From the NCBI RefSeq assembly GCF_900167025.1, contig NZ_FUXC01000012.1:1-64000 (forward strand): 64,000 nucleotides of DNA, read 5' to 3'. Source of the stretch: Treponema berlinense (GTDB lineage Bacteria; Spirochaetota; Spirochaetia; Treponematales; Treponemataceae). The position numbers were made by a program, and so were the translations under genes. The notes under the pieces are model-generated. The model had not been told where the DNA came from. It saw only the letters and a list, made by a program, of their open reading frames with translations, and searched no databases. Position 1 is the first letter of the stretch. Each line of letters starts with the position of its first letter. Positions 1 through 64,000 of the stretch are shown here, piece after piece.

Positions 1-54
1 TAATTTCATAAGTCCTTTTCCCCAGGTCGATACCTACAAATCTCTTCTGTTCCA
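1..54 (-). mobile_element. IS110-family transposase, N-terminal fragment
   Basis: Reading on the minus strand from the ATG at 54-52, the first 18 codons give MEQKRFVGIDLGKRTYEI before the window edge. The pattern 'xVGIDLGKxTYE' with an early Asp in a first beta strand is how IS110-family DEDD (RuvC-like) transposases begin, and this Asp would be the first acidic active-site residue. These enzymes move a circular form of the element between short target cores, guided by an RNA from the element's own non-coding end. The rest of the gene lies outside the window, so family assignment rests on this short N-terminus plus the long structured leader next to it. Other RNase H-fold ATPases can start similarly, hence moderate confidence. 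Confidence 0.6.
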
Positions 55-310
55 TTTTTTACCCCTTATATGATAAAATGGAATCAGGAGTAAACGCTGG
101 TAGTGGTATACCGTGCTCCTATCCGAGGTCGTGGGGAATGCCCCCACGCCTCATTATGGCGTACGGCGGTCGGCTTTGATTAATCTTAAACCCGAAGTAA
201 GCGGCTGCCATTCACGCAGTGGCTTCTTCACCAGTAGTTAGAACCTTCCGCCGGCTCTCTGATTCCGTCAAACCAGAGTACCACTTTTTCCCAGCCTTTT
301 ATATCATGCC
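55..310 (-). ncRNA. Candidate IS110 bridge (guide) RNA / left-end leader
   Basis: About 250 bases upstream of the transposase ATG carry no gene but have strong secondary structure on the transposase strand. There is a 7-bp stem with a 5-base loop at 130-148 (CGTGGGG/CCCCACG). AGGAG (86-90) pairs with CTCCT (116-120) around a 25-base loop that contains a GGTATACC palindrome. GCAG/CTGC pairing occurs near 205-222. The DNA is clearly more GC-rich than its flanks. In the IS110 group the non-coding end upstream of the transposase encodes the bridge RNA whose internal loops pair with donor and target. The position, size and folded character fit that role. The exact element end and the loop-target pairings cannot be fixed from one partial copy. 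Confidence 0.5.
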
Positions 311-316
311 ATCTTA

Positions 317-355
317 AACATTGAAAAGCTAGAGAAATTCTAGTTTTTCAATGTT
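317..355. repeat. 17-18-bp hairpin beside the IS left end
   Basis: Positions 317-334 pair with 338-355 (AACATTGAAAAGCTAGA against TCTAGTTTTTCAATGTT) with one or two G-T wobbles and a loop of about 3-5 bases. It sits between the insertion-sequence leader and the first lipoprotein gene. It may be an old terminator or the structured target beside which the element inserted. A TATATG run follows directly, 7 bases before the ATG at 368. Confidence 0.7.
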
Positions 356-367
356 ATATGTCTTAAT

Positions 368-871
368 ATGAAAAAAATATATCTTATTTTTTTATTATGT
401 TTTACATTTTTTTGCTGTAAAACAAATTCTTCTGTATTAGATTTTCCTTCAAAAAATAATTCACAAATGGTATTTACAACTCCTTGCAAATACCAAAACA
501 AATTGATTCCCGATTTTTCTATCGACACAACATCTTTTCTTAATAATGAAGGTTTTTGCGCTCCAACTTCTATAAAAATTTCACTCTGCGTAAAAAATCT
601 TTCTAAACAGCAAATTCTTAATTTAGAAATTTCAATAGAAACGGATTCCGAAACAATAGTTCTATCTCAGAAAGAATTGCTTTATATCGAGCCCGTCAAA
701 AATGACATAATGGTAAGATTCGAATCATTTATTTCTCCAGAGCAAATGGCTCATCTTGTTTCAAAAGGGATTAAGTCCATAAACATTAAAAAATCCAAAA
801 ACGAAACTATTGCCGCATTCAATGGCAAAAAATTAAATAAAAAACTTTTATTTTTAAGCAAATACTTATGA
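368..871 (+). CDS. Putative lipoprotein, 167 aa, unknown function
   Basis: The protein starts MKKIYLIFLLCFTFFCC: a Lys-rich start, a hydrophobic core and Cys at 16-17, which fits a relaxed spirochaete lipobox and so an exported, lipid-anchored protein. The remaining 150 residues are polar, with no transmembrane segment and no family I recognise. Part of the middle (about 60-110) alternates beta-like stretches. Codon use and AT content match the next gene. Its stop overlaps the start of the following lipoprotein gene by four bases (ATGA), so the two are co-transcribed and probably work together at the cell envelope. No Shine-Dalgarno sequence is evident. Being next to an insertion-sequence end, the pair may be accessory DNA. 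Confidence 0.75.
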   Translation: MKKIYLIFLLCFTFFCCKTNSSVLDFPSKNNSQMVFTTPCKYQNKLIPDFSIDTTSFLNNEGFCAPTSIKISLCVKNLSKQQILNLEISIETDSETIVLSQKELLYIEPVKNDIMVRFESFISPEQMAHLVSKGIKSINIKKSKNETIAAFNGKKLNKKLLFLSKYL

Positions 872-1404
872 AAAAATTTATAAATCTCTCTATTTTATTT
901 ATCTTTCTTATTCTCGCCGTTTCCTGCAAAAAAGAAAATTTTTCAAAAAAGGATTTTGCTGGTTATTGGGAAAATTTTTCCATTTTAAAATCTGATTTAT
1001 TGAGAGAACCAGAAAATCCAAAAACTTTATTTGCCAGTGTTTATACAGAAAGCAAAATGGTATTTAGTTTTACCGAAAACGGAACTTACAAAAAACAAAT
1101 ACAAAACAAAATTACAAAACTTGATCTTGACAAAGCAAAAGCTCCAGAAAATTTTTCCACAGAAAAGTTAAAATCTTTTGCGCAAAAAAATCAAACCGAT
1201 GGCGGAGATTTCTCCATAAAAAAGTCATTTTTGATTTTAGAGCCTTATTATCAAATTCAAAATGATGAAATTCAAGATTTTGAAAAAATAATTCCGATTA
1301 AATTAAGTTTTGAATTCTCTCAAGATAAAAAAGAACTAACTCTGACTTTTGCTGACAACCAAAAAATTATATTAAAAAAAATAGAAAGCAATAATTTAAA
1401 CTAA
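868..1404 (+). CDS. Putative lipoprotein, 178 aa, unknown function
   Basis: The start MKKFINLSILFIFLILAVSCKKE is a clear lipoprotein signal peptide with the modified Cys at residue 20 (AVSC box). The body contains 'FAGYWENF...' followed later by a beta-rich tail with 'FSFTENGTYKKQ' and 'ELTLTFADNQKIILKK'. This arrangement recalls small lipocalin-like or META-type lipoprotein domains that open with a 'GxW' motif, but I cannot assign a family. Translation is probably coupled to the upstream lipoprotein through the ATGA overlap. A strong bidirectional terminator follows immediately, so the operon ends here. Function is unknown; an envelope role is inferred only from the signal peptide. Confidence 0.75.
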   Translation: MKKFINLSILFIFLILAVSCKKENFSKKDFAGYWENFSILKSDLLREPENPKTLFASVYTESKMVFSFTENGTYKKQIQNKITKLDLDKAKAPENFSTEKLKSFAQKNQTDGGDFSIKKSFLILEPYYQIQNDEIQDFEKIIPIKLSFEFSQDKKELTLTFADNQKIILKKIESNNLN

Positions 1405-1409
1405 AAAAA

Positions 1410-1456
1410 GCATCCGTTTTTAAGCAAGATTTCTTAAAAACGGATGCTTTTATTTT
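1410..1456. terminator. Bidirectional intrinsic terminator
   Basis: A perfect 15-bp stem (1410-1424 with 1433-1447, GCATCCGTTTTTAAG) has an 8-base loop and is followed by TTTTATTTT on the plus strand and by a T run (from the AAAAAAA at 1403-1409) on the minus strand. It sits between convergent genes, the lipoprotein operon and hsp20, and can end both. Confidence 0.9.
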
Positions 1457-1476
1457 AACGCCTAGATTTTATATGC

Positions 1477-1908
1477 TTATGCCTTGGTTATTGCAATGTG
1501 TTTTGGCTGCGCAAGGGCTTTTCTTGGCATTGAAACTGTCAAAACACCGTCTTTTACGTTGGCTGTTAATTTTTCGCTGTCTACATCATCTGGGAGTGTA
1601 AAGCTTCTCTTAAATGATGAAACTGTGCGTTCACGAATGAGCCATTTTGTCTCGTCTTTTTTGTCTGATTTTTCTTCTTTTTTAACTTCGTCTTTAGAAG
1701 AAACTGTCAAAACATTCTGGTTCAATTCAATATCAACGTCTTTGTCTGTTTTTCCAGGCATATCCATTGTCAAAGTATAGTTTTCTTTGTTTTCCTTTAC
1801 GTCTACCTTTGGCATATGGAACATTTTTTTGTAACTAAATGCCGGCATTGTATAACCGTCATCTCCAAAATCATTAAACAAGTCATTAAAAAGTGCTAAA
1901 TCGTTCAT
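1477..1908 (-). CDS. hsp20: Small heat-shock protein, Hsp20/alpha-crystallin family
   Basis: This 143-residue protein has the alpha-crystallin domain layout. A short N-terminal arm is followed by 'MPKVDVKENKENYTLTMDMPGK' (about 33-54), then the beta-sheet core, the conserved 'GVLTVSMPR' near 122-130 and a C-terminal I-x-I motif (IAI) in the last residues, used for oligomer assembly. Such proteins are ATP-independent holdases that bind unfolding proteins in the cytoplasm. A GGAGG ribosome-binding site lies a few bases before the ATG. It is transcribed away from htpG, and the 518-bp gap between the two chaperone genes must hold both promoters, but I see no clear CIRCE element or HrcA site there. 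Length is normal for the family. Confidence 0.95.
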   Translation of the reverse strand: MNDLALFNDLFNDFGDDGYTMPAFSYKKMFHMPKVDVKENKENYTLTMDMPGKTDKDVDIELNQNVLTVSSKDEVKKEEKSDKKDETKWLIRERTVSSFKRSFTLPDDVDSEKLTANVKDGVLTVSMPRKALAQPKHIAITKA

Positions 1909-2188
1909 ACATTACCTCCAAAGTTTTGAAAACTTAGTTTTTTCTAGCTTTCATATATCTATCAGCAAAAAGTGTGCCAAGTTAAAAATCTTAAATAAAA
2001 AAACATTTTTTCAATCCGAGAACGAATTTTTTGCAAAAAATAAACTGTAAAAACCGCAAATTTTCGGTTTTGCATTTTTTTCCGGGCAAATTTTGGACAG
2101 GTTTCTGAACAAACTCATTTTTTTGAGCATTTTTGTCCGTTTTTTTGCAATTCTTTTAAAAATTCGGGTATTTTTGACACAGTTTTGT

Positions 2189-2349
2189 GTGCGCTTTTGC
2201 GCACGAACTGGTTTGTAGCCCGGCCTGGAACCCCGGAGTTGCCGGACGGCAATGAGCGCCTAGCGAAGGGTGGAAAGCCGGTTTTGACTCTTATTCTTTT
2301 TTTTAACCGAGTTTCTTTTTTGTTTCGGAAAATGTGCTCCTAAAATTTT
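2189..2349 (+). repeat. GC-rich dispersed intergenic repeat, copy A
   Basis: In otherwise very AT-rich DNA, a hairpin (GTGCGC-TTTT-GCGCAC, 2189-2204) leads into a GC-rich block to 2287 and then, after a T-rich spacer, a tail AATGTGCTCCTAAAA (2331-2345). The block at 9445-9543 is nearly identical on the opposite strand over about 85 bases, including the hairpin. More diverged relatives occur at 19532, 20518, 44301, 46867, 55745 and 57611. This copy lies between hsp20 and htpG; the rest of that 518-bp gap is AT-rich and shows no gene. Confidence 0.85.
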
Positions 2350-2426
2350 TATTTTTTTTCTATGCTTATGCGTTTTTTTTTATTATCTTTAAAGTGAAAA
2401 ACTTTTAAATTTTGGGAGATAGATAA

Positions 2427-4394
2427 ATGGCAAAGTATCAGTTTCAGACAGAAGTTAATCAGCTTCTTAAATTGATAATTCATTCGATGTATTCAAACAA
2501 GGATATTTTCCTTCGAGAAATTGTTTCTAATGCTTCCGACGCTTTGGACAAATTGAACTACCTTATGGTTTCGGAAGACGCTTACAAAAATTTAAAGACT
2601 GAACCGAGAATTGACATCAGTTTTAACGACGTTGCAAAAGTGCTCACTGTTCAGGATTCGGGAATCGGTATGAACGAGGAGGACTTGAACAACAACCTCG
2701 GAACAATCGCCCGCTCAGGAACCAAGGCTTTTATCGAAAAAATTTCAAACGACAAAAATGCCGGCGAATCTAATTTAATCGGTCAGTTTGGTGTTGGTTT
2801 TTATTCGGCTTTTATGGCTGCAAAAGAAATCAATGTTTATACACGAAAGGCCGCATCTGACAAAATTTACAAATGGTCGAGCGACGGCACAAATTCTTAC
2901 TCAATTGAAGAAATCAAGTCTGATTCTGACGAAGCAAAAAAATTTGGTTTTGACAAGCCGGAAACTCACGGTTCTGCAATCGAGATGGTTTTGAACGATG
3001 ACAGCAAAGATTATGCTTCTCGCTGGAAGATTGAAGAACTTATTAAGCGCTATTCTGACCACATTGCTTTCCCGATTTATTTGCACTACACACAGAACAA
3101 ATACGACGACAAAGGCAACGTTACTGGAAGCGAAAACAAAGTTGATCAGGTAAACACTGCATCTGCTCTTTGGAAACGTCCAAAATCTGAGCTTAAACCA
3201 GAAGATTACAACGCTTTCTACAAAACAATCAGCCACGACAGCCAGGATCCGCTTCATTATGTCCACACTCACGCCGAAGGAACTCAGGAATATACGACTT
3301 TGTTCTATGTTCCTCAGCAGGCTCCGTTCGATATGTATCAGGCAGATTACAAAAGCGGCGTAAAACTTTATGTTAAACGCGTATTTATTACGGACGACGA
3401 CCGCGAGCTTTTGCCGTCTTATCTGCGTTTTGTGAGAGGAATTATTGATTCGGAAGACTTGCCTTTGAACGTAAGCCGCGAAATTTTGCAGCAGAATAGA
3501 ATTTTGGACAATATTAAGTCGGCTTCTGTAAAAAAACTTTTGAGCGAATTTAAAAAACTCGGCGAAACAGCGGACAAAGCGCGCAAAGCAGAAAATCCTA
3601 CCGACGACGATAAAAAAGCGATTGAAAAATGGAATAAATTTGTAGAAAACTTCAATCGTCCAATGAAAGAAGGACTTTATTCTGACTACACAAACCGCGA
3701 CGAAATTGCAGAAATCGTAAGATTCAAGTCTACTGACGAAAGCGGAAACGGCGACGGAAAATGGACAAGCTTTAAGGATTATGTTTCGAGAATGAAGCCG
3801 GATCAAAAAGCAATCTACTATATTACAGGCAACAACGAAAAGAACCTTCGTGCAAGTCCTCTCCTCGAAGCATACAAAAACAAGGGCTTTGAAGTATTGA
3901 TTATGGCTGACGATATTGACGACATTGTAATTCCAAGCCTTATGAAATACAAAGACTTTGAACTCAAGGGCGTAAACCGCGCAGGTTCAGACGAAGAACT
4001 CGGAATCGACAAAGACGAAGCAAAGAAAAAGGAAGAAGCTTTTAAACCTGTTCAGGAAAAAATAAAAAAAGCACTTGGAGAGCGTGTAAAAGATGTAGTT
4101 CTTTCAAAAAGATTGAGCGATAGTCCGTCTTGTATCGTTGTTGACGAACACGATCCTGGAATCCAGATGGAACGAATGATGCGCGCCATGGGTCAGGCAG
4201 CTCCAGAAGTAAAACCAATTCTCGAAGTAAACGCAGACCACGCAATCGTAAAAACGCTTGAAAACTCAACCGACGAAGGTTATATTTCTGACGTTTCGGA
4301 AGTTCTTCTCGACCAGGCACTCCTCGTAAGCGGAGCCGAACTTTCAAGCCCGACAGACTTTATAAAATCTATGAACAAGTTGATTGTAAAATAG
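2427..4394 (+). CDS. htpG: Chaperone protein HtpG (Hsp90)
   Basis: The 655-residue protein matches bacterial Hsp90 throughout. The N-terminal GHKL ATPase domain shows the family signature 'YSNKDIFLREIVSNASDALDKL' near residues 22-43 and ATP-lid motifs 'DSGIGM' (about 77-82) and 'GQFGVGFYSAF' (about 119-129). The middle domain carries 'RGIIDSEDLPLNVSRE' with the catalytic-loop Arg. The C-terminal dimerisation domain follows, without a eukaryotic MEEVD tail. It is a cytoplasmic ATP-driven folding chaperone. It is slightly longer than the E. coli protein. GGGAG about ten bases before the ATG supports this start. It is monocistronic, bounded by repeat copy A upstream and a strong terminator downstream, and is paired head-to-head with hsp20. 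Confidence 0.98.
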   Translation: MAKYQFQTEVNQLLKLIIHSMYSNKDIFLREIVSNASDALDKLNYLMVSEDAYKNLKTEPRIDISFNDVAKVLTVQDSGIGMNEEDLNNNLGTIARSGTKAFIEKISNDKNAGESNLIGQFGVGFYSAFMAAKEINVYTRKAASDKIYKWSSDGTNSYSIEEIKSDSDEAKKFGFDKPETHGSAIEMVLNDDSKDYASRWKIEELIKRYSDHIAFPIYLHYTQNKYDDKGNVTGSENKVDQVNTASALWKRPKSELKPEDYNAFYKTISHDSQDPLHYVHTHAEGTQEYTTLFYVPQQAPFDMYQADYKSGVKLYVKRVFITDDDRELLPSYLRFVRGIIDSEDLPLNVSREILQQNRILDNIKSASVKKLLSEFKKLGETADKARKAENPTDDDKKAIEKWNKFVENFNRPMKEGLYSDYTNRDEIAEIVRFKSTDESGNGDGKWTSFKDYVSRMKPDQKAIYYITGNNEKNLRASPLLEAYKNKGFEVLIMADDIDDIVIPSLMKYKDFELKGVNRAGSDEELGIDKDEAKKKEEAFKPVQEKIKKALGERVKDVVLSKRLSDSPSCIVVDEHDPGIQMERMMRAMGQAAPEVKPILEVNADHAIVKTLENSTDEGYISDVSEVLLDQALLVSGAELSSPTDFIKSMNKLIVK

Positions 4395-4418
4395 AAAAAC
4401 CGCTTTTAGCGCAATGTC

Positions 4419-4465
4419 CCCGCTGTACGGAAAATGTTCTGTTCAGCGGGGATTTTTTTTTTACT
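4419..4465 (+). terminator. Intrinsic terminator of htpG
   Basis: CCCCGCTG (4419-4426) pairs with CAGCGGGG (4445-4452). The stem can extend inward with mismatches, and it is followed by ATTTTTTTTTT. Confidence 0.92.
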
Positions 4466-4515
4466 TTTAAAAATATTTTTCAGTTTCTCAATTTCCAACA
4501 AAACCGCTTTTGTTC

Positions 4516-4528
4516 TATAATAATTTTA
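4516..4528 (+). promoter_or_regulatory. -10 box abutting a start codon (leaderless type)
   Basis: TATAAT at 4516-4521 is followed by six bases (AATTTT) and then the ATG at 4528. No ribosome-binding site fits, so transcription would begin at or beside the A of the ATG. Confidence 0.55.
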
Positions 4529-5454
4529 TGATTATATTTGCTTCTGGACGGACGGATATTCCCGCTTTTTATTCTGAATGGTTTATAAATCGTATCCGTG
4601 CCGGGTTTGTCGATGTACGTAATCCTTATGTTCCGCAAAAAGTCACACGTTACAGACTTGAACCAAAAATCGTTGACTGCCTTGTTTTCTGCACAAAAAA
4701 TCCAAAACCGCTTATTCCTTATCTGGACGAACTCAAAAATTTTGGAACTTATTTTTTTGTCACAATCACTCCGTATGGAAAAGAAATCGAACCCAATGTT
4801 CCCGAAAAACAAACCGTAATCGAAACTTTTGCTGAACTTTCTCAAAAACTTGGAAAAGAAAAAGTCTGCTGGAGATATGATCCGATTTTTGTTGATTCAA
4901 CTTACACAGTGGCAACTCATATCCGCGAATTCAAAAAAATGTGTGAAAAACTTTCTCCTTATACCGACCGTTGCGTAATCAGTTTTGTCGACTTATATTC
5001 AAAAACAATTAAAAAATTTCCAGAATTAAAAGAAGTAAACGAAAACGATCAAAAATTTTTAGCTGGAAGTTTTGCAAGAATTGCTGGAGAATACGGAATA
5101 AAAATTGAATCTTGCGCAGAAAAACTCGATTTATCTGACTATGGCGTTCAAAAAGGCGAATGTATTTCAAAAGAACTTATCGAAAGAATAACTAACGTTC
5201 GTTTGTCCAAAAATGTGCATCAAATCCTACGAAAACATTGTTCCTGTCTTCCAACACGCGACATTGGATATTACAATTCCTGTCCAAACCTTTGCAAATA
5301 CTGTTACACAAATTATGATGAAAAAACCGTTCAAAAAAATTTTTTACAGCACGACAAAAACTCATCTTTTTTAATTGGAAATTCCCGTCCAAACGACATT
5401 ATTCAACAAGCAAAACAGGAAACTTTTAAGGATTCGCAGCTTTTTATGTTTTAG
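4528..5454 (+). CDS. DUF1848 family protein with C-terminal CX3CX2C cluster
   Basis: The 308-residue protein begins MIIFASGRTDIPAFYSEWF, the typical opening of DUF1848 proteins. I chose this ATG over an in-frame TTG at 4510 because homologues start here and the -10 box lies just upstream. Body motifs include 'FCTKNPKPL', 'YFFVTITPYG', 'CWRYDPIF' and 'RCVISFVD', a repeating beta-alpha pattern consistent with a TIM-barrel-like fold. Near the end, Cys252, Cys256 and Cys259 (CPNLCKYCY) form a CX3CX2C motif as in radical-SAM iron-sulfur sites, preceded by Cys at about 241 and 243. The biochemical function is unknown. It stands alone, converging on the trk operon. A 16-base palindrome-related repeat (5191-5206) lies inside the coding region. 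Confidence 0.88.
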   Translation: MIIFASGRTDIPAFYSEWFINRIRAGFVDVRNPYVPQKVTRYRLEPKIVDCLVFCTKNPKPLIPYLDELKNFGTYFFVTITPYGKEIEPNVPEKQTVIETFAELSQKLGKEKVCWRYDPIFVDSTYTVATHIREFKKMCEKLSPYTDRCVISFVDLYSKTIKKFPELKEVNENDQKFLAGSFARIAGEYGIKIESCAEKLDLSDYGVQKGECISKELIERITNVRLSKNVHQILRKHCSCLPTRDIGYYNSCPNLCKYCYTNYDEKTVQKNFLQHDKNSSFLIGNSRPNDIIQQAKQETFKDSQLFMF

Positions 5455-5516
5455 TTTTCGAGCGAACACAAACAGTTAGTCGAGCATTTTTTTTCAATTT
5501 TAACAAAAATTACAAA

Positions 5517-6491
5517 CTACCGTTCGTTTGGCATATTCCGTCTGCCTTTTTCTCTTCTCTTGCTCGCTTCAGAAATTGCAAGGCCTGCAATCGTCAAAAC
5601 CGCGCCAATGCTTCCCATCAAGGTAATTTTGTCGCCCAAAATTAAAAACGCAAAAACAATCGTTACAACTGGAGTCAAATAAAGAAAAACCGTAACCCTT
5701 ACAGTTCCAAGGTTTTTACAAACAAAATTCCAAACCGCAAAAGCAAAAGCGCTTGCTGCAATTCCTAAAAATCCAAAATTTAACCAGTTAAAAATATCCG
5801 ACCAGCGTTCAGCATTTGCCGCTGCAGAAAGATTTATATAAGTCATTGGAGAATTTTTTCCATTCAAAATTCCAAAAACCGCAATGGGAATCATACAAAC
5901 CAGTGCCCAGAAAAATTGCCGCCGGGTAGAACTTATCGGACTCAAATTAAATGAAGCGATTTTTGTAACGCTTAAAGAATAAAATGCCCAGCAAACCGCA
6001 GCCGCCAAGGCAAGAAAATCGCCTTTTGGGCTCAAATGAAATACGAGCGCGCCGTTAAAAGTAACAAACACAATTCCAGAAATCGCAAGCAAAAATCCGA
6101 CAACAAAAAGAAGGTTAATATTTTTTTCTTTCAAAAAAATCTGGGCAATAATCGCCGTAAACATTGGACAGATTGAAACAATAATGCAAACATTCGCCGG
6201 CAAAGTATAGTCAATCGCAATATTTTCCAAAAACTGATAAACAGAGACTCCGCTCGCTCCAGCCGCAAAAAACCATAATTCATCCTTTTTGCGAAGCAGT
6301 TTTATTCTCTCTGGCTTCATGAGCCAAAGCATTGTGTAAGCAGTTATAAAGCGGACTATAAGAATTTCAAACGCGCTAAAACTTCGCAGTAAATATTTTG
6401 TACTAACAAAAGTAATTCCCCAAATTAGAATTACAAACAACGCAAAAAAGTAATTAAGACCTTTGTTTTTTAAGAGAGATGAATTAAGCAT
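5517..6491 (-). CDS. EamA/DMT-family transporter
   Basis: The 324-residue protein has about ten hydrophobic segments in two EamA repeats. The first starts 'FFALFVILIWGITFVSTKYLL' and the second 'GDFLALAAAVCWAFYSLSVTKIA', the usual drug/metabolite transporter layout (often amino-acid, nucleobase or sugar efflux). It is an inner-membrane permease; the substrate cannot be read from sequence. The ATG lies one base after the trkH stop codon, so it is the third gene of the trkA-trkH operon, though a functional link to potassium is only inferred. The last codons (MPNER) overlap a relative of the dispersed ACTAACGTTCG palindrome at 5517-5533, so its C-terminus may have been altered by that repeat. 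Confidence 0.92.
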   Translation of the reverse strand: MLNSSLLKNKGLNYFFALFVILIWGITFVSTKYLLRSFSAFEILIVRFITAYTMLWLMKPERIKLLRKKDELWFFAAGASGVSVYQFLENIAIDYTLPANVCIIVSICPMFTAIIAQIFLKEKNINLLFVVGFLLAISGIVFVTFNGALVFHLSPKGDFLALAAAVCWAFYSLSVTKIASFNLSPISSTRRQFFWALVCMIPIAVFGILNGKNSPMTYINLSAAANAERWSDIFNWLNFGFLGIAASAFAFAVWNFVCKNLGTVRVTVFLYLTPVVTIVFAFLILGDKITLMGSIGAVLTIAGLAISEASKRREKGRRNMPNER

Positions 6492-6492
6492 T

Positions 6493-7932
6493 TTAATTTT
6501 TCCAAAAATCTTTTGTAAAAAGAATTATCAAATTGTAAATTTCAAGACGACCGGCAATCATCATAAAACTAAAAATCCATTTTAAGAACGAAGGAATCCA
6601 GTTATATTCCATAAACGGACCAAAAGCAGGACCAATGTTTCCAAGCATCGAAAAACTTGCCGTAAACGACTCAAAAACAGAAAGTCCGCCAAGAGTTCCA
6701 GCAAAAGTCGAAATAAATGCAAGACAAAAATAAAGAAAGACAAAAGGCGCAATGTTTAAAACCAGGTCTTCGCGTCCTGGCGAACCATTTACACGAACAG
6801 AAAAAACTCCGTGAGGATGAATCATCTTAAGCATTTCGACGCGTGCTTTTTTTGCAAGAATTACCCAGCGAATAACTTTAATACCGCCGGAAGTTGAACC
6901 AGAACATCCGCCTATAAAAAACAAAATGAATATAAAAAACTGGCTTGCCGCTGGCCATTTCATAAAATCCGCAGTAGCAAAACCGGTCGTACTCATAATC
7001 GTTGCAACCTGAAACGAAGCGTACCTTAAGGCTTTTCCAAAACCGCCATAAAACTTAACAAGCGAAAAAGCCAGACATAAAACAACAATTCCAAAAATAC
7101 CGACATAAGCTTTGAATTCGCTGTTGTTTTTTAATTCGCTGAATTTTCCGGTAATCACGTAAAAATAAAGGCTAAAATTTACACCTGCCAGAAACATAAA
7201 AACTGTGCAGACAATTTCGGTAGAAAGAGAATTAAATCCTGCAATACTTGCATTTTTTGAACTAAACCCGCCTGTTCCCAAAGTCGAAAAAGAATGGCTT
7301 AGAGCGTCCACAAAATCCATTCCACAAAACATTAAAATTACAGTCTGAATAACCGTCAAAGCAAAATAAATTCCCCACAAAGCTTTTGCAGTATTTGCCA
7401 TTTTAGGAGTGATTTTTCCTTTTTCCGGACCAGTTGATTCAGCTTTTACAAGCGCAAAACCTCCAACGCCAAGCAAAGGCAAGACCGCAGTTGTAAGCGC
7501 AATTATTCCCATGCCGCCAAGCCAGTGCATTTCCATTCGCCACAAATTTACAGCGCGGGGCAAAATTTCAACATCTTTTAAAACCGTTGCTCCAGTCGTA
7601 GTAAAACCGCTTACGGATTCAAAAACCGCGCTCGAAAAATCGCTAATCCAACCGCCGGCAAAAAGCGGAATCGCGCCATAAAAACTTATCGCAACCCAGG
7701 CAAAGCTTACAAAAACAAAAATCGCTCTTGTTCCAAATTTTACGGGAACTTTTTTTCCGCCAAAATAAAAAGCAGAACCAAAAATCCACGCAACAACCAT
7801 TGGAATTAAAAACGGAAGAATCACTTCATATTCGCCAAAAGCAAGAGCCGTCCCAATCGGCAGCAAAAACGAAGTTCCGATTATCGAAAGAATAATTGCA
7901 AAAATTCTTACAAAAACAAAAACCGTCTGCAT
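6493..7932 (-). CDS. trkH: Potassium uptake protein TrkH/KtrB, membrane subunit
   Basis: The 479-residue integral membrane protein carries four M1-P-M2 pore repeats. The filter-like glycine loops are visible as 'SGFTTTGAT', 'STLGTGGFS', 'MSTTGFAT' and 'MLGNIGPAFG', each with the conserved Gly that lines the K+ filter. 'GGCSGSTSGGIKVIRW' before the last repeat is a TrkH hallmark. It forms the channel-like translocating subunit for K+, gated by the TrkA ring encoded immediately upstream; the trkA stop and this ATG are adjacent with no spacer. Length is normal for TrkH. Together the genes provide K+ uptake and osmotic or pH homeostasis. Confidence 0.95.
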   Translation of the reverse strand: MQTVFVFVRIFAIILSIIGTSFLLPIGTALAFGEYEVILPFLIPMVVAWIFGSAFYFGGKKVPVKFGTRAIFVFVSFAWVAISFYGAIPLFAGGWISDFSSAVFESVSGFTTTGATVLKDVEILPRAVNLWRMEMHWLGGMGIIALTTAVLPLLGVGGFALVKAESTGPEKGKITPKMANTAKALWGIYFALTVIQTVILMFCGMDFVDALSHSFSTLGTGGFSSKNASIAGFNSLSTEIVCTVFMFLAGVNFSLYFYVITGKFSELKNNSEFKAYVGIFGIVVLCLAFSLVKFYGGFGKALRYASFQVATIMSTTGFATADFMKWPAASQFFIFILFFIGGCSGSTSGGIKVIRWVILAKKARVEMLKMIHPHGVFSVRVNGSPGREDLVLNIAPFVFLYFCLAFISTFAGTLGGLSVFESFTASFSMLGNIGPAFGPFMEYNWIPSFLKWIFSFMMIAGRLEIYNLIILFTKDFWKN

Positions 7933-9348
7933 TTAAAGTTCCGCTCCAAATTTTTCAAGCACATGCTGATTCTCTTCAAGAGTCGTAATCATTACAATTT
8001 CGTCGCCAACTTCAATTTTTGTGCTTCCAATCGGAATAAAATATTCGTCCGATCCGTTTTTTTGCATCATCAGAACCAAAAATTTACCGTTTTCCGCAAT
8101 ATCGCGGAGAGTGCAGCCAACTGCCGGACTTTTTTCATCAACTTTTATTTCCATAATTTCAAGAGAACCGTCATTGACCGTATGAACGCCTGTCACCGCC
8201 TTTCCTTTTAAGTGGCTCATAATCGAATCAACAACCGTATCCCGAATCGGAACAGCAACTTCAATTCCAATTTTTCTGGCAATTTCGCCAAAAGCATTAT
8301 TTTGAACCAGCGCAATGCTGTTTTTTATGCCGAGGGATTCAAAATAAGCCGCCATTACAATATTCAATTCGTGATTAGAAGTAGTACAGATTACAAGGTC
8401 ATATTTGTCAATTCCTTCTTCTTCAACAAAACCTTCTTCCGTCGCATCCGTACAAAAAACTTTTATCTTGGAAAATTTTTCAGCCGCAGCCTTAGCAAGA
8501 TTTTCGTCGCTGTCGATAATGCAGAATTCTTGAGTCGGATTTCCTTCACGCTTAAAAAGCCGCGTAATAAAATTAGACTTTCGTTCTATCAGTTTTTCGG
8601 CAACAATCGTTCCAACCCTTCCAGCACCAATAATTGCAATTTTTTTAATTTCTTTAAGTTTTGAACCGCAAAGTTTTAAGAATTCCGGAATATCCTGCTT
8701 TAACATCAGCGCGCCAATGCAATCTTCCGCCTTAATTACAGTTTCGCCACTTGGCAAGCGGGTTTCGCCGTTACTTTCAACATAGGCAACAAGAATCGGT
8801 CTGTCCGTAATTTTCCTAAGACTAATAATTTTCTGATTTTCCAGACGGCTTCCTTTTTCTACGGTAATTCTAATAAGTTCATATTGATCGCCAAAAGGCA
8901 TAACCTCGGTAATAGCTCCGTGATTTGCCGCATTGGAAATCGCTTCCGCAGCTTCAACGTCAGGATGAACCATATAATCAACACCATAAAGCGGCCGGCG
9001 GTTTTTAGCTTTTTCAACAGATGTCGTGTCCACATAATAAGCATAGTTCCGGACACGCGCAATTTTCGTAACATCCGGATAAACAGCGTCAACCAGCGAG
9101 CACGTAATCATATTTACTTCGTCATTCGAGGTAACGCAAACAAGGGCATCGGCATTTTTAATTCCAGCTTCTTCCAGAACATCCAGATTATTGCCTTCCG
9201 CATGAATTACATTGCAATCCAGACTGTTAGAAGCATGCCTTACAACTTCATCATCGTTATCAATTAAAACAACATCATTTTTTCCGTTTACAAGTCTTTT
9301 TGCCAGTTGAATTCCAGTAAAACCGGCACCAACAATTACGATTTTCAT
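7933..9348 (-). CDS. trkA: Trk system potassium uptake protein TrkA, NAD-binding regulatory subunit
   Basis: The 471-residue protein has two RCK modules. The first Rossmann domain opens 'MKIVIVGAGFTGIQLAKRL' with the GxGxxG nucleotide-binding loop. A second Rossmann domain begins near 232 ('KKIAIIGAGRVGTIVAEKL'). Each is followed by a TrkA-C ligand-binding domain ('GSRLENQKIISLR', 'VDEKSPAVGCTLRDI'). The protein binds NAD(H)/ATP in the cytoplasm and gates TrkH, which is encoded next. It is the first gene of a three-gene operon (trkA-trkH-eamA). A TATAAT box sits six bases before the ATG and there is no ribosome-binding site, so the mRNA is probably leaderless. Confidence 0.96.
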   Translation of the reverse strand: MKIVIVGAGFTGIQLAKRLVNGKNDVVLIDNDDEVVRHASNSLDCNVIHAEGNNLDVLEEAGIKNADALVCVTSNDEVNMITCSLVDAVYPDVTKIARVRNYAYYVDTTSVEKAKNRRPLYGVDYMVHPDVEAAEAISNAANHGAITEVMPFGDQYELIRITVEKGSRLENQKIISLRKITDRPILVAYVESNGETRLPSGETVIKAEDCIGALMLKQDIPEFLKLCGSKLKEIKKIAIIGAGRVGTIVAEKLIERKSNFITRLFKREGNPTQEFCIIDSDENLAKAAAEKFSKIKVFCTDATEEGFVEEEGIDKYDLVICTTSNHELNIVMAAYFESLGIKNSIALVQNNAFGEIARKIGIEVAVPIRDTVVDSIMSHLKGKAVTGVHTVNDGSLEIMEIKVDEKSPAVGCTLRDIAENGKFLVLMMQKNGSDEYFIPIGSTKIEVGDEIVMITTLEENQHVLEKFGAEL

Positions 9349-9360
9349 AATTCAATTATA
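9349..9360 (-). promoter_or_regulatory. -10 box of the trk operon, leaderless type
   Basis: On the minus strand TATAAT (9360-9355) is followed by TGAATT and then the trkA ATG (9348-9346). The six-base spacing places the transcription start at or beside the start codon. Confidence 0.55.
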
Positions 9361-9388
9361 GTCAATAATAAAAACTTTTAACATAAAA

Positions 9389-9544
9389 TTTGGAGCACAT
9401 CTTCCATTGAAAAAACAATTTTCAGTCAAAAATCACAGTTGTCTCAAAAACCGGCTTTCCACCCTTCGCTATTCGCTCATTGCCGTCCGGCAACTCCGGG
9501 GTTCCAGGCCGGGCTACATACCCGGTCGTGCGCAAATGCGCACA
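9389..9544 (-). repeat. GC-rich dispersed intergenic repeat, copy B
   Basis: This is the reverse-strand twin of copy A. The hairpin GTGCGC-ATTT-GCGCAC, the GC-rich block (9445-9543) and the tail GATGTGCTCCAAATT (about 9389-9402) occur in the same order on the minus strand. Copies A and B differ at only a few positions over about 85 bases, so they spread recently or are kept alike by selection or conversion. It lies between trkA and coaX. Confidence 0.85.
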
Positions 9545-9652
9545 TGTAAATAAATCTGTGCCCCTACTTTATTTTTTTTTTACAAAACTGTATGTTAAAA
9601 AAAGCATTGACTGCCGTTGGCAGCAGTGACTACAAATTTTTTCACATCTTAA

Positions 9653-9666
9653 AAGGCATTTGCCTT
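9653..9666. promoter_or_regulatory. Palindrome upstream of coaX
   Basis: AAGGCA-TT-TGCCTT (9653-9666) lies about 28 bases before the coaX start, and a second small hairpin (CTGCC-GTT-GGCAG) lies near 9611-9623. The palindrome is placed where an operator or leader hairpin could act; no regulator is identified. Confidence 0.35.
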
Positions 9667-9694
9667 AATAGACTTGATCTTAAGGACAGGTACT

Positions 9695-10477
9695 ATGACA
9701 CTTACTCTCGATGTTGGAAATTCAAACATCACAGGAGGAGTTTTTGACGGCGACCAGCTGATTTTACAGTTCCGCCAGACAACTCACAAAAATTCATCCT
9801 CCGACGAAATTGGAATTTTCCTTCGCTCCGTTCTTCGGGAAAACGACATTTCTCCCGAAAAAATCACTCAAATTGGAATTTGCTCAGTTGTTCCGCCAAT
9901 CAACTATTCTCTTTCCAGTGGAATCCTTAAATATTTTGGAATCGAGCCTCTTTTTATTCAGGCCGGAATCAAAAACGGTTTAAAACTAAAAATGCAAAAT
10001 CCAAAAGAAATCGGAGCGGATTTAATCGCCGATTCTATCGGTGCAGTTTCGCTTTGTCCAAACAAAAATTTAATCATTGTTGACTTGGGCACAGCAACAA
10101 CAATTCACGCACTTACAAAAAACAAGGAATATTTAGGCGGCTCAATTCTTCCCGGCTTAAAAATTTCAGTTCAGGCACTTGCTTCCGGCACTTCAAAACT
10201 GCCGCATGTCGACATTAAAAAAAGCGAAAAAGCCTGTGCAACTGCAACAATCGAAGCAATTCAGTCTGGAATTTATTTTGGAACAGCAGGCGCAATAAAA
10301 GAAATTTGCCGCACAATCAGTTCAGAAGTCTTTAAAAGCGAAAATCCCGAAGACAAGCCGTACATTGTCGGTACAGGCGGTTTTGCAAAAATTTTTGAAA
10401 GTTACAATATTTTTGACGAAATTTTCCCGGAACTTACGCTTATCGGCGTAAAAAAGGCGCTTGAACTTAATTCTTAA
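9695..10477 (+). CDS. coaX: Type III pantothenate kinase CoaX
   Basis: The 260-residue protein shows the ASKHA-fold motifs of type III pantothenate kinase: 'LDVGNSNITGGVFDG' at the N-terminus (phosphate loop), 'IGADLIADSIGA' and 'IVDLGTATTIHAL' in the middle (PHOSPHATE 2, with catalytic Asp), then 'GGSILPGLKIS'. It phosphorylates pantothenate in the first step of coenzyme A synthesis, in the cytoplasm, and needs a monovalent cation. The ATG at 9695, with AGGACAGG just upstream, fits the family N-terminus better than the in-frame TTG at 9674. The peptide transporter genes follow after 52 bases containing only a weak hairpin, so read-through is possible. Confidence 0.95.
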   Translation: MTLTLDVGNSNITGGVFDGDQLILQFRQTTHKNSSSDEIGIFLRSVLRENDISPEKITQIGICSVVPPINYSLSSGILKYFGIEPLFIQAGIKNGLKLKMQNPKEIGADLIADSIGAVSLCPNKNLIIVDLGTATTIHALTKNKEYLGGSILPGLKISVQALASGTSKLPHVDIKKSEKACATATIEAIQSGIYFGTAGAIKEICRTISSEVFKSENPEDKPYIVGTGGFAKIFESYNIFDEIFPELTLIGVKKALELNS

Positions 10478-10482
10478 AAAAC

Positions 10483-10509
10483 GCTGCGGTTAATTTTAGA
10501 CCGCAAAAA
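10483..10509 (+). terminator. Weak terminator-like hairpin
   Basis: TGCGGT (10485-10490) pairs with ACCGCA (10500-10505), followed only by AAAAC. With no T run, it is more likely a weak attenuating or mRNA-end hairpin than a full terminator. Confidence 0.35.
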
Positions 10510-10529
10510 CCTAGAGAAGGAACATAAAA

Positions 10530-12029
10530 ATGAAAAAATCAATAAAATTTTTTACGCTGGCATTGATTGCCGCAACTCTCGCATTTTCTTCATGTGGAAC
10601 AAAAAAATCCCACGACACTTTGAGAATGACAATGTGCTCTGAACCGGACAGTTTTTTTCCATGGAAATCTGCCTCTGCCGAAACAGCTGCCGTTACAGAC
10701 AATATTTTTGAAGGACTTTTAAAATACGATGGAAACGGTTCGCTTTATCCTGCTCTTGCAGAAAGTTATTCAGTTTCTGACGATTCTTTAACTTATACTT
10801 TTAAACTTCGCAAAGGCGTAAAATTTCACAACGGAACAGAATTTACTTCCGCCGACTGTGTTTACACTTACAAAAATTTGGCAGGTCTCGACGGTCTTAC
10901 AACACGTTCCGACAATATGCAGATTGTAAAATCGGTTTCTGCTCCAGACGACTACACTTTTGTAATCGAACTGAAAAAAACATCTGGCGCCTTTTTGCTT
11001 CTTGTAGCAACAAGCCCAATTCTTTTGCACGATTACAACGACAACGAAACAGTGCCGGTTGGAACAGGCCCTTATAAATTCGTTTCATATTCTCTCCACG
11101 AAAAAATAGTTTTTGAACGCAACGATGATTACTACGACAAAGAACGTGCCGGAAAGATTAAAAACATCGAAATTCTCATCATGACCGACGAAAATTCAAC
11201 AATTTCCGCGCTTCAGTCTGGTCAAATCGACGTTGCACAGATGATTTCCGGAACAAACGCAAAAATGCTCAAAAAGAATTTCAAAATCATAAGTCATCCG
11301 CAAAATATGGTTCAAATTCTTGGAATGAACAATTCTTATCCTCCGCTTTCTGACCTCAACGTCCGAAAGGCAATTACCTGCGCAATCGACAAAACAGAAA
11401 TCATTAACGGCGTTTTTGACGGTTTTGCAACTGAACTTTATTCAAATTTTAGCCCGATTTTAGGCGATTGCTACAACGACAAACTTGCCGGAATTTTTTC
11501 TTACAATATTGAAAAAGCAAAAGAATATATGTCTAAGTCGGCTTACAAAAACGGATTCGATATGACGATTACTGTTCCTGCAAACTACCAGCCTCACGTT
11601 GATACCGCCCAGATTATCGTAAATATGCTCAAACCGCTTGGTATCAACTGCACAATTGTTCCTGTTGAATGGACAACCTGGCTCGACAAAGTTTATTCAA
11701 AAGCTGAATATCAGACGACTGTAATTGCATTTGCAGGAAAAATTGATCCGGCAGAAGTTCTCCGCCGTTACTGTTCAGATTACAAACGCAACTTTGTAAA
11801 ATACAGCAATCCTGAATACGACAAAAATTTTGCAGTCGCAGAATCAGAAATCGACCTAAAAAAACGTGCAGATTATTTTAAGAAATGTCAGGAAATTCTT
11901 ACAATGGACTGCCCTGCTGTTTTCATCTGCGATCCAGGCCGCAATATCATCACTCAAAAAAATGTAGCCGGCTACACTCCTTATCCGGTAAATTTTTACG
12001 ATTTTTCAACACTTTACTTTGTTGACTAG
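10530..12029 (+). CDS. Oligopeptide ABC transporter, substrate-binding lipoprotein (SBP family 5)
   Basis: The 499-residue protein has a lipoprotein signal peptide ending at Cys22 (AFSSC) and then the family-5 fold typical of OppA/DppA. Recognisable segments are 'LRMTMCSEPDSFFPW', 'DNIFEGLLKYD', 'YTFKLRKGVKFHNGTEFTSADCVYTYK' and 'DLNVRKAITCAIDKTEIINGVFDG'. It would capture peptides (or related solutes such as nickel chelates) outside the inner membrane and deliver them to the permeases encoded next. GAGAAGGA precedes the ATG. It is the first of five transporter genes with small gaps or overlaps (10530-15458). The substrate is inferred from family only. Confidence 0.93.
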   Translation: MKKSIKFFTLALIAATLAFSSCGTKKSHDTLRMTMCSEPDSFFPWKSASAETAAVTDNIFEGLLKYDGNGSLYPALAESYSVSDDSLTYTFKLRKGVKFHNGTEFTSADCVYTYKNLAGLDGLTTRSDNMQIVKSVSAPDDYTFVIELKKTSGAFLLLVATSPILLHDYNDNETVPVGTGPYKFVSYSLHEKIVFERNDDYYDKERAGKIKNIEILIMTDENSTISALQSGQIDVAQMISGTNAKMLKKNFKIISHPQNMVQILGMNNSYPPLSDLNVRKAITCAIDKTEIINGVFDGFATELYSNFSPILGDCYNDKLAGIFSYNIEKAKEYMSKSAYKNGFDMTITVPANYQPHVDTAQIIVNMLKPLGINCTIVPVEWTTWLDKVYSKAEYQTTVIAFAGKIDPAEVLRRYCSDYKRNFVKYSNPEYDKNFAVAESEIDLKKRADYFKKCQEILTMDCPAVFICDPGRNIITQKNVAGYTPYPVNFYDFSTLYFVD

Positions 12030-12059
12030 AATATTATTCAACAAAACAGGAACAAAAAA

Positions 12060-12980
12060 ATGAACTTTTATGTAAGAAAATTCATCGACTTTATGACAAC
12101 ACTTCTCCTTGTAACTTTGGTGACTTTTCTTACATTCCAGCTTCTTCCCGGCAATCCGGCGCTTGCAATTCTCGGACCAGACGCAGATCAGGCTCAAATT
12201 GAAGCTCTTGAACTTCAACTTGGGCTAAATCAAAGTCTTCCATTACGCTATGCAAACTGGCTAAAAGGAGCATTTTGCGGAAATCTTGGAATTTCCTACA
12301 AATATAACCAAAGCGTTTCTTCTTTAATTGCAGGAGCCCTAAAAACAACCGCCTCTCTGTCGTTGCTTTCGCTTGTTTTTACCATTGCAATCGGCACTTT
12401 TCTGGGAATCACATTTGCACTCAACAGAAAAAAAAAGGTCTGGCGCTGTCTTTCGGTTTTAAATCAAATTTGGGTTTCAATGCCGTCATTTTGCACAGCC
12501 CTTATTTTAATTTTAATTTTTACGGTCGGATTAAAACTGTTGCCCTCGGTAGGTTTTGACGGTCCAAAAAGTCTTATTCTGCCTTCGCTGGCAATTTCGC
12601 TGGGTTCATCTTCAATTCTCGCAAGATACATAAAAACAAGCATGGAAAATGAATTGAAGCAGGATTATGTAAGAACGGCAAAAAGCAAAGATTTGAATGA
12701 AAAACAGGTTATCGTTCACCACGTGCTCAGAAATGCGCTCCTTCCATCAATTACAACACTCGGTCTTATTACCGCAGATATTTTTGGAGGAAGTATAATT
12801 ATCGAAAATGTTTTTTCTCTTCCAGGAATTGGAAAACTTATAATTCATTCAATTTCTTCAAGAGATTTTCCGTTGCTTCAAGGTCTGACAGTTTATCTTG
12901 CAGCAATGACTTTGACCTGTAACTTTGCGGTCGATATTCTATATTCAATTATTGACCCAAGAACAAGGTCAAAAAAATAA
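12060..12980 (+). CDS. Oligopeptide ABC transporter permease (DppB-like)
   Basis: The 306-residue membrane protein has six expected transmembrane helices. It opens with the typical short N-terminal helix 'FIDFMTTLLLVTLVTFLTFQLLPGNPA' and has a large external loop containing 'LGLNQSLPLRYANWLKG', both hallmarks of the DppB/OppB branch. The cytoplasmic EAA-type loop is near 'RTAKSKDLNEKQVIVHHVLRNALLPSI', which docks on the ATPases. It pairs with the DppC-like permease to form the translocation path. AGGAAC lies just before the ATG. The 88-base gap to the next gene holds a hairpin (TTTTTCCT with AGGAAAAA, about 13016-13040) that could adjust expression within the operon. Confidence 0.93.
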   Translation: MNFYVRKFIDFMTTLLLVTLVTFLTFQLLPGNPALAILGPDADQAQIEALELQLGLNQSLPLRYANWLKGAFCGNLGISYKYNQSVSSLIAGALKTTASLSLLSLVFTIAIGTFLGITFALNRKKKVWRCLSVLNQIWVSMPSFCTALILILIFTVGLKLLPSVGFDGPKSLILPSLAISLGSSSILARYIKTSMENELKQDYVRTAKSKDLNEKQVIVHHVLRNALLPSITTLGLITADIFGGSIIIENVFSLPGIGKLIIHSISSRDFPLLQGLTVYLAAMTLTCNFAVDILYSIIDPRTRSKK

Positions 12981-13068
12981 ATTTAAAATAGATTACAAAT
13001 AATTTGAAACAGCTGTTTTTCCTTTTAACATAGGAAAAATTTATTTGAATTTTGAGAGGTAGTCAATA

Positions 13069-13908
13069 ATGGATTCAAACATGAAAATTCTTCAAGAAAA
13101 CCTGACAAAATACTTAAGAAATAAGACATTTTTAACTGGTTTTTGCATGTTTTCTTTCATAATTCTGTTCATGCTTGCAGGAACAATCTGGCTTCCGTAC
13201 GATCCAAATTTGACAAACGCCGCCGCAAAACTTCAGCCGCCGTCATTTCATCATCTTCTTGGAACAGACTCACTTGGCCGCGATGTTTTAAGCAGAATAA
13301 TGTTCGGTTTGAGAATTTCCGTAATAATCGGTTTTATTGTAATGATTTTTGGACTTTTTACCGGACTTATTCTAGGATCAATCTGCGGTTGGTTTGGCGG
13401 AATTGCCGACACAATCATCATGAAACTTGTCAGCACACAAATGGCTTTTCCTGGAATTCTTTTGGCTTTAATGCTCGTTGCAGTTTTTGAGCCGGACATC
13501 AAGGTTACAATTCTGGTTCTCTGCATTATGAGCATTCCCCGCTTTACAAGAATCACCCGTTCCGGCTACATCAAATTTAAAAATTCACTTTTTGTGCAAT
13601 CCGCAAAAGCCCGCGGTGCTGGAAATTTCAGAATCATGTATATTCATATTTTGCCAAACATTTTAAGCGATCTTCTCATAACCGCAACATTGAGTTTTTC
13701 AATGGCAATTTTAAACGAATCTGGCTTAAGTTACCTCGGACTTGGAGTCCGTCCACCATACCCAAGTTTTGGAAGAATGTTGAACGACGCACAGCATTAT
13801 ATTTTTACAAACCCGACAGGAATTATTTTTCCGCTCATTTTTCTGATAATTCTTGTTTTTGGAGTAAATTTAATTGGCGATGGAATTTCGGAAGTAAATG
13901 GAAAGTAA
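13069..13908 (+). CDS. Oligopeptide ABC transporter permease (DppC-like)
   Basis: The 279-residue permease has the DppC/OppC pattern: an N-terminal helix, then the periplasmic 'HHLLGTDSLGRDVLSRIMFGLRISVIIG' motif, the ABC2-type inner-membrane domain and the EAA-type loop 'QSAKARGAGNFRIMYIHILPNI'. The C-terminal '[10 protein letters not shown]' echoes the usual 'GDGLRDALDP' end. It forms the membrane channel with the preceding permease. GAGAGG upstream supports the start. Its last codons overlap the first codons of the next gene in another frame by 11 bases, which indicates translational coupling with the ATPase. Confidence 0.93.
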   Translation: MDSNMKILQENLTKYLRNKTFLTGFCMFSFIILFMLAGTIWLPYDPNLTNAAAKLQPPSFHHLLGTDSLGRDVLSRIMFGLRISVIIGFIVMIFGLFTGLILGSICGWFGGIADTIIMKLVSTQMAFPGILLALMLVAVFEPDIKVTILVLCIMSIPRFTRITRSGYIKFKNSLFVQSAKARGAGNFRIMYIHILPNILSDLLITATLSFSMAILNESGLSYLGLGVRPPYPSFGRMLNDAQHYIFTNPTGIIFPLIFLIILVFGVNLIGDGISEVNGK

Positions 13909-14704
13909 AATGAATTCACAAAAATCTTTGCTAAAAATAGAAAATTTGTCAGTTGAATTTTGCTCCAGACAAAAAAAATTTACGGCAGTAAAAAACGTAA
14001 ATTTGGAAATTTTTCCCGGAGAATTCGTCGCCCTTGTCGGAGAATCCGGTTCAGGAAAAACAATAACCTCTCTCAGCATAATAGACCTTTTGCCGGAAAA
14101 TGCAAAAATCACTGAAGGAACAATCACTTTTACCGGAAAAAACAAATCAATAATTTTTCAGGAACCCATGACAAGTTTAAATCCGCTCTTAAAAATCGGT
14201 AAGCAAATTGAAGAATCAGCGCTCATAAAAGGAATTTCAAAACAAGAAGCTCATAATCAGGCAGAAAAACTTGCAAAAATGACCGGACTTGAAGATACAA
14301 AAAAAATTTTCAACTGCTATCCGCACGAACTTTCTGGAGGAATGCGGCAGCGCGTAATGATTGCAAGTGCGCTTATGACAAATCCCGAACTTTTAATCGC
14401 AGACGAACCGACAACTGCTCTGGACGTTTCAACGCAAAATAAAATACTTTCGATAATTCAGAACTTAAAGAGTGAATTCAACACCGCGCTCCTTTTAATA
14501 ACACACGATTTTACAGTTGTAAAAAAACTCTGTTCAAGAATTTATATAATGTACAAAGGAAAAATCGTAGAAACAGGAAAAACAGAAGAAATATTAAAAA
14601 ATCCTCAACATCCATATACAAAGGCGCTAATAGATTCAATTCCAGATGCAAAAAGACGTCACGAAAAACTTCCTGTACATTTTGGAGAATGGCAAAATGA
14701 ATAA
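13898..14704 (+). CDS. Oligopeptide ABC transporter ATP-binding protein (DppD-like)
   Basis: The 268-residue cytoplasmic ATPase has Walker A 'GESGSGKT' (about 47-54), Q-loop '[11 protein letters not shown]', signature '[15 protein letters not shown]', Walker B '[12 protein letters not shown]' and the H-loop 'LITHDF'. The '[15 protein letters not shown]' end is the peptide-transporter oligo_HPY region. It powers uptake with the second ATPase. Two starts are possible, ATG 13898 and ATG 13910; both have a GGAAG-like site and both overlap or abut the permease gene. Residues 30-45 and the motifs are normal for the family, so either start gives a working protein. Confidence 0.94.
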
Positions 14705-15458
14705 TCCGCAGAAAATAATCGAATGTAAAAATGTTTTTAAATCTTTCTCAACAAAAAATGGAATTACAAATGCCGTAAATGGCGTAAATCTTTCAATAAA
14801 CAAAGGCGAATGTTATGGTTTAGTCGGCGAATCCGGCTGTGGAAAATCAACCTTAAGCAGTTTAATTTGCGCCCTTCAAAAACCAGATTCCGGAGAAATT
14901 CTATTTGAAGGAAAACCTGTCAAAGATGAAAAAACTTTCCGGCTCCACTGCCAAATAATCTTTCAAGATCCCTATTCTTCACTAAACCCAAAAAAGAAAA
15001 TCAAATCAATAATCGAAGAACCGCTAATAATTCACAAAATCGGCAAAACAAAACTAGAACGCAGCAAAATGATAAACGAAATGCGCACTTTAATCGGACT
15101 TCCACCAGATTCTCTCGAAAAATTTCCACATCAGCTTTCTGGAGGACAAAGACAGAGAGTCGCAATTGCCAGTGCAATGATTTTAAATCCGGAATTTGTA
15201 ATTTGTGATGAATGTGTAAGCGCCCTCGACGTTTTAATTCAAGCCCAAATTCTAAATCTTCTCAAAACAATGCAAAAATCAATGAATTTGACATATCTTT
15301 TTATAAGTCATAATTTAAACGTTGTTGCTTACATGGCAGACAGAATCGGCGTCATGTACAAAGGTCAAATTATCGAAGAAAAACCGACCGATGAGCTTCT
15401 GTCAAACCCGGAACATCCGTACACAAAAACTCTTCTGCAGGCAGCAGGAATTGAATAA
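14697..15458 (+). CDS. Oligopeptide ABC transporter ATP-binding protein (DppF-like)
   Basis: The 253-residue ATPase contains Walker A 'GESGCGKST', Q-loop 'IFQDPYSSLNPKKK', signature 'LSGGQRQRVAIASAM', Walker B 'FVICDECVSALD' and H-loop 'FISHNLNVV'. The Walker B/D-loop reads DECVSALD, as is common in DppF and OppF. I chose ATG 14697, which overlaps the preceding gene by eight bases; an in-frame start at 14646 lies far inside that gene and adds an unrelated leader. It forms a heterodimer with the preceding ATPase. The C-terminus stops soon after 'NPEHPYTKTLLQAAGIE', so the longer iron-sulfur-type tail of some DppF proteins is absent. Confidence 0.93.
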   Translation: MNNPQKIIECKNVFKSFSTKNGITNAVNGVNLSINKGECYGLVGESGCGKSTLSSLICALQKPDSGEILFEGKPVKDEKTFRLHCQIIFQDPYSSLNPKKKIKSIIEEPLIIHKIGKTKLERSKMINEMRTLIGLPPDSLEKFPHQLSGGQRQRVAIASAMILNPEFVICDECVSALDVLIQAQILNLLKTMQKSMNLTYLFISHNLNVVAYMADRIGVMYKGQIIEEKPTDELLSNPEHPYTKTLLQAAGIE

Positions 15459-15460
15459 AA

Positions 15461-17926
15461 ATGTTTATAAACGAAAAAATTAAAAATCTTCCCATAACTC
15501 CTTACCTTGAACAAATTTGCCAAACTCTAAAAAATTCTCCGTCAAGATTTTTAGTTTTAACAGCACAAACCGCCGCAGGAAAATCAACCGCAGTTCCACT
15601 CGCACTTTTAGAAAATTTTAACGGAAAAATTCTCATGCTCGAACCAAGACGGCTTGCAACAGTCGCACTTGCAGAAAGAATTTCTTCACTTATCGGAGAA
15701 AAAACAGGCGAAACTGTCGGCTACACATTGAGTTTGGAAAGCAAAATATCTCAAAAAACCCGGTTTGAAGTTATAACCGAAGCAATTTTGACGCGCCGTC
15801 TTCAAAATGATCCTCTTTTAGAAGACACAAATGTAGTAGTCATCGACGAATTTCATGAACGCTCTGTACACGCAGACCTTGCACTTGCGTTTTTAAAAGA
15901 AGCAATGTCTCTGCGCGACGATCTTTTCGTTATAATAATGTCGGCAACAATAAATTCAAAAAGAATTGCAGAATTTTTGTCACAGCCAGCCGCTCCAATT
16001 ATGGAAATTCCTGGCAGACAATTTCCAGTAGAAATCATTTATAAAGATAAAATTTCAGTAAAAAATGCTATTTTAGAAGAATTTTCACAATCGATAAACG
16101 ACCGTTCGTTAGTTCAAAATCAAAACAGAACCGACTCAATTCTTGTTTTTCTTCCGGGCATTGCAGAAATCAACAATCTCCGTTCAGAATTAGAAAATTC
16201 GCTTTCCTCGACAGAAGCTGAAATTTTAACCTTACATTCTTCGATTCCATTGTCCGAACAGAAAAAAATTCTCTCAGAAGTTCCAATTTCTTCTCCAAGA
16301 CGAATAATTTTATCATCATCAATTGCAGAAACCTCTTTAACAGTTCCAGGCGTTACAACAGTAATCGACAGCGGACTTTCAAGAATCAACAAAATGAACA
16401 TTTCGCTTGGAATGGAAAGACTCGTAACCGAAAAAGTAAGTCAGTTCAGTGCCGACCAGCGTGCAGGACGCGCAGGAAGACTTATGAGCGGACGTTGCGT
16501 CAGACTTTGGAGCAAGTTTGACATTCTCAATAACGAAATTCAACCAGAAATTCTCCGCTGCAACCTTGCTTCTCTCGTTCTTGAATGTGCAAAATGGGGT
16601 TCAACAAAAATAGATTCATTTTTCTGGCTGGATTCTCCGTCAAAATCCGCATGGAACGCCGCGACAACGCTTTTAACAGAATTCGGCTTTTTGGAAAACG
16701 AAAAAATCACTCAAAATGGAAAATTTGCCCTCGAACTCGGAATTGAACCTCGACTAGCCTGTGCTATTCTTTACGGAAAAAAAACAAATCATCTTGAGGA
16801 AGCCTTGAATTTTGCCCTAAAATTCAGCCAATACGGAACTGCAAATGAAGAACAAAAGAAAAAATTCCTTTCGATATTAAAAAAGCGCATAGAAAAGTGC
16901 AATTTTTCTTCAAGCACAAGCGGATATGAAGAATTTTCACAAACCGAACTTTTGCTCTCCGGATTTCCAGACAGACTCGGAAAAAAACAGCCCCTTGAAG
17001 AGCAATCTTTTTTTAAAAATGCCGCGCAGACTTTATATCAGTTTCCATCTGCCCACAAGGCGGTTCTTTCAAAAACGTATCAGGAAAGTCCAGAATGGCT
17101 CATTGCTCCAGAAGTAAATGCAGGAAGTTCAACAGGAAAAATTTATTCCTTTGAAAAAATCGACTCAATTCAACTCGAAAACTGGCTCAAAAATCACTCT
17201 GAAATAACAGAAGAATTGGAATTTGACAAAAAAAATTTTTCCGCAAAAAAAACACAAAAAACTTCTTACGGCGCAATCCTTCTAAAAGAAAAAAAATTAC
17301 CTGTTTCTCCACAGGATTTTGGAAAAGCACTTTGCGCAGAAATTCAAAAAAACGGTCTTTCAGTCCTTCCATTTGATAAAAAAACTTTTGACTTTTTACT
17401 TCGCACCCAATTTTACGCAAACCATATTGAGCCGGAACTTTTTACACAAATTGAATCTCTGCAAAAAAACGCAGAAATCTGGCTTTTACCGTTTATAACT
17501 TCCAGCAAAATTGACGAAAACATAGTTTTTGACGCTCTTTTTTATTTTTTAAACGGAACAAAAATCGACAGCTCAGTTCCTTCATCAATTATTCTCGAAA
17601 ATGGAAAAAAAGCAAAAATAAAATACGAAAGCCGGCTTATCAGTTCAGGAATTTTGAATATCGGCGATTATTTAACTAACGTTCGTTTGTTAAACGTCAT
17701 TCCGATTCTCGAAATCATAATCCAGCAAATTTTCGGCTGTTTTTCAACTCCCAAAATCTCGGGAATTCCTGTGCTTTTAAAGCTTCTTTCTCCGGCCCGC
17801 AGACCTCTGCAAATCACCGACAATCTGGAAAATTTTTGGTCTGGCGCCTGGATAGAAATCTGCAAAGAAATGAAAGGCCGTTATCCAAAACATAACTGGG
17901 ACTATAGACTAACGACCGATAGTTAA
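15461..17926 (+). CDS. hrpB: ATP-dependent RNA helicase HrpB-like (DEAH family)
   Basis: The 821-residue protein has DEAH-box motifs in order: 'TAAGKSTAVP' (motif I, about 37-46), 'EPRRLATVALAERI' (Ia), 'DEFHERS' (II, about 129-135), 'MSATI' (III), 'LVFLPGIAEI' and 'QRAGRAGR' (VI). The C-terminal 'LLSPARRPLQITDNLENFW' and 'MKGRYPKHNW' are HrpB hallmarks. The biological role of HrpB in bacteria is poorly defined. It follows the transporter by two bases, so it is the last gene of that transcript. Copies of the ACTAACG palindrome occur at about 16095-16110, 17671-17695 and near the stop; compared with my memory of HrpB, the first two lie in apparent extra loops, and the last replaces the usual C-terminal tail. 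Confidence 0.9.
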   Translation: MFINEKIKNLPITPYLEQICQTLKNSPSRFLVLTAQTAAGKSTAVPLALLENFNGKILMLEPRRLATVALAERISSLIGEKTGETVGYTLSLESKISQKTRFEVITEAILTRRLQNDPLLEDTNVVVIDEFHERSVHADLALAFLKEAMSLRDDLFVIIMSATINSKRIAEFLSQPAAPIMEIPGRQFPVEIIYKDKISVKNAILEEFSQSINDRSLVQNQNRTDSILVFLPGIAEINNLRSELENSLSSTEAEILTLHSSIPLSEQKKILSEVPISSPRRIILSSSIAETSLTVPGVTTVIDSGLSRINKMNISLGMERLVTEKVSQFSADQRAGRAGRLMSGRCVRLWSKFDILNNEIQPEILRCNLASLVLECAKWGSTKIDSFFWLDSPSKSAWNAATTLLTEFGFLENEKITQNGKFALELGIEPRLACAILYGKKTNHLEEALNFALKFSQYGTANEEQKKKFLSILKKRIEKCNFSSSTSGYEEFSQTELLLSGFPDRLGKKQPLEEQSFFKNAAQTLYQFPSAHKAVLSKTYQESPEWLIAPEVNAGSSTGKIYSFEKIDSIQLENWLKNHSEITEELEFDKKNFSAKKTQKTSYGAILLKEKKLPVSPQDFGKALCAEIQKNGLSVLPFDKKTFDFLLRTQFYANHIEPELFTQIESLQKNAEIWLLPFITSSKIDENIVFDALFYFLNGTKIDSSVPSSIILENGKKAKIKYESRLISSGILNIGDYLTNVRLLNVIPILEIIIQQIFGCFSTPKISGIPVLLKLLSPARRPLQITDNLENFWSGAWIEICKEMKGRYPKHNWDYRLTTDS
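17671..17695. repeat. Palindromic repeat inside hrpB
   Basis: TTTAACTAACG-TT-CGTTTGTTAAA is an inverted repeat with 11-base arms and one mismatch. Its core ACTAACGTTCGTTTGT (17675-17690) is identical to 5191-5206 in the DUF1848 gene. Here it encodes LTNVRLLN, within roughly 20 residues that seem extra compared with HrpB relatives. Confidence 0.6.
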
Positions 17927-17935
17927 TCCACACAT

Positions 17936-19513
17936 TTAATGCCTTACTTTTATTGACTTAAACAAAGCGCTGCCGTTTTCGTCAGCATTCGCATTTCCTA
18001 TTGCGTAAATTCCGAACCGGCCTCCAACCCAATGCGCGCTTTCTGTTGTAAAAAAATCACTTTTCCATTTAAAAGAATTTTTCAAGCCCATTCCTGTTTT
18101 TACAGTAAATTGAACTGCGCCCGAATATGTGCTGAACGAAATAAAATCCATTCGAATTTTTACCGGTTGATTTTCGTTTTTCAATTTTAAATGTTCGCGA
18201 TAAACTTCAATTTCACTTCTAGTATCGTCCGTCAAATCTTCATTTTTCGATTTTAAATAAACAAAGTCAAAACCCGCAACCGTTTTTTCAATCGCCACAG
18301 AAGCATATTCATCTGCAAGAAAAATCATTCCCGCACGAGAACCATTTGGCAAACTGCTTACGTCAAGAACAGCTTTTAAATAAAAATTTTCATACTGAAT
18401 TTTTTGAGTTAAAACATTCGAAGAATTCCATAAAACTGGAAAACCGTTTTGATTTTTCGAACCGCAATGCAAAACAGCCAGTCTAAAATTTTCCGCATCC
18501 GGATTAAAACTTCTTTCAGCCTTTGCAAATTTTTCAGAATGATTTCCGCTCCACTGCCATTCAAGGCCACAATTTTCAAAAGCGCAGACTGGTTTTTTAA
18601 AAGGATTTTTCAAATTTTTTAGGATACTAGATTTCGGCGACCTGAATTTTAAAACCGGCTCTCCAGGCATAAGACCTGTTTTTACAGAAGTTCCCATCAA
18701 AGGCCAGTCATTTTTCCACAAAACCGGTTCAAGATGAACAATTCTTCCAAAAATTCCACGGTCCTGAAAATGAATAAACCAATTTTCTCCAAAAGGAGTT
18801 TCGACAAAAGCGCCTTGATGCGGTCCATTTATTCCAGACTCGCCTTCCTTCAAAACAATCTTGTCTTCCCACGGACCTTCAGGATTTTTAGAACGCAAAA
18901 CCGTCTGCCATCCTTCCGTAACTCCGCCAGCCGGAGCAAAAATATAATAAAATCCGTTTCTCTTGTAAACTTTCGGTCCTTCCATCGTCGGATGCTTTTC
19001 AGTTCCGTCAAAGATAATCTTATCCTCGCCTTCGCAAACCTTAAATTTTTTATTAAACCTTAAAACCCCGATTTTACTGTTAAAACCACAGCGGCTTTTT
19101 GCATAAGCATGATAAACATAAGCATTTCCATCATCATCAAAAAAAAGCGCCGGATCAATAAAACCTTTCGCCTTATAAATCAATTTAAGAGGAGACCATT
19201 TTCCAAAAATATCATCTGTTTGAGTTAAAAAAATTCCTTCATCAGGCAAACCAACGATTATATAAAAAATTCCCTTGTGATACGAAAAAGAAGGTGCCCA
19301 AATGCCTTTCGCATTTTGAGGAAAATTGTATTGTTCAAGCGGAATATTTTCAGCCGCATAATTTATCAGTTTCCAATTAACCAAATTTTTAGAAAAAAGA
19401 ATCGGCAGCCCCGGCGTAAAATTAAAACTCGAAGCCACCATAAAATAATTTCCACCAACTCGAATAACATCTGGATCTGAATAATCACACAAAATAATCG
19501 GATTCTTATACAT
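17936..19513 (-). CDS. Glycoside hydrolase family 43 (beta-xylosidase/arabinofuranosidase-like)
   Basis: The 525-residue protein starts MYKNPIILCDYSDPDVIRV. The five-bladed propeller of GH43 carries the expected acid triad: Asp13 in 'YSDPDV' (base), Asp120 in 'KGFIDPALFF' (pKa modulator) and Glu178 in 'TMEGPKVYK' (acid). A C-terminal beta-sandwich from about 325 ('ENCGLEWQWSGN') is typical of the xylosidase-type branch. No signal peptide is present, so it acts in the cytoplasm on imported arabino- or xylo-oligosaccharides; exact specificity is uncertain. I rejected the longer start at 19549 because those 12 residues come from the flanking GC-rich repeat. It converges on hrpB with a 9-base gap. 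Confidence 0.92.
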   Translation of the reverse strand: MYKNPIILCDYSDPDVIRVGGNYFMVASSFNFTPGLPILFSKNLVNWKLINYAAENIPLEQYNFPQNAKGIWAPSFSYHKGIFYIIVGLPDEGIFLTQTDDIFGKWSPLKLIYKAKGFIDPALFFDDDGNAYVYHAYAKSRCGFNSKIGVLRFNKKFKVCEGEDKIIFDGTEKHPTMEGPKVYKRNGFYYIFAPAGGVTEGWQTVLRSKNPEGPWEDKIVLKEGESGINGPHQGAFVETPFGENWFIHFQDRGIFGRIVHLEPVLWKNDWPLMGTSVKTGLMPGEPVLKFRSPKSSILKNLKNPFKKPVCAFENCGLEWQWSGNHSEKFAKAERSFNPDAENFRLAVLHCGSKNQNGFPVLWNSSNVLTQKIQYENFYLKAVLDVSSLPNGSRAGMIFLADEYASVAIEKTVAGFDFVYLKSKNEDLTDDTRSEIEVYREHLKLKNENQPVKIRMDFISFSTYSGAVQFTVKTGMGLKNSFKWKSDFFTTESAHWVGGRFGIYAIGNANADENGSALFKSIKVRH

Positions 19514-19531
19514 TGCTCTAATTTTATGATT

Positions 19532-19640
19532 TTCCGGGCGTTCCGGCAACTTGTTGCCGTCGGGAGTTCCAGGGTTCCGGCTTTCGCCTGCATTGCTCCA
19601 CTACGTTCCGCAACGGCTTTGCCGCCCTTCCATTCCCTTA
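19532..19640 (-). repeat. GC-rich dispersed intergenic repeat, copy C
   Basis: A GC-rich island between the GH43 and FMN-reductase genes. On the minus strand it reads GCCGGAACCCTGGAACTCCC then ACGGCAACAAGTTGCCGG, a diverged version of copies A and B with an internal GGCAAC/GTTGCC hairpin. It supplies the spurious upstream start of the GH43 frame. Confidence 0.7.
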
Positions 19641-19654
19641 CGCTTTTTTTTTAA

Positions 19655-20233
19655 TTAACGAATAAAGCTCGTCATCACTTTATCAACCCAAACCGGCTGA
19701 GTAACCGAAGACTTCCCGGCTTCAATGGATTTTAAAAGCCAGGCCATATTTTTTCCTAGCATAGTCAAGGTCTGCACACCTTCCTCGTCCTTAAGAACGT
19801 CTTCTGGAGTCTTCCCGTGAATTTCATTCCAATAGCAGCTGGTTACAATTGGCATAGCACTGTAAGCAAAGTATTTGTTTATAACATCAAGAGTAGCAGT
19901 ATTGCCCGCCCGACGACAGGTAGAAACGCTGGCAGCCGGTTTAAACCGCAAATCGCCTCCCGCCGCAGCCCAAAGCCTGTCCATAAACATAACCAGTTCC
20001 CCGCGAGGACTTGCCCAGTAAACAGGAGAGTCAAAAACAACCCCCTCCGCCTCCTGAACCTTCACAGCCGCCTCATTGACCACAGACTCAATCTCACCGT
20101 TAAAAATCCGTCTGCCAACGTTCATAATTTCAGCTTCGATTCCTTCAGCCTTAAGAGCCTCAGCCACCAGTTTTAACGCCGTAAATGTACAGCCATCATT
20201 TTTACGACTGCCGTTAAACAAAACAACCTTCAT
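19655..20233 (-). CDS. Flavodoxin-like NAD(P)H-dependent FMN reductase
   Basis: The 192-residue protein begins MKVVLFNGSRKNDGCTFTALKLV, the phosphate-binding loop of the NADPH-dependent FMN reductase fold (G-S-x-x-x-x-G-x-T). 'VVFDSPVYWASPRGELVMFMDRLW' (about 66-89) is the second flavin-binding segment, where family members read 'SPVYxxxxxGxxKxFxDR'. It most likely passes electrons from NAD(P)H to FMN or to quinone- or azo-type acceptors in the cytoplasm; the acceptor is unknown. GGGGG sits four bases before the ATG. It stands alone between two repeat islands. 'TCRRAGNTATLDVINKYF' in the second half is also usual for this group. Confidence 0.9.
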   Translation of the reverse strand: MKVVLFNGSRKNDGCTFTALKLVAEALKAEGIEAEIMNVGRRIFNGEIESVVNEAAVKVQEAEGVVFDSPVYWASPRGELVMFMDRLWAAAGGDLRFKPAASVSTCRRAGNTATLDVINKYFAYSAMPIVTSCYWNEIHGKTPEDVLKDEEGVQTLTMLGKNMAWLLKSIEAGKSSVTQPVWVDKVMTSFIR

Positions 20234-20362
20234 AAAACCCCCAAAATCTGGTTCAACTTAAGTTTTTTTAATTTGCAACCTTTGCACATTTTATTGAAGA
20301 ATAAATTAAATCACAATAACAGTCTGTTTTTACAGTCTAATTTTAAATTTTGTCCGAAAAAC

Positions 20363-20518
20363 CTAGGGAAGTGCTGATTAACACTTTGAAGCGATTAATC
20401 AGCACTTCCCGTCAAATTGCCGTAACTGCGACTTACAGTCAGCGACTTACGGACAATTAGCTACATTTAAGGTTAACACTGAAAAATCCTCAATAGGATT
20501 TATTCAGTGTTTCCCTAG
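20363..20518. mobile_element. MITE-like element with imperfect terminal inverted repeats
   Basis: About 156 bp with no gene begins CTAGGGAAGTGCTGATTAA and ends, read on the other strand, CTAGGGAAACACTGAATAA: 15 of 19 bases match as terminal inverted repeats. Inside, GGGAAGTGCTGATTAA (20366-20381) pairs perfectly with 20395-20410, and a second hairpin (AACACTGAA with TTCAGTGTT around AATCCT/AGGATT) forms the right end. This is the layout of a short non-autonomous transposable element. No target-site duplication is obvious, and the right end abuts repeat copy D. The rest of the 468-bp gap before sfsA is AT-rich without a gene. Confidence 0.55.
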
Positions 20519-20622
20519 CCCGGGCCGGAGCAGCTGATAAGTCCCAGGCACTGGTACCTGGGATGGAGCGAAAGCGGAACTGCGGAGCGACCGGCTTGAC
20601 GGTGGATATGCTCCAAAAAAAC
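20518..20622 (+). repeat. GC-rich dispersed intergenic repeat, copy D
   Basis: A GC-rich block starting GCCCGGGCCGG, with a CCCAGG...CCTGGG stem and ATGGAGCGAAAGCGGAA, ends with the family tail ATATGCTCCAAAA near 20607-20619. It lies directly against the right end of the MITE-like element, upstream of sfsA. Confidence 0.7.
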
Positions 20623-20701
20623 TGCATTACCTGCTTTTTGTCTATCTAGCCCCACAATGCCTTTTTTACTATACTTTTAGTGAAGTTAATACAGTAATTT
20701 T

Positions 20702-21415
20702 ATGGAATACGAAAAAATTGTTTCGGGAACCTTTATAGACCGGCCAAATCGTTTTATTGCCCATGTAAACATCCAGGGTCAGACAGAAACTGTTCACGTA
20801 AAAAACACAGGCCGTTGCAGAGAACTTCTTGTCAGCGGCTGCCAGGTCATTTTAGAAGATTTTCGCGGCAGAAAGGAAGCCAAAACCAGAAAGACCCAAT
20901 TTGACCTGATTGCAGTTTATAAAAAAATCCACAAGACAAATCCTCTTTTTAAAGACAATGGACTTCTACTAATCAATATGGACAGTCAGGCACCAAACAA
21001 AGTCGCAAAAGAATATCTTTTAACTCAAGATTACGACATAATAAAGCCGGAATTCACCTATGGAAATTCCAGAGTTGATTTTTATATGGAAAAAGGAAAC
21101 CGCAAGTTTTTAATGGAAATAAAGGGCTGCACTCTGGAAGAAAATGGAAAAGGCTTATTTCCCGACGCCCCCACCGAAAGAGGAGTAAAGCACTTAAAGG
21201 AACTGACCACAGCAATAGATGAAGGTTTTGAGTGCATCCTGGGGTTTGTCATACAGATTCCCGGTGTAAAAGAAGTTGCTGCCAACATAAAAACCCACCC
21301 AGAGTTCGCACAAGCCCTGAAAGAAGCAAAACAAAAAGGCGTAAAAGTCCTGTTTTTAGAAACCGCCGTCAAAGAAAATTCCCTAAAAATCCTAAAAGCC
21401 ACACAAGAAATGTAA
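20702..21415 (+). CDS. sfsA: SfsA family DNA/RNA nuclease (sugar fermentation stimulation protein)
   Basis: The 237-residue protein matches SfsA from end to end. 'GTFIDRPNRFIAHVNI' and 'VHVKNTGRCRELLVSGCQV' form the OB-like N-terminal part. The PD-(D/E)XK-type core follows: 'YGNSRVDFYME' (Asp), then 'FLMEIKGCTLEENGKGLFPDAPTERGVKHLKEL' with E-x-K. SfsA was named for effects on maltose fermentation genes in E. coli, and it carries a nuclease fold. Its in vivo role remains vague. There is no strong ribosome-binding site; -10 candidates are TATACT (20670) and TACAGT (20690), the second only six bases before the ATG. Its codons are more C-rich than the neighbouring chaperone and transporter genes. 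Confidence 0.95.
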   Translation: MEYEKIVSGTFIDRPNRFIAHVNIQGQTETVHVKNTGRCRELLVSGCQVILEDFRGRKEAKTRKTQFDLIAVYKKIHKTNPLFKDNGLLLINMDSQAPNKVAKEYLLTQDYDIIKPEFTYGNSRVDFYMEKGNRKFLMEIKGCTLEENGKGLFPDAPTERGVKHLKELTTAIDEGFECILGFVIQIPGVKEVAANIKTHPEFAQALKEAKQKGVKVLFLETAVKENSLKILKATQEM

Positions 21416-21542
21416 ACTCCGGCACAGCTTCCTTCTCAGGATTCCTCTTCAATCCTTACTCCAAAATTCCCCAAAACCGTGTTATACTTTTCTCAGGCAA
21501 ATACCCTTATATAAGCCCCCTTACGACTTTTAAATAAAACCT

Positions 21543-22250
21543 ATGCAGGAAACTATGACAGACTTACAAAAACGACTTTTTGAATTTCGGGATGAAAAAA
21601 ATGCGGCTTTTCAGGCAAAACTTACACCTACAGTTCCAGCAGACTCCTTCCTTGGGTGCCGGGTGCCGGATTTACGGAAATTTGCAAAAGAGTTTTCAAA
21701 GGAAGAAGGCTGGCAAAATTTTTTGAAGGAACTTCCCCACAAATATTACGACGAAAACCTTCTCCACGGATTTTTGCTGGACAGTTTTAAAGATTTTAAC
21801 ACCTGCCTTTCCGCAGTAGAAGAATTCCTGCCCTTTGTAGACAACTGGGCCGTGTGCGATACCATGCGCCCCAAAATTTTCAAAAAGCATCTGCCAGAAA
21901 TAATGGAAAAAATAAAAGTCTGGATAAAAAGCGAAAAAACTTACACCGTGCGCTTTGCAGTGAATTTACTAATGTCCCTGTTTCTGGATGAAGCCTTTGA
22001 GCCTCAACAACTTTTTATGCCCCTCCAGATAGAATCCGACGAATACTACATCAAAACGATGATAGCCTGGTACTACGCCACCGCTCTGGCCAAACAGTGG
22101 GAGCCCACCATAAAAATCCTGGAACAAAAAAAACTCAACCCCTGGACCCACAACAAAACAATCCAGAAAGCCCTGGAAAGCTACCGGGTTACAGCCGAAC
22201 ACAAAGAATACCTTCGCACGCTAAAAATCCCCCCGACCCGCAGCCACTAA
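21543..22250 (+). CDS. DNA alkylation repair protein, AlkD-like
   Basis: The 235-residue, all-helical protein matches the AlkD/AlkC-like HEAT-repeat family. The family markers are 'VPADSFLGCRVPDLRKFAKEF' (about 33-53), 'HKYYDENLLHGFLL' (about 67-80), 'FVDNWAVCDTM' (about 97-107) and 'VRFAVNLLMSLFL' (about 134-146). The WxVCD segment is the conserved active-site region with catalytic Asp, so it should excise bulky or cationic alkylated bases without base flipping. Such proteins act in the cytoplasm on DNA. A TATACT box lies at about 21483 in the 127-base gap after sfsA. The gene's end is rich in CCC runs, unlike its neighbours. Confidence 0.92.
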   Translation: MQETMTDLQKRLFEFRDEKNAAFQAKLTPTVPADSFLGCRVPDLRKFAKEFSKEEGWQNFLKELPHKYYDENLLHGFLLDSFKDFNTCLSAVEEFLPFVDNWAVCDTMRPKIFKKHLPEIMEKIKVWIKSEKTYTVRFAVNLLMSLFLDEAFEPQQLFMPLQIESDEYYIKTMIAWYYATALAKQWEPTIKILEQKKLNPWTHNKTIQKALESYRVTAEHKEYLRTLKIPPTRSH

Positions 22251-22726
22251 GTGTGCGTAGACCGCAACATAATAAAATCGGAAATGTGCATCTCAAATGG
22301 GCGTTTTCAGAAGGTGCAGTTCTCTTTCTCCGTAATAATGAACGTGGCCAGAGGTGGCATGATAAGCTTGTGCGGCGAGCATCTCGCATACATCGCTTCG
22401 CGCCGTTTGCATGAGAAGAAATTATTTAAGTCGCTGCTCTCGCGGCTTGCACATAACAGAAGCGTATACGGCGGGAGTTTTGAAAAATGAAAATTATATG
22501 CGGCTTAGACTGTCCCTGCCGTGACCGACTATATGTGTTTGATTCAGGACGCTTTTCCTGGAATCTTTTTTTTGAATTGCGATACAGGCTTTGCTTTTTT
22601 ATTTTGAACGGGAACTTTATTTTTCTCTCACAAGAAAGACTGTTTTTTTCTAAAAAAACAGCCCTAAGTTGTATTTTTTTGGAATTAGTATTGACAACTT
22701 GGGGCCTTATATGTGTTAGGTTTTAC
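22251..22726. other. Gene-free, GC-biased accessory segment
   Basis: The 476 bases between alkD and the toxin-antitoxin pair have no convincing gene; the open frames lack ribosome-binding sites and family signals. 22380-22470 is GC-rich with several hairpins, and CGCCGT (about 22397) pairs with ACGGCG (about 22456). The stretch CATAACAGAAGCG...ACGGCGGG loosely resembles integron attC sites but lacks a matching opposite core, so I do not call one. An inverted repeat of T7/A7 tracts (22640-22661) may end higA transcription. A TTGACA-like box lies at about 22692. Confidence 0.4.
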
Positions 22727-23008
22727 CTATCTCAACTGCAAAACCAGTTTTTTACCAAGAACATTGGCCGCTTTAGTCAATGTTGCAAGAGTAACAGAAT
22801 CATTATATGGATTTAAAAGTCTGTCCAATGCCGCACGAGAGGTGGACATTCTCTTAGCCATTTCAGTTTTGTTAATATTCTGTTTCTGCATTTCTTCAAG
22901 TAAATTATATGAAATTAAACGTTTGATTGCTTCATTTTTTACTTCTTCAGCAATACCTTCTTCTTCGAGAAAATCATCAAAAGAACTTCCTACATAAGCT
23001 TTATTCAT
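22727..23008 (-). CDS. higA: HigA-type antitoxin, XRE-family HTH
   Basis: The 93-residue protein has an acidic N-terminal arm 'FDDFLEEEGIAEEV', then an XRE helix-turn-helix: 'NINKTEMAKRMSTSRAALDRLLNP' (about 44-67) with recognition helix 'SRAALDRLL', followed by 'VTLATLTKAANVLGKKLVLQL'. That ending is typical of antitoxins partnered with Gp49/HigB-type toxins. It should neutralise the toxin by direct binding and repress the shared promoter. Its ATG overlaps the toxin stop codon by four bases, so the order is toxin then antitoxin, as in higBA loci. AGGAGG lies upstream, inside the toxin gene's end. Confidence 0.9.
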   Translation of the reverse strand: MNKAYVGSSFDDFLEEEGIAEEVKNEAIKRLISYNLLEEMQKQNINKTEMAKRMSTSRAALDRLLNPYNDSVTLATLTKAANVLGKKLVLQLR

Positions 23009-23361
23009 TTTTGACCTCCTAAAACCAGAGATTTTCTTTTCTTTCCCAACTCCATATCATCTTTTGGAGTTCTCTGTGTCTTTTTTATAAAAGCATGAAG
23101 TAATATCATACTTTTGCCACTGACTGTAAACATTACACGGCAGATTCTTTTATCAGAAATGCTAGACCTGACTTCCCATAAATCAGTATCAAGTTTTCTG
23201 ACTGTCGGATAACCTATAGGCCATAACATTTCAACCGCCATGATATCAGCACCAACAGATTTTTTATCTTCTGGTGTCAATACCTTCAGGAAATCTCGTA
23301 CAGGCTCATTGTTTTGTTCTGTTTTGAAAAATTCTACTTGCAGTTTCTTTTTGATTTCCAT
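23005..23361 (-). CDS. higB: HigB/RelE-type toxin (phage Gp49-like family)
   Basis: The 118-residue protein starts MEIKKKLQVEFFKTEQN. It carries the Gp49/HigB core: 'PVRDFLKVL', 'LWPIGYPTVRKLDTDLWEVRSSISDKRICRVMFTVSGKSMILLHAFIKKTQRTP'. The W-E-V-R, R-I-x-R-V and L-L-H-x-F-x-K-K-T-Q-x-T-P steps are diagnostic. Family members cleave mRNA, usually on the ribosome. I chose ATG 23361 rather than the upstream in-frame ATG at 23388 because the latter lies between the -35 and -10 boxes. No ribosome-binding site fits, so the mRNA is probably leaderless. The pair lies in a small accessory region and is probably a stabilising or anti-phage module. Confidence 0.9.
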   Translation of the reverse strand: MEIKKKLQVEFFKTEQNNEPVRDFLKVLTPEDKKSVGADIMAVEMLWPIGYPTVRKLDTDLWEVRSSISDKRICRVMFTVSGKSMILLHAFIKKTQRTPKDDMELGKKRKSLVLGGQK

Positions 23362-23367
23362 GTTAAT

Positions 23368-23396
23368 AATGTACCATATTTGATACATGTTGTCAA
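23368..23396 (-). promoter_or_regulatory. higBA promoter with overlapping operator-like palindrome
   Basis: On the minus strand TTGACA (23396-23391), a 17-base spacer and TACATT (23373-23368) precede the higB ATG by six bases. ATGTA and TACAT form an inverted repeat spanning 23388-23369 that covers the spacer and -10 box, where the HigA antitoxin would be expected to bind. Confidence 0.7.
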
Positions 23397-23421
23397 ATAA
23401 AAAAGGCGGGCTTGTCCCGCC
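23397..23421 (-). terminator. Intrinsic terminator of the 67-aa gene, abutting the higBA promoter
   Basis: GGCGGG-ACAAG-CCCGCC followed by TTTTTTATTT on the minus strand. The next six bases are the higBA -35 box, so one gene's terminator runs directly into the next promoter. Confidence 0.9.
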
Positions 23422-23437
23422 GTTGAAAAAAAATCAC

Positions 23438-23641
23438 CTATTTTTTTGAGAACCAAGATTCTGATAATCCAGGAATATTTTTAAAACCTTTAGATTCTAT
23501 ACTTTTCTTTAAGTCAAAAACATTAGCTTTTGTTTTATATCCTTTATCCACATTGTCTAGTCGATAACCTTTTAAATTAACTAGTTTACCCGATGAATCT
23601 CTTACAAAAAGATCTCTAATAATTTCAAAACATTCAAGCAT
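23438..23641 (-). CDS. Small protein of unknown function, 67 aa
   Basis: A perfect AGGAGG site eight bases before the ATG and a strong terminator just after the stop show this is a real, independently expressed gene. The sequence starts MLECFEIIRDLFVRDSSG and contains 'LKGYRLDNVDKGYKTKANVFDLKKSIESKGF', a lysine-rich soluble protein with no signal peptide or membrane helix. I recognise no family. It lies immediately upstream of, and in the same direction as, the HigBA pair but on a separate transcript. A role linked to the accessory or defence region is possible but unproven. Confidence 0.7.
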   Translation of the reverse strand: MLECFEIIRDLFVRDSSGKLVNLKGYRLDNVDKGYKTKANVFDLKKSIESKGFKNIPGLSESWFSKK

Positions 23642-23899
23642 ATAAAAATCCTCCTTTGGATTTTACCCATTACGGCGAAAATTCTGTCGGAAGATTTACC
23701 TTACTAACAGCAAGTGACGCAGTGCGCCATCAACCTAACATAATTTCTCCGTATCCGCAGTAATTGAGTGTTAATCAAACCTCAAATTTAAAAAAGATGT
23801 TTTATTATACACCCTAAAATGTCATATTACAACACTTTTATAATTATAATGTCGTATGCAATCATTCAGAAAGTACGCTTATAGTTTAAAAATATAAGA
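23642..23899. other. Short intergenic region, divergent promoters
   Basis: 258 bases between the 67-aa gene (minus) and the XRE regulator (plus). The left 120 bases have mixed composition with small hairpins (for example TTACGGCG...) and one relative of the ACTAAC motif (23685). The right part is AT-rich, with TATAAT-like boxes at about 23830-23845. No gene is seen. Confidence 0.5.
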
Positions 23900-24229
23900 A
23901 TGACTTGTGATGATATTAAAAAAAGACTTGGAGAGAATGTAAAACGAATACGAAAAGAACAAAGACTTACACAATTTCAGCTTGCAGAAAAAGCAGAACT
24001 TTCGGAAGAAACTGTTAAAAACATCGAACTTTCAAGGTGCTGGACCAGCGACAAAAATCTTGCAAAACTTACAAAAGCACTTGCAGTTGACATTCACAGT
24101 CTTTTTTTGCCGGTCAGCGAATCTTTTGACAGCGATTCAGAAGATTCTGTCATAATCAAAAATGCAATAGCAGAAAACATAAAACATTATGTAGATTCCG
24201 TCTTGAAAGAAATTACAAAAAATCACTGA
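23900..24229 (+). CDS. XRE-family transcriptional regulator
   Basis: The 109-residue protein has an N-terminal Cro/CI helix-turn-helix: 'RLGENVKRIRKEQRLTQFQLAEKAELSEETVKNIELSRCWTSDKNLAKLTKALAVDIHSLF' (about 9-69), including the 'LTQ..LA' and 'S..TV.NIE' steps. The C-terminal tail (about 75-109) is acidic then helical, perhaps a dimerisation arm. It has no ligand domain or protease site. Its targets are unknown; a divergent position next to the 67-aa gene and HigBA suggests it could control local accessory genes, which is inference. There is no clear ribosome-binding site; AT-rich -10-like boxes lie within 20 bases of the ATG. Confidence 0.88.
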   Translation: MTCDDIKKRLGENVKRIRKEQRLTQFQLAEKAELSEETVKNIELSRCWTSDKNLAKLTKALAVDIHSLFLPVSESFDSDSEDSVIIKNAIAENIKHYVDSVLKEITKNH

Positions 24230-24306
24230 TTTTCAAAATACTTTCAAAACAATTTTTTTAAGTCATTCAAAACAGCAGATTCAAGATGAAAATCTTTTTA
24301 AAAATC

Positions 24307-24530
24307 TTAAACTTCTTCGACCACGGTATTTTCTGCTGGAAGTTCACAGGTAAACACACGCCTTGTAGCATTAAAAACATCTTTGCAATCCGCCGTAAAG
24401 TCTTTTCCTGTTTTTTCAGTTTGTCCTTTACATTTTTCAAGGAAGGTTTTGTTTCTACAAAATCAGAAACCATCTTACCGGCAAACATAAACCGCAAGTT
24501 CAATTCCGTCAGTAAAAAATTTTTTTTCAA
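24307..24530 (-). pseudogene. Decayed small gene downstream of PFOR
   Basis: On the minus strand one frame reads gene-like residues interrupted by TAA and by TGA (24463-24465). It runs 'FEKKFFTDGIELAVYVCR', stop, 'DGF', stop, then 51 open codons containing 'FLEKCKGQTEKTGKDF', 'ADCKDVFNATRRVF' and ending 'CELPAENTVVEEV' (stop at 24307-24309). The composition and acidic C-terminus look like real protein, but no intact start or full frame exists. The alternative frames on both strands run through the PFOR terminator. It may be a remnant of an unidentified small gene; chance similarity to coding sequence cannot be excluded. Confidence 0.3.
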
Positions 24531-24537
24531 ACAACCC

Positions 24538-24585
24538 CCAAAAAAAATCCCGCCACACCCGGCAAAACCGGACACAGCGGGATTT
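24538..24585 (-). terminator. Intrinsic terminator of PFOR
   Basis: AAATCCCGC (24545-24553) pairs with GCGGGATTT (24577-24585), with an inner CCGG/CCGG stem. On the minus strand the stem is followed by a run of eight T. It lies 54 bases past the PFOR stop. Confidence 0.88.
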
Positions 24586-24638
24586 GTTTTCAGTTAACAT
24601 TCTCCCACAGGGCAACCACCCCATGAGAAAAGTCTTTC

Positions 24639-27600
24639 TTACTTATACAGTTCAATCAGCTTCTGCAAATGTTCAAACCTTGCTTTAGCTGCTTCTTCGT
24701 TCCTGTCGAAGAGAACTTTTGCTCTCTCTGGGAACTTGCGTGTAAGTGAAGAATAGCGGGTTTCGTTGGCAAGGAATGCCTGGTAAGAACCGTCGCCTTC
24801 TTTTGAAGTAAGGGTGAATGGGTTCTTTCCTTCTGCCTTAAGAGCCGGGTTGAAGCTGAACAGGTTCCAGTAGCCGGCTTTTACAGCAGCCTTCATTTCG
24901 TCCTGACAGTGGTTCATTCCGCCCTTAACACCATGGAGTTCACAAGGAGCATATCCAATGATAAGAGAAGGTCCGTTATAAGCCTCAGCTTCTTTAATTG
25001 CCTTGAGAGCCTGAGCAGGGTTTGCACCAAGAGCAATCTGGGCAACATAAACATAGCCATAGCTCATAGCGATTTCAGAGAGGGATTTTTTGCCCATCTC
25101 TTTACCGGCAGCAGCGAATTGACATACTTCACCAATGTTAGAAGCCTTAGAAGCCTGTCCACCTGTATTTGAGTACATTTCTGTATCGAATACCATAACA
25201 TTGACATTTTCGCCAGAAGCAAGAACGTGGTCCAATCCACCAAAACCAATGTCGTAAGCCCATCCGTCGCCACCAAAAATCCATACAGATTTTTTAGCAA
25301 GATAGTCTTTCTTTTCAAGGATTTCTTTAGAAGTTTCACATCCGCAAGCTTCAAGTTCTTTTACAAGAGCGTCTGTTGCAGGAGAGTTTGCAATTGTGTC
25401 GTTCTTTGTTTCCAAGTATTTTGCAATTGCATCTTTAAGAGAAGCTTTGTCTGTATTTTCAGCAACTTCTTCAAGTTTAGAAATCAGGCTGTCGCGGATA
25501 AATTTCTGTCCGGCATACATACCCAATCCGTGTTCTGCGTTGTCTTCAAAGAGAGAGTTTGCCCAAGCTGGTCCTTTCTTTGAATCCTTGTTGATTGTGT
25601 AAGGAGCTGTTGCAGCAGGTCCACCCCAGATTGAAGAACAACCAGTAGCATTTGAAATGTACATGTGTTCGCCAAAGAGCTGAGTAATAAGACGAGCATA
25701 AGAAGTTTCTGCACAACCTGCACATGAACCAGAGAATTCAAGCAACGGCTGGTTGTACTGAGAAGTCATTGGCGAAAGTGGAAGTTCATCAACTTCTGGC
25801 TTTTTAGAAACATTTGCAACAAGGTAATCCCACTGTGGCTGATTCTTAACAAGGCTTTCCTGTGGAACCATTGTAAGAGATTTTGTAGGACAAACTGTTG
25901 TACATTCTCCACAACCCATACAGTCGAGAGGAGAAACAGACAATGTGTATTTGTACTGAGCAAGTTTTGGATTTTTTACAGCAAGTGTTTTTGCTCCAAG
26001 GCCTTCAACTTTTTCAGCTTCGTCAGCAGTAAGAAGGTATGGACGAATTGTTGCGTGTGAACAAACAAAAGCACAAGAGTTACACTGAACACAAGTTTCA
26101 GAATTCCATGCAGGAACCATAACAGCTGTTCCACGTTTTTCGTAAGCAGAAGCACCGAGTTCAAACTGACCGTCAGCAATATCTTTGAATGCAGAAACAG
26201 GAAGGTTGTCGCCGTCCATGAGTCCGATTGGGTTCATGAGTTTTTCAACCATAGCAACTGTTTTTGCTTCGCCCTTAAGAACAGGTTTTGCAGCGTCAGC
26301 AGCAGGATTTGCCCAGCTTTCAGGAATCTTAACTTCGTGCAAAGCACCTGCACCCTGATCGATTGCCTGACAGTTCATATCAACAATGTCCTGTCCTTTC
26401 TTAGAGAACTTAGCAACAACTTTTTCCTTCATATATTTGATAGCTTCTTCAGAAGGAAGAACGTTTGCAAGTTTAAAGAATGCAGACTGGAGAACTGTTG
26501 AAGTGCGCTTTCCAAGACCAATCTTTGTTGCAATATCTACAGCGTCAACTGTGTATACTTTAATTTTGTTGTCGTAAATATATTTTTTAGATTCAGCTGG
26601 AAGATGTTTGTCGAGTTCTTCATCAGACCACTGGCAGTTAATAAGGAAGATTCCTCCCTTCTTAACATCCTGAACCATCTTGTATCCTTTAATGATGTAA
26701 GACTGGTTGTGGCAAGCTACAAAGTCAGCCTGATTGATGTAGTAAGGTGATTTAATAGGATGATCGCCAAAGCGCAAGTGAGAAATTGTAATACCACCAG
26801 TTTTTTTAGAGTCATACTGGAAGTAAGCCTGAATATACTTGTCTGTGTGGTCACCAATGATTTTTGTTGAGTCTTTGTTAGCACCAACAGTACCGTCACC
26901 ACCAATTCCCCAGAATTTACATTCTACAGTTCCTTCAGCAGATGTGATTGGAGCCGGTTTAACTTCTGGTAAAGAAAGGTTTGTAACATCATCAACAATA
27001 CCAACTGTAAAGCGTGATTTTGGAGAATCTTTAGCAAGTTCTGTATAAATAGCAAATACTGAACTTGGAGGAGTATCTTTTGAACCAAGACCGTAACGTC
27101 CGCCAGTGAGCACAACATCGTTCAAACCAGCTTCGCGGAGAGTTGCCGCAACATCAAGGTAAAGAGGTTCACCAAGAGAACCTGGTTCCTTAGTTCTGTC
27201 GAGAACAGCAATCTTCTTTACAGTTTTTGGAAGTTTTTCAAGGAATTTAGCAGAAACCCAAGGTCTGTAAAGATGTACTTTTACAAGACCAACTTTTTCG
27301 CCTTTCTTTGTAAGGTAATCGATAACTTCTTCTGCAACATCACAAATAGAACCCATTGCAACGATAACGCGGTCAGCATCAGCAGCACCGTAGTAATCGA
27401 AAAGGCCGTAATTTGTTCCAAGTTTCTCATTGATTTTGTTGATGTATTTTTCAACAACAGCAGGAAGAGCATCGTAAGTTGAGTTACAAGCTTCACGGTG
27501 CTGGAAGAAAACGTCACCATTTTCGTGAGAACCACGCATTGCAGGATGTTCAGGATTAAGAGCATGTGCACGGAATTCTTTTACAGCGTCAACGTTGAGC

Positions 27601-28181
27601 ATTTCTTTAAGGTCAGCATAGTCCCAAAGTTCAATTTTCTGAATTTCGTGAGATGTGCGGAAACCATCAAAGAAGTTGATAAATGCAACTTTTCCTTCGA
27701 TTGCAGCCAGGTGAGCAACCGGAGCCAAGTCCATAACTTCCTGAGGATTAGATTCAGCAAGCATTGCAACGCCAGTCTGGCGACAAGCATAAACGTCAGA
27801 ATGATCACCAAAAATGTTCAATGCCTGAGTAGCAACACAGCGTGCAGCAACATGGAATACACAAGGAAGCTGTTCAGCAGCAATCTTGTACATATTCGGA
27901 ATCATCAAAAGAAGACCCTGAGAAGCTGTGAAAGTTGTTGTCAATGCACCCGATGCCAAAGAACCGTGTACAGTACCAGCAGCACCAGCTTCAGATTCCA
28001 TTTCGATTACTTTTACTTTTTCACCGAAAACATTTTTCTGGCCATTTGCAGACCAGTTGTCAACCCAGTCAGCCATTGGAGACGACGGAGTGATAGGATA
28101 AATACCAGCTACTTCAGTAAAAGCATATGCAACGTGAGCTGCAGCCTGGTTTCCATCCATTGACTGTTTCTTTCTGGACAT
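24639..28181 (-). CDS. nifJ: Pyruvate:ferredoxin (flavodoxin) oxidoreductase
   Basis: The 1180-residue single-chain PFOR converts pyruvate and CoA to acetyl-CoA, CO2 and reduced ferredoxin, the anaerobic alternative to pyruvate dehydrogenase. The N-terminal domain has 'AFTEVAGIYPITPSSPMADWVD' and 'EMESEAGAAGTVHGSLASGALTTTFTASQGL' (TPP/pyruvate site). Two 4Fe-4S ferredoxin motifs lie near 698 ('CVQCNSCAFVCSHATIRP') and 758 ('CMGCGECTTVCPTKSL'), and a further cluster begins at 'CAGCAETSYARL' (about 822). The TPP-binding 'GGDGWAYDIGFGGLDH' is near 972. Length is normal. AGGAGG precedes the ATG. It is monocistronic; the AT-rich upstream region is the putative origin. This gene marks a fermentative anaerobe. 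Confidence 0.98.
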   Translation of the reverse strand: MSRKKQSMDGNQAAAHVAYAFTEVAGIYPITPSSPMADWVDNWSANGQKNVFGEKVKVIEMESEAGAAGTVHGSLASGALTTTFTASQGLLLMIPNMYKIAAEQLPCVFHVAARCVATQALNIFGDHSDVYACRQTGVAMLAESNPQEVMDLAPVAHLAAIEGKVAFINFFDGFRTSHEIQKIELWDYADLKEMLNVDAVKEFRAHALNPEHPAMRGSHENGDVFFQHREACNSTYDALPAVVEKYINKINEKLGTNYGLFDYYGAADADRVIVAMGSICDVAEEVIDYLTKKGEKVGLVKVHLYRPWVSAKFLEKLPKTVKKIAVLDRTKEPGSLGEPLYLDVAATLREAGLNDVVLTGGRYGLGSKDTPPSSVFAIYTELAKDSPKSRFTVGIVDDVTNLSLPEVKPAPITSAEGTVECKFWGIGGDGTVGANKDSTKIIGDHTDKYIQAYFQYDSKKTGGITISHLRFGDHPIKSPYYINQADFVACHNQSYIIKGYKMVQDVKKGGIFLINCQWSDEELDKHLPAESKKYIYDNKIKVYTVDAVDIATKIGLGKRTSTVLQSAFFKLANVLPSEEAIKYMKEKVVAKFSKKGQDIVDMNCQAIDQGAGALHEVKIPESWANPAADAAKPVLKGEAKTVAMVEKLMNPIGLMDGDNLPVSAFKDIADGQFELGASAYEKRGTAVMVPAWNSETCVQCNSCAFVCSHATIRPYLLTADEAEKVEGLGAKTLAVKNPKLAQYKYTLSVSPLDCMGCGECTTVCPTKSLTMVPQESLVKNQPQWDYLVANVSKKPEVDELPLSPMTSQYNQPLLEFSGSCAGCAETSYARLITQLFGEHMYISNATGCSSIWGGPAATAPYTINKDSKKGPAWANSLFEDNAEHGLGMYAGQKFIRDSLISKLEEVAENTDKASLKDAIAKYLETKNDTIANSPATDALVKELEACGCETSKEILEKKDYLAKKSVWIFGGDGWAYDIGFGGLDHVLASGENVNVMVFDTEMYSNTGGQASKASNIGEVCQFAAAGKEMGKKSLSEIAMSYGYVYVAQIALGANPAQALKAIKEAEAYNGPSLIIGYAPCELHGVKGGMNHCQDEMKAAVKAGYWNLFSFNPALKAEGKNPFTLTSKEGDGSYQAFLANETRYSSLTRKFPERAKVLFDRNEEAAKARFEHLQKLIELYK

Positions 28182-28452
28182 ATTGTCCTCCTAAATTAAC
28201 TATGGATTTTTGTCAAATAGAAAGCAGAAAAGTTAATTCTGAAATTTATATTATTTTCATTCTATAACCTGATTTGATTTTTTTCAATATTATGTCTTCA
28301 TTTGAATTTGAAAATACACCGGTCTCCAGAATATTTTACAGCCTTTTTACACAGCATAAACAGTTATTTAACATTCAATATTTTATAGACGGCCTCAACT
28401 GCAATAAAAACTTATCGTTTATTTAGAAATCGTTTTGCTTTTTGACCACTAT

Positions 28453-28478
28453 TGGACACTATAAATGGACACTATAAA
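28453..28478 (+). repeat. Perfect tandem duplication of a 13-mer
   Basis: TGGACACTATAAA occurs twice head-to-tail with no spacer, preceded by a partial third copy (CCACTAT at about 28446-28452). It lies about 270 bases upstream of the PFOR start and could be a protein-binding iteron. Confidence 0.75.
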
Positions 28479-28823
28479 AAACATTGCATTTTCAAAAACG
28501 CCATTTTTAACAACAAATCTTAGCTTGAAAATAATAATTGCGATAAACTAAACATCTCAATCCACAATAATCAAAAAAAGATGATAAAAAAGCGCTTTGC
28601 AAAAAAATTGAACTTTAATAAGTTTCATAAAATGCAAAAATATTATTTAGAATAAAATTCTCGCAAAATTCTACAAATTTCTTTTTATTTTTACGCATTT
28701 TTATCATAAATAAAAACAAACACTTTTTTTATTTATTTTTAAATGACGAACATTCGTCATTTAAAACAACTTTAAACAAACTAACGGTTAATAGTTTAAA
28801 ACGATTTTTTTCTTTCACTTTGA

Positions 28824-28839
28824 TGTTTCTCATGAAACA
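28824..28839 (+). promoter_or_regulatory. parS-like site 1
   Basis: TGTTTCTCATGAAACA. It matches 14 of 16 bases of the canonical ParB site TGTTTCACGTGAAACA, with TCAT in place of ACGT at the centre. First of five copies. Confidence 0.65.
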
Positions 28840-28990
28840 TTTTTTATCGAATAAAACTACCCTCTCAAATTAAATGGATTTATAAAACTCTCTCATACTC
28901 TTATATGTCTTATAAGTATATGTCTCTTATAAACATATACTTGTACTTAAATAGATTTATTCATACTTATCGTTTAATAAAAATATCAAA

Positions 28991-29006
28991 TGTTTCTCAT
29001 GAAACA
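28991..29006 (+). promoter_or_regulatory. parS-like site 2
   Basis: TGTTTCTCATGAAACA, identical in sequence and orientation to site 1. Confidence 0.65.
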
Positions 29007-29126
29007 AATCTAATAAGTTCCATATATTTTTAATCCATACTTTCATATTTCACTAAACTGTTTTCATAATTCAACAAATCAACACAAAACATTCATTTAT
29101 TCAATAAATATCGGATATTAGAAAAA

Positions 29127-29142
29127 TGTTTCTCATGAAACA
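29127..29142 (+). promoter_or_regulatory. parS-like site 3
   Basis: TGTTTCTCATGAAACA, identical in sequence and orientation to site 1. Confidence 0.65.
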
Positions 29143-29247
29143 TTTTAACCGGAATTTTCACCAATATTTTTCATCTTACAAAACCAAACTTTTACTAATT
29201 TTACAAACAATAAAAAAAAATCTTATTTAAGTAAAAAAAAGCAAAAA

Positions 29248-29262
29248 GTTTCTCATGAAACA
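29248..29262 (+). promoter_or_regulatory. parS-like site 4
   Basis: GTTTCTCATGAAACA preceded by A instead of T; otherwise the same site in the same orientation. Confidence 0.6.
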
Positions 29263-29336
29263 TTCTGTCAAAAAAACATTTATAAGTTTTCCGCCTGCGA
29301 CAAACTTAAAATTCTATCTTTTTTTTTTCAAAAAAA

Positions 29337-29351
29337 GTTTCTCATGAAACA
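29337..29351 (+). promoter_or_regulatory. parS-like site 5
   Basis: GTTTCTCATGAAACA preceded by A, same orientation. It lies only 24 bases before a perfect DnaA box (29375-29383). Confidence 0.6.
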
Positions 29352-29556
29352 TAAAATAAATTCATAAACAAAAGTTATCCACAAGTATTCCACACTCGGA
29401 CATAAAAATAAAATTCAACAAAATTTAGTTAAATTCTTTTATAATAAGGAATTAAATTTTTCAAAATACTTTTTTTTTGAGATTGCCTCATTTTTAAACA
29501 AGTTATCCACAGGCAAGACACCAAATTCTTCAGCTGCCATTATAAATAAATGTGGA

Positions 29557-29588
29557 CAAAAAAAAGACCAGAGAAAAATCTCTGGTCT
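29557..29588 (-). terminator. Intrinsic terminator downstream of gyrA
   Basis: AGACCAGAGA (29565-29574) pairs with TCTCTGGTCT (29579-29588). On the minus strand the stem is followed by a T run. It lies about 155 bases beyond the gyrA stop and shields the origin region from gyrase transcription. Confidence 0.85.
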
Positions 29589-29744
29589 ACCTGATGGTCA
29601 TTTGATCTTTACGAATCTGTCATAAAAAGATCATTTAATAAATATAAAAGTCCCCTCAACTTAATTATAATTAAATAAAAAAGTTTTGTCATTACATTAA
29701 AAATAATCTATCTAATTCTTTATAATACAAGAAATTAAATAAAA

Positions 29745-32264
29745 TTATTCTTTATCTTTCTCATCTTCGTTTGCAACTTTATCAAAGCCTACAACATAAT
29801 CTGGTTCATCAATATTTATAATACGAGTTCCAGAAGATGCCCTTCCCTGCTTTGAAATCATTGCTGCCGAAACTCTAAGAGTTTTTCCCTGTCCAGACAT
29901 ACAGATTACTTCATCGGTTTCTGAAACTGCAATTGCGCCTATAATTTCGCCCTTGCCCTCAATATTTCCGAAAATTTTCTGTCCGCCAGTTCCACGTCCG
30001 TGTTTTCCAAATTCATCAAATCCAACTCGTTTTCCATAACCTTTTTCGGTTATAACAAGCGCATCCTTATTTTGTTCAACACTGATTGCAGCTGCAACTT
30101 CATCTCCAGACGCAAGACGAATTCCTGTAACACCAGAACTTGCTCTTCCCATTGGACGAACACTTTCTTCAGAAACTCTAAGCGCCTGACCTTTTCTTGT
30201 AATAAGCATTGCATCGTCATTTCCAGAAGTCAGCATTGCAGAAACAAGATGATCACCATCATGAAGTTTAATTCCAATTACACCACGTGTCTTTGCATTT
30301 GCAAATTCCGTAGTTTTGCATTTTTTTACAGTTCCATTTGCTGTCGACATAAATATATACTGCTGATCAGTATAATCTTTCATAGTTACAATTGTAGAAA
30401 TTTCTTCGTCAGGACTAAGCTGAATCAAAGATTTTACGCTTGAACCGCGGCTTGAACGGCTTGCTTCAGGAATTTCATGAACTTTTATCCAATACACTTT
30501 TCCAGCGTTTGTAAAGAAAGTTATAAATGATTTTGTCGTTGCCGTAAAAATCTGATTGATGTAATCACCTTCAATCAAAGTTGCGCTCAAGCTTCCTTTT
30601 CCGCCACGACTCTGAGCCTTGTACTGAGTAAGAGGAACTCTCTTGATATAACCAAGTTTGGATATCATAACGACAACTTCCTCTTCTTTAATCATATCTT
30701 CTGTATTTATCTGCTCTACTTCGTCAGCAACAATGTCAGTCTTTCTGTCATCGCCATATTTTTCTGCAAGTTCATTTGTTTCGTCTTTTATCAACTGGCG
30801 GATTTTTTCGTGATGAGCAAGCAAATCTTCCAAATAGTCAATCAATGCCTGAAGTTCTTTAATCTGGTTCTGCAAATCCTCAATAAGAAGATGAGTAAGC
30901 CTTTTAAGAGGCATATCAACTATTGCCTGTGCCTGCTCGTCATCAAAATCAAAACGTTTTTCAAGACGGAGTTTTGCTTCTTCTGTGTCGCGGCTTGATT
31001 TTATAATTGCAATTACTTCATCAATATTGTTGATAGCTGTAATCAAAGCCTGCAAAATCTTCATCTTGTGTTTTGCAACTTTTAAATCATAAATCGTTCT
31101 GCGTGTAATTACTTCGTCACGATGCTCTACAAAATATTGAATCAACTGCTTTAAAGTAAGAACTTGCGGTTTTAAATAAACATTTGGAAGCTGCAACTGA
31201 GGCTCGTCATAACGCAAACCGTCTTTCTGCTGAGGAACAAGAGCAAGATTGATTACGCCGAAATTTGACTGCAAGTCTGTTTTTGCAAAAAGCTGGTTCA
31301 AGACGATTTTTGTAATTGCATTCTTTTTAAGTTCAACTACAAGTCTCATTCCAACACGGTCAGAAGTTTCGTCGTTTGCGTCGGCAATACCTTCAATTAC
31401 CTTGTTTTCTGCAAGTTCATTGATTCTTTTTATTATATTCGTTGTATTTACTCCATAAGGAACTTCTGTAAATACAATGCGTTCTTTTCCTTTTTTGTCT
31501 GTTTCAATATTGAATTTTGAACGAATCGTAATTCTTCCGCGACCAGTTCTATAAGCCTTTTTGATTCCTTCACGACCGTAAATTACGCCGCCAGTCGGAA
31601 AATCCGGACCTTTTATGTAAGTCATCAATTCATCGATTGTAATTTCCGGGTTGTCAATGTAAGCCGCAATGGCAGCTGCAACTTCGCGTAAATTATGAGT
31701 CGGCATATTAGAAGCCATACCAACGGCAATACCAGTTGTTCCGTTACAAAGAAGAAATGGAAATTTTCCAGGAAGAACTGAAGGTTCAACTGTCGTATCA
31801 TCAAAGTTAGAAACCATATCTACAGTTTCTTTGTTAATGTCGGCAGTCATTTCCTCGGTGATTTTTGACATTTTGGCTTCGGTATAACGGTAAGCCGCTG
31901 GAGGATCACCTGCAATCGTACCAAAGTTTCCCTGCGGAGTTACAGTCGTATAGCGTTGTGCAAAATCCTGTCCCAAACGAACCAATGCATCGTAAACAGA
32001 AGCATCGCCGTGAGGATGGTAATGTCCCAAAACTTCACCAACGATTGTGGCACATTTTTTTGTTTTTCCACCGCTCGAAAGATTAAGCTTGTCCATTGCG
32101 TACATAATTCGCCTGTGAACAGGCTTTAAACCGTCGCGAACATCTGGCAAAGCACGCTGAACAATTACAGACATCGAATAGTCAATATAAGCCTGCTTAA
32201 CTTCGTCTTCGATTGGAATTTTTATTACTGTTCCACCTTCCGGTGTTTTTTCTTCTTCTAACAT
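29745..32264 (-). CDS. gyrA: DNA gyrase subunit A
   Basis: The 839-residue protein has the winged-helix breakage-reunion domain with catalytic Tyr127 in 'AYRYTEA' and 'GNFGTIAGDPPAA'. A C-terminal DNA-wrapping pinwheel contains a GyrA-box variant, 'QSRGGKG' in place of QRRGGKG. With GyrB it introduces negative supercoils using ATP. In the quinolone-resistance region 'HPHGDASVYDAL', Ala88 stands where E. coli has Ser83, while Asp92 matches Asp87. The C-terminus is acidic. It follows gyrB on the same strand after 108 bases containing an inverted repeat, and both read away from dnaA. Confidence 0.97.
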   Translation of the reverse strand: MLEEEKTPEGGTVIKIPIEDEVKQAYIDYSMSVIVQRALPDVRDGLKPVHRRIMYAMDKLNLSSGGKTKKCATIVGEVLGHYHPHGDASVYDALVRLGQDFAQRYTTVTPQGNFGTIAGDPPAAYRYTEAKMSKITEEMTADINKETVDMVSNFDDTTVEPSVLPGKFPFLLCNGTTGIAVGMASNMPTHNLREVAAAIAAYIDNPEITIDELMTYIKGPDFPTGGVIYGREGIKKAYRTGRGRITIRSKFNIETDKKGKERIVFTEVPYGVNTTNIIKRINELAENKVIEGIADANDETSDRVGMRLVVELKKNAITKIVLNQLFAKTDLQSNFGVINLALVPQQKDGLRYDEPQLQLPNVYLKPQVLTLKQLIQYFVEHRDEVITRRTIYDLKVAKHKMKILQALITAINNIDEVIAIIKSSRDTEEAKLRLEKRFDFDDEQAQAIVDMPLKRLTHLLIEDLQNQIKELQALIDYLEDLLAHHEKIRQLIKDETNELAEKYGDDRKTDIVADEVEQINTEDMIKEEEVVVMISKLGYIKRVPLTQYKAQSRGGKGSLSATLIEGDYINQIFTATTKSFITFFTNAGKVYWIKVHEIPEASRSSRGSSVKSLIQLSPDEEISTIVTMKDYTDQQYIFMSTANGTVKKCKTTEFANAKTRGVIGIKLHDGDHLVSAMLTSGNDDAMLITRKGQALRVSEESVRPMGRASSGVTGIRLASGDEVAAAISVEQNKDALVITEKGYGKRVGFDEFGKHGRGTGGQKIFGNIEGKGEIIGAIAVSETDEVICMSGQGKTLRVSAAMISKQGRASSGTRIINIDEPDYVVGFDKVANEDEKDKE

Positions 32265-32287
32265 TTTTAGTTCCGTTTTGAGGTGGT

Positions 32288-32349
32288 TGAGCCTGTCAAA
32301 ACCACTTTTTGTCTATTGGTCATTTAGACAGGCTCAATGACCTTTTTTT
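32288..32349. repeat. Nested inverted repeats between gyrB and gyrA
   Basis: TGAGCCTGTC (32288-32297) pairs with GACAGGCTCA (32327-32336), and GGTCATT (about 32318) pairs with AATGACC followed by TTTTTTT on the plus strand. The two stems share bases, so they are mutually exclusive. This could be an attenuator or processing site that sets the GyrB:GyrA ratio, or a dispersed REP-like unit. Confidence 0.5.
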
Positions 32350-32372
32350 CTTTTATTTTCGTTATACTATCG

Positions 32373-34352
32373 TTAAATATCCAAATTCGCGTAACTTGAA
32401 TTCGATTCAATAAATTCGCGTCTTGGTTCTACTTCTTCGCCCATGCAGACTGTAAAAATTCTATTTGCAGCTTCTGCGTCAGGAACAGTTACAACACGCA
32501 TTTTTCTTGTGGCAGGATTCATTGTAGTTTCCCACAATTGATTTCCGTCCATTTCACCAAGACCTTTATAACGCTGAACATCTGCCTTTTCTCTCTGTTC
32601 TCCAAGAGCTTCCAATGCGGCATCTCTTTCTGCATCTGAATAACAGTAAACAGGATCCTTTTTTCCAAGCTGAACCTTAAAAAGTGGAGGCATTGCCAGA
32701 TAAACATAACCTTTTTCAATGATTTCAGGCATATATCTGTAAAAAAATGTCAAAAGCAAAGTTCTAATATGAGAACCGTCGACATCGGCATCGGCCATGA
32801 TAATTATTTTGTGATAACGAATTTTTTCGATGTTAAAATCTTTTCCAAAACCGGCGCCGAGAGTGTCGATAATCGGTTTAAGTTTGTCGTTGTCCATAAC
32901 CTTTGTAGGATCAACTTTTTCAACATTGAGCATTTTTCCCCAAAGAGGAAGAATTGCCTGGGTTTTAGATTCCCTTCCTTTTTTTGCAGAACCGCCGGCC
33001 GAATCACCTTCGACAATATAAACTTCGCAAATAGAAGGATTATCTTTTATTGAGCAGTCAGAAAGTTTTTCCGGTTTTTTAAATCCAGAAAGTCCAGACT
33101 TTTTGCGTGAAGCGTCTTTTGCCTTACGAGCTGCAATTCTCGCAGTTGCTTCTCCAATAGACTTTTCAAGAACTTTTTCAAGAATTGCCGGGTTCAACTC
33201 AAAGAAAATTGTCAGTTTTTCTTTTACAAGAGAATCTACAATTCCTCGAACTTCCGGATTTCCAAGTTTGTCTTTTGTCTGACCAACAAATTCTGGTTCA
33301 GGAACTTTTATCGAAAGAACTGCAACAAGTCCGGCACGAACATCATCGCCCGTCAATTTTTCATACGGATCTTCTTTTTGATCGATTTTTCCATCTTTTT
33401 TAGGCATTTTTTTCTTCAGTTTTTCATTTCCATCAAGAGCCTTAGAAAGAACCGAAAGAAGTCCCGAACGGAAACCGTCAAGATGAGTACCACCGTCGCC
33501 AGTGCGGATATCGTTTACATAAGTGTGAATATTTTCCGAATAACCCTCGTTGTACTGAAAAGCAAGCTCTGTAATTACAGCGCCTTTTTCTGGATTTTCA
33601 TCTTCTTTTTCTCCAACGATAAAAATGGGGTCTTCAGGATATTTAAATTTTGCCTTTGAGTTTAATTCCTGAACATAATGAACAATTCCGCCTTCGTATT
33701 TGAGGATCTGCTCTTTTGGAGTTTCAAGACGTTCATCGCGGAAAACAATTACAATTCCGCTGTTCAAAAATGCAAGTTCTTTTAAACGCTGAATCAAAAC
33801 GTCCCAGTCGTAAGTTGTCGTAACCGTAAAAATCGATTTGTCGGCTTTCCAGCGAATTATAGTTCCGTGCTCGTCTGTATCTCCAATTGTTTCAACTTTT
33901 GTAACCGGAACTCCGCGTTCATATTTTTGACGGTAAATATGTCCATCACGTTTAATAGTTGCTTCAAGCCAGTCTGAAAGAGCATTTACACAGGAAACTC
34001 CGACACCGTGCAAACCTCCGGAAACCTTATAAGATTTTTTGTCAAATTTTCCACCGGCATGAAGACGAGTCAAAACCAGTTCAAGAGCGCTAACGTGTTC
34101 TGTCGGGTGCATTGCAACAGGAATACCACGACCATTATCTTCAACACGCACAATGTCGTCTTTTTCGAGAGCAACAACGATTTTATCACAATAACCAGCC
34201 ATTGCTTCGTCAATACAGTTATCAACAGTTTCGTAAACAAGGTGATGAAGTCCCTTTGGTCCTGTAGATCCAATATACATACCAGGACGCTTGCGGACAG
34301 CTTCAAGACCTTTTAATACTTGAATACTGCCAGCATCATAAGAAGAAGCCAT
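32373..34352 (-). CDS. gyrB: DNA gyrase subunit B
   Basis: The 659-residue protein has the GHKL ATPase domain ('RKRPGMYIGSTG', 'YETVDNCIDEAMAGYCD', 'DNGRGIPVAMHP', 'GGLHGVGVSCVNALS'), a transducer domain and the TOPRIM metal-binding domain with 'VEGDSAGGSAKKGR' and 'DADVDGSHIRTLLLTF'. It ends with the usual 'RREFIESNSSYANLDI' tail. It supplies ATP hydrolysis for supercoiling with GyrA. Length is near that of Gram-positive GyrB, without the E. coli insertion. It diverges from dnaA with a 123-base shared promoter region; a TATAAT box on its own strand lies about 20 bases before the ATG, with GGAATAG as a weak ribosome-binding site. Confidence 0.97.
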   Translation of the reverse strand: MASSYDAGSIQVLKGLEAVRKRPGMYIGSTGPKGLHHLVYETVDNCIDEAMAGYCDKIVVALEKDDIVRVEDNGRGIPVAMHPTEHVSALELVLTRLHAGGKFDKKSYKVSGGLHGVGVSCVNALSDWLEATIKRDGHIYRQKYERGVPVTKVETIGDTDEHGTIIRWKADKSIFTVTTTYDWDVLIQRLKELAFLNSGIVIVFRDERLETPKEQILKYEGGIVHYVQELNSKAKFKYPEDPIFIVGEKEDENPEKGAVITELAFQYNEGYSENIHTYVNDIRTGDGGTHLDGFRSGLLSVLSKALDGNEKLKKKMPKKDGKIDQKEDPYEKLTGDDVRAGLVAVLSIKVPEPEFVGQTKDKLGNPEVRGIVDSLVKEKLTIFFELNPAILEKVLEKSIGEATARIAARKAKDASRKKSGLSGFKKPEKLSDCSIKDNPSICEVYIVEGDSAGGSAKKGRESKTQAILPLWGKMLNVEKVDPTKVMDNDKLKPIIDTLGAGFGKDFNIEKIRYHKIIIMADADVDGSHIRTLLLTFFYRYMPEIIEKGYVYLAMPPLFKVQLGKKDPVYCYSDAERDAALEALGEQREKADVQRYKGLGEMDGNQLWETTMNPATRKMRVVTVPDAEAANRIFTVCMGEEVEPRREFIESNSSYANLDI

Positions 34353-34462
34353 TTTTCTATTCCTTTATATTATATGATTTTATGATTTATTACAAAAGAT
34401 ACGGATAGAATTTTTGAATAGTAAAAATTATATTTGTATTGAAGAAAAAAGTAAAGGTGAAT

Positions 34463-34476
34463 TATAATCAGTTCTA
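34463..34476 (+). promoter_or_regulatory. -10 box of dnaA, leaderless type
   Basis: TATAAT (34463-34468) is followed by seven bases (CAGTTCT) and the dnaA ATG at 34476. No ribosome-binding site is present; the predicted start of transcription coincides with the ATG. Confidence 0.6.
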
Positions 34477-35894
34477 TGTCCAGCCAGAATTACAAAGATT
34501 TTTTTGAAGAAGCAATTAAACAGATACGAGAAGAAATGAACGCAAACAACCAGTCAGACGAATTTACTCTCTGGTTTAATATGGATTACGTAGAAGACAC
34601 ACTTTCTCAAATTACTGTTTCTGTTTCTTCAGAATTTATGTGGATTCAGATGAATTCAAAAAAATACGTTCAAAGACTCGAAGATAAAATAAACGAATTG
34701 ACTGGACAGCAAATTTCAATCACCCACATTGTAAAAAATAAACAGACCGTTTCAGTTCCAAAAAAAGAACCTTTACCAGAACCGGAAACAAAAACAACTG
34801 AACCAGAAATTGTTCATCAAGTTGAAAAAAAATCCGGACCAACTGAAAATTCTCATAAAAAACATCCTCAATTAAACGAAAATTTTACTTTTGAAACTTT
34901 CGTTCCGGGCGAAAACAGCATTTACGCTTACAACGCTTCTATTTCGGCCGCAAAAAATCCAGGAAAAGCTTACAACCCAATATTGATTTACGGTGGAGTT
35001 GGTCTTGGAAAAACTCACCTTATGCAGGCTTTGGGAAATTTTATTTATTCAAATAACGAAAAATCAAAAATCGCCTACACAAGCGCTGAAAATTTTACAA
35101 ATGAATTTACAGCTTCTCTAAAAAATCAAACAATAGATAATTTTAAAAAAAAATACCGCAGTCTTGATGTTCTTCTTCTTGATGATATTCAGTTTCTTGA
35201 AGGAAAAGAAGGAACTCAGGAAGAACTTTTTCATACTTTTAACTCAATTTACGATAAAAACGGACAAATTGTTTTTACAAGCGACCGTCCAATCAAAGAA
35301 TTAAAAGGTTTTACAGAAAGAATCAGTTCTCGCTTTAGCCGCGGTTTAAATGTTGACCTTCAGCCGCCAAACTACGAAAACAGGCTTGCAATCATTCAAA
35401 AAAAACTGGAACTTCTTCATAAATCTATTCCTCAAGATGTAATCGAATACATTGCAAAAAACTGTCAGACAAACGTCCGCGATATTGAATCCTGCATCAC
35501 AAAGTCAATAGGCTTTGCAGAACTTGTCGGAAAACCTCTAACAGTCGAAATTGCTCAAAATCAGCTTAGAGATACAATAAACGACCCTTATTCTGGAACA
35601 ATCACAATAGAAAATATTCAAAAAGTAGTTGCTGAACATTACAATGTTTCAGTTGCTGACCTGAAAAGCAAAAAGAAAGACAGAAAATTTGTAATTCCAA
35701 GACAAATTTCAATTTTTATTTGCTGCTCTTTAACAGAATATTCAACTACAGAAATCGGAAATGAATTTGGAGGAAGAGATCACACAACAATTATGCATGC
35801 TCGCGACAAAGTTGAAAGTCTTTTAAAAACTGATTCTTCAATGAATTCAACAGTAAACCTGCTGATTCGCGCTACAAAAGATTTTAGAAAATAA
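34476..35894 (+). CDS. dnaA: Chromosomal replication initiator protein DnaA
   Basis: The 472-residue protein has all four DnaA domains: an N-terminal interaction domain (1-90), a Pro/Glu-rich linker (about 90-130), the AAA+ core with Walker A 'GGVGLGKTH' (about 173-181) and Walker B 'VLLLDDIQFL', and a C-terminal DNA-binding domain ending with the signature 'GGRDHTTIMHARDKV'. It binds DnaA boxes at the origin and opens the duplex. Perfect boxes lie 5 kb away at 29375 and 29503, and weaker ones lie in the dnaA-dnaN gap. It is transcribed divergently from gyrB from a promoter whose -10 abuts the ATG. Confidence 0.98.
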   Translation: MSSQNYKDFFEEAIKQIREEMNANNQSDEFTLWFNMDYVEDTLSQITVSVSSEFMWIQMNSKKYVQRLEDKINELTGQQISITHIVKNKQTVSVPKKEPLPEPETKTTEPEIVHQVEKKSGPTENSHKKHPQLNENFTFETFVPGENSIYAYNASISAAKNPGKAYNPILIYGGVGLGKTHLMQALGNFIYSNNEKSKIAYTSAENFTNEFTASLKNQTIDNFKKKYRSLDVLLLDDIQFLEGKEGTQEELFHTFNSIYDKNGQIVFTSDRPIKELKGFTERISSRFSRGLNVDLQPPNYENRLAIIQKKLELLHKSIPQDVIEYIAKNCQTNVRDIESCITKSIGFAELVGKPLTVEIAQNQLRDTINDPYSGTITIENIQKVVAEHYNVSVADLKSKKKDRKFVIPRQISIFICCSLTEYSTTEIGNEFGGRDHTTIMHARDKVESLLKTDSSMNSTVNLLIRATKDFRK

Positions 35895-36155
35895 AAAACA
35901 CAAATTGTTAATCTTATGGTAATATGTTGTGTAAAAAGTGTGGAAAACATTTAATTCTGTGAATTTGTGAATTTAATGTGAATTCAATCTACAAAGTTAT
36001 CAACTTTTTAATTCTTTAAACAACAAAGAGTTAAATTAGTTATCAACAAATTCACAACCCTTATTATTACTATTACTAAATTTATTAAAATTTAGAATTT
36101 ATTAGCTTGTGTTTATAAAAAATTTTGAAAATTAAACTTTTTAAGGAGTCCAAAA
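35895..36155. other. dnaA-dnaN intergenic region with DnaA-box-like words
   Basis: 261 very AT-rich bases. TTATCAACA (36040-36048) and TTATCAACT (35997-36005) are DnaA-box variants with one or two mismatches to TTATCCACA, and TGTGGAAAA near 35939 is a reversed one-mismatch variant. In many bacteria this gap carries oriC boxes. Here the boxes are weaker than those at 29375-29511. Confidence 0.5.
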
Positions 36156-37271
36156 ATGAAGTTTACTTTTGACAGAAATTCGATGATAAATGAGATTTCA
36201 ATTGCCCAGGAAATCATTTCAACAAAAAGTGCAATATCAATTCTTTCTAATGTTCTTTTTATTGCACAGAACAATACTCTTACAATAAAAGCAACTGACA
36301 TAAAAGTAAATTTTGAAACAAAGATTCCTGTCGAAATTGAAGAAGAAGGTTCAACAACTGTATTCTGTGATAAATTTTTAGGAATTCTTTCAGTTCTTGA
36401 TGAAGGCGAAATTGTTTTTGAATTACAGCAAAAGGATAATCAGACAGTTGCCTTGATTCGTCATTCAACTAAAAAAAATAAATTCCAGTTAAAATGCACA
36501 TCTCAGGATAAATTCCCGGAATTTCCAATTGCAGAAAAAGTTCCTTTCTTTGAAGTTCCATCAAAAGAAATTAAAAAAATGATCAGCCAGACTTCTTTTG
36601 CAGTTAGCGCAGATGAAACCCGCTATTTTATGAATGGAGTTTATTTTGAAAAAAGAGATAATAAGCTTGTTCTTGTAGCAACTGACGGTCGCCGACTTGC
36701 TTATGCTTCAAAAGAATTTCCAGAAGGAATCGCAGATTTTCCGGCAGCAATCGTTCATCCAAAAGTTTTAAATATTGTCGCAAAACATCTTTCTGACGAA
36801 GGAAACATTTCGATTGCAATTGTCGATAAAATGATTTTCTTCCGTTTCCAGAATTACGAACTTTCTTCGACTCTTATTGACGGACAGTTTCCAAACTATA
36901 TGCGCGTAATTCCAGAATCTCAGTCTTATAGTTTTCAGGTTCAGAAAAGCGATTTGATTGGTGCTCTTAAAAAAACTGCTGTCATGGTTGATAAAAAAGC
37001 AGGAAGAGTTTTCTTTAACATTTGTCCTGGAGTTTTAAGACTTACTTCCCAGGAATCAGATTCTGGAGATGCAGAAGTTGAAATTCCGTGTGAATTTGCA
37101 GGCGATGAAATTACAATTGCAATGAATTACAAATACATCGAAGAACCTTTGCGTGTAATGGATGTTGAAAGAATAAAATTTGAATTCTCAGGCGAAATGA
37201 AAGCTGTAACAATGCTTCCAGAACCTGCAGAAGATTATTTCCACATTATCATGCCGATGCAGATGGCTTAA
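36156..37271 (+). CDS. dnaN: DNA polymerase III beta subunit (sliding clamp)
   Basis: The 371-residue protein has three clamp domains. Recognisable segments are 'IAQEIISTKSAISILSNVLF' in domain I, 'SADETRYFMNGVYFE' and 'LVATDGRRLAYASKEF' in domain II, and the C-terminal 'EDYFHIIMPMQMA' close to the peptide-binding pocket (usually ...MPM[RK]L). It dimerises into the ring that tethers polymerase III to DNA. AAGGAG precedes the ATG. It lies eight bases upstream of recF, consistent with the classic dnaA-dnaN-recF operon. Confidence 0.98.
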   Translation: MKFTFDRNSMINEISIAQEIISTKSAISILSNVLFIAQNNTLTIKATDIKVNFETKIPVEIEEEGSTTVFCDKFLGILSVLDEGEIVFELQQKDNQTVALIRHSTKKNKFQLKCTSQDKFPEFPIAEKVPFFEVPSKEIKKMISQTSFAVSADETRYFMNGVYFEKRDNKLVLVATDGRRLAYASKEFPEGIADFPAAIVHPKVLNIVAKHLSDEGNISIAIVDKMIFFRFQNYELSSTLIDGQFPNYMRVIPESQSYSFQVQKSDLIGALKKTAVMVDKKAGRVFFNICPGVLRLTSQESDSGDAEVEIPCEFAGDEITIAMNYKYIEEPLRVMDVERIKFEFSGEMKAVTMLPEPAEDYFHIIMPMQMA

Positions 37272-37279
37272 AAAGGCAG

Positions 37280-38380
37280 ATGCCTGTACTTTCAGTTTCT
37301 TTTGTAAATTACAGAAATCTTCAGAACTCAACGATAAATCTTCTCTCAAAGGAGATTTATTTTGTTGGGGAAAATGGACAGGGAAAAAGTAATTTACTCG
37401 AATCAATTTATTACTCAGCTTACGGAAATTCTTTTAGAACTCGGGCCGATGCAGAAGTTGCAACAAAAGGTTTTTCCAATTTTTCGATAAAAACTCTGTA
37501 TCGTCTTGAAAATGGTTCAACAGAAAATATTTCGATTTTTTTTGAAAATGGAAAAAAGAAAATCGACAAAAACGGAAAATGGATAAAAGACCGCAAAGAA
37601 TTGATAAATACAATGCCCTGTGTCTTATTTTGTCATGATGATTTGGAATTTGCAGTCGGTGAACCTGAACGCCGCCGTTTTTTTGTTGATCAGTGTCTTT
37701 CGATGTATGATGTTCTCTACATTGACACAAGCCGGAATTACAAAAAAATTCTAAAAAGCCGCAATCTTTCGTTAAAAGAAAAAAATTACGAAATGCTGGA
37801 AATTTTTGACGCTCAGCTTGTTCAAAATGGAATTGAAATTGAAAAAAAACGCCGGGATACAATTTTTCAGTTTAACCAGTTTTTTGGAAAACTTTACGAA
37901 AAAATTACAGGAATAGACGGAGTTGCCATAAAATACGAACCAAGTTGGAAATCTGACGATAGTTTGAATATTATTCCTTCGGCGCAAAAGGCATTTGAAA
38001 TTTTGCAGTCAAAAAGAGAAATTGACAAGGTTGTTATGACAACAATGAGCGGACCTCATCGTGATAAAATTAAGTTTTTTAGAAATGGAACTGATTTTAC
38101 ATCGACAGCTTCTACAGGACAAAGACGACTTTTGGCAATTCTTCTTAGAATCGGACAGGCAATTTTTTATGCAAATGTAACTGAAAAAAAACCGATTTTG
38201 CTTATGGACGATGTTCTTTTGGAATTGGATCCTGATAAAAGACAGCTTGTAACTCAGCTTTTGCCAGAATACGATCAACTTTTTTGTACATTTTTGCCTG
38301 GAGAACCTTACGAAAGGTATATGAAAGAAGGAACGAAAATTTTTGAAATCAACGGAGGAACTTGGAATGAACGACAGTAA
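37280..38380 (+). CDS. recF: DNA replication and repair protein RecF
   Basis: The 366-residue SMC-like ATPase has Walker A 'GENGQGKSNLLESIYYS' (about 32-48), 'SVSFVNYRNLQN' at the N-terminus, the signature region 'TSTASTGQRRLLAILLRIGQA' and Walker B 'PILLMDDVLLELDPDKR'. It helps load RecA at gapped DNA and protects stalled forks. It follows dnaN by eight bases. Its 3' end overlaps the DUF721 gene by 14 bases, so the two are translationally coupled. Confidence 0.97.
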   Translation: MPVLSVSFVNYRNLQNSTINLLSKEIYFVGENGQGKSNLLESIYYSAYGNSFRTRADAEVATKGFSNFSIKTLYRLENGSTENISIFFENGKKKIDKNGKWIKDRKELINTMPCVLFCHDDLEFAVGEPERRRFFVDQCLSMYDVLYIDTSRNYKKILKSRNLSLKEKNYEMLEIFDAQLVQNGIEIEKKRRDTIFQFNQFFGKLYEKITGIDGVAIKYEPSWKSDDSLNIIPSAQKAFEILQSKREIDKVVMTTMSGPHRDKIKFFRNGTDFTSTASTGQRRLLAILLRIGQAIFYANVTEKKPILLMDDVLLELDPDKRQLVTQLLPEYDQLFCTFLPGEPYERYMKEGTKIFEINGGTWNERQ

Positions 38381-38909
38381 TTTTATAAAAGCTTCCGATA
38401 TGGTTTTAAGAATTATGAAAAATATCGATCCGGAACAAGTTCGCCAGGGAAATAAAATTTCAAGTTTGTGGACACAGATTGTTGAATCAATAAGGTCGAA
38501 CAGCATAAACGGAGAAAATATTGGCAAAAATATGGCGAGCCATTCGCGTGTAATCGATTTAAAAAACGGAATTTTGCTTGTCGAAGCGGATCATCCTGGC
38601 TGGATTCAAATGCTTGGAAATTATAAAAAATATATTTTAAAAGGTTTCCAGATGAAGATTCCAGAACTTAAAATTGAAACCCTCGCCTTTCGTCTTGCCG
38701 GAACAAATGCAGAAATTTCAAAAATTCATCGGGAAATTGATGAAGAAAAACAGCGGAATGCCGAAGAATTTAGAATAAACAAAGAACAAAAAGAACTTGA
38801 AAAAAAAGGATTTGTTTATAAAAATTCTGGTCAGAAAAAAGAATTACCGTCGGAAATTCAAAAAATGTTCGATGATATAAAAAACGATATGTTGACTAAT
38901 AGCAATTAA
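38367..38909 (+). CDS. DUF721 / DciA-like protein
   Basis: The 180-residue protein starts MNDSNFIKASDMVLRIMKN. The ATG at 38367 has GGAGG ten bases upstream, so I prefer it to the in-frame 38343. The middle part, 'LWTQIVESIRS...NGENIGKNMASHSRVIDLKNGILLVEADHPGWIQMLGNYKKYIL' (about 40-95), is the DUF721 domain; 'LLVEADHPGWIQML' corresponds to the 'L.V.v.s..W..eL' core shared with DciA, the replicative-helicase loader of many bacteria. The rest is a charged coiled tail. Its overlap with recF in the origin operon fits a replication role, and the same neighbour order is known from T. pallidum. Helicase loading by this protein is inferred. Confidence 0.85.
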   Translation: MNDSNFIKASDMVLRIMKNIDPEQVRQGNKISSLWTQIVESIRSNSINGENIGKNMASHSRVIDLKNGILLVEADHPGWIQMLGNYKKYILKGFQMKIPELKIETLAFRLAGTNAEISKIHREIDEEKQRNAEEFRINKEQKELEKKGFVYKNSGQKKELPSEIQKMFDDIKNDMLTNSN

Positions 38910-38995
38910 ATTTGTTATATTCTATCGCACTATACTTTTTTGTTTAAAATTTGGATTCTGTCTAACAGTGTCCGTAAAATAAGGAGAATGTTCCC

Positions 38996-39151
38996 ATGTT
39001 AAGAACATATCAACCAAGTAAAGTTAAAAGAAATAGAAAATTCGGATTCCGTGCTCGCATGGCAACTCGTGGTGGACGCGCAGTTCTTGCTCGTCGTCGT
39101 GCAAAGGGTCGTTCAAAGCTTTCTGTAGCTGACGAAAAGAATAAATACTAA
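38996..39151 (+). CDS. rpmH: 50S ribosomal protein L34
   Basis: The 51-residue, Arg/Lys-rich protein starts [21 protein letters not shown] and contains '[21 protein letters not shown]', the entire L34 signature. It is a component of the large ribosomal subunit. AAGGAG lies about ten bases before the ATG. It is followed after 11 bases by rnpA, the near-universal rpmH-rnpA pairing beside the origin. The final residues 'VADEKNKY' extend slightly beyond the usual 44-47 residues. Confidence 0.97.
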
Positions 39152-39162
39152 TTCTTTTAAAA

Positions 39163-39528
39163 ATGAAAACAGTCTTGTCAGAGTCTAGGCGTTTTACTTT
39201 TGATGAAAGAATAAAGCGTGCTTCAGAATTCAAGAATCTGTTTAAAAACGGGAAAAGAGTGAGCGTTGTTGGGGCAAAATTGTTTTACCTTCCCAACAAC
39301 TTGAAATTCAATAGAATTGGATTTCCTCTTCCCCGTGGTTTTGGTAATGCTGTTGAACGTAACCGTGCAAAGCGGTTTAGCCGAGAAATCTTTAGAAATC
39401 TAAAATCATACCTGAACACTGGCTATGATATGCTTTTTTTAGTGTATCCTCCTGCCGAAAAAGATTCGTTCCACTCGCGGTGTGATCAATTTCAAACATT
39501 ATGTAAAAAAGCTGGACTTTTAAAATAA
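39163..39528 (+). CDS. rnpA: Ribonuclease P protein component
   Basis: The 121-residue basic protein has '[28 protein letters not shown]' at the N-terminus and the RNR motif '[19 protein letters not shown]' (about 63-81), which contacts the catalytic RNA. It supports 5' maturation of tRNAs with the RNase P RNA, which is not encoded in this window. Its stop codon TAA shares its last base with the ATG of yidD (TAATG), so translation is coupled. Confidence 0.95.
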
Positions 39529-39749
39529 TGCGAAATTTCGTTGTAAAATTTTTGTCTTTTTTTATAAAAGTTTACAGGCTTTGTATTTCGCCACTATTTC
39601 CGAAATGCTGTAGATTTTATCCAAGTTGCTCAGAATATGCACTTTTGGCGTTAAAAAAACATGGTGCTTTTAAGGGTTGTTGTCTTACTGCGAAAAGGAT
39701 TTTAAAATGCAATCCTTTATTTAAGGGCGGTTACGATCCAGTTCCATAA
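39528..39749 (+). CDS. yidD: Membrane protein insertion efficiency factor YidD
   Basis: The 73-residue protein contains the family signature '[58 protein letters not shown]', with the conserved C-R-F-x-P-S-C-S-x-Y and the terminal G-G-x-D-P-V-P. An amphipathic N-terminal helix attaches it to the inner membrane, where it aids YidC-dependent insertion. It overlaps rnpA by one base and precedes yidC by 38 bases, the standard order. Confidence 0.96.
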
Positions 39750-39787
39750 CTGAAAAAAACTAAAAAATAAAATTTCCGGAGAAAACA

Positions 39788-41518
39788 ATGGAAAAAAATA
39801 CTGCGTGGGCAATTGGCCTTTCGTCTGTTGTTTTGATTGGATTTTTCTTTTTGCAGACTTATTTTATGCCAAAGCCGCAGCCTGTAACTCAGAAAAATGA
39901 AACTACTGCTGTTGAAGCTGCCGCTGAAAATTCAGAAAGTATTGAAAAAAATATTCCTGAAAAAATTGGCATTGTAAATTCACAGAATTCGGATTCTCTT
40001 GCAGAAGAAAATTTCACACTCGAAACAAATAAAGTAAAAGTTACTTTTACAAATCGTGGTGGCGATATTATCAGTTATGAATTAAAAGACCACATCGATT
40101 CAGATACAAACGGTTTTATTCAGATGGCAGATAATATTACCGATTCTAACCGGGCATTTGCAATTTCTATCGGTGGCGCTGAAAATTCAATCGTAAACGA
40201 TATTTTTGTTTCTAAAAAAATTGATGACAATAAAATCGGATTTTTCAAAAATTATGTTGTAAATAATCCGGACGGTTCTAAAGGCGAATTTACTCTCGTA
40301 AAAACATACACCTTTAATCCAAACGATTATGTTTTTAAGCTTGATGTTACAGTTGCTCCTGGAGAAAATTTTCAAGGCTTGGATTTAAACGGTTCAAGTT
40401 ATTCGTTGAGAACTTCTCCTCAGATGGGACCTTTTTATAATCCAAAAGTTAATCGCTACGAAAATCGTCAGTTTATTTCATACAACGGCAAAAATAAAAA
40501 AAGAATTATTCTTGGCACAAACCAGACAAAATCTTACGAAAAAGAATGGAACTGGGTTTCTATGGCAGGAAAATATTTTGAAGTTTTGCTCTGCCCTTCT
40601 GACAGTTCTTCGATGAACAGTAAAGTTACCTATTCTTCAAAAACTGAACTAAAAGATAAAACAGACGCTCAGGCGATTGTTTCCCGCAAATCTGTAGATG
40701 CAAATGGTTCTAACGATACATATTACGTTTATGTTGGACCTCGCAACGAAAAAGATTTGAGAATTTACAACGTACCGGAAAACAACGTTTGGAAACTTGA
40801 TGGAGTTCGTTTTGACAACAGTATTCAGACAAGCGGATTTTTAAGCTGGCTTGAAATTGTTCTTAAATTCTTGCTGGAAATGATAAATAAACTTGTTCAT
40901 AACTGGGGCGTTTCTATCATAATCGTCACAGCAATTTTGAAGTTTGCAATGTTCCCTATTACAGCTAAAACTGCAAAAAGTACGGTAAAAATGCAGGCTT
41001 TGCAGCCAAAAATGCAGGCTTTGCAGGAAAAGTACAGGGATAATCCGCAAAAACTCAACGAGCAGACAATGAAGCTTTATAAAGAAATTGGTTATAATCC
41101 GCTTTCTGGATGTTTGCCAATGCTTTTCCAGTTTGTAATTTTGTTTGCAATGTACAATTTGTTTAACAATTATTTTGAATTCCGTGGAGCAAGTTTTATT
41201 CCTGGATGGATTAGCGACTTGAGCGCTGGTGACCATGTGGCAACATTGAAATTCAATCTGCCTTTCCTTGGAAATCAAATCAGAATTTTGCCGGTAATTT
41301 ATGTAATCAGCCAGCTTTTGTTTGGAAAAATTACACAAAACGGTGGAACTACTGCTGGTCAGAGTGCTATGCAGATGAAGATGATGATGTACGGTATGCC
41401 GATTTTGTTCTTCTTCCTGTTCTACAATGCTCCGTCTGGACTTTTGCTTTACTGGACAGTCAGCAACTTGATTCAGCTTGGACAGCAGTTGTACATCAAC
41501 GCAAAAATAAAAAAATAA
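39788..41518 (+). CDS. yidC: Membrane protein insertase YidC
   Basis: The 576-residue protein has an N-terminal membrane anchor ('TAWAIGLSSVVLIGFFFLQTYF'), a large periplasmic beta-supersandwich (about 60-345) typical of Gram-negative YidC, then the five-helix insertase core from about 355 ('NWGVSIIIVTAILKFAMFPITAKT'). The hydrophilic-groove Arg region is near 'AMFPITAKTAKSTVKMQALQPKMQALQEKYRDNPQK', with 'GGCLPMLFQ'-like 'NPLSGCLPMLFQF' following. It inserts proteins with or without SecYEG. CCGGAG precedes the ATG. A terminator lies immediately downstream. Confidence 0.97.
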   Translation: MEKNTAWAIGLSSVVLIGFFFLQTYFMPKPQPVTQKNETTAVEAAAENSESIEKNIPEKIGIVNSQNSDSLAEENFTLETNKVKVTFTNRGGDIISYELKDHIDSDTNGFIQMADNITDSNRAFAISIGGAENSIVNDIFVSKKIDDNKIGFFKNYVVNNPDGSKGEFTLVKTYTFNPNDYVFKLDVTVAPGENFQGLDLNGSSYSLRTSPQMGPFYNPKVNRYENRQFISYNGKNKKRIILGTNQTKSYEKEWNWVSMAGKYFEVLLCPSDSSSMNSKVTYSSKTELKDKTDAQAIVSRKSVDANGSNDTYYVYVGPRNEKDLRIYNVPENNVWKLDGVRFDNSIQTSGFLSWLEIVLKFLLEMINKLVHNWGVSIIIVTAILKFAMFPITAKTAKSTVKMQALQPKMQALQEKYRDNPQKLNEQTMKLYKEIGYNPLSGCLPMLFQFVILFAMYNLFNNYFEFRGASFIPGWISDLSAGDHVATLKFNLPFLGNQIRILPVIYVISQLLFGKITQNGGTTAGQSAMQMKMMMYGMPILFFFLFYNAPSGLLLYWTVSNLIQLGQQLYINAKIKK

Positions 41519-41526
41519 ATTTAAAA

Positions 41527-41557
41527 AACGTCTCTAAATTTTTTGGAGATGTTTTTT
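41527..41557 (+). terminator. Intrinsic terminator of the rpmH-yidC operon
   Basis: ACGTCTCTAAA pairs with TTTGGAGATGT (two G-T wobbles) around a short loop and is followed by a run of T. It separates yidC from jag, which needs its own promoter or read-through. Confidence 0.85.
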
Positions 41558-41617
41558 TATTGGATGTGGAAGTTATTCAAAAAATTTTGCACATTCAATA
41601 CGCACATGGAGAAATAA

Positions 41618-42325
41618 ATGAATTACGAATTTGAAGGAAAAAACGAAAAAGAAGCTATTGAAAAAGCTGCTGCCGAACTTGGTCTTGAACGTGATGAATT
41701 TGATGTAGAAATTATTGAAACACAGAAAAAATCACTTTTTAAGGCAGGCTATGTAAAAATTCGCATTACACCTGTAAAAGAAACAAATGTAAATTCTGAC
41801 AGCGGACGTTCTTATGACCCTGAAAATGTTGCAAAAAGAACTGTTACAAATCCGCTTGCGCAGGATGATTTTGAGCAGAAACTTATTGATTTTATAAACG
41901 AAATAATTTCTAAAATGGGATATGAAGCCGCAGTTCAAATTTCTTTCCGCGAAGACAAAAAAATTGGAATTAAACTTACTTCTGAAGCTTCTTCAATTTT
42001 GATTGGTCGCCGTGGTAAAAATCTTGATGCCCTTCAGTTGCTTGCAAACGTTTATGCAGGACATCTTGGACGTGAAGATGTACGTGTAATTCTCGATACA
42101 GAAAATTATCGCGTTCGTCGTGAAGAAAACCTCGTTCATCTTGCTTACAACACAGCAGACAAAGTTCGCTCAACACACAAATCAATTTTGCTTGAACCAA
42201 TGAATCCTTTTGAACGCCGTTTGATTCACACTACTCTCAATGATGTTCCAGAAGTTGAAACAATCAGCGAAGGCGAAGGACTTTACAAGCAGGTTCGTGT
42301 AATTTTTAAGGGACAAACTTTTTAA
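41618..42325 (+). CDS. jag: RNA-binding protein Jag/KhpB
   Basis: The 235-residue protein has the three expected modules. The Jag_N domain is 'YEFEGKNEKEAIEKAAAELGLERDEFDVEII' (1-35). The KH domain contains 'SILIGRRGKNLDALQLLANVYAG' (the GxxG loop reads GRRG, about 128-150). The R3H domain is 'AYNTADKVRSTHKSILLEPMNPFERRLIHTTLND' with R-x-x-x-H. It is a cytoplasmic RNA chaperone that pairs with KhpA in other bacteria and sits beside yidC almost universally. GGAG precedes the ATG. Its stop overlaps the next gene's ATG (TAATG). Confidence 0.95.
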   Translation: MNYEFEGKNEKEAIEKAAAELGLERDEFDVEIIETQKKSLFKAGYVKIRITPVKETNVNSDSGRSYDPENVAKRTVTNPLAQDDFEQKLIDFINEIISKMGYEAAVQISFREDKKIGIKLTSEASSILIGRRGKNLDALQLLANVYAGHLGREDVRVILDTENYRVRREENLVHLAYNTADKVRSTHKSILLEPMNPFERRLIHTTLNDVPEVETISEGEGLYKQVRVIFKGQTF

Positions 42326-43128
42326 TGAATTTGATGAATAGACGGAATTTTTTGTTTACAGGTTTATTTTTTCTTTTTTTTGGGCAAATTTTTTGTCAGG
42401 AACAGAATAATTTCTTAAAAGATGAAATTTATGCAGAATTAAAAGAAAAAGGCTCTATAAAACATTTAATTCAGTCTAAAGATGGTTTTGAACTTTCTCT
42501 TACTCCGGATACAGAATTTTGTAAACGCGCGGCAAATGCGTGGAATCTTTCTGAAAATCCAAATTTAGTTTCTGAAAACTTGTTTTTAATAAGCAAGGAA
42601 GAATTAAAAGAAAAAAGTTCAAATCCTGAAAATGCAGAAGTTTCGATGGGCAAGGTTTCTAAAATTGTGCGTTCGATTTCCAAAATGAAAGGAATGCAAT
42701 ATTTTTCAAACGGAGCTCAGCGTTGGGAAACACTTTATCATCAGGCTTATGTTTGCAAATCTGTAAAAGAAAAAAACGAGCCTTTGCCAGATGTGCTTGA
42801 AGGTTCTGCTGACGGCTTGAAAATTTTTGCGTTTTTGGAAGACAATTCGTTTGGAAAAAGTGTTTATTCTCTCGAATATGCGCAAACCGAGCAAGAAATT
42901 GGATTTTTTCTGACAAATGCAGAAAGCTGGACTTATGCTTTTGTAAAAGCCCTTAATCCTGAAAATGTAAAAATAAATATGGTTGTAATTGACAATGGAG
43001 ATTCGTTCATCGTTTACATGGTTCTTTTTGCTAAGCACAAAAAAGTTCCTCTTTTGGGAGAAAGAATTCAAAAATCACTTGCAAATAGAATCGATGCAAT
43101 TTTCAACTGGTTTACATTGCAATTTTAA
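42325..43128 (+). CDS. Secreted protein of unknown function, 267 aa
   Basis: The start [27 protein letters not shown] is an export signal with a likely signal-peptidase site near residue 25; Cys24 could alternatively be lipidated. The first ATG overlaps the jag stop codon, and a second in-frame ATG is three codons later. The mature part is soluble and mixed alpha/beta with '[21 protein letters not shown]' and '[48 protein letters not shown]'. I recognise no characterised family; similar proteins next to jag may be spirochaete-specific. Its operon with jag and the downstream immunophilin suggests a periplasmic partner role, which is inference. Confidence 0.8.
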
Positions 43129-43141
43129 TTGGGAGAAATAT

Positions 43142-44176
43142 ATGAAAACTAGATTTTTTGCGGCAATATTTTGCTTTCTAACAATCGGTTTTGGAGGATG
43201 TAAAACAATGGATAAAGAATTAAAAGCTATTGAAGGAAAAGACGGTGTTTTTGCAATAATGGAAACTTCAAAAGGTTCAATTGTTCTTGAACTTTTTTAT
43301 GAAAAAACACCTTTGACAGTAACAAACTTTGTCGGTCTTTCTGAAGGAACCTTGGACGTTTGCAAAGGAAAACATTTTTACGACGGATTGAAATTTCACC
43401 GTGTAATTGCAGATTTTATGATCCAGGGCGGAGATCCGGAAGGAACAGGAAGAGGCGGCCCAGGTTATCGTTTTGCAGATGAATGTTTTGACGATTTGAC
43501 TTTTGACAAGCCTGGTTATCTTGCAATGGCAAACGCCGGTCCGGGAACAAACGGTTCTCAGTTTTTTATTACACATGTTCCGACAACTTGGTTGAACGGA
43601 AAACATACAATTTTTGGACAAGTTGTAAATGCTGACAGTCAGAAAGTTGTAAATGATGTAAAACAGGATGATAAGATTGAAAAAATAACTATCGTTCGTC
43701 AGGGAGAAAAAGCAAAGAGTTTTACTGCTACTCAGGCAGATTTTGACAGACTTGAAGGCGAAGTAAAAGCAAAGGCTGCAGAAGCAAAAAAAGCTGCAAA
43801 TGCAAAGAAAATTGCAGAAGTTGAAAAGAATTTCCCTGGTTTTGCAGTTGATGCAAACGGAATTTATTGGAAAACAACAAAAGCCGGAAACGGTGTAAAG
43901 ATTGGCGGACGCAAAAACGTTGCCTGCGAATACAAAGGATATTTGGTTGATGGCCGTGTGTTTGATCAGTCGGCTGGACGCGGTCCATTGGAATTTGTTA
44001 CAGCAAGTGGCCAGATGATTCCGGGATTTGATATTATGGTTCAGGATATGTCACTTGGCGAAAAAAGAACTGTTGTAATTCCTTCAGATTTTGCTTATGG
44101 CGATCAAGGTTATCCTGGAGTAATTCCTGGCGGTGCTTATATTGCATTTGACATTGAAGTTGTAAAAGCAAGGTAA
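43142..44176 (+). CDS. Dual-domain peptidyl-prolyl isomerase lipoprotein (cyclophilin-FKBP fusion)
   Basis: The 344-residue protein has a lipoprotein signal (FGGC, Cys20). A cyclophilin domain (about 35-185) carries '[27 protein letters not shown]', '[18 protein letters not shown]' and '[12 protein letters not shown]', including the catalytic Arg and F-x-x-x-Q residues. A Lys/Ala-rich helical linker (about 200-235) leads to a C-terminal FKBP domain (about 240-344) with '[23 protein letters not shown]', '[50 protein letters not shown]'. Both active sites look intact. It should speed prolyl isomerisation of exported proteins. Such dual immunophilins are reported from Treponema and Flavobacterium. 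GGGAG supports ATG 43142; a longer frame from 42989 lies inside the previous gene. Confidence 0.94.
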
Positions 44177-44212
44177 CTAACAAGCATTAGTTAAACTAAC
44201 AACAGGTAGTCT

Positions 44213-44254
44213 AAAAGTCCGTTTGATTCTTTTGAATTGAACGGACTTTTTTTG
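44213..44254 (+). terminator. Intrinsic terminator of the jag operon
   Basis: AAAAGTCCGTT (44213-44223) pairs with AACGGACTTTT (44240-44250), followed by more T. Just upstream (44175-44210) are two relatives of the ACTAAC palindrome. Confidence 0.9.
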
Positions 44255-44300
44255 CAAAATTTGCAATTTTTAAGTGAATTTTGTGGAAAAATAAGTTCTA

Positions 44301-44440
44301 CGCCGGATGCGTAAGGCGTAAGTTTTTGGCGTCTATAAGCCGCCAAAAATGCAGCAAAGGCGGAACCTGAAGCAGCCGGTTTTTGAGAAAAAAGAACACC
44401 GACGGTCGATTTTTATTTTTAAGGGAAATGCCGTCCAAAA
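44301..44440 (+). repeat. GC-rich dispersed intergenic repeat, copy E
   Basis: CGCCGGATGCG...GGCGTAAG and AGCAAAGGCGGAACCTG-AAGCAGCCGG form the GC block, and GGGAAATGCCGTCCAAAA (about 44423-44440) is the tail. Copy F (46867-47020) is its reverse-strand counterpart with the same AACCTGAAGCAGCCGG core and the same tail. The tail ATG is the likely start codon of the next gene. Confidence 0.8.
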
Positions 44441-45225
44441 AAATTGACTATAAAACAAAACTTGAGTATTTTAGAAAAATGAGTGTATTTTTAATTGTTG
44501 AGTTTTTATTTTTTGCTGGAAGTCTTATTGGCTGGGGAATTGAAGTTGTCTGGCGACGTTTTTTTAGCAGCAACAATCCTGAAAAAAAATGGATTAATCC
44601 GGGATTTTTGATTGGGCCTTATTTGCCGCTTTACGGTTTTTCGCTTACGATTTTGTTTTTGCTGAGTTTTATTGATGTAAGTTTTGTGGAAAACGCATTT
44701 GCGAGAAAAATTGTGCTTTTTGTGCTTATGGCGTTTTGCATTACGCTTTTTGAGTATATTGCCGGCTTGATTTTTATAAAAGGAATGAAAATTAAACTTT
44801 GGGATTATTCAAATTGCAGGGGAAATATTCAGGGAATAATTTGCCCTCTCTATACTGTTTTTTGGTGGATTTTAAGCGCGGTTTACTATTTTTTTATTCA
44901 TCCGAGAATTTTGTCGTGGCTTGCCTGGTTTACAAATCATCTGACTTTTTGCATGGTGATTGGTTTTTTTTACGGTGTTTTTACGGTTGATGTTGTTTAT
45001 TCGTTAAATCTTATGGCAAAAATCAGAAAATTTGCAAAGGAAAGCAAATTTATAGTCCGGCTTGAAAATTTGCAGCAGCAGATTAGAAAAGCGAGCGAAG
45101 AAAATAAAGAAAAAATACACTTCTGGCTGTCTACAAAATCAGAATCGCTGGAATTAAAAGACGCTGTTGAAAAACTTAAAGAAAAGTTTGAATTTGAAAA
45201 AAAGAAGTTTGAAAAGCAAAAATAG
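44428..45225 (+). CDS. ABC_trans_CmpB-type membrane protein (putative ABC transporter permease)
   Basis: The protein (265 residues from ATG 44428) has about five or six transmembrane helices. It shows the PF06541 hallmark 'AGSLIGWGIEVVWRRFF...NPGFLIGPYLPLYGF', later 'LWDYSNCRGNIQGIICPLYTVFWW', and a charged coiled C-terminal tail. The family is annotated as a type IV ABC transporter permease, but its transport role is unproven. Start choice is uncertain: ATG 44428 lies inside the tail of repeat copy E, a TTG at 44383 lies within its spacer, and ATG 44479 begins the first hydrophobic segment. It is monocistronic with a strong terminator after it. Confidence 0.85.
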   Translation: MPSKKIDYKTKLEYFRKMSVFLIVEFLFFAGSLIGWGIEVVWRRFFSSNNPEKKWINPGFLIGPYLPLYGFSLTILFLLSFIDVSFVENAFARKIVLFVLMAFCITLFEYIAGLIFIKGMKIKLWDYSNCRGNIQGIICPLYTVFWWILSAVYYFFIHPRILSWLAWFTNHLTFCMVIGFFYGVFTVDVVYSLNLMAKIRKFAKESKFIVRLENLQQQIRKASEENKEKIHFWLSTKSESLELKDAVEKLKEKFEFEKKKFEKQK

Positions 45226-45230
45226 ATTAA

Positions 45231-45280
45231 AAAAGCCTTTGCACTTGGTTTTTAAGAACTTTGTGCAAAGGCTTTTATTT
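45231..45280. terminator. Intrinsic terminator, convergent genes
   Basis: AAAAGCCTTTGCAC (45231-45244) pairs with GTGCAAAGGCTTTT (45263-45276), followed by ATTTTAG. It can serve the CmpB-type gene and, on the other strand, uxaC. Confidence 0.9.
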
Positions 45281-45292
45281 TAGCAGTTATTT

Positions 45293-45308
45293 ACTAACGA
45301 ACGTTAGT
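45293..45308. repeat. ACTAACG-AA-CGTTAGT palindrome
   Basis: A perfect 7-bp inverted repeat with a 2-base centre between the terminator and the uxaC stop. Near-relatives lie in the 3' ends of eamA and hrpB, inside hrpB and the DUF1848 gene, after the immunophilin gene and in the origin region. Confidence 0.7.
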
Positions 45309-45334
45309 TCATTCTACTAAAGACTTTAGAAATT

Positions 45335-46744
45335 TTATTTTCCAAAGTAGTTGAGAGCATTTCCGAACGAAATGTCTTTTACGATTTTTGTGAGCATTTC
45401 CATGTCGTTTGGATATTCACCGTTTTCAACCCAAGTTCCAATGATATTGCAGAGAATTCTTCTGAAATATTCGTGACGAGAGTATGAAAGGAATGAGCGT
45501 GAGTCTGTCAACATTCCGACAAATGCTGGAATCATGCCGAGGTTTCCGAGAACCTTAATCTGCTGTTCCATTCCGTCTTTATGATCACAGAACCACCAGC
45601 CTGAACCGAGCTGGATTTTTCCTTTAATTCCGCTGCCCTGGAAACAACCCATGATTGTTCCGATTGAGTAGTAATCTTTTGGATTGAGTGTGTAGAGAAT
45701 TGTTTTTGGAGTTCCGCCGGCAGCTTCGATCAAGGAAAGAAGACCTGCGAGATTTTCTGCGATTGGTTTGTCGTGAGAACCGTCAAATCCTGTATCTGGA
45801 CCGAGTTTTTTGAACATTGCCTTGTTGTTGTCGCGGATTGCGTTCATATGCCACTGCTGAACGATTCCTCTCTGTTCGTAAGCGCGTCCAAGAGCTACGA
45901 GAACTTTTGTCTTGTAAGCTTCAGCTTCGGCTTCAGAAATAACTTCGCCGTTGATGGCGCGGGCAACTACTGCGTCGATATTTGCATCAGAATCAACTTT
46001 GCATGGTGGATATTCGAGAGCGTGGTCAGAAGCACGGCAGCCATTTTCGATAAAGTAATCGAGGCGTTTGATCAGAGCGGCAATTACATCGTCAGAAGTT
46101 TTAATGTTGATTCCAGAAACTTCTGAAAGTTTTGCAATGTAGTCTTTGTATGTCGGAAGGTTGATGTTGAGAGCCTTGTCTGGACGATAAGACGGGCGAA
46201 CTTTAGTTTCAATTTTTCCGATTGGAGCTGTTCCTGCAGCGATTGCCTTGTGATATTCAAGAGAATCAATAGGATCGTCAGTTGTTCCAACTGCATAAAC
46301 GTGGAATTTCTTGAAAATTCCCTTTACAGAAAGTTCGTCAGACTGAAGCATTGCATTTGCTTTTTCCCAGATGCGTGGAGCAGATTCAACTGTCAAAGGC
46401 TCGTAAATTCCAAAATAGCGCTGGAGTTCGAGATGTGTCCAGTGGTAAAGAGGGTTTCCGATAAGGTGTTCGATTGTTTCTGCCCACTTAAGGAATTTTT
46501 CATAATCAGGTTTGTCGCCAGTAATATAATCTTCAGTGATTCCGTAAGTTCTCATCTGACGCCATTTGTAATGGTCACCACCGAGCCAAATCTCTGTAAG
46601 GTTTTTGAATTTTTTGTTTTCAGCAATCTGAGCTGGAATAAGGTGACAGTGATAGTCCCAAAGTGGCTCGTCTTTGCAGGCTTCAAAAAGTTTTTGTGCT
46701 GTTTTTGTGTCCAGCAGGAAGTTTTTGTCCATGAATTTTTTCAT
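45335..46744 (-). CDS. uxaC: Glucuronate isomerase (uronate isomerase)
   Basis: The 469-residue enzyme converts galacturonate to tagaturonate and glucuronate to fructuronate, the first cytoplasmic step of uronate breakdown. It is an amidohydrolase-fold enzyme with 'LWDYHCHLIPAQIAENK' (metal-ligand His-x-His), 'GVVQQWHMNAIRDNN'-like 'GIVQQWHMNAIRDNN', 'GFDGSHDKPIA' and 'LTDSRSFLSYSRHEYFRRILCN', all UxaC signatures. ATG 46744 has GGAG seven bases upstream; the longer TTG start at 46756 overlaps that site. It is separated from uxaA and uxaB, which perform the next steps, by addB-addA and an acetyltransferase gene. Confidence 0.97.
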   Translation of the reverse strand: MKKFMDKNFLLDTKTAQKLFEACKDEPLWDYHCHLIPAQIAENKKFKNLTEIWLGGDHYKWRQMRTYGITEDYITGDKPDYEKFLKWAETIEHLIGNPLYHWTHLELQRYFGIYEPLTVESAPRIWEKANAMLQSDELSVKGIFKKFHVYAVGTTDDPIDSLEYHKAIAAGTAPIGKIETKVRPSYRPDKALNINLPTYKDYIAKLSEVSGINIKTSDDVIAALIKRLDYFIENGCRASDHALEYPPCKVDSDANIDAVVARAINGEVISEAEAEAYKTKVLVALGRAYEQRGIVQQWHMNAIRDNNKAMFKKLGPDTGFDGSHDKPIAENLAGLLSLIEAAGGTPKTILYTLNPKDYYSIGTIMGCFQGSGIKGKIQLGSGWWFCDHKDGMEQQIKVLGNLGMIPAFVGMLTDSRSFLSYSRHEYFRRILCNIIGTWVENGEYPNDMEMLTKIVKDISFGNALNYFGK

Positions 46745-46866
46745 ATCTAACTCCAAAAAATAATTTTACGATTCCAAATTTTAGAATCACAATCACTAAT
46801 ATTTTAGTACGATTTTAGAAAATTGTACACGAGGCAAACAAAAATGAACTTTTTCTAAAAAAAATT

Positions 46867-47020
46867 TATGAAAATTTTGGACGGCATTTCCCTCAAAAAA
46901 AATAATTTTTTTTATTGCGAAACATTTTCTTAAAAACCGGCTGCTTCAGGTTCCGCTTTGCTTCATTTTTGACGGCTCAACCGCCGCCAAAAACCTGGGC
47001 CTTGCGCATCCGGCGTAAGT
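46867..47020 (-). repeat. GC-rich dispersed intergenic repeat, copy F
   Basis: Reverse-strand partner of copy E: on the minus strand it reads CGCCGGATGCGCAAGG, GGAACCTGAAGCAGCCGG and, after an AT spacer, GGGAAATGCCGTCCAAAAT. Copies E and F thus form inverted repeats about 2.5 kb apart flanking the CmpB-type gene and uxaC. It fills most of the 335-bp gap before addB. Confidence 0.8.
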
Positions 47021-47091
47021 TTTTCTGTTTCGCGATTATAAAAATCGTAGTATAATTTAAATTCTTTTGAAAAAAGGTTGGCAGAATAAAA

Positions 47092-49953
47092 ATGGCAGAA
47101 ATTTCAGAAAATATAGTTGAAAAAATCTTAAAAGAAAATATAAAAAATCAAGATACGGTTTTTGTTTTTCCTACGGAAATTGCAGCATCTCTTTGGGCAG
47201 ACCGTTCAATTTTTGTTACGGACTGTCAGGCAGTTGCTCTCGAGAGATTTTTGGCATGGGATAAATTTAAAGGCGAAGCCGTAAGAAGCGAAAATCAAAA
47301 TAAAATTTCTGTTCCTTCAACAATGCGCCAGATTTTTGTTTCGCGGTTGATTGAACAAAATGCCGAAAAACCTTTTTTTAAGAGTTTAATTTCAGAAAAA
47401 TACTCAAAAACTGCGGAAAGTTTTAGCACCTGGATTGCTTCGATTTTGCCAAAACTTGGAATGTGGAAAGAATATTTCGAAAAAAATTCTTCTCAAAAAG
47501 ATGCCGAAGACCAGGATTTGCTCGTTCTTTACGAAAAATACACCGAATTCTTAAATAAATACGGATTTTTTGATCCAGCCTGGGAAAAACCGCCTTTTAA
47601 AAGCAATGGAAAGCATTATTTTATATTTTTTCCAGAAATCAATTCCGACTGGGAAGAATACAAATTTATTCTCGAATCAACAAAAGAATTTATTACACTT
47701 GTAAACGTTCCTGATTTTTCAGAAAAAAATAATTTTAATAAAAGCGAAGTAAAATTTTTTAATAATTCGCGCGTAGAACTCAAAAACATTGCAAATAAAA
47801 TTTTTGAACTTCATCATCAAAAAAAAATCGATTGGCAATCAATGGCAATCAGCGTTCCAGATATGGAACTTTACGGTTCATACATTGACCGCGAGCTTGA
47901 ACTTATGGAAATTCCGCATGTATTAAGGTTTTCGCGACCTTTGAGCGGAACTCCTGCCGGAAATCTATTCAATCAAATAAAAGAATGCGTAAGTTCAAAA
48001 AACAGTTACGATTCAATAAAAAAATTGCTCTTAAACGATTCTCTTCCGTGGAAAAACCCGGAGCTTGCTCAAAAATTGATTGCTTTTGGTCAGGAAAATC
48101 ACTGTATTTGCAGTTATGTTTACGGTGGCGAAAAAATAGACGTTTGGGAAAAATCTTTTGGCGACGCAAAATACAAAGATTTTGAGGTTGAGAATTTTTA
48201 TAATTCACTTAAAACTTATCTAAAAAAATTCAATCAGGCAAAAAACTTCAATTCGATTCGAACCTCTTATTTTGAGTTTAGAAACAAATTTTTTGATATG
48301 GAAAATTGCAGCGACAGCGCAAATAAAATTCTTGGAAGATGCGTTTCTGAACTTGGAGCGTTGATAGATCTTGAAAATCAATATGACTGCACAGTTCCAT
48401 CTCCGTTTGATTTTTTTGCAGAACAACTTGAAAGTAAAAAATATCTTGAACAGGCTTCTGAATTTGGAGTTCAAATTTATGAATATAAGACGGCGGCCTG
48501 CGCTCCGTTTGACTGTCATTTGGTTATTGATTCGAGCCAGGCTTCGCTAAATGTTTCTTATAAGGATTTTTCTTTTTTGAACGAAAATAAGCGTAAAAAG
48601 CTTTTAAATCGCGACGAATCGAACGTTTCTGACAAATTTGTGCAACTTTATCAGCTTAACAGTTTAAAAGAACCAGCATATTTTACGTGTGCAGAAAGAA
48701 CTCTCGACGCTTATGCTCAGCCGGTGAGTTATTTAAAAATGAACGATTTGAGAAATGAAAAAATTCTTTTTTCGGAAAATCCATATAATTTAGAAAAAGA
48801 ATGGTTTATTGGAAGCGAAAATTGTGAATTTCCTCCAAAAATCACAGAAATTCAGTCAAAAAGTTTTAAGAACTGGATGAATTTTCAAAAAATCGTACCA
48901 GTTTTGCAGGAAAAAGCGGTCGATGCCGTGACAGAATTAAATTCAAAATCAGCCGGAAACGCGGGCGAGAATTCAATTTATGTTTCAAAAAGTTTGCTTT
49001 CAAAATTTTACGATTGTCCGAGAAAGTGGCTTTTTGCCTGCCGCGAAATGAATTTAAAAGAACAGGACAAGGCTGCGGTTTTGCTCGACAGATTTGCTGC
49101 CGGAAATTTGTATCATAAAATTCTTGAAATTTACTTAAAAGCGCTCAAAAACAATGGTTTTCATCTGGAAATTGAAGAAGATAAACTTGAAGAAAAATAC
49201 GAACAAATTCTTGAAAACGCAATTACGGAAGCAATAAATTTTGACGGAGAAGGAAACGAAAAAAACTGCTTCTTAAAAAAGGAACTCTTAAAAACCACGC
49301 GACCTGCAATAAAAAGAACAATTTTAAATTTCATAAAAGAATTTACAAAAATTTTTAATAATTGCGAAGTTGACGATTGCGAAGGAGAGCTTCGGATTCA
49401 AGACGAAGAATTTAATTTTACTTTTAACGGCAGAATCGACTGTCTTTTAAAAGATTGCGAAAATGGACAGTATTATTTGGTCGATTTTAAAAATTCTGAT
49501 TTGGCGGTTCCAAAAAATTTGTATTTTAAGGAAGAGGAATTTAAAACTTCTGAAGAAGGCGAAAATCTTCAATCTGCCGAAATAAACAAAAATTTGCCGC
49601 TTGAAGAACAAAATTTTCCGGATTTTCAAATGCCGGCTTATACTTGGCTTATGGAAAAGCAGAAAAATATTTGCATTCAAAATGCGGCGTTTTTTAGCAT
49701 AAACGAAGCAAAGGTTTGGCCGGTTTTTGGTTACGAAATGCAAAGACGGGCAAATTCAAAAAAAGAAATTCCAGATTGCGAAAAATTCAAAAAAACTACA
49801 GAAAAAGTTATAGAATTTGTAAAAAATTATGTTCAGCGAATAAGAATTGGCGATTTTAAATTGAATGAAAAAGTTCAAAATTACGAAAAATGTTCTGCCT
49901 GTGAATACAATTCAATCTGCCGAAAAACTTTTAACGTCGGAAAACACGAATAA
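47092..49953 (+). CDS. addB: AddB/RexB-like nuclease subunit (PD-(D/E)XK, Fe-S)
   Basis: The 953-residue protein pairs with the adjacent AddA helicase-nuclease in double-strand-break processing. The N-terminal part is a helicase-like scaffold without a recognisable Walker A, as in RexB-type subunits. The C-terminal third holds the nuclease and its Fe-S staple: the first Cys in 'FYDCPRKWLFACREM' (about 640), 'FNGRIDCLLKD' and 'YYLVDFKNSDL' (D...D-x-K, about 780-800), 'QMPAYTWLME', then three Cys in 'KCSACEYNSICRKTF' near 933-945. It ends DNA at recombination hotspots in other bacteria. A TATAAT lies at about 47051. It is followed by addA after 11 bases. Confidence 0.88.
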   Translation: MAEISENIVEKILKENIKNQDTVFVFPTEIAASLWADRSIFVTDCQAVALERFLAWDKFKGEAVRSENQNKISVPSTMRQIFVSRLIEQNAEKPFFKSLISEKYSKTAESFSTWIASILPKLGMWKEYFEKNSSQKDAEDQDLLVLYEKYTEFLNKYGFFDPAWEKPPFKSNGKHYFIFFPEINSDWEEYKFILESTKEFITLVNVPDFSEKNNFNKSEVKFFNNSRVELKNIANKIFELHHQKKIDWQSMAISVPDMELYGSYIDRELELMEIPHVLRFSRPLSGTPAGNLFNQIKECVSSKNSYDSIKKLLLNDSLPWKNPELAQKLIAFGQENHCICSYVYGGEKIDVWEKSFGDAKYKDFEVENFYNSLKTYLKKFNQAKNFNSIRTSYFEFRNKFFDMENCSDSANKILGRCVSELGALIDLENQYDCTVPSPFDFFAEQLESKKYLEQASEFGVQIYEYKTAACAPFDCHLVIDSSQASLNVSYKDFSFLNENKRKKLLNRDESNVSDKFVQLYQLNSLKEPAYFTCAERTLDAYAQPVSYLKMNDLRNEKILFSENPYNLEKEWFIGSENCEFPPKITEIQSKSFKNWMNFQKIVPVLQEKAVDAVTELNSKSAGNAGENSIYVSKSLLSKFYDCPRKWLFACREMNLKEQDKAAVLLDRFAAGNLYHKILEIYLKALKNNGFHLEIEEDKLEEKYEQILENAITEAINFDGEGNEKNCFLKKELLKTTRPAIKRTILNFIKEFTKIFNNCEVDDCEGELRIQDEEFNFTFNGRIDCLLKDCENGQYYLVDFKNSDLAVPKNLYFKEEEFKTSEEGENLQSAEINKNLPLEEQNFPDFQMPAYTWLMEKQKNICIQNAAFFSINEAKVWPVFGYEMQRRANSKKEIPDCEKFKKTTEKVIEFVKNYVQRIRIGDFKLNEKVQNYEKCSACEYNSICRKTFNVGKHE

Positions 49954-49964
49954 CGGAGGAAAAA

Positions 49965-52900
49965 ATGGCTGATATAAAACAGATGTTGCCAGAACAACAA
50001 AAAGCAATTGATTCAATAAAAAATACGGTAGTTGCAGCTGGAGCAGGTTCTGGAAAAACGACAGTTCTTTCTCTACGATATTTGAATTTGATAAAAAAAT
50101 ATAAATACAACGTTGAGCAGATTTTGACTTTGACTTTTACAAAAAAGGCTACGGTCGAAATGTCCTCAAGAATTTACAACGTCTTAAAAAATGAAGCGCC
50201 CGAGCAGGCTGCGAATTTCTATAAGGCGAATATAAAAACCTTGGACAGTTATTGTAATAGCGTCGCAAAACTTGGTTGCCGTTTTTACGGAATAAGTCCA
50301 GATTTTGTTCAGGATGATGAAACCATAAAAACTCAGGTAAAGGCAAAAGCCCTGCCCTTTTTGCTTGAGCATCGCGACAATGAAACTTTAAAAGAATTTA
50401 TAAAAGTTCAAGATTACGAGACGGTTGCGGACAAACTTTTTGTTGAGCCGGTTCTTGCCCATTCAAAAATCGCAAATCCAATAGATTTTCGTGCGGATTT
50501 TAAAAAGCAGTTTGCAAAAATTGTTCAGGAATGGAATAAAACAGTTCACAAAATTTCAGAAATTTTGAGCGAAATTGAAAGGTTTGAAGATGAATTTTCT
50601 GGAAATCGGGAAAGTAAGTCGTTTGAAGCGTATATAAAAGAAAAAAATAAAAATGTTTCTCCAGAAATTGTAGAGATTACAGACGAAAACATCGAAGACC
50701 AAAATTTTTCGTTAATTAAAGAATATGCGGAAAAAATAAACGGAATAAATTATTCAAAACCGAGGGTAAAATCGGAAGAAGTTGATTTGCTTAAGGAAAA
50801 TATTGATTTGTTTCGTTCTGCAAAAAGCGATTTGCTTTCGCTTGCAAATTATATTTACGGAATTCCATATTTGGAAAAAATTTTGCCTCTTCTGGAAGAA
50901 TTCCAGGAAATTGTAATGAATGTAAAACGTTCATCGAACTGCCTGACTTTTGCCGACGTTTCTAATATGGCATTGCAGATTCTTTGCGATTATCCGGAAA
51001 TTCGTGCCATGGAAAAAGAAAAATACAAGGCAATTATGATTGATGAATTTCAGGACAACAACCTGGATCAGCGCAATATGCTTTTTCTTCTGGCAGAAAA
51101 AAAAGAAAGAATGGAAAAAGGCGTTCCATCGGTTGAAGAGCTTGAAAAAGAAAAATTGTTTTTTGTCGGCGACGAAAAACAGAGTATTTATCGCTTTCGT
51201 GGAGCAGATGTCGAAGTTTTTAATAATCTTGCAAAAGATTTTTCTGATGGAACCTTGCAAATGTACACAAACCATCGGTCAAATCCAAAACTGATTTCTG
51301 CGTTTAATACAATTTTTGGCGGAGATTTGTATTCTGACAAAAATGCAAAAAATGTTGAATTTGCGGTAACTCCGCCGTCTGTTTTTTTTAACGAACGTCA
51401 GCAAAAAAATAATTACGAAATTCCGCCTTACGAAGCAATTTATCATTCTGTTTTGCCAGATGAAAAAAAACTCGAAATTGAAGAAAAAAATGAAAATTCA
51501 AAAAGAAGAGTAAATCTTGCTTTTTACGAAAAAAATACAGAAGCTCCAAATGGATTTTTTACCGGAACTTTTGCCGAAGCCGAATGGGTTGCCCAAAAAA
51601 TTGCAGAAAAGCACAGCGAGGGATATGATTTTTCGGATATGGCGATTTTGCTCAGGTCGTATTCAAAACAAGCCGTTTTTGAACGCGCATTTTTGCGTCA
51701 TGGAATTCCGTACAACACAGAAACCTTAAAAGGTTTTTTTTCTGATGGACCTGTTAGCGACATTGCCGCTTATTTAAAACTTTGTGCATATTCTGACGAC
51801 AGAATGGCATACGGAAAAGTTTTGAGTTCACCTTTTGTAAATTTAACAGTGACGGAAACTGAAGCTGTTCTTTCCTTAAAGCAGGATGTTTTTTCTGACG
51901 AAAGTGCAGAAATTTTGCAGGAAGATTCTTTAATTCGTTTTAAAAATGCCGCAAAATTTTATGAAGAAGTTAAAAAATTTGCAAAAGAAAATTCTCTTAC
52001 AAAGACTGTTTCAAAACTTTGGTATGAATTTGGTTATCGGTTTGAGACAATGTGGAACGAAACTGTCAAAATGTACGAAAAACTTTACGACCTTTTGTTT
52101 GCGCTTGCCCGCGAAGGCGATGAAAAGAATTTAAATCTTGCCAGTTTCGTCGATTATTTGTTTGAATACGAAGAAGAAAATTCAAAACTTGAAATAAACG
52201 TCCCTGTCGAAAAATCAGAAGGCGTTCATATTATGACGGTTCACAAAAGTAAAGGCCTTGAATTTAAAATCGTCTTTATTTGCGATACTCAACGAGGTTC
52301 TGTAAACGAAAAAAGCACGGTTCCTGTTTATTACAGTTCAAAATTTGGATTTGCGCTGAATACTCCGGCATATTTTAAGGATTCAAAAAACTATTTTTAT
52401 ATTCTCGCAAAAAACGAAAATGAGCTAAAAGAATGTGCGGAAATGCGTCGTCTGACTTATGTTGCCCTTACTCGCGCTGAAGACGAAATTTTTATTACAA
52501 ACAGCAGTTACGAAGTTCCAAAAGATGTTGAAGAATATTTGCCAGGCGGAACAAAAAATGCCGATTCAATTTATAAAGTTCTTGCTCCGGTTATAGATTT
52601 TTACAGTAAAAAGGACGAAAGTGGAAATTCAAATTATCAAGACGCCTCGCCTTTTTCAAAAATTGAAATAATTGAACCATTTTCTCAAGTCGAAATTTTT
52701 TCGGAACAAAAACGCCCAAATACTCAAAAAGCAAAAATTGATTTTGTAAAAGCTCTTTCAAAACAAAGTCCTTACGAAAGCTCTCAAATTATAAAAAAAG
52801 ATCTGGTTGAAAAAATTTATGTTTCTCCGAGCAAACTGTACGAAGAAGCTGAAAAAGATGAATTTAAAAAATCTCTAGAAAATAAAAACCGGACGGATTT

Positions 52901-53456
52901 ACCATTTGCCGAAATAAATGAAATTATTGAAAGACACAAAAATTTTGACTTTAACAATTTTGGTACAATCGCGCATTCCTATCTCGAAACTGCGTTGAAA
53001 TTTTACGGACAGGAAATAAAAGTTCCGTATAATAATCAGGACGTTTCGGGATTGGAAAATAGCACGGGTGATATTAAGAAAGTTGAAAAAATTTGTGAAC
53101 AAATGACGAAAGAATTTTTGAATTCTGAACTTGGAAAAAAAGCACTGAGTTCAATCTGGCGCAAAGAAGAATTTGAGTTTAAAAGCCGGTTTGGCGAAAA
53201 AATTTTGTCTGGTATAATTGATTTGGTTTTTAAAGAAAAGGATGGAAATTTTTTTGTTGTTGATTACAAAACAAACCAGGAAATTCGTCCGGAAATTTAT
53301 TATTCACAATTGGCCTGTTATAGACGCGCAGTTTCTCAAATGCTGTCAGTTCCAGAAGAAAAAATAAGAACCTTTTTGTTTTATTTGCGTTTTGGAAAGG
53401 AAATTGAAGTTTTACCGGAAAATCTTTGTTTAAGCGAGAGTATTTATGAATATTAA
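49965..53456 (+). CDS. addA: ATP-dependent helicase/nuclease subunit A (AddA, UvrD family)
   Basis: The 1163-residue protein is a UvrD-like helicase fused to a RecB-type nuclease. Helicase motifs run in order: 'AAGAGSGKTT' (24-33), 'TLTFTKKATVEM', 'IMIDEFQDNN' (about 357-366), 'FVGDEKQSIYRFRGADVEVF', 'HIMTVHKSKGLEFKIVFICD' and 'YVALTRAEDEIFIT'. The nuclease has 'GTIAHSYLETAL', 'SGIIDLVFKE' (Asp, about 1085), 'FVVDYKTNQE' (D-x-K, about 1098-1102) and 'QLACYRRAV'. With AddB it resects double-strand breaks for RecA loading. GGAGG precedes the ATG. Its 3' end overlaps the acetyltransferase by 11 bases. Confidence 0.95.
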   Translation: MADIKQMLPEQQKAIDSIKNTVVAAGAGSGKTTVLSLRYLNLIKKYKYNVEQILTLTFTKKATVEMSSRIYNVLKNEAPEQAANFYKANIKTLDSYCNSVAKLGCRFYGISPDFVQDDETIKTQVKAKALPFLLEHRDNETLKEFIKVQDYETVADKLFVEPVLAHSKIANPIDFRADFKKQFAKIVQEWNKTVHKISEILSEIERFEDEFSGNRESKSFEAYIKEKNKNVSPEIVEITDENIEDQNFSLIKEYAEKINGINYSKPRVKSEEVDLLKENIDLFRSAKSDLLSLANYIYGIPYLEKILPLLEEFQEIVMNVKRSSNCLTFADVSNMALQILCDYPEIRAMEKEKYKAIMIDEFQDNNLDQRNMLFLLAEKKERMEKGVPSVEELEKEKLFFVGDEKQSIYRFRGADVEVFNNLAKDFSDGTLQMYTNHRSNPKLISAFNTIFGGDLYSDKNAKNVEFAVTPPSVFFNERQQKNNYEIPPYEAIYHSVLPDEKKLEIEEKNENSKRRVNLAFYEKNTEAPNGFFTGTFAEAEWVAQKIAEKHSEGYDFSDMAILLRSYSKQAVFERAFLRHGIPYNTETLKGFFSDGPVSDIAAYLKLCAYSDDRMAYGKVLSSPFVNLTVTETEAVLSLKQDVFSDESAEILQEDSLIRFKNAAKFYEEVKKFAKENSLTKTVSKLWYEFGYRFETMWNETVKMYEKLYDLLFALAREGDEKNLNLASFVDYLFEYEEENSKLEINVPVEKSEGVHIMTVHKSKGLEFKIVFICDTQRGSVNEKSTVPVYYSSKFGFALNTPAYFKDSKNYFYILAKNENELKECAEMRRLTYVALTRAEDEIFITNSSYEVPKDVEEYLPGGTKNADSIYKVLAPVIDFYSKKDESGNSNYQDASPFSKIEIIEPFSQVEIFSEQKRPNTQKAKIDFVKALSKQSPYESSQIIKKDLVEKIYVSPSKLYEEAEKDEFKKSLENKNRTDLPFAEINEIIERHKNFDFNNFGTIAHSYLETALKFYGQEIKVPYNNQDVSGLENSTGDIKKVEKICEQMTKEFLNSELGKKALSSIWRKEEFEFKSRFGEKILSGIIDLVFKEKDGNFFVVDYKTNQEIRPEIYYSQLACYRRAVSQMLSVPEEKIRTFLFYLRFGKEIEVLPENLCLSESIYEY

Positions 53457-54033
53457 AGAAAATATAAAAATAAAGGTGGCTTCTCCAGAAAATGCAGCCG
53501 AGCTTTTAGATATTTACAAGTTTTATGTTGAAAATACGGCGATTAGTTTTGAAATTGAAACTCCAACTTTGCAGGAATTTCGCGCTCGAATCGAAAAAAC
53601 TCTTAAAAAATATCCGTATTTGATTGCAGTTTCTCCAGAAGACGAAATTTTGGGATATGCCTATGCCGGAGAATTAAAATCCCGGGCTGCGTACGATTGG
53701 TCAATAGAAACATCAATTTATGTGAAAAAAGAATACAGAAAGATGGGAATTGGCGGAATTTTGCTCAAAAACCTCGAATTTCTTCTTAAAAAACAAAATA
53801 TTTTGAACTGTTATGCTTGTATTGCCTATACAGAACGAGAAGATGAATTTCTTACAAAAGCCAGTGTAAAGTTCCACGAAAAAATGAACTACCGAATGGT
53901 AGGAGTTTTTAAAGACTGCGGATACAAATTTGACCGCTGGTACAGCATGGTTTGGATGGAAAAACATTTAGGAGAACATAAAAGTTCTCAGAAAAAAACA
54001 ATTCCCTTTAGTGCTTTGCTCGAACAACTTTAA
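53446..54033 (+). CDS. GNAT-family N-acetyltransferase (phosphinothricin-type)
   Basis: The 195-residue protein follows the PAT/MnaT branch of GNATs. 'IYKFYVENTAISFEIETPTLQEFRARIEKTLKKYPYLIA' (about 24-62), 'GYAYAGELKSRAAYDWSIETSIYVKKEYRKMGIGGILLKNLE' (acetyl-CoA loop R-K-M-G-I-G, about 103-108) and 'FHEKMNYRMVGVFKDCGYKFDRWYSMVWMEK' are diagnostic. It transfers acetyl groups to small amines such as amino-acid analogues; the true substrate is unknown. It overlaps addA by 11 bases and is the last gene of the addBA transcript. The tail after 'HLGEHKSSQKK' is slightly longer than usual. Confidence 0.92.
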   Translation: MNIKENIKIKVASPENAAELLDIYKFYVENTAISFEIETPTLQEFRARIEKTLKKYPYLIAVSPEDEILGYAYAGELKSRAAYDWSIETSIYVKKEYRKMGIGGILLKNLEFLLKKQNILNCYACIAYTEREDEFLTKASVKFHEKMNYRMVGVFKDCGYKFDRWYSMVWMEKHLGEHKSSQKKTIPFSALLEQL

Positions 54034-54035
54034 AT

Positions 54036-54074
54036 AAAAAAAAAGCCTGAAAAGTAAATTTATACTTTTCAGGC
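54036..54074 (-). terminator. Intrinsic terminator of uxaA
   Basis: GCCTGAAAAGTA (54045-54056) pairs with TACTTTTCAGGC (54063-54074). The T run lies on the minus strand (54036-54044), so it ends uxaA transcription coming from the right. Confidence 0.88.
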
Positions 54075-54094
54075 AATCTGTTATTCAATAAAAA

Positions 54095-55660
54095 TTACAG
54101 AGTTACACCGTCTTTGAAGATTGCAATTTCGCGGTAGCCGTTGATTTCGTTCTTTGTCTGTTTTTTTCCAGAACAAATATCGCAAATCAATTCAAGGAGA
54201 GCGTCGCGTACTTTGTCGCTTGGCTCGTCTAAAAGGCGTGCTGCGTCAAAATCAATCCAGTCAGATTTTTTTTCTGCGAGAGGATGATTTGTTGCAATTT
54301 TTACAGTTGGAACAGGAGCACCGAGAGGAGTTCCGCGTCCAGTAGAGAACAGAATAATGTTTGCTCCAGCAGCAGTCATATCTGTTGTAGAAACAATGTC
54401 GTTGCCTGGACCTTCAAGAAGAGTAAGACCTTTTTCTGTCAGACGTTCACCATATTTGAGGACACCTGTAACAGGCGCTTTTCCACCCTTCTGAACACAA
54501 CCCAAAGATTTGTCTTCGAGAGTTGTAATTCCACCGGCCTTGTTTCCTGGACTTGGATTTTCGTAGCAAACCTGATTATGGCGGGCGTAATAATCTTTAA
54601 ATCCGTTGATAAGATTTACAGTTTCGTCAAAGCGTTTTTTATCAACACAGCGGTTCATAAGCATTTGCTCAGCGCCAAACATTTCTGGAACTTCAGTGAG
54701 CATTACGCGGCCGTCCATTCCGGTCATAGCATCGCAAACCCGGCCAATCAAAGCATTTGCCGTAATTCCAGACATTCCGTCCGAACCACCGCACTTCATT
54801 CCAAGAACAACTTCTGAAAGAGGAACAGACTCGCGCTTAAACTGGCCAACATATTTTACAAGTTCAGTAATCAGTTCTTTTCCAGCCGAAAGTTCATCTT
54901 CTGTTTGCTGAGTTGTCATGAATTTTACGCGGTTTTCATCATATTCGCCCAAAAACTCCTTAAAATAAGGAATATTGTTTTCTTCACAACCGAGAGAAAC
55001 AACGAGAACGCCGCCGGCATTCGGGTGATGAACTAAATCTGCCAAAATTTTTGCAGTTGTTTCTTTGTCGCCACCCATCTGAGAACAGCCATAAGGATGA
55101 GTCCATGCAAAAATTCCTTCAAGACCGCCATTTGTATTTGGTTTTGGCTCTTCGCCATCAAAAAATTTTGCGTTTGCCCATGTTGCAAGGCGTTCAGAAA
55201 TTTTATTAACACAGCCAACAAGCGGAACAATCCAAATTTCGTTACGAATACCAATGCGGCCGTCTGCGCGTTTGTAAACGTTTACAGAAGGAACATTTTT
55301 GCGCAAGTCTTCGGTTTCCTTGTACCATTTTTCGTAAGCGGCTTTTGCGTTTTCTTCATTATAAGTGTATTCAAATTTTTCAGAAAGCAAGGTGTGAATG
55401 TTGTGTGTGTGAACATGGCTTCCAACAGGAATATCCTGAGTAGCAGCGCCAATCGGATATCCGTATTTTATGATAGGCTCGTCTTTTTTAATGTCGCGGA
55501 TTGCGAATTTATGACCGGCTGTAATATCCTCTGTAAGAGTTACCTTAGTTTCCGGCGCATTTCCAGAAGCTTCAAGAGTAACTTCCGTACCTTTTGCCAG
55601 TGGCTGAAGTGCGACAGCTACAATGTCAGCCGAATTAATTCTAATAGCGATTTTGCTCAT
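54095..55660 (-). CDS. uxaA: Altronate dehydratase
   Basis: The 521-residue enzyme dehydrates altronate to 2-keto-3-deoxygluconate, the third step of galacturonate breakdown. It has an N-terminal SAF domain ('GHKFAIRDIKKDEPIIKYGYPIGAATQDIPVGSHVHTHNI', about 49-88) and the UxaA catalytic region with 'GRIGIRNEIWIVPLVGCVN', 'AWTHPYGCSQMGGD', 'VLGMKCGGSDGMSGITANALIGR' and 'ILFSTGRGTPLGAPVPTVKIATN'. The conserved Cys/His residues that bind the metal are present. It lies downstream of uxaB on the same strand but with a terminator and repeat copy G between them, so it probably has its own promoter. Confidence 0.97.
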   Translation of the reverse strand: MSKIAIRINSADIVAVALQPLAKGTEVTLEASGNAPETKVTLTEDITAGHKFAIRDIKKDEPIIKYGYPIGAATQDIPVGSHVHTHNIHTLLSEKFEYTYNEENAKAAYEKWYKETEDLRKNVPSVNVYKRADGRIGIRNEIWIVPLVGCVNKISERLATWANAKFFDGEEPKPNTNGGLEGIFAWTHPYGCSQMGGDKETTAKILADLVHHPNAGGVLVVSLGCEENNIPYFKEFLGEYDENRVKFMTTQQTEDELSAGKELITELVKYVGQFKRESVPLSEVVLGMKCGGSDGMSGITANALIGRVCDAMTGMDGRVMLTEVPEMFGAEQMLMNRCVDKKRFDETVNLINGFKDYYARHNQVCYENPSPGNKAGGITTLEDKSLGCVQKGGKAPVTGVLKYGERLTEKGLTLLEGPGNDIVSTTDMTAAGANIILFSTGRGTPLGAPVPTVKIATNHPLAEKKSDWIDFDAARLLDEPSDKVRDALLELICDICSGKKQTKNEINGYREIAIFKDGVTL

Positions 55661-55744
55661 AGTACCCCCAAAAGTAACTTAAAAATAAGTTACGTGCGTT
55701 CTGAAAATCTATCATTTTATAAGTAAAAAGTCATTATCAAAATT

Positions 55745-55890
55745 CGGGCACTCCGCCAAAAGGCGGCGCTACGTTCCGGGCTGCGCTATTCGCTCCGGCC
55801 GGCAAAAATGCCGTCTGCTTCGCACCCTGCACATCGCTAGTGCGTTTTTGCATATTTTCTCGCATAAGCGGAAAGGGTCTTTGGCGGCTT
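55745..55890 (-). repeat. GC-rich dispersed intergenic repeat, copy G
   Basis: A GC-rich island on the minus strand: GCGCAGCCCGGAACGTAGC, then a CCGCC-TTTT-GGCGG hairpin and GTGCCCGAATTTTG. GACGGCATTTTTGCCGGCC inside resembles the tail of copies E and F. It occupies most of the gap between uxaA and the uxaB terminator. Confidence 0.75.
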
Positions 55891-55913
55891 TACTTTTTAT
55901 CTCTTTCTATAAA

Positions 55914-55953
55914 CAAAAAAAGGCTGTCCTAAAAATCAGGACAGCCTTTTTTT
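55914..55953. terminator. Bidirectional intrinsic terminator after uxaB
   Basis: AAAGGCTGTCCT pairs perfectly with AGGACAGCCTTT around a short loop, flanked by A and T runs on both sides. Confidence 0.92.
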
Positions 55954-55976
55954 GCTGTTATAGTATTTGAAATTAA

Positions 55977-57542
55977 CTATTTTACAATGTCTGCAAGTGC
56001 GGCTTTCATACCCTTAGTCTGAATGTCTGCGAGGTTCTGTGCTACGCTTGCTTCGAGTCCTTTGTATTTTGTGAGGTCTTCTTTCCAGAAGTCAACATTT
56101 GAAAGAACTTTGTTTGTAATAACTTTTGCGTCTTTTGTTTCTTTGTTGAGGGCAGCAAAGAATTCGAGAACTGGAAGTGTATCTTTGTTTGGATAAACGC
56201 CTTCTTCTCTCTTTGATTCAAGATATTTTGCGCCTTTTTCGTCTGTTTTGATTTCTGTTCCGTTGTAGAAAGCAATCAAAGCGGCAATTGAGAACGAAAG
56301 AAGTTTTGGAACTGAGTTGTTCTTTGCCATGTACTGTGTTACAGATGGAAGACAACGTGTCCAGTATTTTGCAACTGAGTTCAAAGAAATTTCGATCAAG
56401 CGGTGCGGGTTGAACGGATTCTGGAAGCGTGACCATACATTTTCTGCGTATTCCTTAAGGTCTTCCTGATCTCCGTTGATTGAAGGAATGATTTCGTTGA
56501 AGATTACGTTGCGCATAAATTTCTGGGCGTCAGCGTTTGGTGTGTTAAAGCCTGTTCCAACTTTTTCTGAACATACAATGTCCTGAACGTAGTTTGAACC
56601 TGCAAGGAAAGCTGCCAATACAGAAGATGTGTGTGCGCCGTTCAAGATGCGTACTTTTCTTGTGTGGTAGTAATCCATGTTCTGAACCCACTTAACAGAA
56701 AGTCCTGCTTTAACGAGTGGAAGCTCATCTTCGTGTGATTTTTTAGATTCGATAACCCAGAAGTGGAAAAGTTCTGCTGAGTCGAGGAGTTTATCTTCGT
56801 AGCCAAGTTTTTCGCAAATTTCTTCAGCCTGAGTTTTGCCTGTTTTTTCATTTTTTGTAAGAAGTGGGAAATATCCCGGAACAATGCGGTCAACAAGACA
56901 AGAGCAGACATCGCAAGCTTCGTCAAACCAGTTGATAAAGTCTGGTCCGAGCTGCCACATTTCTGCATAGCGGAGAATGTTGATGCGGAGGTTAAGACCT
57001 GCCTGGTCAGAAAGTTCACAAGGAATAAGAATCATTCCCTTTGAAACATCGCCGTTAAAAGCCTGGAAACGTTTATAAAGGAATGCTGTAACTTTTGCAG
57101 GGAAGTTTTTCTGTGGCTTCTGGTCAAGAGTTACTGGAACGCCGTCGATTTCTGCGTCGAAACGAATACCTGCTTCAGTTGTGTTAGATACGATAAAGCG
57201 CAAGTCCGGGTTTGAAGCCAATGCAATGTAATCATCGTAATTTGTGTAAGGGTTGATAGAACGGCTGATAGAGTTGATTGTGCGTGTTTCAACTGTTGGT
57301 TTTCCGTCTTTCATGCCGCGGAGAACAGTTGTGTAAAGGTTGTTCTGAGCGTTCATTGTGTCAACCATGCCTTTTTCGAGCGGCTGAACGATTACAACAT
57401 TTCCGTTGAAGTCGGTTTTTTCGTTTACAATATCAATCTGCCAGTCTACGAATGCGCGGAGGAATCCGCCTTCACCAAACTGAAGAATTTTTTCTGGACG
57501 TTTTACAGTTTTTACAACGTCTTGTATAGACTTTAATGCCAT
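55977..57542 (-). CDS. uxaB: Tagaturonate reductase (altronate oxidoreductase)
   Basis: The 521-residue polyol-type dehydrogenase reduces tagaturonate to altronate with NADH. It belongs to the mannitol dehydrogenase family. The N-terminal Rossmann domain has 'KILQFGEGGFLRAFVDWQID', and the C-terminal catalytic part has 'MILIPCELSDQAGLNLR', 'KVRILNGAHTSSVLAAFLAG' (catalytic Lys/Asn/His region) and 'NPFNPHRLIEISLNSVAKY'. ATG 57542 has GGAGG eight bases upstream, so I prefer it to the in-frame start at 57557. It is divergent from the hybrid regulator gene, which fits control of the uronate genes by that regulator. Confidence 0.96.
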   Translation of the reverse strand: MALKSIQDVVKTVKRPEKILQFGEGGFLRAFVDWQIDIVNEKTDFNGNVVIVQPLEKGMVDTMNAQNNLYTTVLRGMKDGKPTVETRTINSISRSINPYTNYDDYIALASNPDLRFIVSNTTEAGIRFDAEIDGVPVTLDQKPQKNFPAKVTAFLYKRFQAFNGDVSKGMILIPCELSDQAGLNLRINILRYAEMWQLGPDFINWFDEACDVCSCLVDRIVPGYFPLLTKNEKTGKTQAEEICEKLGYEDKLLDSAELFHFWVIESKKSHEDELPLVKAGLSVKWVQNMDYYHTRKVRILNGAHTSSVLAAFLAGSNYVQDIVCSEKVGTGFNTPNADAQKFMRNVIFNEIIPSINGDQEDLKEYAENVWSRFQNPFNPHRLIEISLNSVAKYWTRCLPSVTQYMAKNNSVPKLLSFSIAALIAFYNGTEIKTDEKGAKYLESKREEGVYPNKDTLPVLEFFAALNKETKDAKVITNKVLSNVDFWKEDLTKYKGLEASVAQNLADIQTKGMKAALADIVK

Positions 57543-57610
57543 TTTAGAAGCCTCCAAAAATAATGTTTGATTTTATCATTTATGGATAAGACTTTCAATT
57601 AGAGGAAAAT

Positions 57611-57706
57611 TTATAGCCCCGATTGGAACCCCGGAGTTTCCGGAGGAAATGGAGCGGATGCGGAAGGGTGGAAAGCGGGTTTGTGAGAAAAATGCGCTCC
57701 AAAACT
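57611..57706 (+). repeat. GC-rich dispersed intergenic repeat, copy H
   Basis: TAGCCCCGATTGGAACCCCG, GGAGTTTCCGG and GGAAGGGTGGAAAGCGGG follow copy A closely, and the tail ATGCGCTCCAAAA (about 57691-57703) matches. It lies between uxaB and the divergent regulator, where promoters for both must be. Confidence 0.8.
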
Positions 57707-57787
57707 TTAAAAATATTTTAAATCCTTTGTACAATAACGGAAGCACTTGTAAAAAAAACGACATAATAATAAAATCCGTATGATTAT

Positions 57788-60700
57788 ATGTTGGGGGAAA
57801 ATTTGAATATCGGCACGTCTGGAAAAAGAATCGGTTTTGCTCTGAGTACAATTCATTTTGGATCGTCATTAAAGCTTTGGTTTAAACTTGCAAATTACGC
57901 TTCTCAAGAAAAAGGTTCGTTTTTTATTTTTCCTGGAAGCAATTTAAGCAATTCTGGCGCAAATTCTCTTTTTAACGAAATCTATAAACTTGTTAATTCA
58001 GAAAATCTTGATGGTTTGATAAGCTGGGCTTCGAGCATAAGCAACGGCGTTTCTTACGAAAAGAGTGTTGAATTTCATAAAAAATTTGAAAATCTTCCAT
58101 TTGTAACTATTGGTCAAAAAATTAACGGCGCGCCAAGTGTTTCTTTTGATGCCTACGAAGGAATGAAAGAATTAACAAAACACTTGATTGTAGTTCATGG
58201 CGCAAAAAAGATTGCGTTTATCCGCGGTCCAAAAAATCATACTTCGGCTCAGGATCGTTTCCGCGGTTTTTTTGATGCTGTAAAAGAAGCCGGAATTTTA
58301 GACGAAAATTTGATTTCTGATTATACGGATTGGTACGAAAGCGAAAAAGGCGCGGTTCAGCTTTATAATGAAAGAAATTTAGTTCCTGGAAAAGATTTTG
58401 ACGCTCTTTTGTGTGCCAGCGATATGATTGCCCTTTCTTCGGTTGAATATTTTGAAAAGCACGGCTACAAGGTTCCAAAAGATTATATTTGCGGCGGTTT
58501 TAATGATTCTGTAGAAAGCCGCGTAAGTTCTGTTTCTCTTTCTACGGTTCATATGCCAATGGAAAAACTCGGAGTTGTTGCTTATCAGAAGCTTGTTCAG
58601 CTTTTGAATGGCGAAAAAGTGGAAGATACGGTTTTGCCGGCATATCCTGTAATCCGTGAAAGTTGCGGTTGTAATAATTTAAAGCATCTTCAGAATTTTT
58701 ATGATTCAAAAAAACGTATAAAAAACCGCGATGATTTTGTTGAAGAGATTTCAAAACTCTTTCATGCGGATGAAAAAGAGCGCGAAGAACTGATTCTGCC
58801 TCTTTTTGAAGCGTTGTTTGAAAATAATCAGTCGGATTTTTATCGCCGTCTGAGCGACGTTTTGACGGTGTATTTTAAGAAAGAAGGTGAACTTTTTACT
58901 CTATATGAGGCATTGCGTCTTTTTAAAAATTCGACATTTTTGCCGGAAGAATATGTAACGAAGGTTATAAGCACTGTAAATTTGATAATTCCTCAGATTC
59001 AGCGAAAAATTTGCGAACTTAGGACTTTTAGCGAAAAAAATGCGTCGATTGTTAGTTCGTTAAAAAGCGCCCTGCTCGCTGCCCACGATTTTGACGCTTT
59101 AATGAAAATTCTTTCGGATTATTTGCCAAAAATCGGAATTAGAAGCACGGCTCTTGTTCTTTACGAAGAAGACGGAACTTCAAGATATGTCGGTGGATTT
59201 AATTCTTCTGGCGAGCTTTGCCTCGAAGAAAAGCTTTTTTCTTCAAAACTTTTGGTTCCGGAAGAATTTAAAAAAGATTTTGAATACGGAGTTTATCTTG
59301 TCCAGCCGCTTTTTATGGAAAATAAACCTCTCGGCTATATGATAAATGGCTATTCTGACTGCGATGGAAGCGTTTACGAAGGGCTGAGGGTTTCGGTTGG
59401 AAACACGATTCAAAATATTCTTCTATTTAAAGAAATCGACAAGGCGCGTCAAAAAGCCGAAAAAGCGGAATTTGCTAAAACTGAGTTTTTTGCAAATGTT
59501 GGAAGCGAACTTTGCGATCCTTTAAAAGATTTGTCTGCAAAAATATTCCAAATGCAGGGAAATATAGAAAAAGGCATTGTAGATCAGGATATTCTTACTG
59601 AACAGCTGATATTCCTTCGCTCTCAAATTCAGTCTCAGCTTCATAAAACCGTTACTCTTGTTGAACTTACCCGTTCGCAGGTTGACGATTTGCCGATGGA
59701 TAAAAAACTTTTTGACATTCGTCAAGTTTTGCCGGGAAGCGTTGTTGCTTCCTTAAACCAGAAATTTCCGCTTATTTACGGAGATCCTGACCGCTTAAAA
59801 AAAGCCCTCCTCACTTTTTTTGGCGACGGAAAAGGCACAATGTCGCTTTCTGCCGGATATGAAGGGTTAAAAATCAACTTAAGGACAAGGCATCTCGATT
59901 GGAAAGATCCGGAATTCTTGCTGGCAGAAAAGATTATTCTTTTGCAGTACGGCGAAGTTCAAAAAATTGATGATGAATCGCTTTTGATAATTTTGCCTTG
60001 GCCTAATCTTGCAGGACTTCCGCCGGTAAAAACGGAAAAGTCTCCGAAAAATGTTATAAATCTTTCTTCTAAAGAAACAATTTCGGAAATTTTCGATATG
60101 CCGGTTGTAAATTTTGACGCTCTGGCCGATGACAAGCCCGAAAATGCAGTTCTCTACTGGCGGTCTGACAACGCTCCGATTGACGAATGGGTAAAGGTTT
60201 ACAGTTTGCGTCATAACGAAAATCTTTTCCGTGCACCGATTTTGTGTTACAGTCACGAGCTTATAAGTCATAATTTTGTTGAAATGCTTGAATCGAAGGT
60301 CCGCGCTCAAAAATCTGCTCCGGTTTTATTTATAAATGCAAAACGTACGAATTATGGAACTTGGGCGACCGATTCTAACAGCGTAAAAATTCAGTCAATG
60401 GCGGAATTTGAGCATATCCTTGAAGAAATTACACCTTCGCTGATTGTTTTTGAATCAATTGATGAAGAAAGCATAAAGAAGATCAGAAAAAATCCAAAAA
60501 CTGTCCTTGTGCCAATTATCGTCTTGCCGGAAACAATTTCTTCTGAAGAAGAAGTTGAGCTTTTGTGCGCTCATCCAAGAATTATTTTGTGTAATAGCGG
60601 AGCTGCTGATTCTGAACAGTTTGAAAGTAGAATTCACGAAATTCTCGCAGGTGATGAAATTATGCCGCCGCATACAGGCGCGCTGGTAAAAAAAGCGATT

Positions 60701-60991
60701 CTTTATCTTAATAAAAATGCTTCTCAGCAGATTGTAAGATGGAAGCTTGCCGACACTGTTCACGTTAGCGAAGATTACTTGACGAGAATTTTCCATAAAG
60801 AAATTGGACTTTCGCTCTGGGAATACTTAAATCGTTATAGAATTTTCCTTGCGACAAAAATGCTTCTTGAAACGAATGACACAATTTACGAAATTGCAGA
60901 AAAATCTGGTTTTCAGGATCAGGCATATTTTTGTAGAGTATTTAAAAAGGTCTACGGTATTCCACCTGGAAAAATTCGGACAAAACAGTAA
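57788..60991 (+). CDS. Hybrid AraC-family regulator with LacI-type sensor and kinase/receiver-like modules
   Basis: This 1067-residue soluble protein lacks membrane helices. Residues about 15-290 form a LacI/XylR-type ligand-binding domain ending 'VIRESCGC'. About 427-541 is GAF-like. About 555-735 resembles a histidine kinase: 'AKTEFFANVGSELCDPLKDL' aligns with the H-box but has Ser where His should be, and 'YGDPDRLKKALLTFF' aligns with the N-box without the usual Asn. About 786-954 is receiver-like, with Glu in 'LIVFESID' at the phospho-Asp position. 967-1067 is an AraC double HTH ('VHVSEDYLTRIFHKEIG', 'EIAEKSGFQDQAYFCRVFKKVYG'). The TTG at 57803, preceded by GGGGG, is an alternative start. 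It probably senses an imported sugar and activates the flanking uxaB and ABC genes. Module homologies are by eye. Confidence 0.8.
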   Translation: MLGENLNIGTSGKRIGFALSTIHFGSSLKLWFKLANYASQEKGSFFIFPGSNLSNSGANSLFNEIYKLVNSENLDGLISWASSISNGVSYEKSVEFHKKFENLPFVTIGQKINGAPSVSFDAYEGMKELTKHLIVVHGAKKIAFIRGPKNHTSAQDRFRGFFDAVKEAGILDENLISDYTDWYESEKGAVQLYNERNLVPGKDFDALLCASDMIALSSVEYFEKHGYKVPKDYICGGFNDSVESRVSSVSLSTVHMPMEKLGVVAYQKLVQLLNGEKVEDTVLPAYPVIRESCGCNNLKHLQNFYDSKKRIKNRDDFVEEISKLFHADEKEREELILPLFEALFENNQSDFYRRLSDVLTVYFKKEGELFTLYEALRLFKNSTFLPEEYVTKVISTVNLIIPQIQRKICELRTFSEKNASIVSSLKSALLAAHDFDALMKILSDYLPKIGIRSTALVLYEEDGTSRYVGGFNSSGELCLEEKLFSSKLLVPEEFKKDFEYGVYLVQPLFMENKPLGYMINGYSDCDGSVYEGLRVSVGNTIQNILLFKEIDKARQKAEKAEFAKTEFFANVGSELCDPLKDLSAKIFQMQGNIEKGIVDQDILTEQLIFLRSQIQSQLHKTVTLVELTRSQVDDLPMDKKLFDIRQVLPGSVVASLNQKFPLIYGDPDRLKKALLTFFGDGKGTMSLSAGYEGLKINLRTRHLDWKDPEFLLAEKIILLQYGEVQKIDDESLLIILPWPNLAGLPPVKTEKSPKNVINLSSKETISEIFDMPVVNFDALADDKPENAVLYWRSDNAPIDEWVKVYSLRHNENLFRAPILCYSHELISHNFVEMLESKVRAQKSAPVLFINAKRTNYGTWATDSNSVKIQSMAEFEHILEEITPSLIVFESIDEESIKKIRKNPKTVLVPIIVLPETISSEEEVELLCAHPRIILCNSGAADSEQFESRIHEILAGDEIMPPHTGALVKKAILYLNKNASQQIVRWKLADTVHVSEDYLTRIFHKEIGLSLWEYLNRYRIFLATKMLLETNDTIYEIAEKSGFQDQAYFCRVFKKVYGIPPGKIRTKQ

Positions 60992-61031
60992 GAATTTTTT
61001 AAGCATAGTTCGTTTTTGTCCAATAAAACGC

Positions 61032-61061
61032 TTGTCAATTTTATATAAAAAAAGTTATTAT
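61032..61061 (+). promoter_or_regulatory. Promoter of the sugar ABC transporter genes
   Basis: TTGTCA (61032-61037), an 18-base spacer and TATTAT (61056-61061) precede a short leader with GAGG before the ATG at 61081. An AraC-type regulator is encoded directly upstream. Confidence 0.5.
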
Positions 61062-61080
61062 AAAAGAACTGAGGTTAAAT

Positions 61081-62022
61081 ATGATCGCACAAGAAACAAC
61101 AGCTCTTAAAGCTCCAAAGAAAAACCTTTGGAAAGATGTTAAGAGACACTATTCTGTTTATGCACTGCTCGTTATCCCAGCTGTTTACTATGCTGTCTTG
61201 AAGTATGGTGCAATTGTGAACGGACAGATTGCTTTTAAAAGCTTTTTGCCTGCAGATGGAATTTGGGGAAGTAGCTGGATTGGATTCCGCAATTTCGTAG
61301 ATTTCTTCCAGTCATTCTATTTTGGTGAATTGCTTCGCAACACAATTTTTTACAGTTTGTTAAAACTTGTAATCAGTGTTCCACTTTCAATTATTCTTGC
61401 TGTAACTCTTTATGAATGTACTCATGACATTCTTCGTAGAGTTGTACAGACTCTTGCTTACCTTCCACACTTTCTTTCGTGGGTTATTATGTACGGTATC
61501 CTGCTTGTACTTTTGGCTCCTGGTGATGGTATGGTAAACGACATCGTTAAATTTTTTGGCGGTGATCCAGTAGACTTTCTTACAAACACTCACACATTCC
61601 CTGCTATTGTAATCATTTCTGATGCATGGAAGGAAATGGGATGGGCTGCAATTATCTTTATTGCCGCTTTGATGGGAATTGACCCTTCATTGTTTGAAGC
61701 TGCAATGGTTGAAGGCGCATCTGCTGTTCAGCGTGTTTGGTATATTACAATTCCGTCTATTAAACCAGTAATTGTAACTGTAGTTCTTCTTAAACTCGGT
61801 ACAGTTCTTGATGCTGGATTTAACCAGATGTTCATGTTGTACTCTGTTCCTGTATATTCTGTAGCCGATATTATCGATACTTGGGTATATCGTCAGGGTC
61901 TTCTGCAGTTCAAGTTTGCTCTTGCTACTGCCGTTGGTATTTTCAAGGGTGTAATCGGTATGCTTCTTGTAATGGCATCTAACGCTGTTACTAAAAAACT
62001 TGCTGATTCTTCACTTCTGTAA
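61081..62022 (+). CDS. Sugar ABC transporter permease (LplB-like)
   Basis: The 313-residue permease has six transmembrane helices and opens with the LplB pattern 'LWKDVKRHYSVYALLVIPAVYYAVLKYGAIVNGQIAFKSF'. 'FGELLRNTIFYSLLKLVISVPLSIILAVTLYE' and the EAA loop 'EAAMVEGASAVQRVWYITIPSIKPVI' (about 204-229) are typical of CUT1 permeases for complex oligosaccharides. The ATPase is not encoded nearby; such systems often share an MsmK-type ATPase. Being next to the uxa genes and the regulator suggests uptake of oligogalacturonides or similar, which is inference. GAGG precedes the ATG. Confidence 0.93.
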   Translation: MIAQETTALKAPKKNLWKDVKRHYSVYALLVIPAVYYAVLKYGAIVNGQIAFKSFLPADGIWGSSWIGFRNFVDFFQSFYFGELLRNTIFYSLLKLVISVPLSIILAVTLYECTHDILRRVVQTLAYLPHFLSWVIMYGILLVLLAPGDGMVNDIVKFFGGDPVDFLTNTHTFPAIVIISDAWKEMGWAAIIFIAALMGIDPSLFEAAMVEGASAVQRVWYITIPSIKPVIVTVVLLKLGTVLDAGFNQMFMLYSVPVYSVADIIDTWVYRQGLLQFKFALATAVGIFKGVIGMLLVMASNAVTKKLADSSLL

Positions 62023-62037
62023 TTAAGGGAGACTAAA

Positions 62038-62928
62038 ATGACAAAACCAAGTACAGTAAAACTTACTGCAGGTGATCGCACATTCTATATTTGTATCAAT
62101 GCTTTTCTTATTTTTATTGGTGTAATTATTGCGATCCCAATGTGGTCTACAATCACACTTTCTTTCCGTCCAAACTCATTCCTCGGAACAAACTTTGAAG
62201 GTATGTTCCTTCCTGTATGGAAATGGGATGTTTCTGCTTACAAAGCTTTGCTCGGTAACGCTGGATTTATTACAGCTTTCTGGAACTCATTGAAGATTAT
62301 GGCATTTGGTGTTGTAACTGCTCTCGCTCTTACAGTTCCTATGGCATATTGTATGTCTGTTTCTGATCTTCCAGGTCGCAAAGTCCTTAACTACTTTGTA
62401 CTTATTCCATATTTGTTCAATATTGGTGTAATCCCAACATACCTTGTTGTAACAAATCTTCATCTTACAAACCACTTGGCTTCAATCTTCTTGCCAGGTG
62501 CAATTGGTACATACAACTGTTTGATTATGCGTGGTTTCTTTGAAGGAATTCCTGAATCTTTGAAAGAATCTGCTCGTATTGACGGTGCTGCTGAATGGTA
62601 TGTTCTTGTGTCTATTATTCTTCCATTGTCAAAACCAATCATTATGACAATCGGTTTGTACTACGCTGTAAACTTCTGGAACGACTTCATGCACGCTATG
62701 CTTTACTTGAACGAAGCTTACTTGCAGCCACTTCCAATATTGCTCCGCAATATTTTGATGGCTTCTGGTATGAACGAATACGTTGAAGTAAACGCTTTCG
62801 GTAATGCTTCTGTACAGGCTATTAAGGCGGCTTCTGTATTTATGTCGGCAATTCCTATGATTATTGCTTATCCATTTATTCAGAAATACTTTACAAAGGG
62901 TACAATGCTTGGTTCTGTTAAGGGCTAA
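62038..62928 (+). CDS. Sugar ABC transporter permease (YtcP/LplC-like)
   Basis: The 296-residue partner permease has six helices. The N-terminal 'GDRTFYICINAFLIFIGVIIAIPMWSTITLSF' and EAA loop 'ESARIDGAAEWYVLVSIILPLSKPIIMTIGLYYAVNFWNDF' are typical of the YtcP branch that always pairs with LplB. 'IPYLFNIGVIPTYLVVTNLHLTNHLASIFLPGAIGTYNCLIMRGFFEGIP' is also diagnostic. Together the two permeases form the membrane channel. It starts 15 bases after the lplB-like gene with GGGAG upstream, and codon use in these genes looks biased toward highly expressed codons. A terminator-like hairpin separates it from the binding-protein gene. Confidence 0.93.
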   Translation: MTKPSTVKLTAGDRTFYICINAFLIFIGVIIAIPMWSTITLSFRPNSFLGTNFEGMFLPVWKWDVSAYKALLGNAGFITAFWNSLKIMAFGVVTALALTVPMAYCMSVSDLPGRKVLNYFVLIPYLFNIGVIPTYLVVTNLHLTNHLASIFLPGAIGTYNCLIMRGFFEGIPESLKESARIDGAAEWYVLVSIILPLSKPIIMTIGLYYAVNFWNDFMHAMLYLNEAYLQPLPILLRNILMASGMNEYVEVNAFGNASVQAIKAASVFMSAIPMIIAYPFIQKYFTKGTMLGSVKG

Positions 62929-62947
62929 GTTTTAGCACTGCATTTGT

Positions 62948-62986
62948 TGACCAGATGATAAAAAAAATATTGTCTGGTCAATTTTT
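62948..62986 (+). terminator. Intrinsic terminator, partly overlapped by a promoter
   Basis: TGACCAGA (62948-62955) pairs with TCTGGTCA (62973-62980), followed by ATTTTTT. It lies between the permease pair and the binding-protein gene and could reduce read-through. Confidence 0.8.
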
Positions 62987-62997
62987 TGTGCTATAAT
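62970..62997 (+). promoter_or_regulatory. Own promoter of the binding-protein gene
   Basis: TTGTCT (62970-62975), a 16-base spacer and TATAAT (62992-62997). The -35 overlaps the right arm of the terminator stem. Confidence 0.6.
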
Positions 62998-63007
62998 TAA
63001 GGTATCG

Positions 63008-63022
63008 CGATTTTTAAAATCG
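63008..63022. promoter_or_regulatory. Operator-like palindrome in the binding-protein leader
   Basis: CGATTTT-T-AAAATCG is a perfect 7-1-7 palindrome just after the predicted transcription start, where a repressor could bind or a leader hairpin could form. Confidence 0.4.
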
Positions 63023-63075
63023 GGTATTTTTATTTATAAAATTGTTTTCATTCGATTCAATATAAGGAGGATAAA

Positions 63076-64000
63076 ATGAAAAACTTTTTCAAGAATCTCG
63101 CGCTCATCGCTTTGGTTCTTACAGTTGCTTCTCCAGTTTTTGCTGCAAAAAAATGGAAGGCAAACAAAGACGGTACAGTTGACATTGAACTTTGGTACGG
63201 TGCTGCTGTAACAGAAGCTGGTCCACCACCTGCTGACTGGGTTGCTTATAAAATTATTAAGGAAAAGCTCGGAATTAACTTGGTTATAACAGCTCTTCCT
63301 TCAAACGAATCTGACCAGGATACAAAAATCAACGCTGCTGGTGCTGCTAACTCTCTTCCTGACTTGTTCATGGTAAGCGATAACTGTTTCCAGATTTTGA
63401 CAAAACAGAAACTTCTTGCTCCTGTAGATGATATGTTTGCAATGATGCCTAACCGCACTGCAAAACTTTATGATAAAGATGCCCGCAAGCACTCTACTGT
63501 AAACGGTGTTTGCTATGGTCTTGATCAGCCAGGTACAATCGTTCGTAACGAAGGTATCCTTATCCGCAAAGACTGGCTCGACAAACTCGGACTCAAAGTT
63601 CCTAAGACAACAGATGAATTCTTCGAAGTAATGAAAGCATTTACTTTCAAAGATCCAGATGGAAACGGAAAGAACGATACATACGGTCTCGGTGCTTATA
63701 TCGAACTTAAGCCAATGTGTGAAGGTCTTGGTGCTCGTTTTGACCCATGGTTCGGTGCATTTGGTGTTGCTGGAACTTGGTCTATGTCTAAAGACGGTGC
63801 AGGTCTTAACATCAACAAACCAGAATATTATGACGCTCTTGAATTCCTCAAGAAAATCATTGATGCAAAAGTTATTGATCCAAACTGGACAGCTTACAAA
63901 AAGGACGACTACCGTGCTTCTTGGAAACAGGGAAAATTCGGTATCTTCCGTGAACAGAACGCTGCTGCATTTGCAGAATCAAACTATGCTCCATTCGATC
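63076..64000 (+). CDS. Sugar ABC transporter solute-binding protein (partial, 3' end outside window)
   Basis: The first 308 codons are present. AAGGAGG precedes ATG 63076. The signal peptide MKNFFKNLALIALVLTVASPVFA is cleaved at VFA-AKK; there is no lipobox Cys, so the protein is periplasmic rather than lipid-anchored, unusual for this family. The mature part shows the LplA-type family-1 fold: 'VDIELWYGAAVTEAGPPP', 'FMVSDNCFQILTKQKLLAPVDDMF', 'ILIRKDWLDKLGLKVPKTTDEFFEVMKAF' and a calcium-type loop 'DPDGNGKNDTYGLG'. It would deliver a (possibly uronic) oligosaccharide to the two permeases. Own promoter and strong ribosome-binding site imply high expression. Confidence 0.9.
   Translation, partial: MKNFFKNLALIALVLTVASPVFAAKKWKANKDGTVDIELWYGAAVTEAGPPPADWVAYKIIKEKLGINLVITALPSNESDQDTKINAAGAANSLPDLFMVSDNCFQILTKQKLLAPVDDMFAMMPNRTAKLYDKDARKHSTVNGVCYGLDQPGTIVRNEGILIRKDWLDKLGLKVPKTTDEFFEVMKAFTFKDPDGNGKNDTYGLGAYIELKPMCEGLGARFDPWFGAFGVAGTWSMSKDGAGLNINKPEYYDALEFLKKIIDAKVIDPNWTAYKKDDYRASWKQGKFGIFREQNAAAFAESNYAPFD

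Follow-up and report, generated by a model that had tools for sequence, protein, structure and literature searches.

A soluble LacI-AraC hybrid regulator of Treponema berlinense without phosphorelay sites: a likely mechanical relay of a pectin-sugar signal

The window analysed here, a 64,000-nucleotide stretch of the Treponema berlinense genome (contig NZ_FUXC01000012.1, positions 1 to 64,000), encodes a large regulator between uxaB and the genes of an importer. It is likely that this protein is a soluble one-component regulator, derived by loss of the phosphorelay from a spirochaetal LacI-GAF-histidine kinase-receiver-AraC hybrid, and that it relays a pectin-sugar signal mechanically. A broader proposal, made here more tentatively, is that it represents a widespread class of phosphate-free spirochaetal hybrids, which arose from working kinases at least twice and in which the intact dead chain serves as a purely mechanical relay.

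Results

Architecture of the regulator

The chain runs from a LacI/GalR-type sugar-binding domain, without the N-terminal DNA-binding domain, through a helical domain, a GAF-like domain, a dead DHp hairpin, a dead CA domain, receiver-like domain 1 and dead receiver domain 2 to an AraC-type domain (Table 1). Strong Pfam domains are found only at the ends of the protein, Peripla_BP_3 at residues 136-293 and HTH_18 at residues 987-1065, with no HisKA, HATPase_c, Response_reg or GAF in that scan, and an NCBIfam scan likewise recognised only the two ends; the middle is therefore considered real but degenerate. No membrane span is seen (maximum 19-residue hydropathy 1.12), consistent with the soluble protein described previously, and the LacI-type sensor and the AraC domain lie in one soluble chain. 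The end of the LacI domain contains a Ser-Cys-Gly-Cys sequence (58661-58672, residues 292-295), kept in about 95% of members, which might conceivably have a metal or redox role.

A profile of residues ~507-760 built from 25 degenerate members only matched histidine kinases in the PDB at 1.5e-7, and a 96-member profile, which takes in the canonical relatives, matched them at 1.8e-20. In the AlphaFold model of residues 300-760 (mean pLDDT 90.6) long helices at residues 527-594 and 600-631 are followed by a small mixed domain, and the model resembles the DHp-CA structures of the histidine kinases HK853, WalK, DivL and RetS (Foldseek, best E 1.5e-7). The model of residues 742-965 (pLDDT 91.6) has two receiver-like folds, with the response regulators RR468 and CheY as top matches (prob 0.99-1.00, TMt ~0.6), the Foldseek E-values for the pair taken as a whole lying above 0.001 (best 5.6e-3). 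By profile, receiver domain 2 matches receivers at 8e-6 and aligns with the true Response_reg of the canonical relatives. Receiver-like domain 1 resembles the second receiver of PleD (profile, E 1.4e-3) and is also present in the canonical relatives, where it too is without a full receiver pocket. The protein thus has DHp-CA and receiver folds ahead of an AraC output, as the preliminary description of this sequence had anticipated.

That description had listed five modules, LacI, GAF-like, kinase-like, receiver-like and AraC. All five can be recognised, but the helical extension of the sensor and a second receiver-like domain had been missed; the single receiver-like domain placed at residues 786-954 does have receiver folds but is two domains, at ~756-842 and ~845-955. 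The GAF-like domain is retained on its fold and sequence pattern only, because GAF_2, searched against the genome, does not match the regulator.

Table 1. Features of the regulator, its gene and the surrounding region (coordinates are positions in the window)
Feature	Coordinates	Strand	Basis or remark
uxaA-type altronate dehydratase	54095..55660	-	GD_AH_C, GD_AH_second, SAF
uxaB, tagaturonate reductase	55977..57557	-	NF002969 564 bits, cut-off 359
Putative operator TTTGTACAATAA	57726..57737	+	upstream of the regulator's own promoter
Predicted regulator promoter, TTGTAA-17-TAAAAT	57747..57775	+	consensus match only
Hybrid regulator gene, 1067 aa	57788..60991	+	ORF; ~100 homologues
LacI/GalR-type sugar-binding domain, aa 12-300	57821..58687	+	Peripla_BP_3 1.4e-20, Peripla_BP_1 2.1e-12
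Helical domain, aa 301-430	58688..59077	+	helices in AF2 model
GAF-like domain, aa 431-530	59078..59377	+	AF2 model, phytochrome-type Foldseek matches
Dead DHp/HisKA-like helical hairpin, aa 531-632	59378..59683	+	model helices, HK matches
Ser573 replacing H-box His	59504..59506	+	alignment with relatives
Dead, shortened HATPase_c-like domain, aa 633-742	59684..60013	+	alignment with canonical relatives, model
Receiver-like domain 1, aa 756-842	60053..60313	+	AF2 model; profile match, PleD second receiver
Dead receiver domain 2, aa 845-955	60320..60652	+	AF2 model, Foldseek, profile
Glu889 replacing phospho-Asp	60452..60454	+	alignment with canonical relatives
AraC-type DNA-binding domain, aa 965-1066	60680..60985	+	HTH_18 3.9e-21
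Putative operator TTTGTCCAATAA	61015..61026	+	upstream of lplB
Predicted lplB promoter, TTGTCA-18-TATTAT	61032..61061	+	consensus match only
LplB-like ABC permease	61081..62022	+	BPD_transp_1; conserved beside homologues
LplC-like ABC permease	62038..62928	+	BPD_transp_1; conserved beside homologues
Extracellular solute-binding protein, running past the window end	63076..63999	+	SBP_bac_8; conserved beside homologues

Loss of the phosphorelay sites

The replacements of the H-box histidine by Ser573 and of the phospho-Asp by Glu889, both proposed earlier, were borne out by the alignments. The N-box asparagine had been described as missing; it is lost, but so are the G1 and G2 boxes and the ATP lid, all of them lost or deleted in the HATPase_c-like domain. 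In receiver domain 2 the acidic pair is replaced by Asn-Ala, the threonine by proline and the lysine by serine, leaving a receiver fold without phosphotransfer residues, that is, a pseudo-receiver.

All ten scored sites are kept in seven of 113 relatives, and at most three (0-3) in every other. The seven canonical proteins (L115, L116, L118, L119, L121, L128 and L129) come from the same spirochaetal order, carry HisKA, HATPase_c, Response_reg and HTH_18 where scanned and, like the window regulator, are without a strong hydrophobic span; about 100 spirochaetal relatives are without phosphorelay residues. Non-canonical relatives have Glu (32), Asp (13) or Asn (12) at the phospho-Asp position, as counted in a separate alignment, the Asp column of the ten-site alignment being gap-shifted in degenerate rows. 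The Ser573 position varies between Ser, Glu, Asn, Asp and other residues, so that Ser573 is not a substitute acceptor, and a phosphoserine at this position was rejected.

Homologues that keep His and Asp had been seen as a potential argument against degeneration. Such proteins exist, but only in the sister canonical lineages; elsewhere there are at most three of the ten sites and three isolated histidines. This distribution shows the origin of the regulator and does not refute its degeneration. The isolated histidines are in termite-gut Treponema proteins (L069, L070 and L076) whose H-box position reads EHEL or EHKL but which have none of the N, G1 and G2 boxes; their clade mostly carries other residues there.

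Could phosphate still flow, with a separate kinase or acetyl phosphate acting on the regulator? There are nine HisKA matches in the genome and many family members have Asp or Glu at the receiver position, but Glu889 cannot be a phospho-Asp, the acidic pair, the threonine and the lysine are gone, and Ser573 is not conserved, making this hardly credible. Histidine kinase and receiver folds with no functional phospho-acceptor sites agree with the earlier view of a one-component-like descendant of a hybrid two-component protein.

Selection on the dead domains

Between close pairs the mean dN is 0.14 in the dead DHp domain and 0.16 in dead receiver domain 2, with 0.17 in the sensor and 0.03 in the AraC domain. 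As dS is saturated in most pairs, omega was read from the closest pair (L044/L009), the only one unsaturated throughout, where it is 0.01-0.04 in the dead domains. The length of the kinase/receiver core is near-constant across the Spirochaetota. The dead domains are thus under purifying selection, in keeping with the retention of kinase and receiver proposed before, and therefore are not relics; a relic or pseudogene reading was rejected on this basis. It follows that the middle is very unlikely to be a decaying relic in a regulator that works, like XylR, as a simple LacI-AraC fusion, even though the same genome encodes two shorter LacI-AraC proteins without the core.

A different role for the dead domains would be that of a second sensor, with a small molecule or partner protein binding the kinase or receiver domain and gating the sugar signal. 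The pseudo-receivers of ShkA and CikA provide precedents (PMC12632262) and the extra receiver-like domain has persisted in members of both kinds, canonical and degenerate. However, conserved positions are few in the dead domains, with no conserved pocket signature, in contrast to their density in the LacI domain, and conservation in the regulator is lowest in receiver-like domain 1 and the helical domain. We regard a second sensor as unlikely.

Sensor residues, gene context and ligand

Twelve sensor residues, Trp80, Asp121, Tyr123, His132, His137, His151, Arg157, Trp182, Ser211, Asp212, Asn239 and Arg290, are identical in all seven canonical members and in almost every degenerate one, and by analogy with LacI-family structures would line the ligand pocket. 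The uxaA/uxaB genes and/or the lplB-lplC-solute-binding-protein set adjoin most homologues down to ~30% identity; the importer genes adjoin most canonical relatives too, and uxaA/uxaB are also kept by many degenerate relatives. Sampled neighbours include UxaC (6) and GH88 (5) at degenerate loci and, in a second set mixing canonical and degenerate loci, GH88 (4), GH28 (4) and UxaC (2). About ten termite-gut members had no uxa or importer match in the flanking DNA examined. Because of this neighbourhood the ligand is most likely a pectin-derived sugar, either a galacturonide or a hexuronate, and the conservation of these genes around the homologues upholds the pectin link suggested previously. 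Between lplC and the solute-binding-protein gene an inverted repeat, TTGACCAGA/TCTGGTCAA (62947-62981), followed by T-rich sequence, could be an attenuator or a processing hairpin.

Relatives and origin

In a tree built from sensor, GAF and AraC columns only, the columns of the trait itself being left out, the window protein falls inside a large degenerate clade of Treponemataceae, Sphaerochaetaceae and other Spirochaetota, and the degenerate proteins L120 and L137 adjoin the canonical L116 and L119. Monophyly of the canonical proteins is weakly rejected (AU p 0.038) and appears in no bootstrap tree, suggesting that the phosphorelay was probably lost twice; the key branch has support values of 92/82, with an odd letter make-up in several rows. 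The proposed descent from Bacteroides-type systems found no support: the nearest catalytically intact relatives come from the same spirochaetal order and are soluble hybrid kinases fused to a LacI domain, most of them beside the same importer. Judged from this tree of spirochaetal sequences, the regulator probably descended from a soluble spirochaetal hybrid kinase and not from Bacteroides-type membrane systems. A related LacI-HisKA-HATPase_c-receiver protein (L117:1957-5703) has a weak Hpt-like match at its end in place of AraC.

The same sensor core with other outputs

The two shorter LacI-AraC proteins of the genome (L174:5800-7989 and L175:3846-6017; 729 and 723 residues) match the helical/GAF core weakly and are without the kinase-like part. 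A third protein of 817 residues (L176:4765-7218), apparently a cytoplasmic sugar-sensing chemoreceptor, joins a LacI-type sensor and the GAF-like core to an MCP signalling domain, and proteins of relatives (L125, L126) match the same sensor-GAF core. Joined directly to AraC in two proteins and to MCP in one, the core appears able to drive outputs without phosphate, which makes a mechanical relay through long helices plausible.

Putative operator and promoters

The motif TTTGTMCAATAA has three copies in the 2.52-Mb genome, two of them just upstream of the predicted promoters of the regulator and lplB; the third, within unrelated genes, was discarded. The TTTGTACAATAA copy ends 9 bases and the TTTGTCCAATAA copy 5 bases before the predicted -35 boxes. 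Allowing up to one mismatch, the motif is present upstream of lplB at 22 of 41 loci, where base shuffles predict 0.2, and upstream of the regulator at 16 of 41, where they predict 0.4; having been spotted by eye in the same sequences in which it was then counted, it gives counts that are supportive and not an independent test. Nearly all motif-bearing loci belong to the clade of the window protein itself, within which compared pairs share 94-100% identity in the AraC domain, and the motif was not seen in most of the distant members. In the genome the relaxed form TTTGTMCAAWAA barely outnumbers its reversed control (19 against 15), and one-mismatch copies within the window are at chance level; only the TAA form and the positions of the motif are informative.

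These positions suggest that the AraC domain of the regulator binds the putative operator, though another regulator could do so. A site just upstream of the -35 box would suit an activator, and repression may be the alternative. No clear copy of the motif is present at the uxaB promoter, so control of uxaB by the regulator is suggested by linkage only. Within 57726-57775, some 20 bp past the TTTGTACAATAA copy, lies a TTGTAAA element that overlaps the predicted -35 box, is seen in relatives too and is possibly a direct repeat of the operator site.

Discussion

Since the phosphate sites are lost while the sensor and the pectin-related neighbours are unchanged, the signal is probably relayed mechanically. 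In such a relay a cytoplasmic pectin-derived sugar would bind the LacI-type domain, and the resulting change would travel along the helical and GAF-like domains and, in a dimer, along the long helices of DHp type, with the kinase and receiver domains, though catalytically dead, handing it on. The AraC domains would thereby be repositioned and bind the TTTGTMCAAWAA sites immediately preceding the -35 box of the regulator gene and that of the lplB operon, probably activating both. The dead kinase and receivers may keep other domains apart, form contacts within the dimer or hold AraC in an inhibited state, the last by analogy with the receiver-AraC contacts of Bacteroides hybrids.

Comparison with known systems

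No paper on the canonical or degenerate spirochaetal LacI-HK-REC-AraC architecture was found in a literature search whose coverage mostly excluded subscription journals. Bacteroides hybrids, like the window regulator, carry their kinase, receiver and AraC output on a single chain and control polysaccharide genes; they are described as membrane sensors (PMC11253607), whereas the window regulator has a cytoplasmic LacI sensor. Their receiver-AraC contacts act as an inhibitory clamp, and one of them, BT4236, has Gln at the His site and has been suggested to be phosphorylation-independent (PMC11253607). In BT4236 a changed His is reported, whereas in the whole lineage of the window regulator all sites are lost.

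E. coli XylR is described, as cited in PMC11253607, as a LacI/GalR sensor with an AraC domain (Ni et al. 2013), so that here too the AraC output of a single soluble chain is under the control of a LacI fold that binds sugar. The window regulator matches the XylR chains 4fe4 and 4fe7 only at its AraC end. XylR is not known to have a GAF, kinase-like or receiver-like core, unlike the window regulator, where a kinase-like core lies between sensor and AraC.

Phosphorylation-independent receivers are known, and pseudo-receivers share with the window regulator the receiver fold, Glu at the Asp position and the loss of the acidic pair, Thr and Lys (PMC12632262). The main text of that paper mentions neither AraC nor spirochaetes, so the present architecture is not covered there. 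The atypical or degenerate kinases DivL and RetS match the DHp-CA region in structure and profile. Neither protein is known to bind DNA. Vibrio ChiS was also considered as a possible precedent.

The seven canonical spirochaetal hybrids share the domain order, the sensor residues and mostly the adjoining importer with the window regulator, but keep H, N, G1, G2, DD, D, T and K, of which the window regulator keeps none. What is new is a whole lineage without any site in which all domains are kept, together with intact sisters sharing its input residues and neighbours. As the sensor residues and importer are the same in both kinds, canonical and dead versions can be compared directly, a natural experiment in which input and gene context stay constant while the phosphorelay is present or absent. 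The comparison asks what phosphate contributes and whether kinase and receiver folds alone can pass a signal, and the question of pseudo-receiver signalling becomes testable within one protein family, which also offers a likely regulator and putative operator for pectin-sugar use in rumen Treponema.
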